This document shows, one piece after another, positions 1 to 40,893 of a stretch of DNA of 40,893 bases. The translations under genes and the position numbers were made by a program. Under the pieces are notes generated by a model. That model ran no database searches. It saw only the letters and a program-made list of their open reading frames with translations, and was not told where the DNA came from. The first letter of the stretch is position 1. The number at the start of each line of letters is the position of its first letter. This DNA is from Armatimonadota bacterium (lineage in GTDB: Bacteria; Sysuimicrobiota; Sysuimicrobiia; Sysuimicrobiales; Humicultoraceae). The DNA is taken from contig JAVHMA010000029.1 in the NCBI GenBank assembly GCA_031081715.1, positions 1-40,893 of the forward strand, in the 5' to 3' direction.

Positions 1-2
1 CA

Positions 3-590
3 CGGATGGGCCGGCATCGCAAGACGCAGCCCGAGCACGCGGGCTCAGGCCGCGCCGCGGGTCAGGTCCTGGCCACGGGCGGGCTCGCGGCCGCGGCGGG
101 CGCGGTGGCAGCGGTCGCAGGCCCCGAGGTGCTGCTCGCGCCGTACGCCGCCCCGGTCTTCTTCGGCAGCCTGGCCGCGGTCACGGCCGACACCTGGGCG
201 ACCGAGCTCGGCATGCTCAGCGCACAGCCGCCGGTGCTGATCACCTCGGGGCGCCCGGTCGCGCCGGGCACATCGGGCGGCGTTACGGCCGCGGGCACCG
301 CCGCCGGCATCGCCGGCGCGGCGACGATCGGCCTGTGCGCGCTGCTGGCGGCGCCGAACTTGCAGCTGTTCGGCGCCGTGGCCGTGGCGGGCGTGGCCGG
401 CATGGTAGTGGACAGCCTGCTCGGCGCCACGCTACAGGCGGTCTTCGCCGCCCCTGGTGGCGGAATCGTGGAAGCGCCCGGTCCCGGGCGCCGCCAGGTT
501 CGTGGCGTGCGCTGGCTGACTAACTCCGCGGTCAACCTCGTCGCCGCGGCCGCGGGCGCCGCCGTGGCGGTGCTGCTCACGCCGCGCTAA
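3..590 (+). CDS. DUF92 family integral membrane protein, C-terminal part (5' end cut by window edge)
   Basis: The reading frame is open to the left edge, so the ATG at 6 is probably internal and the N-terminus lies outside the window. What remains (about 194 residues) has the DUF92/TIGR00297 hallmarks: a QVLATGG segment, then ADTWATELG, GTSGGVTAAGT and a DSLLGATLQ motif, between hydrophobic Ala/Gly/Val-rich stretches that should be membrane helices. Family members are polytopic inner-membrane proteins of unknown function, some fused or adjacent to polyprenol or phytol kinases. It ends 27 bp from the stop of the convergent cytochrome gene, with no clear terminator between. The family call is firm; the function is not known. 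Confidence 0.8.
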   Translation, partial: RMGRHRKTQPEHAGSGRAAGQVLATGGLAAAAGAVAAVAGPEVLLAPYAAPVFFGSLAAVTADTWATELGMLSAQPPVLITSGRPVAPGTSGGVTAAGTAAGIAGAATIGLCALLAAPNLQLFGAVAVAGVAGMVVDSLLGATLQAVFAAPGGGIVEAPGPGRRQVRGVRWLTNSAVNLVAAAAGAAVAVLLTPR

Positions 591-617
591 CGCACCGCGG
601 CGCGCGATCTCCCGCCG

Positions 618-1082
618 CTACGGTTCGAGCCGTATCCCTTCCGCGGTGTCCGGGCCCAGTGTCACGTCCGGCCCGATCAACCTGTTGGCGTCGAGGATGA
701 ACGCCAGCACGTCCCAGTACTCCTCGGGGCGGAGCGAGCCCGGAGCGTCGGCCGGCATGTCCGAGGTCACGAAGTCGAACAGGCCCTTCGCCGTGCGGTA
801 GCCAGACAACCCGTTGGGCTGCCCAATCAGTCGGGGCCCCTCGGTGGTGCCCTGGCCCTCGGGGCCGTGGCACTTCGCGCAGCGCGCCTCGAAGATGGCG
901 CGGCCGCGCGCGACCTGCTCCGCGGTCGCGACGCGCGCGGGCCCGCCCGCGGGGGTCGAGCCCAGGCCGGTCGGGACAGCCGCGGCGGGCACAACCGGCA
1001 GGCTTGTCAGGCCGAGGGCCAGCGCCGCGCCCGCGGCCAGCCCGGCGAGCCCGAGGGGCGTGCGCCTCCAGAGCGCGGTCAT
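618..1082 (-). CDS. Secreted or membrane-anchored c-type cytochrome (class I, single haem)
   Basis: The 154-residue protein begins at ATG 1082, which overlaps the stop of the upstream gene (ATGA). An N-terminal hydrophobic segment (about residues 8-35) is a signal peptide or anchor. The haem site CAKCH is at residues 68-72, and a downstream SDMP Met (about 109) is the likely sixth ligand, as in cytochrome-c/CBB3-type domains. It should act outside the membrane in electron transfer, but no partner oxidase or dehydrogenase is in the window. It is the last gene of a three-gene operon with a small membrane protein and a metzincin-like protease, an unusual combination. A longer frame running upstream is only overlap with the neighbour. 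Confidence 0.85.
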   Translation of the reverse strand: MTALWRRTPLGLAGLAAGAALALGLTSLPVVPAAAVPTGLGSTPAGGPARVATAEQVARGRAIFEARCAKCHGPEGQGTTEGPRLIGQPNGLSGYRTAKGLFDFVTSDMPADAPGSLRPEEYWDVLAFILDANRLIGPDVTLGPDTAEGIRLEP

Positions 1083-1510
1083 CCGCAGGCGGAGGGCTCC
1101 GGTGGCTGTCGCGGCGGGACCTTCCACTCCCTGGCGATGGCCATGACCGTCCCGGCCAGCTCCCGCTGTGCGGCCCACAGGCCGACGACCTTGCCCGCGA
1201 GCGTGGCCGCCACGACGATCGCCAGGCCGGACCAGAGGTCGCCCCAGTGCAGACCGGCCAGCCCAGAGGGCCGTGCCACAAGCCAGACGACGTACGCCAG
1301 CAGCGATGCCGTCAGGCCGATCGCGGCCTTGTCGCACCCGCACGCGTAGAGCTGGCGGTTCAGCCGGCGCTCCCACTCCTCGACCTGCTTCGCCGGCACG
1401 CCCTCGGCGGCGAGCTTGACCGGTGGCTGGCCCTGCGGGCCGAATCCGCGCCACACAGAGAGCCGCCGGAGCGCCGCGGGGTCATGCACGACCAGGGGCT
1501 GCCGTCTCAT
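1079..1510 (-). CDS. Small membrane protein of unknown function, two predicted helices
   Basis: This 143-residue protein starts at ATG 1510, with GAGGTG seven bases upstream, 12 bp after the protease stop. The first ~60 residues are soluble and contain a WERRLNRQLYACGCDKAA segment with a Cys-Gly-Cys pair. Two hydrophobic stretches follow (about 64-82 and 92-112), then a short basic/proline-rich tail. I do not recognise a family. Its stop overlaps the start of the cytochrome c gene, so the two are probably translationally coupled. The CGC pair could bind a metal or form a disulphide, but that is a guess. Confidence 0.75.
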   Translation of the reverse strand: MRRQPLVVHDPAALRRLSVWRGFGPQGQPPVKLAAEGVPAKQVEEWERRLNRQLYACGCDKAAIGLTASLLAYVVWLVARPSGLAGLHWGDLWSGLAIVVAATLAGKVVGLWAAQRELAGTVMAIAREWKVPPRQPPEPSACG

Positions 1511-1522
1511 GTCCGCACCTCA

Positions 1523-2620
1523 TCAAAAGTATGACACGTGCTTGGAAGCCCGCACGAGGAGGACCTGCCACCAGTCCAGGCGCGACTGGGTGAGGTCCGG
1601 CACGGCCGAACTCCACGGCGTGCCCATGAGGTTAGTCGGGTTCGAGGCGGCGTCGAGGTGCCAGAGGTTGGTCGCGTGCCCGACTTCGTGCGCGAGCACG
1701 CGACGGTTGATCAGCCCGCCGCCGGTCGGCGGGGTCTGATTGGCGACCGTGGCGTAGTCGGTGATCCACAACGCGCACCCGAAGGCGCCCGGGACGCTGC
1801 GGATGATGAAGCACGCCACCGGCTCGCCGTAGCCGAGCACGCGTCGCCAGGCGCCGTAGAAGCAGTTCGTGCTCATCTTGAGCTGCAGCTTCGAGCCGGC
1901 CAGCAGCCACTCGGCGCCGGCGCCGCCCGCGTCACAGGGCACGTCCAGCGTGTCGGCGTCGCTGGGCCCCCGCTCCACGCTGACCCAGTCCTCGGTCACG
2001 GTCTCGGGCCCGGCGAAACCCGTCGTGTACTTGAAGGGACGCAGCGGGACGATCCGCACGTTCGCATCACGCTTGAAGACGTTGACCGCGACCTGGAGCA
2101 GGTCCACCGCGTAGGCCGTGGTTGCGACGGGCGCGCCGCGCTCGTCGCGCAGGATCACCGTGCACACCCGCAGGAGCTTCTCGGGCCGGACACCGACCAG
2201 CCCGAGGACGGCGTCTACCAGGGAGACGATCGTCCAGATCAGGAACGTGACGAAGTTCAGGACCCAGCGGATGAGCGTCCCCAGGATAGGGATGGCTTCC
2301 AGCAGCTCGATGATGAAGGCGACCGCGGAGAGGACCCACCCGAGGACCGACTCGAGCGTGACCAGAATGGCGTTGGCGACGGTGGTGACCACGTCCCAGG
2401 CGACGCAGACCAGCGTCGTGACCACGGTCCAGGCCACGCAGACCCAACTCGAGACCCAGACGAACGCCACGCACACCCAGGTGATGACCTTGCAGGCCCA
2501 CGAGCACGGCCACCAGTCGCAACAGCGGTCGTCCCAGGCCGAGCACTCGTTGTGGCCCTCGTCGCGCCACTCGCTGCACTCTTCCGTGCGTTCCTCTGCC
2601 CACTCGATGCAGGTGGCCAC
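1523..2620 (-). CDS. Membrane-anchored metzincin-like zinc metalloprotease with Cys/Trp 11-residue repeats
   Basis: The 365-residue protein starts at GTG 2620, with AAAGGGG placed six bases upstream. Residues 1-80 are rich in Cys and Trp with a regular period: Cys4, 15 and 26, then Cys39, 50, 61 and 72, each eleven apart, usually with an aromatic residue three positions later. Strongly hydrophobic segments follow to about residue 145. The C-terminal half ends in a zinc-protease signature, HEVGHATNLWHLD (His311, Glu312, His315, His321), with a later Met in NLMG (about 332) suited to a Met-turn. This is metzincin-like, but Asn replaces the usual Gly of HExxHxxGxxH. It heads a three-gene operon with a membrane protein and a cytochrome c. 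The substrate is unknown; the protease fold is inferred from motifs only. Confidence 0.75.
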   Translation of the reverse strand: MATCIEWAEERTEECSEWRDEGHNECSAWDDRCCDWWPCSWACKVITWVCVAFVWVSSWVCVAWTVVTTLVCVAWDVVTTVANAILVTLESVLGWVLSAVAFIIELLEAIPILGTLIRWVLNFVTFLIWTIVSLVDAVLGLVGVRPEKLLRVCTVILRDERGAPVATTAYAVDLLQVAVNVFKRDANVRIVPLRPFKYTTGFAGPETVTEDWVSVERGPSDADTLDVPCDAGGAGAEWLLAGSKLQLKMSTNCFYGAWRRVLGYGEPVACFIIRSVPGAFGCALWITDYATVANQTPPTGGGLINRRVLAHEVGHATNLWHLDAASNPTNLMGTPWSSAVPDLTQSRLDWWQVLLVRASKHVSYF

Positions 2621-2654
2621 CAGATGCCCCTTTCGCGCGCGCGCCTAGAAAGAC

Positions 2655-2694
2655 AAAGGACGCCCGGCCGAGCGCTCGCTCGGTCCATCCGGGC
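2655..2694 (-). terminator. Probable Rho-independent terminator of the pur operon
   Basis: Sixty-five bases beyond the purH stop, the minus strand can fold GCCCGG (2694-2689) against CCGGGC (2667-2662), with an inner stem CCGAGC/GCTCGG around a four-base loop. It is followed by a T-rich run (CCTTTGTCTTTCT, down to about 2648). The T-run is imperfect, so termination strength is uncertain. It separates purH from the metalloprotease operon. Confidence 0.5.
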
Positions 2695-2759
2695 CTCCCT
2701 CTCCGGTCGGTCGGGGGTTCGTCGCGGCGCGCCGGTTTCCTCTCGCCCGGCCGCGCCGG

Positions 2760-4295
2760 CTAGTGGCGGAAGTGCCGCTCGCCCGTGAGCACCATCGCCA
2801 GGCCCAGCCGGCGCGCGGCCTCGATCACCTCGGCGTCGCGGACCGAGCCGCCCGGCTGCACGATGGCGGTCACACCGGCGGCGGCCGCAGCCTCGACGCC
2901 GTCGGCGAAGGGGAAGAAGGCGTCCGAGGCGGCCACCGCGCCCGCGGCACGCCCCGCGGCCTTGTGCGCCGCGAGCCGCACGCTGTCCACGCGGCTCATC
3001 TGCCCGGCGCCCACACCGACGACCTGCCGGTCCTTCGCGAACACGATGGCGTTGGACTTGACGTGCGCACAGATGGCCCACGCGAAGCGCAGGTCCTCCC
3101 ACTCGGCCGGTGTCGGCTGGCGCTCGGTCACCACCCGCCACCCCGAAACCTCCGATCGCACGCGGTCGGCGTCCTGGAGCAGCATCCCGCCCCGCACACT
3201 GCGGAACTCGAACGCCGCGTCCGCGCCGGTCGACGACTGTCCGACCGCGATCAGCCGCAGGTTCTTCTTCGACCGCAGGATCTCGAGCGCGCCGGGCTCG
3301 AACGCTGGCGCGATGATCGCCTCGAGAAACAGCTCGCCCATGGCCTGCGCCGCGCCGGCGTCCACCAGGACGTTCGTCGCCACCACCCCGCCGAAGGCGG
3401 CCACCGGGTCGCTGTCGCGCGCGCGGACGAACGCCTCGCGCAGGTCGACGGCCACCGCGGCCCCGCAGGGGTTGAGGTGTTTGACGATCACCACCGCGGG
3501 CGCCGGCAGGTCGCCTGCGAGCGCCCACGCGGCCTCGAGGTCGGCGATGTTGTTGTAGGACAGCGCGCGGCCGCCGAGCACCTGCGCGCCGACGACGCCT
3601 CCGGCGCCGCCCGGCGCGGCATAGAGCGCGCCGCGCTGGTGGGGGTTCTCCCCGTAGCGCAGGTCCGCGAGCTTGGAAAACGTGAGGGTCAGGCGGTCGG
3701 GAAACCGCGCCTGCCCTGCGGCGCGTTGGAAGTAGGCGGCGATGGCCGCATCGTAGGCCGCCACGCGCGCGAACGCCTCGGCGGCCAGCCGCAGGCGCAG
3801 GGCCTCCGGAACGCCGCCGGCCGCGAGCGCCTCGATCACCAGCGGGTAGTGGACGGGATCGGCCAGCACGGTGACGCGCGCCCAGTTCTTGGCAGCCGCA
3901 CGCAGCAGCGCTACCCCGCCGATGTCGATCTCCTCGACCGCGGCAGCCATCGCCGCGCCCGCGGCCACCGCCTGCTCGAAGGGGTAGAGCGTGACGGCGA
4001 CCAGGTCGATCGCCGCGATCGCGTGGCGCGCCAGCTCGGTCAGGTCGCGCGGGTCGTCGCGCGCGAGCAGCGCGGCGTGCACAGCCGGGTGGAGCGTCTT
4101 CACGCGGCCGCCCAGCAGCTCGGGAAACCCGGTGACCTGCTCGAGCGGCCGGACCGCGATCCCGGCTTCGCGCAGGTGCCGCGCCGTGCCACCGGTGGCA
4201 ACGATCTCCGCGCCGGCACCGGTCAGCGCGCGCGCCAGCTCGGCCAGCCCGGTCCGATCCGCCGCGCTCAACAGCGCTCGGCGTATCGGCGTCAT
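2760..4295 (-). CDS. purH: Bifunctional AICAR transformylase / IMP cyclohydrolase
   Basis: PurH performs the last two steps of IMP synthesis: formyl transfer from 10-formyl-THF to AICAR, then ring closure. The 511 residues match the usual length. The N-terminal MGS-like cyclohydrolase domain carries IVATGGTARHL and GGRVKTLHPAVHA. The C-terminal transformylase domain carries RYGENPHQ, KHLNPCGAA (with the catalytic Lys-His pair) and FAWAICAHVKSNAIV, with a typical ending in GERHFRH. ATG 4295 overlaps the purN stop (ATGA), so it is the last gene of the pur operon. A hairpin with a T-rich tail follows. Confidence 0.97.
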   Translation of the reverse strand: MTPIRRALLSAADRTGLAELARALTGAGAEIVATGGTARHLREAGIAVRPLEQVTGFPELLGGRVKTLHPAVHAALLARDDPRDLTELARHAIAAIDLVAVTLYPFEQAVAAGAAMAAAVEEIDIGGVALLRAAAKNWARVTVLADPVHYPLVIEALAAGGVPEALRLRLAAEAFARVAAYDAAIAAYFQRAAGQARFPDRLTLTFSKLADLRYGENPHQRGALYAAPGGAGGVVGAQVLGGRALSYNNIADLEAAWALAGDLPAPAVVIVKHLNPCGAAVAVDLREAFVRARDSDPVAAFGGVVATNVLVDAGAAQAMGELFLEAIIAPAFEPGALEILRSKKNLRLIAVGQSSTGADAAFEFRSVRGGMLLQDADRVRSEVSGWRVVTERQPTPAEWEDLRFAWAICAHVKSNAIVFAKDRQVVGVGAGQMSRVDSVRLAAHKAAGRAAGAVAASDAFFPFADGVEAAAAAGVTAIVQPGGSVRDAEVIEAARRLGLAMVLTGERHFRH

Positions 4296-4930
4296 GCCGC
4301 TCCCTCCCCGTCGCGCCAGATCGGGCGTCGGCCGGCGACCTGCAGGCGGCCGCGGGCGAACCAGCGGACCACCTGGGGATACAACCGCCGCTCCTCCGCC
4401 TGCACGCGCGCCGCCAGGCGCTCGGGCACATCGTCCGGCAGCACGGGCACGGCGGCCTGCGCCACGATCGGTCCGCCGTCAGGCGTCGCGTCCACCAGGT
4501 GGATCGTGCAGCCGGAGACCGCCGCGCCCGCGGCCAGCACCGCCTGATGCACGCGCTCGCCGTACATCCCCTTACCCCCAAACGCCGGCAGCAAGGCCGG
4601 GTGCGTGTTCAGCATCCGGCCGGCGTAGCGCGCGGCGACCTCGGGCGAGAGAATCCGCAGGAATCCGGCCAGGCAGACCAGGTCGGGGCGGTGCGCGTCG
4701 ATGGCCCGACACAGCTCGGCCTCGAACGCCTCGCGGCTCCGGCCGCGGTGGTCCACCAGGATCGCGGGCACGCCCGCGCGCCGGGCGCGGTCGAGCGCCC
4801 TCGCGCCGGGCGTGTTGCACACGACCGCCGCGACCCCGATGCCCTCGGCGCCGCCATCCGGAGGGAACGCGTCGAGCAGTGCCTGCAGCGTGCTCCCCTG
4901 CCCCGAAGCCAGGACGACGACGCGCGTCAC
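4292..4930 (-). CDS. purN: Phosphoribosylglycinamide formyltransferase (folate-dependent)
   Basis: PurN transfers formyl from 10-formyl-THF to GAR, step three of the pathway. Recognisable features are the N-terminal VVVLASGQGSTLQ (phosphoribosyl binding), the catalytic Asn-His pair in GRMLNTHPALLPAFGGKGMYG, and GCTIHLVDATPDGGPI with the catalytic Asp. At 212 residues it has the usual size. It starts at GTG 4930, overlapping the purM stop by four bases, and its own stop overlaps purH. Confidence 0.96.
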   Translation of the reverse strand: MTRVVVLASGQGSTLQALLDAFPPDGGAEGIGVAAVVCNTPGARALDRARRAGVPAILVDHRGRSREAFEAELCRAIDAHRPDLVCLAGFLRILSPEVAARYAGRMLNTHPALLPAFGGKGMYGERVHQAVLAAGAAVSGCTIHLVDATPDGGPIVAQAAVPVLPDDVPERLAARVQAEERRLYPQVVRWFARGRLQVAGRRPIWRDGEGAA

Positions 4931-5958
4931 GGCCCGTCGACGCCGCGGGGCCCCTCGACGACCTCACCGATGGGAAACGCCGCAAGGGCGGCCCGCGCGA
5001 AGTGCTCCAGTACCGTGGCCTCGTCCCGCCGCCGCACGATCAGCGCCATGCCGACGCCCAGGTTGAAGGTCTGGCGCATCTCGTCGTCGGCGATGCCGCC
5101 GACGCGCTGCAGCCAGTCGAACACCGGCGGCCTCGGCCAGACGCCGGCGAGGCGGCCGCGGCACCCCTCGGGTAGCACCCGGGCCAGGTTGCTTGGCAGC
5201 CCGCCGCCGGTGATGTGGGCGATCGCGGCCACGCGCACCCGCTCCAGCAGACTCAGCATCGCGGGCGCGTAGCACCGGTGCGGCTGCAGCAGCGCGTCCG
5301 CGGCGGTGGTGCCGAGCCGCGGGTCCGGGGCGTCTGGGTCGATCCCCGCCTGATCGACAACCCGCCGCGCCAGGGAGTAGCCGTTGGTATGCAGGCCGGT
5401 CGAGGCCAGCCCCACGATCCGGTCGCCCGGGCGCACCGTGGCACCGGTGATGAGCCCGTCCGGCGGCGCAACACCAATCATCGTGCCCACGACGTCGTAG
5501 GCATCGCCGGTGTAGACATCGGGCATCTCCGCGGTCTCCCCGCCCAGCAGCACCGCGCCGACCGCGCCGCACGCCTCGGCCATCGCCTCCACCAGGGTCG
5601 CCACGACCGCCGCATCCAGCCGGGCCATGGCGACGTAGTCCAGGAACGCGAGCGGCCTCCCACCCGAGCACACCAGGTCGTTGGCCGCGTGAGCCACGAC
5701 ATCGGCGCCGACGACCGCGTCGCGGCCCCACCGCCGCGCCAGCAGCGCCTTGGTCCCCACGCCGTCGGTGGTGGCCACCAGGAACCCGGTGCCGGCGGGC
5801 AGGCCGATGGCGCCGGCGAACGCGCCAGCGCCGAGGGCCACCGCGGGCGAGTGCGTGGAGGTCACCGCGGCGCCCAGCCGGTCGAGCAGCCGCGCCTTCG
5901 CGTCCACGTCTACCCCGGCCGCCCGGTACGTGAGACCGGGCCGCCCTTCAGACGTCAC
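4927..5958 (-). CDS. purM: Phosphoribosylformylglycinamidine cyclo-ligase (AIR synthetase)
   Basis: PurM closes the imidazole ring of AIR using ATP. The 343-residue form starts at GTG 5958, which overlaps the purF stop (GTGA). The open frame runs further upstream, but only as overlap with purF. Family signatures include LTYRAAGVDVDAK at the N-terminus, ATTDGVGTK, LLGGETAEMPDVY, STGLHTNGYSLAR and HITGGGLPSNLARVLP. The start gives the usual family length, and the four-base overlap matches the other junctions of this operon. Confidence 0.95.
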   Translation of the reverse strand: MTSEGRPGLTYRAAGVDVDAKARLLDRLGAAVTSTHSPAVALGAGAFAGAIGLPAGTGFLVATTDGVGTKALLARRWGRDAVVGADVVAHAANDLVCSGGRPLAFLDYVAMARLDAAVVATLVEAMAEACGAVGAVLLGGETAEMPDVYTGDAYDVVGTMIGVAPPDGLITGATVRPGDRIVGLASTGLHTNGYSLARRVVDQAGIDPDAPDPRLGTTAADALLQPHRCYAPAMLSLLERVRVAAIAHITGGGLPSNLARVLPEGCRGRLAGVWPRPPVFDWLQRVGGIADDEMRQTFNLGVGMALIVRRRDEATVLEHFARAALAAFPIGEVVEGPRGVDGP

Positions 5959-7409
5959 GGCTGTCCCCCGGCCGGGGCAGCGGCGAATGCCTCGAGCGCG
6001 CTGCGGCCGGCCTCGGCCTCGGTCGGCAGCCGCGTCGGGTAGCGGCCGTCCAGGCACGCCATGCACAGCCTCTGGCGCGGGAGGCCAACCGCTTCCACCA
6101 GGCCGTCCTGGCTCAGGTAGCCCAGGCTATCGGCGTCGATCTGCCGGCGGATCGCCTCCACGTCGATTCGCGCCGCGATCAGCTCGCCGCGGCTGCTGGT
6201 GTCGATGCCGTAGTAGCAGGCATGGCGGATGGGCGGCGAGGAGATGCGCACGTGCACCTCGGCCGCGCCGGCCGACCGCAGCAGTCCCACGATGCGGCCC
6301 GAGGTGGTCCCGCGCACGATCGAATCGTCCACGAGCACCACGCGGCGGCCGGCGATGGCCTCGACGTTGGGGTTGAGCTTCAGCCGCACGCCGAAGTCGC
6401 GCGAGGCCTGGTCGGGCTGGATGAAGGTCCGGCCAATGTACCGGTTCTTGATGAGCCCGACTTCGAACGGGATGCCGGTGACCTCGGCGAACCCCATCGC
6501 GGCCGAGGTGCCGGAGTCAGGCACCGCGACGACCACGTCGGCGGCGACCGGGTGCTCGCGAGCCAGGACGCGGCCCATCCGACGGCGGGCCTGGTGCACG
6601 TTGCGACCGCGGAGCACGGTGTCGGGACGCGCGAAGTAGATGTACTCGAACACGCAGTGCGCCTGGCGCGACGACGGCAGCACCTGCCAGGTGCGCAGGC
6701 CGGCCGCCTCCAGCGCGACGAGCTGGCCGGCCTCCACGTCGCAGACGAACTCCGCGCCCAGGTGGTCGAGCGCGCACGTCTCGGACGCCAGCGCCCAGAA
6801 CCCGGGGCCCCGACCGACGACCAGCGGCCGGATGGCGTGCGCGTCGCTGAAGCCGAACAGCCGGCCGCCAGCGAGCACGGCCACGGTATAGGCGCCCTCG
6901 ATGCGGCGCATGCAGTCACCGATCGCGTCCTCGAGGTCGTCTGCGGGCGCGCGCGCGATCAGGTGGGCGATCATCTCGCTGTCGGTCGTGGCGGCGAATT
7001 GCGCGCCCCGGGCTTCGAGCTCGGCGCGCAGCGCCGGGGCGTTGATCAGATTGCCGTTGTGCGCGATGGCGACCGGTCCCCAGGGCGAGGAGGCCACGAA
7101 GGGCTGGGCGTTCTCCAGCCGCGCCGAGCCCATCGTCGCGTAGCGGACGTGGCCGATGGCCGCCGGGCCAGGCAGGCGCGCGATGCGGGCCTGGTCGAAG
7201 ACCTGGGCGACCAAGCCCATGCCGCGGTGGAGGTGCATCGCGCCACCGCGCGACGACGCGATGCCGGCGCTCTCCTGCCCGCGGTGCTGCAGCGCGTAGA
7301 GCGCCACATGGGCCAGGGGCGCCGCGTCCTGGCCGTCGAGGCAGAGGATGCCGCAGACCCCGCACTCTTCCTTCCAGATGCCCTGCTCCGCCCCCACGAC
7401 CGGCTCCAC
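5955..7409 (-). CDS. purF: Amidophosphoribosyltransferase, iron-sulphur type with propeptide
   Basis: PurF commits PRPP and glutamine to purine synthesis. The N-terminal Ntn glutaminase has its nucleophile at Cys16 in EECGVCGIL, so a 15-residue propeptide is removed, as in the Bacillus enzyme. HGRP-like elements (QHRGQESAGI, HVRYATMGS, HNGNLIN) follow. The PRPP motif VVLVDDSIVRGTTSG is at about 357-371. Four cysteines at 252, 398, 449 and 452 (the last two in CMAC) match the ligands of the structural 4Fe-4S cluster, which suggests an oxygen-sensitive enzyme. GTG 7409 abuts the purL stop, with GGAGG five bases upstream. Confidence 0.97.
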   Translation of the reverse strand: MEPVVGAEQGIWKEECGVCGILCLDGQDAAPLAHVALYALQHRGQESAGIASSRGGAMHLHRGMGLVAQVFDQARIARLPGPAAIGHVRYATMGSARLENAQPFVASSPWGPVAIAHNGNLINAPALRAELEARGAQFAATTDSEMIAHLIARAPADDLEDAIGDCMRRIEGAYTVAVLAGGRLFGFSDAHAIRPLVVGRGPGFWALASETCALDHLGAEFVCDVEAGQLVALEAAGLRTWQVLPSSRQAHCVFEYIYFARPDTVLRGRNVHQARRRMGRVLAREHPVAADVVVAVPDSGTSAAMGFAEVTGIPFEVGLIKNRYIGRTFIQPDQASRDFGVRLKLNPNVEAIAGRRVVLVDDSIVRGTTSGRIVGLLRSAGAAEVHVRISSPPIRHACYYGIDTSSRGELIAARIDVEAIRRQIDADSLGYLSQDGLVEAVGLPRQRLCMACLDGRYPTRLPTEAEAGRSALEAFAAAPAGGQP

Positions 7410-9602
7410 TCAGACCTCCAGACTGGTCCAGGCCGCGCGCAACGCGTCCACGGGCACCTCCACCGCGGCCGCCCTGGCTCCGGGCGGCGTGAGGCGGAGC
7501 CGGTCACCCTCCACGCGGCCAAGCGCGCAGAACGGCACACCCCGCGCGCGCGCCAGTGCTTCGAACACGCCGTACTGCGGCGGCGAGATCGAGACGACGA
7601 ACCGGCCCGGGCCCTCTCCGAAGAGCGTGGTCGGGCCGGCGGGCAGCGTCACCGCGGCTCCGTGCCCGCCGGCCATGCACGCCTCCGCGAGCGCGACCGC
7701 GAGCCCGCCGTCGGCGCAGTCGTGCGCGGATGCCAGCACCCCCTGGCGGACCGCGTCGCGCACGCACGCGATCGCCGCGACGGCGCGCGCGGGTGCCGGG
7801 TCCGCGGGCCGGCCGCGCGCCCGGCCCGCCACCACCTGGGCGTAGAGGCTCGCGCCCAGGCTGGCTTCACCGTCACCCACCACCGCGATCAGGTCGCCAG
7901 CCCGCTGGAACCCCGCCGGCACCGTGCGCGCGACGTCCGGGACCACGCCGGCGAGCCCGACCACCGGCGTCGGCGCGATGGCCCGGCCGCCCTCGGCCTC
8001 GTTGTAGAACGAGACGTTGCCGCCGACCACGGGCGCATCCAGGGCCCGACACGCCTCGGCGATGCCCTCGATCGTCTCGACGAACGTCCAGTAGACCGCG
8101 GGCCGTTCCGGACTCCCGAAGTTCAGGCAGTCGGTCACCGCCACGGGCTCAGCACCGACGCAGGCCAGATTCGCCGCGGCCTCGAGCACCACGAGCGCCC
8201 CCCCGCGGCGCGGATCGGCCGCGCACCACCGCGCGTTGCCGTCCGCGACCAGCGCCACGCCCAGCGGCGGCGCCTCCAGCACGCGCAGGACCGCGGCGTC
8301 ATCACCGGGCCGGACGACCGTGCGGATGCCGACCGAGTGGTCGTACTGCTGGTAGACCGCTCGCTTGCCGGCCACGTCCGGATGCGCCAGCAGCCGGAGC
8401 AGCACATCCGTCGGGTCGACCTCCGGCAGCACGGGCGGGCGCCAGCGCTCGTGCAGGTCCGCGGGTGGCTCGGACGGGGGATCGTATGCCGGCGCGTCGG
8501 CCAGGACGTCGGGCGGCAGGTCGGCGATCACCCGGCCGCCGGCCAGCACGCGCAGCCGCCGGTCGGCCGTTACCGTGCCCACGACCTCCGCGGTAAGCCC
8601 CCACCGACGGTAGATGGCGGCCACGGTCGCGGCCGCCGCTGGCGCCACCACCAGCAGCATGCGCTCCTGCGACTCGCTGAGCAGGATCTCCTCGGGCCGC
8701 ATCGCGGGCTCGCGCAGCGGCACGCGGTCAAGGTCGAGGGTCATCCCGACGCCGCCGCGCGACGCCATCTCGGACGCCGCGCAGGTGAGCCCGGCCGCGC
8801 CCATATCCTGCATGGCCACCACGCCGCCCGCCTCCAGCGCCTGGAGCGTCGCCTCGATCAGGAGCTTGCCCGCAAAGGGATCGCCCATCTGCACCGAGGC
8901 GCGGTCGGCGGCCGCTTGCGTCTCGTCGAGCTCCGCCGACGCGAACGCCGCGCCACCGATGCCGTCGCGGCCGGTGCGCGCGCCGACGTAGAGCACGACG
9001 TTGCCCGGGCCCGAGGCCGCGGCGGTCACCACCCGGTCGGCGCGCACCAGCCCCAGGCAGGCCACGTTGACCAGCGGGATGTCGCGGTAGCAGGGGTCGA
9101 TGCGCAGCTCGCCGCCGACCGTGGGCACGCCGATCGCGTTCCCGTAGCCGGCGATGCCGGCGACCACCCCGGCGGCCAGCCGCCGCGGCCGCGGCTCGTC
9201 CAGCGGCCCGAACCGCAGCGAGTCGAGCAGCGCCACGGGCCGTGCACCCATCGCCAGGATGTCGCGGATGATGCCGCCGATCCCGGTCGCCGCCCCGTTG
9301 TACGGATCCACCGCGCTGGGATGGTTGTGGCTCTCCATCTTGAAGGCGAGCGCCCAGCCGCCGCCGATGGCCACCACGCCCGCGTTCTCGCCCGGGCCGC
9401 TCACCACGCGCGGTGAGCGGCCAGGCAGCCGGCGCAGCGCGGTCTTCGAGTGCTTGTAGCCGCAGTGCTCGGACCACATCACGGCGAGCATGCGCGCTTC
9501 GACCGCGTTGGGCTCGCGGCCGAGGCGGGCATAGACCTCCGCGGCGTCTCGCGCCGACAGCCCCGCGCGCGTGGCCGCGCCAGCGGCGCGCACCGCGCTC
9601 AC
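7410..9602 (-). CDS. purL: Phosphoribosylformylglycinamidine synthase, large subunit (short PurL)
   Basis: This 730-residue PurL is the short Gram-positive/archaeal type that lacks a glutaminase domain and works with PurS and PurQ, both encoded immediately upstream. It makes FGAM from FGAR and ATP. Motifs include [12 protein letters not shown] near the N-terminus, the metal/ATP-binding [22 protein letters not shown], and in the second half [10 protein letters not shown]-like and [16 protein letters not shown]. The GTG start at 9602 overlaps the purQ stop (GTGA). Long open frames on the opposite strand here are codon-bias shadows. Confidence 0.97.
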
Positions 9603-10321
9603 CGCGCCGCTCCGCTGGTGGCCGGCCGGCGGGCGGCCAGCCAGGCGGCCGCGGACTCGAACAGGCGCCGCCCGTCAGCCGACCCGAGCAGCGCCTCGCT
9701 GGCACGCTCGGGGTGCGGCATGAGCCCCACCACGGTGCCCGCGGCGTTCGCCACGCCGGCGATCGCGGCCGCCGACCCGTTGGGGTTGGCCGAGGCCACC
9801 ACGCGGCCCCGCGCGTCGCAGTACCGGAAGACCACGCGGCCAGCGGCCTCCAGCGCGTCCAGCGTCTCGGGCGGCGCCAGGTAGGCGCCCTCGCCGTGCG
9901 CGATGGGCATCTCCAAGACGTCACCGAGCCGCAAGCCCGCGGTGAACGGCGTGGCGGTCGACTCCACCCGCACCCACACCGGATGGCACTGGAACCGCAG
10001 GCTGCGGTTGCGCATCAGCACGCCGGGCAGCAGCCGGGCCTCGGTGAGAATCTGGAACCCATTGCAGATGCCCAGCACCGGTCCGCCCGAGGCGGCGAAC
10101 GCCCGGACCGCGGGCATGACCGCCGCGGTCGCCGCCACCGCGCCGCTGCGCAGGTAGTCGCCGTAGGAGAACCCGCCCGGAAGCACCAGCGCGTCGATCC
10201 CGTCCAGCGAGCGGTCGGCGTGCCAGACCTCGGCGACGTCGGCGCCGAGGACCGCACGCAGGACGTGGACGCAGTCGCGGTCGCAGTTCGCGCCGGGAAA
10301 CACCACGACGCCCCAGGTCAT
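9599..10321 (-). CDS. purQ: Phosphoribosylformylglycinamidine synthase, glutaminase subunit
   Basis: PurQ is a class I (triad) glutamine amidotransferase that supplies ammonia to PurL. The 240-residue product starts at ATG 10321 within the purS stop (ATGA); it begins [16 protein letters not shown], typical of the family. The nucleophile elbow is [11 protein letters not shown], and the His-Glu pair is in [24 protein letters not shown] is also diagnostic. The frame continues upstream inside purS, but that extension has no family similarity. Confidence 0.96.
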
Positions 10322-10557
10322 CGCACCGCCTCCGGCTCCTCCACGGTCCACGTCTCGATCAACGGGTTGGCCAGGAAGCGCTCGCACATTTCGTCCACCC
10401 GGGCGCGCAGCGCCTCAGGCACGGCCAGCTCGACCACCTTGCCCACCCGCGCGCCCTCCACCGGGTAGCCGAGCGCTCGCAGCCCGGCCAGGATGGCCTG
10501 GCCCGGTGCGTCGAGCACGCCGGGCTTCAGCATCACCGTGACGCGCACTGTCGGCAT
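10318..10557 (-). CDS. purS: Phosphoribosylformylglycinamidine synthase subunit PurS
   Basis: PurS is the small structural subunit bridging PurL and PurQ. The 79 residues have the normal size. The sequence shows [18 protein letters not shown], the conserved G-x-R-x-GK element ([10 protein letters not shown]), and LANPLIETW near the end. ATG 10557 directly abuts the purC stop with no spacer, and its own stop overlaps purQ. Confidence 0.95.
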
Positions 10558-11460
10558 CTAGCGCAGCTCCTCTCCTACGAGGCGGCGGTAGGTTTCCCGG
10601 TAGCGGCCGCGGGTCGCCTCGACGACCTCGGCCGGCAGGACCGGCGCCGGCGGCTCGCGATTCCAGCCCGATGCCAGCAGGTGGTTGCGGACATACTGCT
10701 TGTCGAACGACACGAGCTCGCCCCGGGCGTAGGCGTCCGCGTCCCAGTATCGGGACGAATCCGGGGTCAGCGCCTCGTCGATGAGCGCGAGCGTCCCGTC
10801 GGGCAGCACGCCGAACTCGAACTTCGTGTCCGCGAGCAGAAGCCCGCAGGCGGCTGCGTGAGCGTGCGCGTAGCCGTAGAGGGCCAGGCTGGTCTCGCGC
10901 AGGCGCGAGGCGAGCTCCTCGCCCACGAGCGTGGCGGCCTGCTCGAAGGTGACGTTCTGGTCGTGCCCGCTCACGGCCTTGGTCGCCGGCGTAAAGATGG
11001 GTCCCTCCAGCCGCGCGCCCTCGACCAGCCCCTCGGGCAGGCGCACCCCACAGATGGCGCCCTCTCGCCTGTAGTCCTGCCAGCCGCCGCCGGCCAGGTA
11101 ACCGCGCACGACGCACTCCAGGTCGATGCGCGCGGCGCGGCGCACCAGCATCGCGCGGCCGGCGAGCAGGGCGCGGTGCGGGCGTACCGCCTCGGGCATC
11201 GCGTCGATGTCCGCGGTGATCATGTGGTTGGGGACGAGCGCGCGGGTCCGCGCGAACCAGAACGCCGAGAGCTGCGTGAGGATGCGGCCCTTGTCCGGGA
11301 CCGGCGTGGGGAGCACGCTGTCGAACGCGGAGATACGGTCGGTGGCGACGATCAGCAACGCGTCGCCGAGCGCGTAGACGTCGCGCACCTTGCCGCGCGC
11401 GTAGACCGGCATGGGCAGGTTGGTCGCCTGGACCGGCGGCGCCGCGGCCGGCGGAATCAC
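10558..11460 (-). CDS. purC: SAICAR synthetase (phosphoribosylaminoimidazole-succinocarboxamide synthase)
   Basis: PurC joins aspartate to CAIR with ATP. The 300-residue version belongs to the longer class of about 300 residues rather than the ~240-residue Bacillus-like form. Motifs: ARGKVRDVY near the N-terminus, VATDRISAFD, ECVVRGYLAGGGW, LADTKFEFG and IDEALTPDSSRYW. The start is set at GTG 11460 because it overlaps the purB stop (GTGA) and gives the expected N-terminus; the frame stays open further upstream inside purB. Confidence 0.94.
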   Translation of the reverse strand: MIPPAAAPPVQATNLPMPVYARGKVRDVYALGDALLIVATDRISAFDSVLPTPVPDKGRILTQLSAFWFARTRALVPNHMITADIDAMPEAVRPHRALLAGRAMLVRRAARIDLECVVRGYLAGGGWQDYRREGAICGVRLPEGLVEGARLEGPIFTPATKAVSGHDQNVTFEQAATLVGEELASRLRETSLALYGYAHAHAAACGLLLADTKFEFGVLPDGTLALIDEALTPDSSRYWDADAYARGELVSFDKQYVRNHLLASGWNREPPAPVLPAEVVEATRGRYRETYRRLVGEELR

Positions 11461-12848
11461 CGGGCGCCTCCTCCCTGGCCGGACGGCGCGTCCTCCGCCG
11501 ACGCCTCGACCGCGGGCGCACCCGGCTGGCGCAGCCCGGTCGCCGAGGCGCTGGCCCCGCGCGGGATGCCGGCCCGCTCGAGAATCAGGTCCACGTGGCG
11601 AAGGTAGGGCGCCAGGTCGAAGCACGCGTCCAGGGCGGAGGCGGGCAGCGCACCGGCGGAGGCCACCAGGTCGCGGAACCGGCCCTCGCCGTCGCGCGCC
11701 CGCCGCGCAGCGTCCTGCACGATCGCGTAGGCGTCCTCGCGGCTGCGGCCCGCGGCCATCAGCGCGAGCAGCACCCGATGGCTGAAGACGAGGCCGTCGG
11801 AGGCCTCAAGGTTGCGGCGCATGACGTCGGGGAAGACGCGCAGCCCCTCGAGCACCCGGCGCAGCGTGCGCAGCATGTAGTGGACCAGGCCGGTGACCTG
11901 CGGCAGGATCAGGCGCTCGGCGGAGGAGTGGCTGATGTCGCGCTCGCCCCACAGCGCCTGGTTCTCGAGCGCGGTTACCACGGCGCCGCGCACCGTGCGC
12001 GCCAGCCCGCAGAGACGCTCGCAGAGGATCGGGTTGCGCTTGTGCGGCATGGCCGACGATCCGGTCTGACCCGGGTGGAAGGGCTCCTCCACCTCGCCGA
12101 CCTCGGTCCGCTGCAGGCCGCGGAGTTCCGTCGCGATCTTCTCGACCGTGCCCGCGAGGATCGCGAGCGCGGCGACGTACTCCGCGTGCCGGTCGCGCTG
12201 CAGGATCTGGCTGCTCACCGGCGCCGGGAGGAGCCCCAGCCCCGCGCAGACCGCGGCCTCGACCTCAGGTGGAGTGTGCGCGAACGTACCGACCTCGCCC
12301 GACAGCTTGCCCACCCGCACCGCCTCGCGCGCCGCGCGCAGCCGCCCCTCGGCGCGGCCCAGCTCGGCGTGCCAAACGGCGACCTTGACGCCGAAGGTGA
12401 TCGGCTCGGCCTGCATGCCGTGCGTCCGACCGGCCATGACCGTGCCCCGGTGGCGGTCGGCGAGCGCGGCGGTCGTCCCGCACAGCGAGCGGAGTTCGTC
12501 GAGGATGAGGTCGGCCGCGCGCACGAGCAACACGGCGAGCGCGGTGTCCACGACGTCGGAGGAGCCCAGGCCGCGGTGCAGATACGACGCGTCGGGCCCG
12601 GTCAGCTCGGCGACCGACCGGAGGAACGCCACGACGTCGTGCTGGGTCTGCTCGCGCTCGATCTCCTCGATGCGCGAGGTCGTCCCGCGGCGCGCGGTGC
12701 GGCGCAGCCGCGCGGCGACCTCGCGCGGGACCAGACCCAGCGCGGCCTGCGCCTCGACCGCGAGCAGCTCGATTTCGAGCCACAGGTCGAACCGCTGCTC
12801 GGCGGACCACAGCGCGCGCATCTCGGGCGTGAGGTACCGGGCGATCAC
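11457..12848 (-). CDS. purB: Adenylosuccinate lyase
   Basis: PurB cleaves SAICAR to AICAR and adenylosuccinate to AMP. The 463-residue protein starts at GTG 12848, overlapping the purA stop by four bases, and begins IARYLTPEMRALWSAEQRF as usual. It carries TSRIEEIEREQTQHDVVAF, the catalytic-base region AGRTHGMQAEPITFG, and the fumarase/aspartase-superfamily signature loop GSSAMPHKRNPI with its mobile catalytic Ser. About 25 residues of low-complexity tail follow the conserved C-terminus. Confidence 0.95.
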   Translation of the reverse strand: MIARYLTPEMRALWSAEQRFDLWLEIELLAVEAQAALGLVPREVAARLRRTARRGTTSRIEEIEREQTQHDVVAFLRSVAELTGPDASYLHRGLGSSDVVDTALAVLLVRAADLILDELRSLCGTTAALADRHRGTVMAGRTHGMQAEPITFGVKVAVWHAELGRAEGRLRAAREAVRVGKLSGEVGTFAHTPPEVEAAVCAGLGLLPAPVSSQILQRDRHAEYVAALAILAGTVEKIATELRGLQRTEVGEVEEPFHPGQTGSSAMPHKRNPILCERLCGLARTVRGAVVTALENQALWGERDISHSSAERLILPQVTGLVHYMLRTLRRVLEGLRVFPDVMRRNLEASDGLVFSHRVLLALMAAGRSREDAYAIVQDAARRARDGEGRFRDLVASAGALPASALDACFDLAPYLRHVDLILERAGIPRGASASATGLRQPGAPAVEASAEDAPSGQGGGAR

Positions 12849-14131
12849 CGCACCACCCCGGACGCGCTCGGGGGCGCCAGGCGCAGGAACTGCTCGCGCC
12901 GCTGGCCCAGGCCCACCATCGTGACCGGCACGCCCACGAGCGCGGCGATCCGGTCCAGGAACAGCCGCGCGGCCACCGGCAGGTCGGATGGGCGCTCGAC
13001 CCGCGCCGGCAGCGTCCAGCCCGGCAGAGTCTCGTAGACTGGCTCGACCTCCGCCAGCGTCGGCGTATCCGGCATCGTGGCAAACGTCTGCCCGCGGTGG
13101 CGGTACGCGGTGGCGACCTCGACCGTGTCGCGGCCGGTGAGCACGTCCAGCTTCATCACGGCCAGCTCGGTGAACCCGGCCACCTCGGCGGCAAACCGAG
13201 CCGCGACTGCGTCGAACCACCCGCAGCGCCGCGGCCGGCCCGTGGTCGCGCCGTACTCACCGCCGGCCTGCCGGATTTCGTCGGCCGTCGCGCCGTGGAG
13301 CTCGGTGGGAAACGGCCCGGCGCCCACCGCGGTCGCATACGCCTTCACTACGCCGACGACGCGCGTGATGCGCGCGGCCGGTACGCCGGCGCCGGCGGCC
13401 GCGCCGCCGGGCAGACAGGTGGACGAGGTGACGTAGGGGTAGACACCCCAGTCCAGGTCGCGCATCACACCCAGGTGGCCTTCGAGCAGGATATGGCGGT
13501 CGGCGCGCAACGCCGCCTGGACGAGCGGGTGCGTGTCCACGATGCGGCCGCCGAGCGCCTCCCGCCACCGCGCGCACCGCGCCAGGACCGAGGCGGCATC
13601 GGCCGCGTCGGCGGAAGGGAGCAGCCGGTTCGCGCGCGCCACCTGCTCGCGCACTTGCGTGGCCAGGTAGTCGGGGTGCAGCAGGTCACCCATCCGCACG
13701 CCGACGCGCGCCGCCTTGTCCGCGTAGGCGGGCCAGATGCCCTGGCGCGTGGTGCCGAGCTGGCCGGCGCCGCGGCGCTCTTCCTCTCGCTCGTCGAGGC
13801 GCACGTGGTGCGGGAAGACCACCTGCGCGCGGTTCGAGACCAGGACGTTGTGCGTGACCACGCCGTGGCGCTCCAGCAGGGCGAGCTCATCGAGCAGCGC
13901 GTCCGGATTGACCACAACGCCCGGGCCGATCAGGCACGTGACCCGCGGGTGCAGCACGCCCGACGGCACCAGGTGCAGCCGGAACGTCCCCTGGTCGCTG
14001 ACGATGGTGTGGCCGGCGTTCGTGCCGCCGTTGTAGCGGACGACCAGGTCGGCCTCGGCCGCCAGCGCGTCGACGACCTTGCCCTTGCCCTCGTCGCCCC
14101 AGTGCGCGCCGACGACCGCGGTGACCGGCAC
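12845..14131 (-). CDS. purA: Adenylosuccinate synthetase, with a variant IMP-binding loop
   Basis: PurA uses GTP to join IMP and aspartate, the first committed step to AMP. The 428-residue chain starts at GTG 14131. The GTP/IMP loop GAHWGDEGKGKVVD (normally GxQWGDEGKGK) and RYNGGTNAGHTI are intact. Two stretches differ from the E. coli-type enzyme: GTTRQGIWPAY replaces GTTGRGIGPAY, and LLEGHLGVMRDLDWG replaces the usual FEGAQGTLLDIDHG, so the Gln that contacts IMP in E. coli is changed. I believe a divergent subclass exists in some phyla, so activity is likely. It lies between purD and purB in the operon. Confidence 0.93.
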   Translation of the reverse strand: MPVTAVVGAHWGDEGKGKVVDALAAEADLVVRYNGGTNAGHTIVSDQGTFRLHLVPSGVLHPRVTCLIGPGVVVNPDALLDELALLERHGVVTHNVLVSNRAQVVFPHHVRLDEREEERRGAGQLGTTRQGIWPAYADKAARVGVRMGDLLHPDYLATQVREQVARANRLLPSADAADAASVLARCARWREALGGRIVDTHPLVQAALRADRHILLEGHLGVMRDLDWGVYPYVTSSTCLPGGAAAGAGVPAARITRVVGVVKAYATAVGAGPFPTELHGATADEIRQAGGEYGATTGRPRRCGWFDAVAARFAAEVAGFTELAVMKLDVLTGRDTVEVATAYRHRGQTFATMPDTPTLAEVEPVYETLPGWTLPARVERPSDLPVAARLFLDRIAALVGVPVTMVGLGQRREQFLRLAPPSASGVVR

Positions 14132-14136
14132 AGGCC

Positions 14137-15420
14137 CTATCTCCGTGCCGCCGGCTCGGCCGCCAGCCGGGCGCCGATGTCCGCGCGGAACTGCATGCCG
14201 TCGAACCGGATGCCGGCGATGGCGGCGTACGCCGCCCGACGCGCGCCGGCGAGGTCGGCGCCCTGCCCGGTCACCGTGAGCACGCGCCCCCCGGCGATCA
14301 CCAGGCGCCCGTCGCGCATGGCGGTGCCACCGTGGAAGACCAGCGCGGCTTGCCGAGCGGCCCCGATGCCCTCGATCGGCGCGCCGGTCCTGGGCGCTGC
14401 CGGGTAGCCCGGCGCGGCCAGGACCACGCCCACCGCGGCGCCGGACGACGGCGCGATCGCCGGCGCCCGGCCGCGTGCCAGCGCGTCAGCCAGATCAGGA
14501 AGACCCGCTTCCAACAGGGGCAGGATCACCTGCGCCTCGGGATCACCCAGCCGGCAGTTGAACTCGAGCACCATCGGACCCCGGGCCGTCAGCATCAGGC
14601 CGACGAAGAGCACGCCGCGATACGGCCGGCCCTCGGCGACGAGCGCCGAGGCGACGGGCTGGACGATCTCGCGAAGGATCCGCTCGCGCAACGTGGAGTC
14701 GAGCGCGACCGGCGCCGCCGCGCCCATGCCGCCGGTGTTAGGGCCACGGTCACCGTCGGCCAAGCGCTTGTGGTCGCGGGCAGCCGGCAGCAGGCAGACC
14801 GCCTCGCCGTCTATGAGCGCGAAGACGCTGGCCTCGTCGCCCTCGAGGCGTTCCTCCACGACGATGCGACGGCCCGCATCGCCGAACGCCCCGTCGGCCA
14901 GCATGGCGCGGGCCGCGCGCAGGGCCTCGTCGGGGTCGTCGCACACGACGACGCCCTTGCCCGCCGCCAGACCGTCCGCCTTGACCACCGGCGGGCTGTC
15001 CTGCGCGCGGATGTACGCCAGCGCCGCGGCCAGGTCGTCGAAGGTCCGCGCGCGCGCCGTGGGAATGCCCCACCGAGCCATGAGGGCCTTGGCGAAGGCC
15101 TTGCTGCCCTCGATCGTCGCGGCTGATGCCTCCGGGCCGAGCACGCGCAGCCCGCGTGCGCGCAACCGGTCCGCCAGCCCGGCGACCAGCGGCGCCTCAG
15201 GACCGATGACCGTGAGGTCCGCGGCCACGGAGGCCGCCGCGGCGGCGAGACCGTCCAAATCGCCGAGACGGCCAGGCACGAGGGTGGCGATCTCGCCGAT
15301 CCCCGGGTTGCCGGGCGCGCAAAAGAGACGAGCACCAGGATAGTGTCGTCGGAGGTGCCAGACCAGAGCGTGCTCCCTGGCACCAGTCCCAATAACGAAC
15401 AATGAATGGTAAGAACGCAT
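14137..15420 (-). CDS. purD: Phosphoribosylamine-glycine ligase (GAR synthetase)
   Basis: PurD makes GAR from phosphoribosylamine, glycine and ATP and is the first gene of the pur operon. Its ATP-grasp features are VIGTGAREHALVW, the glycine-rich VVKADGLAAGKGVVV, DHKRLADGDRGPNTGGMGA and LEFNCRLGDPEAQ. ATG 15420 gives 427 residues. There is no Shine-Dalgarno upstream of it, and family members usually begin just before VIG, so a TTG codon seven residues later (15399) is a possible alternative start. The stop lies five bases before purA. Confidence 0.94.
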   Translation of the reverse strand: MRSYHSLFVIGTGAREHALVWHLRRHYPGARLFCAPGNPGIGEIATLVPGRLGDLDGLAAAAASVAADLTVIGPEAPLVAGLADRLRARGLRVLGPEASAATIEGSKAFAKALMARWGIPTARARTFDDLAAALAYIRAQDSPPVVKADGLAAGKGVVVCDDPDEALRAARAMLADGAFGDAGRRIVVEERLEGDEASVFALIDGEAVCLLPAARDHKRLADGDRGPNTGGMGAAAPVALDSTLRERILREIVQPVASALVAEGRPYRGVLFVGLMLTARGPMVLEFNCRLGDPEAQVILPLLEAGLPDLADALARGRAPAIAPSSGAAVGVVLAAPGYPAAPRTGAPIEGIGAARQAALVFHGGTAMRDGRLVIAGGRVLTVTGQGADLAGARRAAYAAIAGIRFDGMQFRADIGARLAAEPAARR

Positions 15421-15474
15421 ATAATATTCGGATTTATCGGCTAGTCGCAGGGATGGGACGGACTCCCGGGTGAA

Positions 15475-15503
15475 AAGATACCATGAATTCCGTACGAGGG
15501 CAA
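15475..15503 (-). promoter_or_regulatory. Predicted promoter of the pur operon
   Basis: On the minus strand, TTGCCC (15503-15498) and TATCTT (15480-15475) are separated by 17 bases and sit in an unusually AT-rich stretch about 55 bases ahead of purD. Each hexamer matches the vegetative consensus at four of six positions. A second AT-rich motif, TATTAT, abuts the purD ATG but has no matching -35. I saw no purine riboswitch or PurR box. Confidence 0.4.
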
Positions 15504-15527
15504 GCGCCGCGTCGGCTCAGGCGGCGC
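15504..15527 (-). terminator. Hairpin between the YceI gene and the pur promoter, possible terminator
   Basis: GCGCCGC and GCGGCGC (seven pairs, ten-base loop) lie about 20 bases past the YceI stop. Only two T residues follow on the minus strand, so intrinsic termination is doubtful. Its position just upstream of the pur -35 fits a transcriptional boundary. Confidence 0.3.
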
Positions 15528-15544
15528 CGGCGAGCGTGCAGCGC

Positions 15545-16198
15545 CTACTGCGGCCTGGCCACGAACCGGAACTCCAGCCGTGCCTCGTTCTCCGCGCGCA
15601 GGATGCCGAGGATGGACGGCGGGTCGAAGCCGAAGTCAGTCATCCTGATTGTGGTGCGGCCGGTCACCACGAGGGTGCTACCCTCGAGCCTGATCTGCGA
15701 CTCGAAGGTGGTGGGCCGGGTCACGGTCCGGATCTTCAGGTTCCCCGTGATCTGCACCGGGATCTCGCGGCCCTCCTGGTAAGCCGGGGGCAGGCCCTCG
15801 ATCTGCGTGGGCGAGAACTCGGCGAGCGGGAAGCGCGAGGACTCCAGCCAACGCTCGCGGATCGCGTTGTCGCGCCGGGCGCTGTCGGACCGGAACTGGC
15901 TGATGTCGATCGCGATGGTGCCGATGCGGCTCGCCGCCGGCCGCGCCCGGTCCACGACGATCTCCCCTCTGACGACCGTGGTCACGCCGACCGCGGTGTT
16001 GAGGCGGTTGCCCTCGTTGATGAAAGTCTCGTTGACGCGATAGGTGACGCTGGACTCGCCCGGAACGATGACGAACCGCTGGACACCCGCCGGCACCTGC
16101 GCCGTCGTGACCGCGCCGGCCGCCGCCATCCGGGTGCCCACCGGGACAGCCGCCGCCAGCACGATCGCCACGCCCGTCACCCACACGCCTCGCATCAT
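15545..16198 (-). CDS. Secreted YceI-family lipid/isoprenoid-binding protein
   Basis: YceI-like proteins are extracytoplasmic lipocalin-shaped proteins that bind polyisoprenoid lipids; the physiological role is often unclear. The start is ATG 16198 (or the adjacent ATG 16195), preceded by AAAGGAGGAGGG. The frame runs further upstream but that part has no RBS. The 217 residues open with a signal peptide (hydrophobic core about residues 4-20). The YceI domain then covers the rest: PGESSVTYRVNETF, a region with DISQFRSDSARRDNAIRE, SSRFPLAEF, and IRMTDFGFDPPS near the C-terminus. It stands between groEL and the pur operon as a probable single transcription unit. Confidence 0.88.
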   Translation of the reverse strand: MMRGVWVTGVAIVLAAAVPVGTRMAAAGAVTTAQVPAGVQRFVIVPGESSVTYRVNETFINEGNRLNTAVGVTTVVRGEIVVDRARPAASRIGTIAIDISQFRSDSARRDNAIRERWLESSRFPLAEFSPTQIEGLPPAYQEGREIPVQITGNLKIRTVTRPTTFESQIRLEGSTLVVTGRTTIRMTDFGFDPPSILGILRAENEARLEFRFVARPQ

Positions 16199-16296
16199 GC
16201 CCTCCTCCTTTGCGCCGCCGAGACGGGACCGCCTCGCATCACGGGAGTCCAACGCGGCGGCGACGCGGAATGTTCCCGCCCCTCGCCCCCACGCGC

Positions 16297-16330
16297 GGGC
16301 GCCCGCGGGGCGGTGGCCCCGCGGGCGCCC
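16297..16330 (-). terminator. Perfect 15-bp GC hairpin after groEL, likely terminator
   Basis: GGGCGCCCGCGGGGC (16297-16311) is perfectly complementary to 16316-16330 around a four-base loop. It begins 21 bp past the groEL stop. Neither strand has a T-tract after it, so it may act as a Rho-assisted terminator, an RNA-stabilising 3' end, or both. Confidence 0.5.
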
Positions 16331-16351
16331 GAGACCGGTCCTGACCGACCG

Positions 16352-18290
<1,939 letters not shown>

Positions 18291-18330
18291 CGTCTGCGTC
18301 CCTCCTCGTTCTGGGTGTGCGGTCGGGGAT

Positions 18331-18357
18331 TTAGCACTCTCGCCTGGAGAGTGCCAG
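18331..18357 (-). promoter_or_regulatory. CIRCE operator (HrcA binding site)
   Basis: The plus strand reads TTAGCACTC, nine bases, then GAGTGCCAG. This matches the CIRCE consensus TTAGCACTC-N9-GAGTGCTAA at 16 of 18 positions. It starts about three bases downstream of the predicted transcription start and ends 40 bp before groES, where HrcA would block transcription. No hrcA gene is in the window. Confidence 0.92.
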
Positions 18358-18366
18358 CCACCCCCC

Positions 18367-18396
18367 ATCTTAGGCAGGCGGCCGGGGCCGAATCAA
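18367..18396 (-). promoter_or_regulatory. Predicted vegetative promoter of groES-groEL
   Basis: Minus-strand TTGATT (18396-18391) and TAAGAT (18372-18367) are 18 bases apart and match consensus at four of six positions each. The expected start near 18360 places the CIRCE operator at about +3 to +30, the usual arrangement. The -35 overlaps the tsaD stop codon. Confidence 0.6.
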
Positions 18397-19433
18397 GCCC
18401 CTTCTTTGCGAACCGGGGCCTGCCAGCCCTCCAGCGGCAGGTCAGCCCAGGCGCCCAGGTCCGGACCGGCCCGCTCGCCGAGGGCCAGGCGCGAGCGACC
18501 CGCGGCGGCGATCATGGCCGCGTTGTCGGTGCACCACGCGGGCGCGGGGGTGCGCAGCGGCAGGTCCAGGCGGGCGGCCTCGGCGGCCATGCGGGCGCGC
18601 AGCACCGAGTTCGCGGCCACCCCGCCGACCAGGAGCAGGGCCCGCGGCCGCAGCTCCAGGGCGGCCCGGGCCACGGCGCCGATGAGCGAGGCCGCCACGA
18701 CCCGCTGCAGCGAGGCGGCCAGGTCGGCGTCGAACCGCGGCGTCCGCGCGGGCGCCGCCGCCAGTGCCCGCAAGGCCGCGGTCTTGATGCCGCTGAAGCT
18801 GAAGTCATAGCCGCCCTGGCGCCGGCCCGCCATCGGCACCGGCAGCGGCACGGCGGCCGGATCGCCCTCGCGGCCGAGCCGGTCGAGGGCGGGGCCGCCC
18901 GGATAGCCCAGGCCCATGGCGCGCGCAACCTTGTCGAAGGCCTCCCCGGCGGCGTCGTCGCGCGTGCGGCCCAGCACCGTGTAACGATGCGGGGCCTCCA
19001 CCCAGACGAGGTCGGTGTGCGCCCCAGAGACGATCAGCGCGAGCGAAGCCTCCGGCGGCGGCCCGCCATCCAGCGCCACCGCGAAGAGGTGCCCCTCCAG
19101 GTGGTTGATCCCAACGAGCGGGAGGCCACGGCACAGCGCGAGCGCCTTGGCCGCGGCGACGCCCACGGCGAGCGCGCCGGCCAGCCCCGGGCCGCAGGTC
19201 ACGGCCAGGCCCTCCACCGCCTCCCAGTCGACCCCGGCCTCCTCGAGGGCCAGGTCGATCACCGGGAGCAACCGTTCCAGGTGCCGGCGCGAGGCGAGCT
19301 CCGGAACCACGCCGCCGTAGCGGCCGTGCAGATCGGCCTGCGAGGCGACGACGTTGCCACACACGCGGTCGCCGGGACCGACCACCGCGGCCGCGGTTTC
19401 GTCGCACGAGGTCTCCAGGCCCAGCACGAGCAC
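18393..19433 (-). CDS. tsaD: tRNA N6-threonylcarbamoyladenosine transferase subunit TsaD
   Basis: TsaD transfers the threonylcarbamoyl group to A37 of ANN-decoding tRNAs, working with TsaB and TsaE, both encoded just upstream. The 346 residues start at GTG 19433. Motifs: LGLETSCDETAAAVV, the metal-binding His pair in INHLEGHLFA, DDAAGEAFDKVARAMGLGYPGGP, DFSFSGIKTA and the ASKH-fold GGVAANSVLR. The usual SGGHT motif is SGAHT here. It is the last gene of a twelve-gene run; no terminator is visible before the groES promoter, so read-through into groES is possible. Confidence 0.96.
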   Translation of the reverse strand: MLVLGLETSCDETAAAVVGPGDRVCGNVVASQADLHGRYGGVVPELASRRHLERLLPVIDLALEEAGVDWEAVEGLAVTCGPGLAGALAVGVAAAKALALCRGLPLVGINHLEGHLFAVALDGGPPPEASLALIVSGAHTDLVWVEAPHRYTVLGRTRDDAAGEAFDKVARAMGLGYPGGPALDRLGREGDPAAVPLPVPMAGRRQGGYDFSFSGIKTAALRALAAAPARTPRFDADLAASLQRVVAASLIGAVARAALELRPRALLLVGGVAANSVLRARMAAEAARLDLPLRTPAPAWCTDNAAMIAAAGRSRLALGERAGPDLGAWADLPLEGWQAPVRKEGA

Positions 19434-19440
19434 GGGCGCG

Positions 19441-19962
19441 TCAGTCCTCGAGGTCGCGGCGCAGGGCCTCCAGTCGGGCGGCCGCCTCGGGGTCGCGAAG
19501 GTTACCGCTCCACATCACCTGGGCGTCCTCGCCGTTGTCGCTGTAGTAGCGCTTGCGCAGCGCGACGTCGCGGAAGCCGAACTTGCGGTACAGCGCGCGC
19601 GCGACGGCGTTCGACGGCCGGACCTCGAGCATCATCCAGCGGGCGCCGCGGGCGAGCGCGCGGTCGATGAGCGCCAGCAGCAACCGCTCACCGATCCGCT
19701 GGCCGCGGCGCAGCCGGTCGACGGCGATGGTGGTCACGTGCGCCTCGTCGAAGACCACCCACATCCCCGCGAACCCGACCACCACGCCGGCGTCGTCGCG
19801 GGCCACCAGGTAGCAGGCGACCTGGTTCTCCTCGAGCTCGGCGCGGTAGGCATCCCGCGGCCATGGCACGGCGAACGCGTCCGCCTCGATCTCGCGGACG
19901 CGCGGCAGGTCGCGCAGCGTCATGGGCTCGATGTGGACGCGACTGATCGCTCGCACAGCCAT
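19441..19962 (-). CDS. rimI: Ribosomal-protein-alanine N-acetyltransferase RimI (GNAT)
   Basis: This GNAT-fold protein of 173 residues starts at ATG 19962. It contains MTLRDLPRVREIEADAF, the acetyl-CoA loop RRGQRIGERLLLALI, and the RimI-typical WMMLEVRPSNAVARALYRKFGF followed by RKRYYSDNGEDAQVM. RimI acetylates the N-terminal Ala of ribosomal protein S18 in E. coli and is very often found between tsaB and tsaD, as here. The G-rich sequence upstream is about 18 bases from the ATG, so the RBS is weak. A Met at residue 14 could be an alternative start. Confidence 0.92.
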   Translation of the reverse strand: MAVRAISRVHIEPMTLRDLPRVREIEADAFAVPWPRDAYRAELEENQVACYLVARDDAGVVVGFAGMWVVFDEAHVTTIAVDRLRRGQRIGERLLLALIDRALARGARWMMLEVRPSNAVARALYRKFGFRDVALRKRYYSDNGEDAQVMWSGNLRDPEAAARLEALRRDLED

Positions 19963-19997
19963 CCCGCGGCCGGGCCGCGCCCCTCCCTTCGGAAACC

Positions 19998-20720
19998 TCA
20001 GGAACCGTTCCTCCCCGGCGTCAGCCCGGCCGTGGGCGCGCCTGCCACGAGCCGGTGCGTGTACCGGGGTACGAGTCCCACGGGATCGGTCCGCTCGCCC
20101 CGCAGCAGACGGGCACGGCCGAGCGCCCCACAGACCGCGGCGCGCGGCCACCAAAGCTCCTCGGGCGCGGCGCGCGCGCGGGAACCGAGCGCTCCGAGCA
20201 GCGCTGCGGCATGGTGCGCCAGCGCCTCGCCGGCCACCAGCACCGGACCGCCAGGATCGCCGATCCGCGCGGCCAGTGCCTCGGGTGGCGCGAGCATCTC
20301 GTCGCTGCACCGCTCGACCGTCGTACCCGCGCGAAACAGCGCCGCACAGATCTCGCCGCGGCGTGCGTCGATCGCGGCCAGGACGAAACCCCCGAAGCCC
20401 GCGGCCGCGACGGCACCCGCGGCCAGCACCTCGAGCGTCGGCACCGCGACCAGCGGCACCCGGCGCGCGTGCGCCCACACGGCCGCCGTGGCCACCCCGA
20501 CGCGCAGGCTGCTGAACCCGCCGGGTCCGATGGAGACCGCCACGCCCTCGATCCTCTCCGGCGTCAGGTGCGCCTCGACGAGCGCGCGCCCGATGGCGCC
20601 GGCCATCCACTCCAGGTGCCGGCCTGGGACATGCGCACAGACCTCGGCCTCCACCCCGCTGGGGCCCACGACGGCGACCCCCCCGCGCGCGGTCGCCGAC
20701 TCGATGGCGAGCACCCGCAC
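19998..20720 (-). CDS. tsaB: tRNA t6A biosynthesis protein TsaB
   Basis: TsaB is the degraded ASKH paralogue that dimerises with TsaD. The start is GTG 20720, six bases after AAGGAGG; a second GTG two codons later is possible. The 240 residues begin RVLAIESATARGGVAVV and contain the VSIGPGGFSSLRVGVATA motif and LAAIDARRGEICAALF. The open frame extends upstream only as overlap with tsaE. It lies 11 bases after tsaE and 35 before rimI. Confidence 0.95.
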   Translation of the reverse strand: MRVLAIESATARGGVAVVGPSGVEAEVCAHVPGRHLEWMAGAIGRALVEAHLTPERIEGVAVSIGPGGFSSLRVGVATAAVWAHARRVPLVAVPTLEVLAAGAVAAAGFGGFVLAAIDARRGEICAALFRAGTTVERCSDEMLAPPEALAARIGDPGGPVLVAGEALAHHAAALLGALGSRARAAPEELWWPRAAVCGALGRARLLRGERTDPVGLVPRYTHRLVAGAPTAGLTPGRNGS

Positions 20721-20731
20721 CCTGATCCTCC

Positions 20732-21175
20732 TTAGAGGTCGGCCGCCCGGTCGGCCAGCGCCGGCGGGACCTCGACGGTGAACGTGCGCGCGGTCTCGCC
20801 CTCCCCGAAGTCGCAGACCACGGTGATCGCGGGCCGTGGTAGCAGCCCACCCGCGCGGTCGGCCCACTCGACGACGAGGATGCCTTCGGCTGCCAGCTCG
20901 TCGAGCCCGAGCTCGACGACCTCGGCGGGCCGCTCGAGGCGGTAGAGATCGGCGTGGTAGACGCGCACCGGCCCGGCGTACTCGCGCACGATCACGAACG
21001 ACGGGCTCGCGACGGTGCCGCGCGCGCCCGCGCCCTCGACGATACCGCGGGCCAGCACGGTCTTCCCGGCGCCGAGCGGGCCCAGAAGCGCCACGACGTC
21101 GCCGGCCCGCAGCCGACCGCCCAGCCGGCGGCCAAGCGCCTCGGTCTCGGACGGGCTGGAGGTGGCCAGGCGCAT
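20732..21175 (-). CDS. tsaE: tRNA t6A biosynthesis ATPase TsaE
   Basis: TsaE is the P-loop ATPase that resets the TsaBD complex. The 147 residues begin at ATG 21175 with ATSSPSETEALGRRL. The Walker A is GPLGAGKTVLARGI; then come SPSFVIVREY, YHADLYRLE and VVEWADR, all family signatures. It follows nfeD after a 32-bp gap and precedes tsaB. A much longer frame upstream overlaps nfeD and is not coding. Confidence 0.95.
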   Translation of the reverse strand: MRLATSSPSETEALGRRLGGRLRAGDVVALLGPLGAGKTVLARGIVEGAGARGTVASPSFVIVREYAGPVRVYHADLYRLERPAEVVELGLDELAAEGILVVEWADRAGGLLPRPAITVVCDFGEGETARTFTVEVPPALADRAADL

Positions 21176-21207
21176 GCGCCTGGGCCCGACCGACGCCCCG
21201 GGCGCGT

Positions 21208-22569
21208 TCAGGGTGCCGCGCCGCGCTCGGCGGTGACGCGGACGCGCAGACCGTCCACCCCGACCACGCGCACGCGCTCGCCTTCCGCGATCGGCCCCTC
21301 GACCGCGACGGCGCTCCACATCTCGCCCATGACGTGGACCGTCCCCTCGGGCGCCAGCGGCGAGCGCGCCACGCCGACGGCGCCCACCAGGCGGTTGCCG
21401 CCGCTGCGCACGGGCCCGCGCATCGCGCGCACGCCGGCGCCCAGGGCGAACAGGAAGAAGGCGGCGAGCGCGGCGGCCACCGCGATGATGAGCCGGAGCG
21501 AGATCTGGAAGACCGGGGCGCTGCGCTCCGTCAGCAGGACGGCGCCGAAGACGAAGGCGACCACCCCGCCGACCGTGAGCACGCCGTGACCCGGCACGTG
21601 GAGGTCGGCGACGAACAGCAGGACCGCGAGCGCGATGAGCAGCAGGCCCGCGACGTTGACCTGCAGGATCGCAAACGACGCCAGGCCCAGGATGAGCGCG
21701 ATGGCGCCGACCACGCCCGGAAGCACGGCGCCGGGGTTGTAGAGCTCCACCAGGATGCCGAGGATGCCGATGTTCAGCAGGATGAAGCCGAGGTTGGGGT
21801 CCGAGAGCACCTGCAGGAACCGCTCGGTGATGTCCGGGGCCACGGGCACCACGCGCGCCGCGGCGGTGCGCATCGTCCTGGGGCCGAGGTCGGTCTGGAC
21901 GGTCCGCCCGTCCAGACGGCGCAGCAGGTCGGCGAACGTGTCGGCCGCAAAGTCGACGACGTTGAGCCGCACGGCCTCCTCGTGGGTGATGCTCACGGCC
22001 CGGCGCACGGCGTCCTCGGCCCAGTCGGCGTTGCGACCGTGGCGCCGCGCCATCGCGCGCAGGTTGGCGACCGCGTCGTTGGTCACCTTCTCGAGCATCG
22101 CCGGGTCCGGCCGCTGCTGCTCCTGGCCGCTGCCGCCGCCGATGGCCACGGGCGTGGCGGCGCCCAGGTGCGTCGCGGGCGCCATCGCCGCCACGTGCGC
22201 GGCGTAGGTGATGAACACGCCCGCGGACGCGGCGCGCGCGCCGCGGGGCGCGATGTAGACCACCACCGGCGTGCGCGCGTTGAGCAGGGCCTTGGTGATC
22301 TGGTCCGTGGACTGGAGCAGACCGCCGGGCGTGTCGAGTTCGATGACCAGCGCCTCGGCGCGGGCGTCTTCCGCCGCCGCGACCGCGCGCAGGATGTGCC
22401 GCGCGGTGGCGGGCCCGATCACGCCGGCGACGGTGACGCGGTAGACAACCGGTTCGGACACGGCGCCCGGCGTAGGGGCCGCGCCGACGGCCGGCGCCGG
22501 CGCCGCGACCAGCGCGGGCGCGGCCAGGACGGCAAGCAGCAGGAGCCCGCGCAGCCCCCGGGCGGTCAT
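21208..22569 (-). CDS. nfeD: NfeD-type membrane serine protease (long form)
   Basis: The 453-residue protein starts at ATG 22569, overlapping the previous stop (ATGA). It has a signal peptide (about 5-28) and a ClpP-like protease domain with IELDTPGGLLQSTDQI, a Ser in ARAASAGVFI and a Lys in MLEKVTNDA, suited to the Ser-Lys dyad of this family. Four or five hydrophobic segments follow (about 265-395), then a C-terminal OB-fold NfeD domain ending in GLRVRVTAERG. Long NfeD proteins usually pair with stomatin/flotillin-like partners in membrane quality control; no stomatin gene is nearby. Confidence 0.93.
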   Translation of the reverse strand: MTARGLRGLLLLAVLAAPALVAAPAPAVGAAPTPGAVSEPVVYRVTVAGVIGPATARHILRAVAAAEDARAEALVIELDTPGGLLQSTDQITKALLNARTPVVVYIAPRGARAASAGVFITYAAHVAAMAPATHLGAATPVAIGGGSGQEQQRPDPAMLEKVTNDAVANLRAMARRHGRNADWAEDAVRRAVSITHEEAVRLNVVDFAADTFADLLRRLDGRTVQTDLGPRTMRTAAARVVPVAPDITERFLQVLSDPNLGFILLNIGILGILVELYNPGAVLPGVVGAIALILGLASFAILQVNVAGLLLIALAVLLFVADLHVPGHGVLTVGGVVAFVFGAVLLTERSAPVFQISLRLIIAVAAALAAFFLFALGAGVRAMRGPVRSGGNRLVGAVGVARSPLAPEGTVHVMGEMWSAVAVEGPIAEGERVRVVGVDGLRVRVTAERGAAP

Positions 22570-23306
22570 GCGCCCCTCGCGGCGTCCACAAAGCGCAGGA
22601 ACAGCCGCCGGTGCAGCGCGTGGTGGCTCACCAGTCGCTCCGGGTGCCACTGCACACCGACCACGAAGCGGTGCCCGGGGCTCTCGATCCCTTCGACGAC
22701 GCCGTCGGCGGTCCGTGCCGTGACGCGAAACCCCGCCGCCGGGATACGCACGGCCTGGTGGTGGTAGGTGTTGACGCCGACGCGGCCCTCGCCGACGATC
22801 GCGGCGAGCGTCGTCGCCGGTTCGACCTCGACCGCCTGCGCGTACTCCCAGGGTTCGAGCCGGCCGTCCTGGTTGTGCACCGCGGGATCGACGCCGGCGA
22901 GTGAGAGGTCCTGCCACAGTGTGCCGCCGGCGGCGACGTTCAGCAACTGGATGCCGCGGCAGATGCACAGCGTCGGCAGGTCCTGCTCGAGCGCCCGGCG
23001 AGCGAGCGGCAGCTCGAGGGCGTCGCGGTCCTCGTCGATCATCAGCGTCTCGCGGACGCGGTCGTCGACCGGCTGGCCGTAGTGCCGAGGGTGCACGTCG
23101 GCGCCGCCGGAGAGCAGCAGGCCGTGGTAGCCGTCGGGGACGGGATCACCCGCCGCGACGAGCAACGGTACCCCGCCCGCGAGCCGCACCGCGTCGGCGT
23201 AGCAGCGCGCCGAGGCGGCCGCGCGCTCGACGGTCGCGCCGTCCGCCCCGCGGGGCGGACGGCGGATCGTGACCAGGATGCGGGGCTGGTCGCCGTCAGG
23301 GCGCAA
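22566..23306 (-). CDS. Class I glutamine amidotransferase, gamma-glutamyl hydrolase-like (peptidase C26, PuuD-like)
   Basis: The 246-residue protein carries the C26 fold signatures: LLLSGGADVHPRHYG near residue 64, the nucleophile elbow PTLCICRGIQLLN, and VGVQWHPERL with the His-Glu pair. Relatives include PuuD (gamma-glutamyl-GABA hydrolase) and anthranilate-type hydrolases, so a gamma-glutamyl compound is the likely substrate. The only start that fits is TTG 23306, nine bases after GGGGAGG, overlapping the upstream gene by 11 bp. The presence of pxpBC (5-oxoproline metabolism) in the same operon makes a glutamyl-recycling role plausible but unproven. Confidence 0.87.
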   Translation of the reverse strand: MRPDGDQPRILVTIRRPPRGADGATVERAAASARCYADAVRLAGGVPLLVAAGDPVPDGYHGLLLSGGADVHPRHYGQPVDDRVRETLMIDEDRDALELPLARRALEQDLPTLCICRGIQLLNVAAGGTLWQDLSLAGVDPAVHNQDGRLEPWEYAQAVEVEPATTLAAIVGEGRVGVNTYHHQAVRIPAAGFRVTARTADGVVEGIESPGHRFVVGVQWHPERLVSHHALHRRLFLRFVDAARGA

Positions 23307-24027
23307 GGGCCGGCGCCTCCCCGCCCCCGCACGACGGGCACGCGCCGTCGCCCTCCGTGCTCGCGGTCAGGCTCCGCGCGTCGAGGCGCACCGACCGGAT
23401 CTTGAACGTGATCGGCCAGTCGCGCTGGTGCACGATGGGGTTAAGCGACCGCTCGAGCTCGCGTACCACGGCTGTGGGCACCGGGAGTCCGCCGGCGTGG
23501 AGGCTCTCGACGTAGAAGTAGACCTCGGTCGTGCCGGCGGCGGCGAAGAAGCCCTTCAGGCGCAGGTGCGTCGGACGGCCGCGGAACAGGACCGTGCCGG
23601 TGCCGTAGAGGTACCCGTCGCTCGACCACAGGCGGATGTCGCCCGACGGTGCGCCCTGGTTGAAGTGCGCCTCGAGGCTGCGCAGCAGCACTCGGAGCTG
23701 CATGGCGCTGTCGCGGAGGTCGCGCACGCGCAGGCGACCGCGCTGCAGCGCGCGCGGCGCCAGGCTCACGCCGACCAACCGGATCGAGACCTCGTCGATC
23801 GGCAACCCGCCGCCCAGCTGCACACCGCGGCCGACGACGCTAATGCGCGCGTATCCGCCGTCGTAGAGGTCGGGGACAGCTTCGATGCGCAACTCGTCCG
23901 CCGAGCGCATGAACGCCCCGAAGGCGCGCCGCAGCGCGCCCTCGTCCGCCCCGGCGCGCGGGACGGCGAGTACCGCCAGCAGCAGCGCGGCCATGCCAGG
24001 CACCAGGAGTGCTCGATGCAGTCTCAT
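23296..24027 (-). CDS. Secreted DUF2993 / LmeA-like protein
   Basis: The 243-residue protein starts at ATG 24027, overlapping the previous stop (ATGA). A signal peptide covers about residues 1-27. The body shows the DUF2993-type pattern: RISVVGRGVQLGGGLPIDEVSIRLVGVSL, a YGTGTVLFRG strand and a long beta-rich tail. Mycobacterial LmeA, in this family, binds phospholipids in the periplasm. The C-terminus has an unusual CPSCGGG pair after the domain. The assignment rests on strand pattern and is moderate. Confidence 0.6.
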   Translation of the reverse strand: MRLHRALLVPGMAALLLAVLAVPRAGADEGALRRAFGAFMRSADELRIEAVPDLYDGGYARISVVGRGVQLGGGLPIDEVSIRLVGVSLAPRALQRGRLRVRDLRDSAMQLRVLLRSLEAHFNQGAPSGDIRLWSSDGYLYGTGTVLFRGRPTHLRLKGFFAAAGTTEVYFYVESLHAGGLPVPTAVVRELERSLNPIVHQRDWPITFKIRSVRLDARSLTASTEGDGACPSCGGGEAPALAP

Positions 24028-25016
24028 CCCTCCGCCAGCCAGCCCGCGTACGCGAACAGGGTCGGCTGGCCGCCCGTGTGCCAGAACACCACGGTCTGCT
24101 CGGGCGCGAACTGACCGCGGCGGACCATGTCGATGAGCCCGGCCATCGCCCGGCCCGTGTAGAGCGGGTCAAGCAGGATCCCCTCGGTGCGGGCCACGAG
24201 CCGGATCGCGTCCAGGCAGTCCGCCGCCGGCTCACCCGCGGGCTCCCCGGCGTAGGCGTCTGTCACGACGATATCATCGGGATGCGGACGCCAGTCAAGC
24301 CCCAGCAGCTCGACGAGCTCCTGGGTCAGGTTGAGGACGCGGCCCGTGGACACGTCGCGCGACGCCCCGGCGCTCACGCCGATCACCCGGATGCCCGACT
24401 GCGTAACCTTGGTGGCAGCGTACAACCCGGCCTGCGTGCCGCCCGAGACGGTCGCGTGCACGATGGCGTCGGCGCGGATCCCGCGGCCGTTGAGCTGGTC
24501 GAGCAGCTCGAGCCCCGCGTTCACGAACGCCGCGGTCCCGACCGCGGATGCCCCGCCGCGCGGGATGATGTAAGGGTTGCGGCCGCCCCGCCGAAGTTCG
24601 CGGACCACATCCTCCACGACGCCGGTCAGCACGAACTCGTCGTCGGTATTCACCAGGCGGATCTCCGCGCCGAAGACCACATCGAGCAGCAGGTTGCCCT
24701 GCCGCTCGGACCGGTCGTCACCGCGCAGCACGAGAACCGCGTCCAGCCCCAGGCGCCGGGCGGCGGCCGCGGTCACACGCGCGTGGTTCGACTGCGTCTC
24801 GCCGACGGTGACCACCACGTCGCACCCACGGTCCACGGCCTCGCCCATCAGGTACTCGGCCTTGCGCACCTTGCTGCCGCCGAAGGCCAGCCCGGTGATG
24901 TCGTCGCGTTTGATCATGATGCGCGGGCCGCCCAGGTAGGCGGACAGCGACGGCGCTTCCTCCAGCGGCGTGGGGAGCGCGGCGAGCTTCAGTCGGCTCA
25001 GGCGTCCGAGCTGCAC
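24024..25016 (-). CDS. D-cysteine desulfhydrase / ACC deaminase-family PLP enzyme
   Basis: This fold-type II PLP enzyme has 330 residues. Key features are LPTPLEEAPSLSAYLGG, IKRDDITGLAFGGSKVRKAEYL (Lys in GGSKVRK would bind PLP), VTVGETQSNHARVTAAAA and the C-terminal VFWHTGGQPTLFAY. This matches the DcyD group, which splits D-cysteine to pyruvate, H2S and ammonia; ACC deaminase is the close relative, and I cannot separate the two with certainty. The GTG start (25016) follows GGAGG by five bases and overlaps pxpBC by 19 bp. Confidence 0.85.
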   Translation of the reverse strand: MQLGRLSRLKLAALPTPLEEAPSLSAYLGGPRIMIKRDDITGLAFGGSKVRKAEYLMGEAVDRGCDVVVTVGETQSNHARVTAAAARRLGLDAVLVLRGDDRSERQGNLLLDVVFGAEIRLVNTDDEFVLTGVVEDVVRELRRGGRNPYIIPRGGASAVGTAAFVNAGLELLDQLNGRGIRADAIVHATVSGGTQAGLYAATKVTQSGIRVIGVSAGASRDVSTGRVLNLTQELVELLGLDWRPHPDDIVVTDAYAGEPAGEPAADCLDAIRLVARTEGILLDPLYTGRAMAGLIDMVRRGQFAPEQTVVFWHTGGQPTLFAYAGWLAEG

Positions 25017-26635
25017 AGGACCCTCCCGTCGGGTGCACGGCCGACCTCGACCGCGACGAACCGCAAGGTGGCCCCCGGCGCGGCCTGCGCCACACGCGCC
25101 AGGTCGGCGCTGACGACCGAGGCGATCCGGGGATAGCCGCCGGTCGTCGGACCGTCGGCCAGGATCACGATGGGCTGGCCGTCGCCGGGCACCTGGATGG
25201 TCCCGGGCAGCAGGCCCTCGGAGAAGATCTCCACGCCGCGCCGATGGCGCAGCGCTGGCCCGCGAAGCCGGACTCCGCTCCGGTCGCGCTGCACGGTGAC
25301 CTGGTAGGCCGCGCCCAGCAGCGCGGGCACAGCGTCCGGCTCGAAGGCGTCGGCCTGCGGGCCGAGCACGACGCGGATTGGCGCTGCCTCCAGGCAGGCA
25401 TCGGAGCCGACGGGACGGATGCTCGGGGTGGCCCGGCGCTCTCCTCGACCAAGCACGTCCCCCGCCCGGAGCGGCCGCCCGGCCAGGCCGGGCAGACCGC
25501 CGCGGGCGTTCGCCGAGCGACTCCCGAACACCGGTGGGGTCTCAAGACCCCCGCCGACCGCCAGGTAGGCCCACTGCCCGCGCCGGGGCGCGGTGAACGT
25601 GATCTCGGCGCCCTCGCGCACGGCCACGGCTCGCTCCATCGGCAACGCGCGGCCGTCGCCCGAGGCGCCGAGGTCGGCGCCGGCCACCGCCACCTCGACG
25701 TCCGCCAGCGCCCGCAGCACCGGCCCCGGAAACGTCAGCTCCACGGCGGCGGCCCCGGGGGGATTCCCCACCGCCGCGTTCGCGGCGCCCAGCGCCCCTG
25801 GATCGAGCGCGCCAGACGCAGGCACCCCGAACCGACGCCAGCCCGGGCGGCCCAGGTCCTGCACCGTCGTCAGCAGGCCGGGGCGCACCACCTCGAGCGC
25901 AGGGCGCGCGGCACCCGCAGGCCCCGAAACGCCATCGGCCCGCAGAGCGCCGGCGGCCGGGGGAGCCTGCGCCAGGGTGTCGGCCGACACAGGACGGAAG
26001 CGGACGCGCGCGCCTGGCCGCAGCAGAAACGGCTCCCTGCGCGCGGGGTCGAAGACGCGCACCGGCGTCCGGCCGAGAATGTGCCACCCGCCCGCGGTCT
26101 CCAGGGGATAGATGCCGGTGAACCGGTCGGCGATGGCCACGCTGCCTGCGGGCACACGGGGCCGGGGCGAGGACCGTCGCGGCAGGCGCAGGGCCGGGGT
26201 CAGCTCGCCCAGGTAGGCATAGCCAGGCGCGAACCCCAGCATGAACGCCAGGTAGTCCGGTTCGCTGTGCAGGCGGACCACCTCACGGGCGTCGAGCCCA
26301 CAGGCCCGCGCGACGTCATCGAGGTCCGGGCCGGCAGCCCCGCCGTAGACCACCGGGATTTCCACCAGCGGGCCAGCGCCGAGGTGCGCGGGCGGCGCTG
26401 CGGCCACAGCGGGTGCCACCTGTGCCGCGAGATCGGCGTAGGCCACCCGCGCCGGATCGTAGACGAGCAGGACCGAGCACATGCCCGGCACGGTTTCGAC
26501 GACGCCAGGCAGGCCGGCCAGCGCGGCCTCGGCCCCGAGCACGCGCGCCACAGCCGCGGGCGAGGGCCGCGGGGCGACCTCGATCACCAGGCCCCGATCG
26601 CCCAGCGGCCGCACCAGCGGCCGGGCCCCGGTCAC
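24998..26635 (-). CDS. Fused 5-oxoprolinase subunits PxpB-PxpC (KipI-KipA fusion)
   Basis: Residues 1 to about 215 are PxpB/KipI-like (DRGLVIEV, LGFAPGYAYLGEL, IADRFTGIYPLETAGGWHIL). Residues about 245 to 540 are PxpC/KipA-like (LTTVQDLGRPGWRRFGVPASGALD, YLAVGGG, and TTGGYPRIASVV). With PxpA these form the ATP-dependent 5-oxoprolinase that returns pyroglutamate to glutamate. PxpB and PxpC are normally separate, but fusions are known. No pxpA is in the window. GTG 26635 overlaps the pheA stop (GTGA). An allophanate-hydrolase-like annotation would be a paralogue name. Confidence 0.88.
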   Translation of the reverse strand: MTGARPLVRPLGDRGLVIEVAPRPSPAAVARVLGAEAALAGLPGVVETVPGMCSVLLVYDPARVAYADLAAQVAPAVAAAPPAHLGAGPLVEIPVVYGGAAGPDLDDVARACGLDAREVVRLHSEPDYLAFMLGFAPGYAYLGELTPALRLPRRSSPRPRVPAGSVAIADRFTGIYPLETAGGWHILGRTPVRVFDPARREPFLLRPGARVRFRPVSADTLAQAPPAAGALRADGVSGPAGAARPALEVVRPGLLTTVQDLGRPGWRRFGVPASGALDPGALGAANAAVGNPPGAAAVELTFPGPVLRALADVEVAVAGADLGASGDGRALPMERAVAVREGAEITFTAPRRGQWAYLAVGGGLETPPVFGSRSANARGGLPGLAGRPLRAGDVLGRGERRATPSIRPVGSDACLEAAPIRVVLGPQADAFEPDAVPALLGAAYQVTVQRDRSGVRLRGPALRHRRGVEIFSEGLLPGTIQVPGDGQPIVILADGPTTGGYPRIASVVSADLARVAQAAPGATLRFVAVEVGRAPDGRVLCSSDA

Positions 26636-27444
26636 TCCGGTGCCCTAGGATAGGACCCGAGCACCCGCAGGAACGCGGTGACGCCAGCCAGGTCCGCCAG
26701 GGCCGCACGGCCCTCGGGCGACTCGTGGTGAACCTCGCAGTCCACGTAAAACATGTACTCCCATGGCCGGTCACGCCGCGGTCGCGACTCGAGCTTGGTC
26801 AGGTTGAGCCCGCGTGTGGCGAAGGCACCCAGGGCCCGGTAGAGCGCGCCCGGCACGTTGGCCGTTGTGAACACGATCGACATCTTCGACCGGCCGGCTG
26901 GCGGCGCCGGCTGCTGCGAGAGGGCGAGGAAGCGCGTCACGTTCACCGGACTGGTCTCGATCCCTTCGGCCAGCACCGCGAGCCCGTAGATCTCGGCGGC
27001 GCGCCGGCCGGCGATCGCGGCGACGCCGCTGCGTCGCTCGGTGGCGACGATACGCGCGCTGCCCGCGGTGTCGTGCGCGGGCAGGAGCTCCCAACCGCCG
27101 CGCGCCAGGAACGCCTCGCACTGGGCCAGCGCCTGCGGGTGGGACATGACCGTCCGGATGGTTTCCAGCGTCTCGCCGGGCAACGCGAGCAGGCAGTGCT
27201 CGATGCGCAGGTTGTGCTCGCCCACGATGTGGAGCGCCCGACGGGCCAGCAGGTCGTAGGTCTCATTGATGCTGCCGGCCTGCGAGTTCTCCACGGGCAC
27301 CAGGCCGCGAGCGACCTCGCCGCGCTCCACCGCGTCGAACACCTCGGCCAGCGTGCGGCACGGCACCGGCGTGATCTCTCCGAAGTGGGCGATCGCCGCG
27401 GCCTCGCTGTAGGCTCCGCGCTCGCCCTGAAAGGCGACCTTCAT
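26632..27444 (-). CDS. pheA: Prephenate dehydratase
   Basis: PheA converts prephenate to phenylpyruvate for phenylalanine. It is a monofunctional 270-residue enzyme without chorismate mutase. The catalytic domain starts VAFQGERGAYSEAAA and has LVPVENSQAGSINETYD, HPQALAQCE and NVTRFLAL (TRF motif). A C-terminal ACT domain (about residue 190 on) with NLTKLESRPRR is the likely phenylalanine-feedback site. ATG 27444 overlaps the alr stop. Confidence 0.96.
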   Translation of the reverse strand: MKVAFQGERGAYSEAAAIAHFGEITPVPCRTLAEVFDAVERGEVARGLVPVENSQAGSINETYDLLARRALHIVGEHNLRIEHCLLALPGETLETIRTVMSHPQALAQCEAFLARGGWELLPAHDTAGSARIVATERRSGVAAIAGRRAAEIYGLAVLAEGIETSPVNVTRFLALSQQPAPPAGRSKMSIVFTTANVPGALYRALGAFATRGLNLTKLESRPRRDRPWEYMFYVDCEVHHESPEGRAALADLAGVTAFLRVLGSYPRAPE

Positions 27445-28607
27445 CCGCGCACCTCGACCGGCGGCGACTGCTCGACCCAGGCCGCCGCCACCGCGACCGG
27501 CCGGCCGCCGCGCAGGTAGACGCGGGGGACGCGTCGCCCCAGACGACAGAGCAGCTCGTAGGCGATGGTGCCCGCGGCAGCGGCGACCTCCACCGCCGGC
27601 AGCTCCTCGCCGAACACCAGCACCTCGTCGCCCTCATGCACCGCCGCGTCCCCGACGTCGAGCATGGTGTAGTCCATGCAGACGCGGCCGGCCACGGGAT
27701 GTCGACGGCCGCCGACCATCATCACGCCCTGGCCGCTGAGCTGTCGCGGGTAGCCGTCCGCGTAGCCCACGGGGACGGTGGCGATCGTTGTCGCGGTCGC
27801 GGCCCGGTAGGTTGCACCGTAGGAGACCGGGGTGCCAGCCGGCACCCGCAGCACGCGCACCACGCGCGACCGTACCGCCATCACGGGACGCAGCCCCGGG
27901 TCGAGGTGAGGCGCGGGCGGCACCCCGTAGAGCGCGATGCCCGGGCGTACCAGGTCGAGCGCGGCGTCGGGAAAGCCCACTAGCCCGGCGCTCGCGGCGG
28001 CGTGCGCCAGCGCCGAGGGGAACCGCGCCCGCACCACGCGCACCGCCTCGGCGAAGCGCGCGAGCTGCGCGCGCGTGGCCGCGGAATCCTGGTCGTCAGC
28101 GCACGCCAGGTGTGTGCTGACGCCCGCCACGGCAACGCCGGCGCGCGCCGCGGCGACGACGACGTCGGGCAGTTGCGCGAGAGTCGCGCCGCCGCGCGTC
28201 ATGCCGGTGTCCACCTCGATGTGGACGCGCGGCCGCGCGCGAGGCCCCAGCCGGCCGACCGCGGCGATGTCGGCGACCCCGCTGGCGGTCACCTCGCAGC
28301 CCGCGGCGCCCACGCGCTCCAGCCAGGCCGGCGCCGTGGACCCGAGAATCAACAGGCGCGCGTCCACGCCGGCCGCGCGGAGCTCCAGGGCCTCCTCCGG
28401 CGCCGCGACGCCGAGCCACACGGCGCCGGCGGCCAGCGCCGCGCGCGCGACCGCCACGGCGCCGTGCCCGTACGCGTCGGCCTTCACGACGGCCATGAGC
28501 GCCGCCGGTGCGCGGGCCGCGAGCAGGCGCACGTTGTGCTCGAGCGCGTCGAGGTCCACCGTCGCCCAGGTCCTGGCGCGCGCGAGGGCCACCGCGTCGG
28601 CGTTCAT
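27441..28607 (-). CDS. alr: Alanine racemase
   Basis: Alr makes D-alanine for peptidoglycan. The 388 residues are a normal length. PLP-binding Lys42 is in AVVKADAYGHGA. The C-terminal beta domain has VSYGATYRA with the catalytic Tyr and VPVGYADGYPR, and VCMDYTMLDVG replaces the common VCMDQTMVDV. ATG 28607 overlaps the nnrDE stop (ATGA), an arrangement (nnrD/nnrE next to alr) common in Gram-positive bacteria. Confidence 0.96.
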   Translation of the reverse strand: MNADAVALARARTWATVDLDALEHNVRLLAARAPAALMAVVKADAYGHGAVAVARAALAAGAVWLGVAAPEEALELRAAGVDARLLILGSTAPAWLERVGAAGCEVTASGVADIAAVGRLGPRARPRVHIEVDTGMTRGGATLAQLPDVVVAAARAGVAVAGVSTHLACADDQDSAATRAQLARFAEAVRVVRARFPSALAHAAASAGLVGFPDAALDLVRPGIALYGVPPAPHLDPGLRPVMAVRSRVVRVLRVPAGTPVSYGATYRAATATTIATVPVGYADGYPRQLSGQGVMMVGGRRHPVAGRVCMDYTMLDVGDAAVHEGDEVLVFGEELPAVEVAAAAGTIAYELLCRLGRRVPRVYLRGGRPVAVAAAWVEQSPPVEVRG

Positions 28608-30184
28608 GGCGCGGCCAGCGGCGTCACGAGCTCCGCGACGGTGCCAGCCCGCACCGCGGCCAGCGCCGCCGGCAGGGCATCGGCCACCTCGCGCGCCAGG
28701 ATGCCCGCTGGCCCCCGGCTAGCCGCCGTTAGATCCCCGGCCAGACCGTGCAGATAGGCCCCGGCCCAGGCCGCATCGCAGGGTGCCAGACCCGCCCCGG
28801 CCAGGGCGGCCACCGCACCCGCGAGCACGTCCCCCATGCCGCCAGTGGCCATCGCCGGGTTGCCCGTGGGCACGACGTACGCGTCGCCCCGGGGATCGGC
28901 GACGATCGTCCTGGCGCCCTTGAGCACGACCACCGCCCGGAATCGCTCCGCGGCGGCGCGGGCGACCTGGAGCCGGTGGCGCTGGACGTCCTCGATACGC
29001 GCGCCGAGCAGGCGCGCCATCTCGCCCGGATGCGGCGTAAGGACCAGCGGCGGCCGGGCGGACGCCAGCTCACCCGCGGCAGGGGCCATCACGTTCAGCG
29101 CGTCGGCGTCCAGCACCAGCGGACACGTGCACGCCGCCAGCAGCCTGCGGACGACCGCGGCGGACCCTGGCCGGGTGGTCAGCCCGGGCCCGCAGGCCAC
29201 GGCGTCCGCGGCCGCGGCCATCTCGAGCACGGCGCCGGCGGCCTCGGCCGCGAACGCGCCATCCGTGTCGGGAAGGGGGTGCGGCATCGCCTCGATAACC
29301 GCCGGCCCGACGATCGGATACGCGGCTGCGGGCACACCGAGGGTCACGAGCCCGGCGCCGGCGCGGAGCGCCCCGAGCGCGGCCAGGACCGCGGCCCCGG
29401 TGTGGCCGACTGACCCGGCCACCACCAGCACCCGGCCGAAGTGGCCCTTGTGGGCGTCCACCTTCCTGGCCGGCACCACGGTGGCCACCATCCGCGCGGT
29501 GACCAGCGATGTCCGCACACCCGAGTTCTCCAGGAGCCGGGGCGGGTGGCCGACGTCGGCAACCCAGATCCGACCGGCCGCCTCGGCGCCCTCGGCCAGC
29601 ACCAGACCGATCTTTGGCAATCCCATCGTGACCGTGGCCGTAGCGCGCACCGAGGTGCCGTCGGCGGCGCCGGTGTCGCCGTGGACCCCGGAGGGGACGT
29701 CGATGGCCAGCACCGGTCGGGCGGCCGCGTTGAGCGCCTCAATGGTCTTCGCGGCCAGACCGATCACCGGGCCACGGAACCCCGTGCCGAACAGGCCGTC
29801 CACCACCAGATCCGCGCCGCCCAGCAAACCGCGCAGGCCCGGCAAGGCCAGGCTATCCAGGTTGATGATCTCCACCCCGGCCCGGCGGGCGGCCTGCAGC
29901 GCGGTCGCCGCATCCCCGGTCACCTCTACGTCGCGGGCGACGAGCACGACGGTGACCCGCCACCCGGCAGCGAGCATCAGCCGCGCGGCCACGAGCCCGT
30001 CCCCGCCATTGTTGCCCTTGCCGGCGATGACCACGACGCGGGGCGCGGCCGCGGCCGTCATGCGGCGAGCGGCCTCGAAGACGGCCCGGCCTGCTGCCTC
30101 CATCAGGACGAGGGTGGGCACGCCGAACTCCTCGGCGGCCCGACGGTCGAGCGCGGCCATCTCCTCGCTTGTGGGAAGACGCAC
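28604..30184 (-). CDS. nnrDE: Bifunctional NAD(P)HX repair enzyme (epimerase plus ADP/ATP-dependent dehydratase)
   Basis: The N-terminal half (YjeF_N epimerase, to about residue 225) contains VVVIAGKGNNGGDGLVAARL and IDVPSGVHGDTG. The C-terminal half (dehydratase, ribokinase-like) contains KGHFGRVLVVAGSVGHTGAAV, CGPGLTT, LDADALNVM, LTPHPGEMARLL and ATGGMGDVLAGAV. Together they repair hydrated NAD(P)H. I chose GTG 30184 because AAGGG lies seven bases upstream and the mature family N-terminus (RLPTSEEMAALD) follows; ATG 30232 and TTG 30238 are upstream alternatives with no RBS. It is the first gene of the twelve-gene run. Confidence 0.9.
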   Translation of the reverse strand: MRLPTSEEMAALDRRAAEEFGVPTLVLMEAAGRAVFEAARRMTAAAAPRVVVIAGKGNNGGDGLVAARLMLAAGWRVTVVLVARDVEVTGDAATALQAARRAGVEIINLDSLALPGLRGLLGGADLVVDGLFGTGFRGPVIGLAAKTIEALNAAARPVLAIDVPSGVHGDTGAADGTSVRATATVTMGLPKIGLVLAEGAEAAGRIWVADVGHPPRLLENSGVRTSLVTARMVATVVPARKVDAHKGHFGRVLVVAGSVGHTGAAVLAALGALRAGAGLVTLGVPAAAYPIVGPAVIEAMPHPLPDTDGAFAAEAAGAVLEMAAAADAVACGPGLTTRPGSAAVVRRLLAACTCPLVLDADALNVMAPAAGELASARPPLVLTPHPGEMARLLGARIEDVQRHRLQVARAAAERFRAVVVLKGARTIVADPRGDAYVVPTGNPAMATGGMGDVLAGAVAALAGAGLAPCDAAWAGAYLHGLAGDLTAASRGPAGILAREVADALPAALAAVRAGTVAELVTPLAAP

Positions 30185-30278
30185 GCCCGCACCCTTCTTG
30201 TCGCCCGCGCTGGTTTCCTCCGAGGGCGCCATCCACAAGCGCCCACACTATCCACACCCCCAGAACGCTCGTTGGGGA

Positions 30279-30307
30279 TTGCGCGCTCCACCCCGCAGTG
30301 TTACGGT
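30279..30307 (+). promoter_or_regulatory. Weak candidate promoter for the structured RNA
   Basis: TTGCGC (30279-30284) and TACGGT (30302-30307) are exactly 17 bases apart but match consensus at only three of six positions each. The expected start, near 30314, coincides with the 5' base of the closing helix of the candidate RNA. That position is the main support. Confidence 0.25.
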
Positions 30308-30314
30308 ACGGCTA

Positions 30315-30500
30315 GAGGGGCGCGAGCCCAACGGCAAAGTAGCCGACTCAAACGTCGCGCACGTGGACTCCGAAAGCCCGACGGTCTTCTTGGGGGGTAA
30401 CTCCCAAGATCAGCCTGACGAGCAGTAAGAACCGGCGGCGCGACCGAAGACGGTGAAACGTCGGAGAAAGCCAGCGCCCCTCTTCGACTTTTCGTTCTAG
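30315..30500 (+). ncRNA. Candidate structured noncoding RNA, family not recognised
   Basis: GAGGGGCGC (30315-30323) is perfectly complementary to GCGCCCCTC (30474-30482), closing about 150 bases with many internal pairings: CGGC/GCCG (332-335/342-345), CTCCGA/TCGGAG (368-373/461-466) or the alternative CCGACG/CGTCGG (378-383/459-464), GTCTTC/GAAGAC (384-389/446-451) and a hairpin TTGGGG/TCCCAA (390-407). GTCGCGC (354-360) also matches GCGCGAC (438-444), a possible pseudoknot. A-rich unpaired stretches (GTGAAA, GAGAAAG, CAAAGTA) and the lower GC content fit a plus-strand RNA. A T-rich stretch (TTCGACTTTTCGTTCT) follows the closing helix. It does not match tmRNA, RNase P, SRP, 6S or any riboswitch I know. 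Confidence 0.5.
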
Positions 30501-30564
30501 CCCCGCGCTGTGCAGGGAGCCACCTCTCGCCCTGGAGAGGGGGCGGAGGTGACCGATCACGCGC

Positions 30565-31314
30565 GTGAGCTGGCTGCGCGATGCCGGGGCGCTCACGCGG
30601 CTGACGCGCGACCTCCCCCCGGTTTCTCCGCACCCCGCTCACCCCGGAGGCGGTGCGCGCAAAGGCCGCTGCCAGGCTGGCGAAGCGCGAGGCGCACCTC
30701 CTGGCGCTCGCCGACCGCGCCATCTACGCGAACCCGGCCAGCCCGTAGCGGCGGCTGCTCCGGTACGCCGGCTGCGAGCCCGGCGACCTGCGGGCCCTGG
30801 TCGCCGCGCGCAGGCTCGACGGCGCGCTCGCCCACCTCGCGGACGCCGGCGTCTACGTCACGTTCGACGAGTTCAAGGGACGTACCGACGCCGTGCGTGG
30901 AAGCGCCCGCTTCCGGTTCCGCGACGCGGAGTTCGACAACCCGACGATCCCCTCGCACGCGCCATCGGCCGGCTTGCCGGCCGACCGTTGCCGGCGCCCT
31001 CGTTCCACGACCTGACCGACGCGGCGGGCATGGTGCGGCGGCTCACCACGCTGCGCCGAGACGGTCGACCGATCGGCGCCGATTACCAGGTGATCGAGCA
31101 CGAGGAGGACGGGGTCTTGGGGCTGTCGTTGCTCGTCGGCCCGGTGGATCCCGAGCGCGTCCGCGCCGTGTTCCTCGAGGCGCTGGCGGCCGGGGGCGGG
31201 CTGGAGCGCCTGGGGGCCGAGTTCTGGCGCCGCGCTCGGACGGTGACCGTCCGGCGGGAGGAGCCCCGGGCCACCCCGGCCGGCAAGGTGCTGCCGTTTC
31301 AGCTCAGTCGGTAG
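30565..31314 (+). pseudogene. Decayed acyl-adenylate / phenylacetate-CoA ligase-like gene
   Basis: The remnant reads well as a protein only across several frames. From GTG 30565 it starts SWLRDAGALTRLTRDLP. Removing one C from the six-C run at 30615-30620 continues RFLRTPLTPEAVRAKAAARL. That frame has a TAG at 30746-30748 where a Tyr is expected (SP-stop-RRLLRYAGCEPGDL), and goes on to GVYVTFDEFKGR and EFDNP near 30940. The next recognisable part (PSFHDLTDAAGMVRRL onward, from about 30996, ending TPAGKVLPFQLSR) is back in the first frame and looks like the C-terminus. The central adenylation core is missing. I recognise the ends as resembling LuxE/PaaK-like ligases; the family call is moderate, the decay itself clear. 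Confidence 0.6.
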
Positions 31315-31702
31315 TCGGCAGCGGCCCGCGCACGGCGACCGCGTTGGCCACGGCGTGCGCGTGCGTGTGCGAGAGCGCCAGCAGCACGTCGGTGATGCCC
31401 CGCTCGTCGGCGAGGCGCCGGGCGGCGCCGTGGAGGTGCACACGCGGCCGGCCGAGCGCGTCGTTGGCGATCTCGATCTCCCGCCAGGCGAGCGCCCGCC
31501 AGCCCACGCCCAGCGCCTTCATCACGGCCTCCTTCGCCGCGAACCGCGCGGCCAGGCGCGGGAACCGGCCCGCGGCGGACTGCGCCCGCGCGAGCTCGGC
31601 CGGGGCGTAGACGCGGCGCAGGAACGCCTCACCCCACCGCGCCACGGCCCGCTCGACGCGATCCACCTCGACAATGTCCACGCCGATGCCGACGAGCGTC
31701 AT
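31304..31702 (-). CDS. acpS: Holo-acyl carrier protein synthase
   Basis: AcpS attaches 4'-phosphopantetheine to ACP. The 132-residue product starts at ATG 31702, overlapping the Trm112 stop (ATGA). Diagnostic motifs are VGIGVDIVEVDRVERAV (metal-binding Asp), RFAAKEAVMKALGVGW and LLALSHTHAHAVANAV. The frame continues upstream only as overlap. Its 3' end overlaps the convergent pseudogene by 11 bp. Confidence 0.96.
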   Translation of the reverse strand: MTLVGIGVDIVEVDRVERAVARWGEAFLRRVYAPAELARAQSAAGRFPRLAARFAAKEAVMKALGVGWRALAWREIEIANDALGRPRVHLHGAARRLADERGITDVLLALSHTHAHAVANAVAVRGPLPTTD

Positions 31703-31866
31703 CGCGATGGCAGCTCCGCCTCCTCCACGAGCATGATCAGGATCTCGTCGCGAATGGGGTAGCGCCGCCCGCACAGCGTGCAGACGATCCGGTCCCCCTC
31801 GCGCCGCACCGGCGCGCGGTCCGCCGGGCAGGCCAGGATTTTGAGGAACTCCTCGTCGATCGTCAT
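31699..31866 (-). CDS. Trm112 / YcaR-family small zinc-ribbon-like protein
   Basis: This 55-residue gene starts at ATG 31866, ten bases after glmS. It reads MTIDEEFLKILACPADRAPV near the N-terminus, then IVCTLCGRRYPIRDEILIML, the Trm112 pattern with Cys pairs in ACPAD and CTLC that form a small zinc ribbon; one of the four usual Cys is replaced. Trm112 proteins activate methyltransferases in eukaryotes and archaea; the bacterial role is unclear. It is flanked by glmS and acpS with minimal gaps, so it is in the same transcript. Confidence 0.88.
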   Translation of the reverse strand: MTIDEEFLKILACPADRAPVRREGDRIVCTLCGRRYPIRDEILIMLVEEAELPSR

Positions 31867-31875
31867 ACCCCCACT

Positions 31876-33723
<1,848 letters not shown>

Positions 33724-33828
33724 GTCGTCGCCTCCAGGCACGTCGTCCCGACCCGGGCACCCACGCGCCGCGCGCAACGGGTGCGTTCCCCGGGAGGAAC
33801 CGCATCAGACCTTGGGGGATGCCTCCTG

Positions 33829-33997
33829 GACCGCCGCTTTGGGCCGGAGTTGCCTCCGGGGTTTGTCGGCGGCCTTGCCCTCAGCCGTGGGTGTCGTGGA
33901 CTGAGGGTGTGCAGGCCCGGATCAGGCCTAGGGTCACCCGCCGATCCTCCGAGCTCCCCTTCCTCGTCAACCCGGACCGCGTCCGGGTTCAGGCGCT
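33829..33997 (-). ncRNA. glmS self-cleaving ribozyme / riboswitch
   Basis: The minus strand matches the glmS ribozyme throughout. Cleavage would fall between A 33997 and G 33996, before GCGCCTGAAC. P1 is a nine-pair hairpin (AACCCGGAC/GTCCGGGTT). Then come TTGACGAGGA and AUCGGCGG in the core, CCCTCAG/CTGAGGG, GGCAAGG, and the P4/P4.1 domain with ACAAACC, a CCGGAG-GCAA-CTCCGG hairpin and CCCAAAGCGGCGG. In known members glucosamine-6-phosphate is the cofactor for cleavage, and the cut mRNA is degraded. It lies 105 bases before glmS. Identification is by remembered consensus; a covariance search was not run. Confidence 0.9.
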
Positions 33998-34020
33998 GGC
34001 GCACGCGTGAACCGCCGCAT
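33967..34020 (-). CDS. Possible leader peptide overlapping the ribozyme cleavage site
   Basis: A perfect AGGAGGTGAT lies at 34028-34019, and ATG 34020 opens a 17-codon frame (MRRFTRAPAPEPGRGPG) ending at TGA inside the ribozyme, just after P1. The ATG is only two bases from GGAGG, so initiation may be poor, and the match could be chance. If translated, ribosomes would cross the cleavage site and the P1 helix. Confidence 0.2.
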   Translation of the reverse strand: MRRFTRAPAPEPGRGPG

Positions 34021-34034
34021 CACCTCCTGGCGAT

Positions 34035-34063
34035 AGTATCCGCGCCACGCCGCCGGTTGTCAC
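34035..34063 (-). promoter_or_regulatory. Predicted promoter of the glmS transcript
   Basis: Minus-strand GTGACA (34063-34058) and GATACT (34040-34035) are 17 bases apart, with five and four of six consensus matches. The -35 overlaps the wecG stop codon. The expected start near 34028 leaves about 30 bases before the ribozyme cleavage site. Confidence 0.45.
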
Positions 34064-34833
34064 GCCTGGGGCGAGGAGTCCAGCCGGCCGCGCCGCAGGC
34101 GCTCCCTTAGCGCCATGAAGAACAACGGCGGGATGGTCCGAACGACCGCCCAGCGTCGGGGCTCCCGCGCCGCGCGCCACAGCCACTCCAGCCCGACCCG
34201 CTGCATCCACGCGGGCGCGCGCGGCACGCGCCCGGCGAGCACGTCGAGCGACCCGCCGACCCCGATCGCGACCGGCACGCGCAGAACCGGCAGCCAGCGC
34301 TGCATCCAGCGCTCCTGCCGCGGCGCGCCGAGCGCCACCAGGAGCACATCCGGCCGCGCCTGGCGGATCGCCTCGACGACCGCCGGTTCCTCCTCGGGCG
34401 CAAAGTACCCGTGCCGCACGCCGGCGATCAGAAGCCCGGGGTGGCGCGCGCGGAGTGCGTCCGCGGCGCGCGCGGCCACCCCGGGCTCGCCGCCGAGAAG
34501 GAACACGCGGTAGCCCTCCCGCTCGGCCTCGCCGCACAGCGCGATGGCCAGGTCGATGCCGGCGACGCGCTCGGGGAGCCGCACGCCCAGAATGCGCGCC
34601 GCCACCAGCACCCCGACCCCGTCGGGGGTCACCAGTCCCGCGTCGTTGACCAGCTCGCGCAGCACGGCGTCGTGCGCCGCCTGCACGAGCAGCGCGCCGT
34701 TGAGCGTGACCACATAGCCCGGCCGCCGTTCACGGACGCGCGCGCGCACCCAGGCGAGGGCGCCCGCCATCCCGACGGCGTGCACCTGCGTCCCGAACAG
34801 CTCGCGGCGCAGGGCCGCGGCCCCGGCGGTCAC
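34060..34833 (-). CDS. WecG/TagA/CpsF-family glycosyltransferase (GT26)
   Basis: The 257-residue protein starts at GTG 34833, overlapping the glmM stop. It has the GT26 pattern: TLNGALLVQAAHDAVLRELV, the catalytic-site region TPDGVGVLVAARILG, FLLGGEPGVAARAADAL, LLVALGAPRQERWMQR and GVGGSLDVLAGRVPRAPAW, then GLEWLWRAAREPRRW. The family transfers ManNAc or N-acetylmannosaminuronic acid to lipid-linked GlcNAc in teichoic-acid linkage units or enterobacterial antigen; the substrate here is not shown. The C-terminal amphipathic segment could attach it to the membrane. Confidence 0.92.
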   Translation of the reverse strand: MTAGAAALRRELFGTQVHAVGMAGALAWVRARVRERRPGYVVTLNGALLVQAAHDAVLRELVNDAGLVTPDGVGVLVAARILGVRLPERVAGIDLAIALCGEAEREGYRVFLLGGEPGVAARAADALRARHPGLLIAGVRHGYFAPEEEPAVVEAIRQARPDVLLVALGAPRQERWMQRWLPVLRVPVAIGVGGSLDVLAGRVPRAPAWMQRVGLEWLWRAAREPRRWAVVRTIPPLFFMALRERLRRGRLDSSPQA

Positions 34834-36158
34834 GCCGCGCCCCCGGCTGCCCGGGCCACGGCCTCCGCCACGCGGCCGGCCACGGCCTCGGCCTCCTCGA
34901 GCGAGGGGGCCTCCACCATCACGCGCACCAGCGGCTCGGTGCCGGACGGCCGCACCAGGATGCGGCCGGCACCGGCCAGGCGCGCCATAGCCTCGGCCAC
35001 CGCCTCTCGCACCACGGGTGCCTCCGCCACGCCGTTGCGGTCACCCACCCGTACGTTGCGGAGCACCTGTGGGAACCGCGGGATCGCGGCCCGCAGCGCC
35101 GACAGCGGCCGACCGGTGCGGCGCATGACGTTGACCAGTTCCACCGCGGTGACCAGGCCGTCACCGGTCGTGGTCGCGTCGAGGAAAATGATGTGCCCGC
35201 TCTGTTCGCCGCCCAGGGTGGCGCCGATCTCGCGCATGCGCTCCAGCACGTAGCGGTCACCGACACCGGTCCGCTCCACGCGCACGCCAGCGGCGCGCAG
35301 CGCGGTCTCGAAGCCGGCGTTGCTCATGACGGTCGCGACGACAACGTCGCCGGCCACCCCGCGGCCGCGGCGGTCAAGCGCGCAGATGCCCATGATCGTG
35401 TCGCCGTCGGCGACCTCGCCGTGTTCGTCGACCGCGAGCACGCGGTCGGCGTCGCCGTCGTGCGCAAGCCCGAGATCGGCGCCGCTCGCCCGCACGGCCG
35501 CCTGGAGCGGCGCCAGGTGCGTGGACCCGCAGCCGACGTTGATACGTGCCCCGTCGGGCTCCGCGTGCAGCGCGATCACCTCGGCACCGAGCGCGCGCCA
35601 CAGGCGCGGCGCGGTGCGGACCGCGGCGCCGTACGCGCAGTCCACCACGACCCGCAGCCCGTCGAGGCGGCCGACCGCCAGCGACGCGACGTGCGCCAGA
35701 TACGCCTCCTCGGCGTCGGGCACCGGCCGGATGTCGCCGACCCCGGCCCCGCTCGGCCGCGGGAGGCCGTCGCCGTCCAGCAGCGCCTCGATCTGCTCCT
35801 CGCGGGCGTCCGGCAGCTTGTAGCCGTCGGGGCCGAAGAGCTTGATCCCGTTGTCCTCGACCGGGTTGTGCGACGCGGAGATGACGACTCCGCACGCGGC
35901 GCCGCGCCGACGGGCCAGGTAGGCGACCGCGGGCGTCGGCAGGATGCCGCCCAGCTCCACCGAGGCGCCGGTGGAGCAGACCCCGGCCGCGAGCGCCGCC
36001 TCCAGCATCGGACCGGAGAGGCGCGTGTCGCGGCCGACGAAGAAGACCCCGCCGCCGACGGCGGCCGCGGCCGCCCGGCCCACGCGAAATGCGAGCTCCG
36101 GTGTCAGGTCGACGTTCGCGACCCCCCGGATCCCGTCGGTCCCGAAGTAGCGTCCCAT
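34830..36158 (-). CDS. glmM: Phosphoglucosamine mutase
   Basis: GlmM interconverts glucosamine-6-phosphate and glucosamine-1-phosphate, the step after GlmS. The 442-residue chain starts MGRYFGTDGIRGVANVDLTPE. The phospho-serine loop is GVVISASHNPVEDNGIK, the Mg site LAHDGDADRVLAVD, the sugar loop GGEQSGHIIF and the phosphate-binding loop RPSGTEPLVRVM. It begins nine bases after cdaR and is followed by a four-base overlap with the GT26 gene. In several bacteria GlmM binds and restrains CdaA, which the gene order here supports. Confidence 0.97.
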   Translation of the reverse strand: MGRYFGTDGIRGVANVDLTPELAFRVGRAAAAAVGGGVFFVGRDTRLSGPMLEAALAAGVCSTGASVELGGILPTPAVAYLARRRGAACGVVISASHNPVEDNGIKLFGPDGYKLPDAREEQIEALLDGDGLPRPSGAGVGDIRPVPDAEEAYLAHVASLAVGRLDGLRVVVDCAYGAAVRTAPRLWRALGAEVIALHAEPDGARINVGCGSTHLAPLQAAVRASGADLGLAHDGDADRVLAVDEHGEVADGDTIMGICALDRRGRGVAGDVVVATVMSNAGFETALRAAGVRVERTGVGDRYVLERMREIGATLGGEQSGHIIFLDATTTGDGLVTAVELVNVMRRTGRPLSALRAAIPRFPQVLRNVRVGDRNGVAEAPVVREAVAEAMARLAGAGRILVRPSGTEPLVRVMVEAPSLEEAEAVAGRVAEAVARAAGGAA

Positions 36159-36167
36159 GCCGCCGGG

Positions 36168-36569
36168 CTAGCGGCGCGCCAGGGAGACGACGACCGAGGC
36201 CGGCGTCGCCTGCACCGAGGTCACGCCCGAGGGCACCTGGATGCGGAGGTTCACGCGGTGCCGGCCCGGCCCGAGCGCGCTCACATCGGCCACCGCCTGA
36301 ACGTCGGAGGCGCGCACCGAGAGCACGGCATCCGCCGGCCATCGCATCTCCACGTCCACTCCCGGCGGCTCGGCGACCGCGGTCCAGCCCTCGGCGAGCC
36401 CGGCGAAGACCACCTCGACGTTGGACAGGCGGAGCGAGGCGACCGCCCCACCGTCACCCGGGGGCCGCACCGCGGTGTTCACGTAGTACCACATAGTGAC
36501 GGCGATCGCCAGGGAGAGGAGCAGCAGGCGAGCCCGCTCGGAGCCGACCGCGGAGAGCCGGGCCCTCAT
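36168..36569 (-). CDS. cdaR: YbbR-domain regulator of diadenylate cyclase (short CdaR)
   Basis: The 133-residue protein starts at ATG 36569, overlapping the cdaA stop (ATGA). It has one N-terminal membrane helix (about 13-30) and then only about one extracellular YbbR domain (SNVEVVFAGLAEGWTAV, RASDVQAVADVSALGPG). The usual Firmicutes CdaR has three or four YbbR domains, so this is a short version. CdaR modulates CdaA activity. The order cdaA-cdaR-glmM supports the assignment more than the sequence alone. Confidence 0.85.
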   Translation of the reverse strand: MRARLSAVGSERARLLLLSLAIAVTMWYYVNTAVRPPGDGGAVASLRLSNVEVVFAGLAEGWTAVAEPPGVDVEMRWPADAVLSVRASDVQAVADVSALGPGRHRVNLRIQVPSGVTSVQATPASVVVSLARR

Positions 36570-37372
36570 GCCGTCGGCTGGGTGCGCCGCCAGGGCCACA
36601 GCACCGGCATGCGGCCGCCCCCCTGCGCCAGGAGCTCCAGCAGCGCGACCTTGAGTTCCTCCTCGGAGAGCCCGCGGGTGAGGCGGCCGTCGCGGGCCAG
36701 CGAGATGCCCCCGCTCTCCTCGGAGACCACCACCGCGATCGCGTCGGTCGCCTCGCTGATGCCCACGGCCGCGCGGTGCCGCGTCCCCAGCGTCCGCGAG
36801 AGGTGCGGGTTCTCCGAGAGAGGCAGCAGGCAGCTCGCCGCCATCAGGCGGTTGCCGCGGAGCACCACGGCGCCGTCGTGCAGCGGGGTGTTGGGGAAGA
36901 AGATCGTGATGAGGAGCTGCACGCTGACCAGGGCGTCCACCTTGATGCCCGACTCCACCACGTCGTTGAGCCCGGTGCGGCGCTCGAGCACGATCAGCGC
37001 GCCCGTGCGCCGGCCCGAGAGGATCCGGCAGGCGCGGGCGACGTCGTTGACCAGCCGGATCGTTTCCTCGCGACCTAGCCCCCCTCCCACGCCCTGGACG
37101 AACGTCCCGCCGCGCCCGAGCTGCTCCAGCATCCGGCGTAGCTCGGGCTGGAAGATCACCAGCAGGGCCAGCGGGATGGCCAGGGTGAGGTACGACAGCA
37201 CCCACTGCAGGGTGTTGAGTTTCAGCACACGGCTGGCGGTGTAGACGAGGAAGAGCACGACCAGGCCGCTGGCGAGCTGCACGGCGCGCGTCCCGCGCAC
37301 CAGGAGCAGCACCTGGTAGATCAGGATCGTCACGATGACGATGTCGAGCGCGTCAACCGGCCGGATCTGCAT
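36566..37372 (-). CDS. cdaA: Diadenylate cyclase, membrane type (c-di-AMP synthase)
   Basis: CdaA makes cyclic di-AMP, a second messenger for potassium/osmotic and cell-wall homeostasis. Three N-terminal helices (about 8-26, 33-50, 57-74) precede a DisA_N domain with GALIVLERRTGL, the DGA motif PLHDGAVV and the RHR motif in GTRHRAAVGISEATDA. ATG 37372 lies 23 bases after argF, so the cdaA-cdaR-glmM genes may be read from the argF promoter as well as from an unseen one. Confidence 0.97.
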   Translation of the reverse strand: MQIRPVDALDIVIVTILIYQVLLLVRGTRAVQLASGLVVLFLVYTASRVLKLNTLQWVLSYLTLAIPLALLVIFQPELRRMLEQLGRGGTFVQGVGGGLGREETIRLVNDVARACRILSGRRTGALIVLERRTGLNDVVESGIKVDALVSVQLLITIFFPNTPLHDGAVVLRGNRLMAASCLLPLSENPHLSRTLGTRHRAAVGISEATDAIAVVVSEESGGISLARDGRLTRGLSEEELKVALLELLAQGGGRMPVLWPWRRTQPTA

Positions 37373-37395
37373 CGCCTTGCCGCCACGTGTCGTCG

Positions 37396-38322
37396 TTAGA
37401 GTATCATCGCGAGCAGGGCCTTCTGTGCGTGCATGCGGTTCTCCGCCTGATCGTAGACGATGGCCCGCGGCCCGTCGAGGACGTCATCGGTGATCTCCTC
37501 CCCGCGGTGGGCCGGCAGGCAGTGCATCACCACGGCCGTCGGCCGCGCCGCCTCCAGCAGCCCCGCGTTCACCTGGTAGGGGCGGAAGATGCGGGCGCGC
37601 TCCTCCCGCTCCGCCTCCTGTCCCATGCTCGCCCAGACGTCGGTGTAGACCACATCAGCGCCCCTGGCGGCCTCGCGCGCGTCGCCGGTCAGCGTGACGG
37701 ACCCGCCGGTCGCCGCGGCGATCTCGCGTGCCCGGGCCACCACCGCCGCGGCCGGCTGGTAGCCCTGGGGGGTGGCAACCGTCACCGTCATGCCCACCTT
37801 GGCCGCGGCGAGCAGCAGCGAGTGGCAGACGTTGTTGCCGTCGCCGACCCAGGCCAGGCGTACCTCGCCCAGGCGCGGGAACCGCTCGGCGATCGTGAGC
37901 AGGTCGCCGAGCGCCTGGCAGGGGTGCTCGTGGTCGGAGAGCCCGTTGATCACCGGCACCACCGCGGCCTCCGCCAGGCCCGTCACCGTGGCATGCGCGA
38001 ACGTGCGCGCCATGATCCCGTCGGCCATGCGCTCCAAGTTCCGGGCGGCGTCCGGGATCGCCTCCCGCACGCCGAGCTGGATATCCTGCGGGCCCAGGTA
38101 GACGGCCATCCCTCCCATCTGGAACATGCCCACTTCGAAGCTGACGCGGGTCCTCAGCGACGGCTTCTCGAAGATCATGGCCAGGGTCTTACCCGCCAGC
38201 AGGGCCGGCCGGTCCCCGGCGGCGCACCGCCCCTTGAGCTCGCGCGCGAAGCCGATGAGGCCCGAAAACTCCTCCGGGGTCAGATCGTCCACGGACAGAT
38301 AGTCGCGTCCACGCAGGCGCAT
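37396..38322 (-). CDS. argF: Ornithine carbamoyltransferase
   Basis: ArgF makes citrulline from ornithine and carbamoyl phosphate. The 308 residues carry the carbamoyl-phosphate site FEKPSLRTRVSFE (SxRTR), DHEHPCQALGDLLTI, the ornithine-specific DVWASMGQE and the catalytic HCLPAHRGEEI. The ATG at 38322 has AAGGAGGAGGG upstream. The promoter carries ArgR-like boxes. No other arg gene is in the window. Confidence 0.96.
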   Translation of the reverse strand: MRLRGRDYLSVDDLTPEEFSGLIGFARELKGRCAAGDRPALLAGKTLAMIFEKPSLRTRVSFEVGMFQMGGMAVYLGPQDIQLGVREAIPDAARNLERMADGIMARTFAHATVTGLAEAAVVPVINGLSDHEHPCQALGDLLTIAERFPRLGEVRLAWVGDGNNVCHSLLLAAAKVGMTVTVATPQGYQPAAAVVARAREIAAATGGSVTLTGDAREAARGADVVYTDVWASMGQEAEREERARIFRPYQVNAGLLEAARPTAVVMHCLPAHRGEEITDDVLDGPRAIVYDQAENRMHAQKALLAMIL

Positions 38323-38391
38323 GCCCTCCTCCTTGTACGGTCCCCTGCTCGCGGGGAATGGTTCGCAGGCGGCGGGGCACCCGCCGCGCGG

Positions 38392-38429
38392 TACGAATAA
38401 TCATACATCTAAATGGATAAGCATGCAAT
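38392..38429 (-). promoter_or_regulatory. Tandem ARG boxes (putative ArgR/AhrC operator)
   Basis: Two minus-strand sites resemble TGAATWWWWATTCA: TGCATGCTTATCCA (38427-38414, 10 of 14) and TGTATGATTATTCG (38407-38394, 11 of 14). Their starts are 20 bases apart, equal to two 18-bp boxes with a 2-bp gap. They cover the -35 and the -10 of argF, a repressing position. This AT-rich stretch stands out in the GC-rich window. Confidence 0.55.
38400..38428 (-). promoter_or_regulatory. Predicted argF promoter
   Basis: TTGCAT (38428-38423) and TATGAT (38405-38400) are separated by 17 bases on the minus strand; the -10 matches consensus at five of six positions and the -35 at three. The start would be near 38393, leaving a 70-base leader that can form a GC hairpin around 38365-38385. 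Confidence 0.6.
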
Positions 38430-38483
38430 GCGAATGGCGCCCGGTGCGCCCCGGACGTTCGCCGACGGGCACCCCCATCGCCG

Positions 38484-39800
38484 CTAGCGCCCCGGGTGGG
38501 GCAGTCCCGCGGCCCAGCGGGCGACCAGGTCCCCCAGCGTCGGCGAGGACCGGTCCTCGAGCTCGTAGCGCGCGCGCACCACCGGGGCGCGCAGCCGCAG
38601 CAGGCGTCCCAGGTCCGCGGGCGTGCCCAGGACCACCACCTCGGGCGCCGCGCGGTTGATGGTGGCCTCCAGGTCCCGGAGCTGCGCCGCGTCGTAGCCC
38701 ATCGCCGGCAGGACCGGCCCGAGGTGCGGGTAGTGCGCGAATGCCTCGCGTACGCGGCCCACCGCGGCCTCGCGCACATCCACCACCCGGGCGCCCGCGG
38801 CCACCGCGGCCAGGAAGCCCGCGCCGTGGGGCATCTCGCCATGGGTGAGCGTCGGGCCGTCCTCCACGACGACCACGCGGCGGCCGACGACCCGCTCGGG
38901 CGCCTCGAGGACCGGCGGCATCGCGGCCTCGACGACGGTGGCCGCGGGGTTCGCGCGCGCCACCGCCGCGCGCACGGCGCGCACGCCCTCGGGCGGCGCG
39001 GTGTCCACCTTCGCGATAACCACGACGTGCGCCATGCGGAGGTTGGCCTCGCCGGGATGGTAGCGCGTCTCGTGGCCCGGCCGGTGCGGGTCGGCGAGCA
39101 CGATGTGCAGGTCGGGCCAGACGAACGGGAAGTCGTTGTTGCCGCCGTCCCAGACCAGGACGTCCGCCTCGGCCTCGGCGGCGCGGATGACCTCGGCGTA
39201 GTCGACGCCGGCGAACACCGGCGTGCCGCGTGCCAGGTGCGGCTCGTACTCCTCGCGTTCCTCCACGGTCACGCCGGCGCGGTCGAGGTCGGCGTCCGAC
39301 GCGAACCGCTGGATGCGCTGCGCGACCAGGTCGCCGTAGGCCATCGGGTGGCGCACGACCGCGGGCCGGCGCCCCAGCGCGCGCAGCCGGGCCGTCACGT
39401 AGCGCGTCGTCGGGCTCTTCCCCGCGCCCGTGCGCACCGCGCAGATTGCCACCACCGGGACGCGGGCGGGCAGCATCGTCTCGCGCGGCCCGAGCAGGCG
39501 GAAGCCGGCCCCGGCGGCCAGTGCCGTCGACGCCAGGTGCATGACGTGCTCGTGGGTGACGTCGCTGTAGGCGAAGATGACCTGCTCGACGGCCTGCTCG
39601 CGCACGAGCGCGGCCAGCCGGTCCTCCTCGACGATCGGGATGCCCTCGGGATAGCGCGGCCCGGCGAGCACCGGCGGGTAGCGCCGCCCCGCGATGTTCG
39701 GGATCTGCGCCGCGGTGAACGCCACGACCTCGGCGTCGGCGCGGTCGCGGAACCAGGTGTTGAAGACGTGGAAGTCGCGGCCACCCGCGCCGAGGATCAC
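38484..39800 (-). CDS. Cyclic 2,3-diphosphoglycerate synthetase-like P-loop protein
   Basis: The chain resembles cPGS of methanogens, which makes the thermoprotective solute cyclic 2,3-diphosphoglycerate, though most bacterial homologues have no proven function. It has VILGAGGRDFHVFNTWFRD near the start, a P-loop in CAVRTGAGKSPTTRYV, VWDGGNNDFPF and a HPGEANLRMAHVV segment. Starting at GTG 39800 gives 438 residues and the conserved N-terminus, but there is no RBS; the frame is open back to 39908 within rpsI, so the start is uncertain. It follows rpsI with a 31-bp gap. A GTPase or other small-molecule ligase role is equally possible. Confidence 0.75.
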   Translation of the reverse strand: MILGAGGRDFHVFNTWFRDRADAEVVAFTAAQIPNIAGRRYPPVLAGPRYPEGIPIVEEDRLAALVREQAVEQVIFAYSDVTHEHVMHLASTALAAGAGFRLLGPRETMLPARVPVVAICAVRTGAGKSPTTRYVTARLRALGRRPAVVRHPMAYGDLVAQRIQRFASDADLDRAGVTVEEREEYEPHLARGTPVFAGVDYAEVIRAAEAEADVLVWDGGNNDFPFVWPDLHIVLADPHRPGHETRYHPGEANLRMAHVVVIAKVDTAPPEGVRAVRAAVARANPAATVVEAAMPPVLEAPERVVGRRVVVVEDGPTLTHGEMPHGAGFLAAVAAGARVVDVREAAVGRVREAFAHYPHLGPVLPAMGYDAAQLRDLEATINRAAPEVVVLGTPADLGRLLRLRAPVVRARYELEDRSSPTLGDLVARWAAGLPHPGR

Positions 39801-39831
39801 GACGCGGGTGCGCGGGGACGCCGGGAGGGGC

Positions 39832-40227
39832 TCAGCGCTTGCTGTACTGAAAGCCCTTGCGCGCCCGCTTGCGCCCGTACTTCTTGCGCTCCTTTTCGCG
39901 GGGGTCACGCGTCAGGAAGCCCCCCTTGCGCAGCGACGGCCGCAGGGCCTCGTCGGTTTCCAGCAGGGCGCGCGCGATGCCGTGCCGCACGGCGCCGGCC
40001 TGCCCGGCGACGCCGCCGCCCGCGACGGTCACCACCACGTCGTACCGGCTGTCGGTGCCGGTGGCGACGAGCGGCTGGCGCACCAGGCTCTGGAGCGGTG
40101 CGGTCGGGAAGTAGGCGTCGAGCGGACGCCCGTTGATCGTGATGGTGCCGGCGCCCGCGCGGAGCTGGACCCGCGCGACGGCCTCCTTGCGGCTTCCGGA
40201 TGCGAGCGCGACGACCTGTGTGGCCAC
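39832..40227 (-). CDS. rpsI: Small ribosomal subunit protein uS9
   Basis: The 131-residue S9 starts at GTG 40227, 18 bases after rplM. It carries SGSRKEAVARVQLRAGAG, ITINGRPLDAYFP, VAGGGVAGQAGAVRHGIARAL and the classic C-terminal tail RKKYGRKRARKGFQYSKR that reaches the P-site tRNA. The pairing with rplM is universal in bacteria. Confidence 0.98.
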   Translation of the reverse strand: MATQVVALASGSRKEAVARVQLRAGAGTITINGRPLDAYFPTAPLQSLVRQPLVATGTDSRYDVVVTVAGGGVAGQAGAVRHGIARALLETDEALRPSLRKGGFLTRDPREKERKKYGRKRARKGFQYSKR

Positions 40228-40245
40228 GTGAGCTCCTCGCTCTCC

Positions 40246-40674
40246 CTAGAGCTGCACCGGCGACGGCTTCTGCGCGGCGTGCGGGTGTGCCGCCCCCCGG
40301 TAAACCTTCAGCTTCTTGAGCAGCGCGCGGCCCTGGCGGGTCTTGGGCAGCATGCCGCGCACGGCCTCGGTGACCACGCGCTCCGGGTGCGTGCGCAACA
40401 GCACCTCGTACGGGGTGGTCTTCAGCCCGCCCGGGTACCCGCTGTGCCGGACCATCTGCTTCTGCTGCAGCTTGCGGCCCGTGAGCCGCACCCCGGCCGC
40501 GTTCACGACGACGACGAAGTCGCCGGTGTCCATGTGGGGCGTAAAGACCGGCTTGTGCTTGCCCCGCAGCAGCGTCGCCACCCTGGCCGCGAGCCGGCCG
40601 AGCACCTTGCCGTCGGCGTCCACCAGGAGCCACCGCCGCTTCACCTCGCCGGCGGCGGGCAGGTACGTCTTCAT
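40246..40674 (-). CDS. rplM: Large ribosomal subunit protein uL13
   Basis: ATG 40674 (GAGG five bases upstream) gives 142 residues, the normal size. Features: [29 protein letters not shown] in pieces, [36 protein letters not shown] and [21 protein letters not shown]. It is the first gene of the rplM-rpsI operon, read from the promoter at 40748-40777. An upstream in-frame extension has no conserved sequence. Confidence 0.98.
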
Positions 40675-40747
40675 CGAAGCCTCGCCCGATCGGTGGGATG
40701 CGTCAAGAACGCCGGGGACCATGCGGTCGCCCGGCGGACCACGCGTT

Positions 40748-40777
40748 AGTGTAGTACGCCGTGCGAGCGGGTGTCAA
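40748..40777 (-). promoter_or_regulatory. Predicted strong promoter of rplM-rpsI
   Basis: A perfect TTGACA (40777-40772) and TACACT (40753-40748; four of six) are 18 bases apart on the minus strand. The start would be near 40741, about 67 bases before rplM. That leader is GC-rich, and I saw no convincing attenuator in it. Confidence 0.7.
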
Positions 40778-40800
40778 GGTGTGGCGGCGGCGCGTGTGAA

Positions 40801-40849
40801 CGTTCTGTGATTCTGTCACCCCGTAAGCGTTCAGTGAAAGTGTCACCCC
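40801..40849 (+). repeat. Two 22-bp imperfect direct repeats containing GTGA-N5-TCAC
   Basis: CGTTCTGTGATTCTGTCACC with two more C (40801-40822) and CGTTCAGTGAAAGTGTCACC with two more C (40828-40849) agree at 18 of 22 positions. They are 27 bp apart, start to start. Each contains the inverted repeat GTGA-N5-TCAC (40807-40819 and 40834-40846). They may be transposase-binding sites or tandem operators for the gene that follows. Confidence 0.75.
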
Positions 40850-40873
40850 CCTCCGAAGCCAAAGACAGGAGGC

Positions 40874-40893
40874 ATGGTGACCTTGTCGCAGCA
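40874..40893 (+). CDS. First codons of a gene truncated by the window edge
   Basis: AGGAGG at 40868-40873 precedes ATG 40874 directly and GTG 40877 by four bases; the visible product is MVTLSQ. The close RBS makes GTG 40877 a sensible alternative start. Function cannot be judged from six residues; an IS21 transposase is one option. Confidence 0.4.

Follow-up and report, generated by a model that had tools for sequence, protein, structure and literature searches.

The raiA motif, or ModT (RF03072), is a standalone, highly structured RNA of ~200 nt with its own promoter and a terminator; it is conserved across a large clade and acts in trans by a mechanism that is incompletely known (PMC11706538). 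Its model contains 8 helices and 2 pseudoknots (PMC11706538). 6S RNA (RF00013) is a rod with a long closing helix and is likely a global, trans-acting RNA. CsrB and RsmZ are trans-acting RNAs that occupy a protein and occur in several copies under different control.

Here we describe RNA-1, found in a 40,893-nt stretch of DNA (the window, meaning the whole stretch analysed) from a member of the Sysuimicrobiota. As judged from comparison of its homologues, positions 30314-30484 (+) are a structured noncoding RNA of ~171 nt that is under natural selection in one little-known bacterial phylum. These comparisons give good support to RNA-1 as a previously uncatalogued family of an already known kind, the standalone structured bacterial noncoding RNA. 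RNA-1 shares with the raiA motif its standalone, highly structured character and its own promoter. However, it is an unbranched rod, occurs in other taxa and has several paralogues per genome, and RF03072 did not match its region at the gathering threshold or at E up to 10. RNA-1 is similar to 6S RNA in its rod shape, its length (~170 nt) and its long closing helix, and probably also in acting globally in trans. The likelihood that it is a divergent 6S RNA is nevertheless close to nil, as the conserved motifs differ and relaxing the search to E up to 10 still gave no RF00013 match to RNA-1. The true 6S RNA lies elsewhere in the same genomes: RF00013 was found in 28 of the 43 genomes of the phylum, and its separate locus in the genome of the window (G000:C41:158759-158939, E 2.3e-15) refutes the identity. 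The likeness to CsrB/RsmZ concerns the proposed action only and is an analogy; RNA-1 lacks their repeated GGA hairpins and has conserved internal-loop modules instead.

A rod-shaped RNA outside the catalogued families

The original prediction had placed a structured RNA of no known family in this region, and neither of the two outcomes that it named as refuting it, a significant Rfam match or homologues short of compensatory changes, was obtained. With Rfam 15, the cmscan of the whole window found no family at RNA-1, its sole match being glmS at 33819-34008. At E up to 10 (30200-30600), sbcD RNA (RF01757) was the only family listed, at 13.1 bits (E 3.1) against a gathering score of 40, and this is a chance match with a shifted register and broken pairs. 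Nothing credible was obtained from Rfam with the divergent copy L120, and a literature search for known RNAs from Sysuimicrobiota found none. The lower GC content that had been noted is confirmed (0.605 at RNA-1 vs 0.73-0.78 in the flanks). The folding energy of RNA-1 in the window has a z of -2.60, with 2 of 200 shuffles equally good, and the mean z of the homologues is -5.25. A protein-coding reading was rejected, as the original prediction had also held: no frame is conserved, the most open of six frames spans the core in 15 of the 38 homologues, and indels are mainly of 1 nt.

The structure model was built from an alignment of 38 sequences by column-pair inspection, and a covariance model, R1, was derived from it. 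The RNA is modeled as an unbranched rod, P1-P2-P2b-P3-P3b-P4, of 39 pairs without branch points, and the homologues are ~145-175 nt long. Its elements in the window are as follows.

30314-30484, + strand: RNA-1, match to R1 (175.6 bits, model positions 1-172 of 172)
30314-30323, + strand: 5' arm of P1, pairing with 30474-30483 (ten pairs in the window)
30332-30335, + strand: 5' arm of P2, CGGC, pairing with 30460-30463 (100% paired)
30342-30345, + strand: 5' arm of P2b, GCCG, pairing with 30451-30454 (invariant within subfamily A)
30346-30353, + strand: 5' side of an internal loop, ANUCAAAC, with its 3' side at 30445-30450 (CNGAAGA)
30354-30360, + strand: 5' arm of P3, pairing with 30438-30444 (6 pairs, both-side changes at all of them; nested in P2b)
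30364-30371, + strand: 5' arm of P3b, pairing with 30428-30434 (columns 58-124 are U-A, G-C or C-G)
30372-30374, + strand: GAA strand of a candidate G-bulge (loop E/sarcin-ricin-like), with its AGUA partner at 30424-30427
30376-30377, + strand: 5' arm of P4a, pairing with 30422-30423 (100% paired, one double-change pair)
30384-30396, + strand: 5' arm of P4, the apical hairpin, pairing with 30401-30411 (96.5% of cells paired, 4 double-change pairs)
30474-30494, + strand: 3' arm of P1, then a T-rich tract (30484-30494), the probable 3' end and presumed site of termination

In the 38 homologues, 97.8% of the cells are paired and both sides change at 20 of the 39 pairs. When the 3' partners were slid by 1-3 columns, these values fell to 36-52% and 2-7 pairs, and shuffled controls never matched the model in either respect. 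Against a home-made R-scape-like null, each of the top five pairs belongs to the model (expected chance counts 0.025-0.53); this null is very conservative, and the shuffled and slid controls are the clearer test. Sixteen mostly divergent copies aligned to R1 have 93.4% of cells paired and 25 pairs with both-side changes, in an alignment that is biased to the model, and the same rod is seen in the own minimum-energy folds of most of these copies. P1 is present family-wide as the 8 pairs 30316-30323/30474-30481 in all 38 homologues (100% of cells, 4 double changes). The first pair of P2, which is C-G, U-A or G-C, gives the strongest covariation of the alignment. In the 16 divergent copies, the variable G-U pair of P2b is A-U in 3, G-C in 3 and lost in 6.

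The closing helix, for which nine pairs had been claimed, thus has ten in the window, and the T-rich tract said to follow it is present here and in most homologues. Two further claims stood in part. The pairing of 30354-30360 with 30438-30444 exists and covaries, but it is the nested helix P3 rather than a pseudoknot. As for mutually exclusive pairings, covariation backs the long-range P2 (30332-30335/30460-30463) over a local GGC/GCC hairpin.

Helices swap letters yet stay paired, and conservation outside the pairs is concentrated in two internal loops. The loop between P2b and P3 (ANUCAAA/GAAGA) contains the most conserved letters of the family, which divergent subfamilies retain. For the second, the GA(A/G)/RGUA loop between P3b and P4a, we infer a G-bulge motif: G61 and A121 are invariant, A62 and U120 nearly so, and columns 63 and 118 covary (G/G, A/A). 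Could such letters serve a trans-acting antisense sRNA, whose conserved single-stranded bases, for example ANUCAAA or GGUAAC (the A-type loop), would pair with mRNA? We consider this rather unlikely. The independent promoter, the 3' T-tract, the several paralogues in some genomes and the stress-like control elements would all suit such an RNA. However, its single-stranded portion is small, the apical loop varies from subfamily to subfamily, and the conserved unpaired letters oppose one another within internal loops, similar to tertiary or protein-binding modules.

Distribution and genomic context

By blastn, RNA-1 was found in 31 of 61 genomes, at 71-89% identity in genomes other than that of the window and sometimes in several copies. 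A search of 386 genomes with R1 found it in 31 of the 43 genomes of the window's order and in none of the 343 outside it. Among families, it occurs in f1, that of the window (10 of 11 genomes), f2 (9/10), f5 (1/1), f6 (1/1) and f7 (10/12), and the search gave no RNA-1 in f3 (0/1) or f4 (0/7); its function, whatever its nature, is therefore not essential to the phylum. As far as searched, RNA-1 appears confined to the Sysuimicrobiota (CSP1-3). Phages and plasmids gave no match, nor did two pattern scans of IMG/VR, and a mobile or phage-borne origin was rejected on these searches. The named genome records are metagenome-assembled genomes, and we know of no pure culture from this phylum. The Sysuimicrobiota, formerly CSP1-3, comprise one class, one order and five families, are distributed worldwide with a relative abundance of up to 22% in some soils, and are described as facultative anaerobes (PMC11604079).

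Most f1 and f2 genomes carry a single copy, and f7 genomes carry up to seven, some of them shorter or divergent, in counts that include contig-end fragments. Contigs terminate within the copies L037, L038, L135, L136, L027 and L181, probably owing to disruption of short-read assemblies by the repeated RNA, so the copy numbers in f7 are uncertain.

In f1, RNA-1 is flanked by two genes of the opposite strand, acpS and nnrD, and sequence comparison shows vertical inheritance at one locus. It also adjoins nnrD in f2, where the downstream gene is not that of f1 and the adjacent genes are again on the opposite strand. At one f7 locus, RNA-1 has a DUF1844 gene on one side and DUF255/thioredoxin genes on the other. 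Further copies are found near genes for solute-binding proteins, a glycosidase, formate-THF ligase/VKOR, a histidine kinase, LonB and HSP20, PGA_cap, and CBS-BON. A gene consistently linked to the RNA-1 loci was sought and none was found; neighbors are unrelated and their orientation varies. RNA-1 is therefore neither a leader nor a riboswitch: no co-oriented, functionally related gene consistently follows it, and the adjacent genes are often on the opposite strand.

This context also bears on the earlier suggestion that the RNA is switch-like or catalytic and has a pseudoknot, which found no support. Compactness, the conservation of internal loops and the candidate G-bulge would fit a ligand-binding RNA or a ribozyme. 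However, the downstream gene is inconsistent, the next genes in f1 and f2 are on the opposite strand, neighbors vary from copy to copy, and covariation requires neither a pseudoknot nor a multi-helix junction in the unbranched rod, all of which makes this reading improbable. Instead, RNA-1 is probably a regulatory RNA that acts independently and does not belong to an adjacent gene.

Two other features of the window lie 3' of RNA-1. A 366-aa open frame (30510-31610, +) has no Pfam match and may be a chance frame or a gene remnant. The glmS ribozyme (RF00234, 42.8 bits; 33819-34008, -) precedes the glmS gene (31876-33777, -).

Control elements and a second structured RNA

The following elements were read upstream of RNA-1, the repeats by direct reading.

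30229-30237, + strand: DnaA-box-like repeat CCATCCACA, 2 mismatches to TTATCCACA
30248-30256, + strand: DnaA-box-like repeat CTATCCACA, 1 mismatch to TTATCCACA
30263-30274, + strand: GAAC-N4-GTT box, at a fixed distance 5' of the -35 and conserved in homologues
30279-30307, + strand: promoter, with -35 TTGCGC (30279-30284), a 17-nt spacer and -10 TACGGT (30302-30307)

A promoter that would start transcription at the closing helix had been predicted, and the comparison bears it out. In the homologues, TTGAC-N17-TANNNT stands at the same distance, with its predicted start at the first base of P1, and the spacing to P1 is fixed in all types of RNA-1. A generic sigma-70 scan did not flag the promoter in the window. 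On sequence evidence, RNA-1 thus has the marks of a standalone noncoding RNA: compensatory changes, and its own promoter at a fixed spacing to its 5' end.

Most copies, including that of the window, have what we call type A control: TATCCACA-like repeats, then GAAC-N4-GTT, then TTGAC-N17-TANNNT. With a threshold of at most 1 mismatch to TTATCCACA, DnaA boxes number 5.7/kb in the 150 bases upstream of 57 copies vs 0.14/kb in the remaining sequence of the loci (~40-fold). DnaA-like boxes are also clustered at the dnaA loci of Sysuimicrobiota. Given such repeats 5' of most copies, the region could be a DNA-level element without an RNA, namely a datA/DARS-like site that binds or titrates DnaA and extrudes a hairpin. 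This is very improbable: the boxes lie upstream of the promoter and outside the structured part, and subfamily B keeps the structure while its boxes are missing. The model also strongly favors one strand (175.6 bits on + vs 23.4 on -; antisense matches of 18-30 bits, which stem from the near-symmetry of the rod, were excluded), G-U pairs are frequent in the helices, and the -35 and -10 are fixed relative to P1. This combination of strand preference, G-U pairs and promoter spacing makes the conservation of the DNA point to an RNA, and it is from these that we infer the transcript itself.

On visual inspection, the GAAC-N4-GTT box resembles a LexA site, but a PWM built from the lexA promoters of the phylum rejects it as a LexA/SOS site: lexA boxes (CGAACANNTGTTTGC) score 18-25 bits and RNA-1 boxes at most 11.5 and mostly below 6 with the same PWM. 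Most genomes of the phylum encode two LexA-type proteins (G000:C41:224164 and G000:C37:61587 in the genome of the window). A strict CGAACANNTGTTTGC-type box lies upstream of the gene for the first, and a GAAC-N4-GTTC box precedes that for the second in only 5 of the 19 genomes examined. A growth-rate promoter of the rRNA type was also rejected, the type A element being missing upstream of 16S and tmRNA.

Type B control, that of a divergent subfamily, has GAATAC-N9-CCGATRG or a closely similar motif at roughly the distance of the type A element, and is found at copies L047, L048, L120-L125, L127 and L132. A genome search placed the same motif, together with a -10, 5' of cupredoxin, CBS-domain, Crp/Fnr-like, DsrE-like and TAT-signal frames, the last a likely oxidoreductase; these redox-gene names were read by eye from the DNA and not assigned by Pfam.

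L157, L158, L162, L163, L164, L166: GAATAC-N9-CCGATRG and a -10 before likely redox genes and RNA-1 paralogues

These genes suggest a redox or anaerobic regulon behind the motif, which is probably the site for an undescribed redox/anaerobic regulator of Sysuimicrobiota.

When the 43 genomes were searched for the type A element, most f1 and f2 genomes had it in two places (genome-wide counts of control elements rest on pattern searches), namely before RNA-1 and before another structured RNA, 90-124 nt in length and unrelated to it, which we call RNA-2.

G000:C36:47945-48037 (L167:3946-4038), - strand: RNA-2 in the genome of the window
L168-L180, L182-L184, L126:3852-3942, L210-L219: further RNA-2 loci

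RNA-2 has the near-invariant letters GRUGGGAG..GAGG and CCCGGCCUAACU. Its model, R2, found it in 28 of the 43 genomes of the order and in none of the 343 others; f4, which is without RNA-1, is among the families that have it. Rfam gave no match to RNA-2, cold-seep-1 reaching 17.2 bits, far under threshold. In f1 and f2, RNA-2 stands behind the same DnaA-box/GAAC promoter element as RNA-1. Few DnaA boxes are present in f4, where TTCCGGATTG or a near form is kept.

Proposed mode of action

We favor a reading of RNA-1, a new family, as an independently transcribed, trans-acting, protein-binding regulator of stress or growth, with a probability only slightly better than even (roughly 0.55). RNA polymerase would start at P1 and stop past P1 and the T-tract, which would free a compact RNA. 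A protein or a large RNP might then read the rod through the ANUCAAA/GAAGA loop and the GAA/RGUA G-bulge loop, and RNA-1 would in trans titrate, allosterically alter or scaffold this partner, in a manner similar to 6S, CsrB or raiA/ModT. Copies under different promoters (DnaA-box/GAAC or redox-regulon) would allow several physiological states to reach one partner. Protein binding is suggested by the conservation pattern: conserved internal loops would imply protein recognition and hence action in trans, and they would also be in keeping with a base-pairing or ligand-binding role.

A more specific version is possible but doubtful. In it, the DnaA-box/GAAC promoter would couple RNA-1 and RNA-2 to replication or growth, RNA-1 paralogues would belong to the redox/anaerobic regulon, and the protein target would be novel. 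If this were true, Sysuimicrobiota would have a layer of global control by RNAs specific to their lineage, with a DnaA-box/GAAC element dedicated to RNA-1 and RNA-2 and present almost nowhere else in the genome, and the protein target of both RNAs would have no known RNA regulation in other bacteria. In one and the same genome, this RNA core can stand behind either of two unrelated control elements, which suggests that the copies share a target that integrates different states. The DnaA-box-like repeats and the redox-type regulon make the biology of RNA-1 testable, and the phylum gains the well-supported RNA-1 family plus a second RNA family. At one locus, L126:3852-4157 (G007:C32), a degenerate RNA-1 (-, 71 bits) and an RNA-2 (+) are convergent and within ~60 bases of one another.
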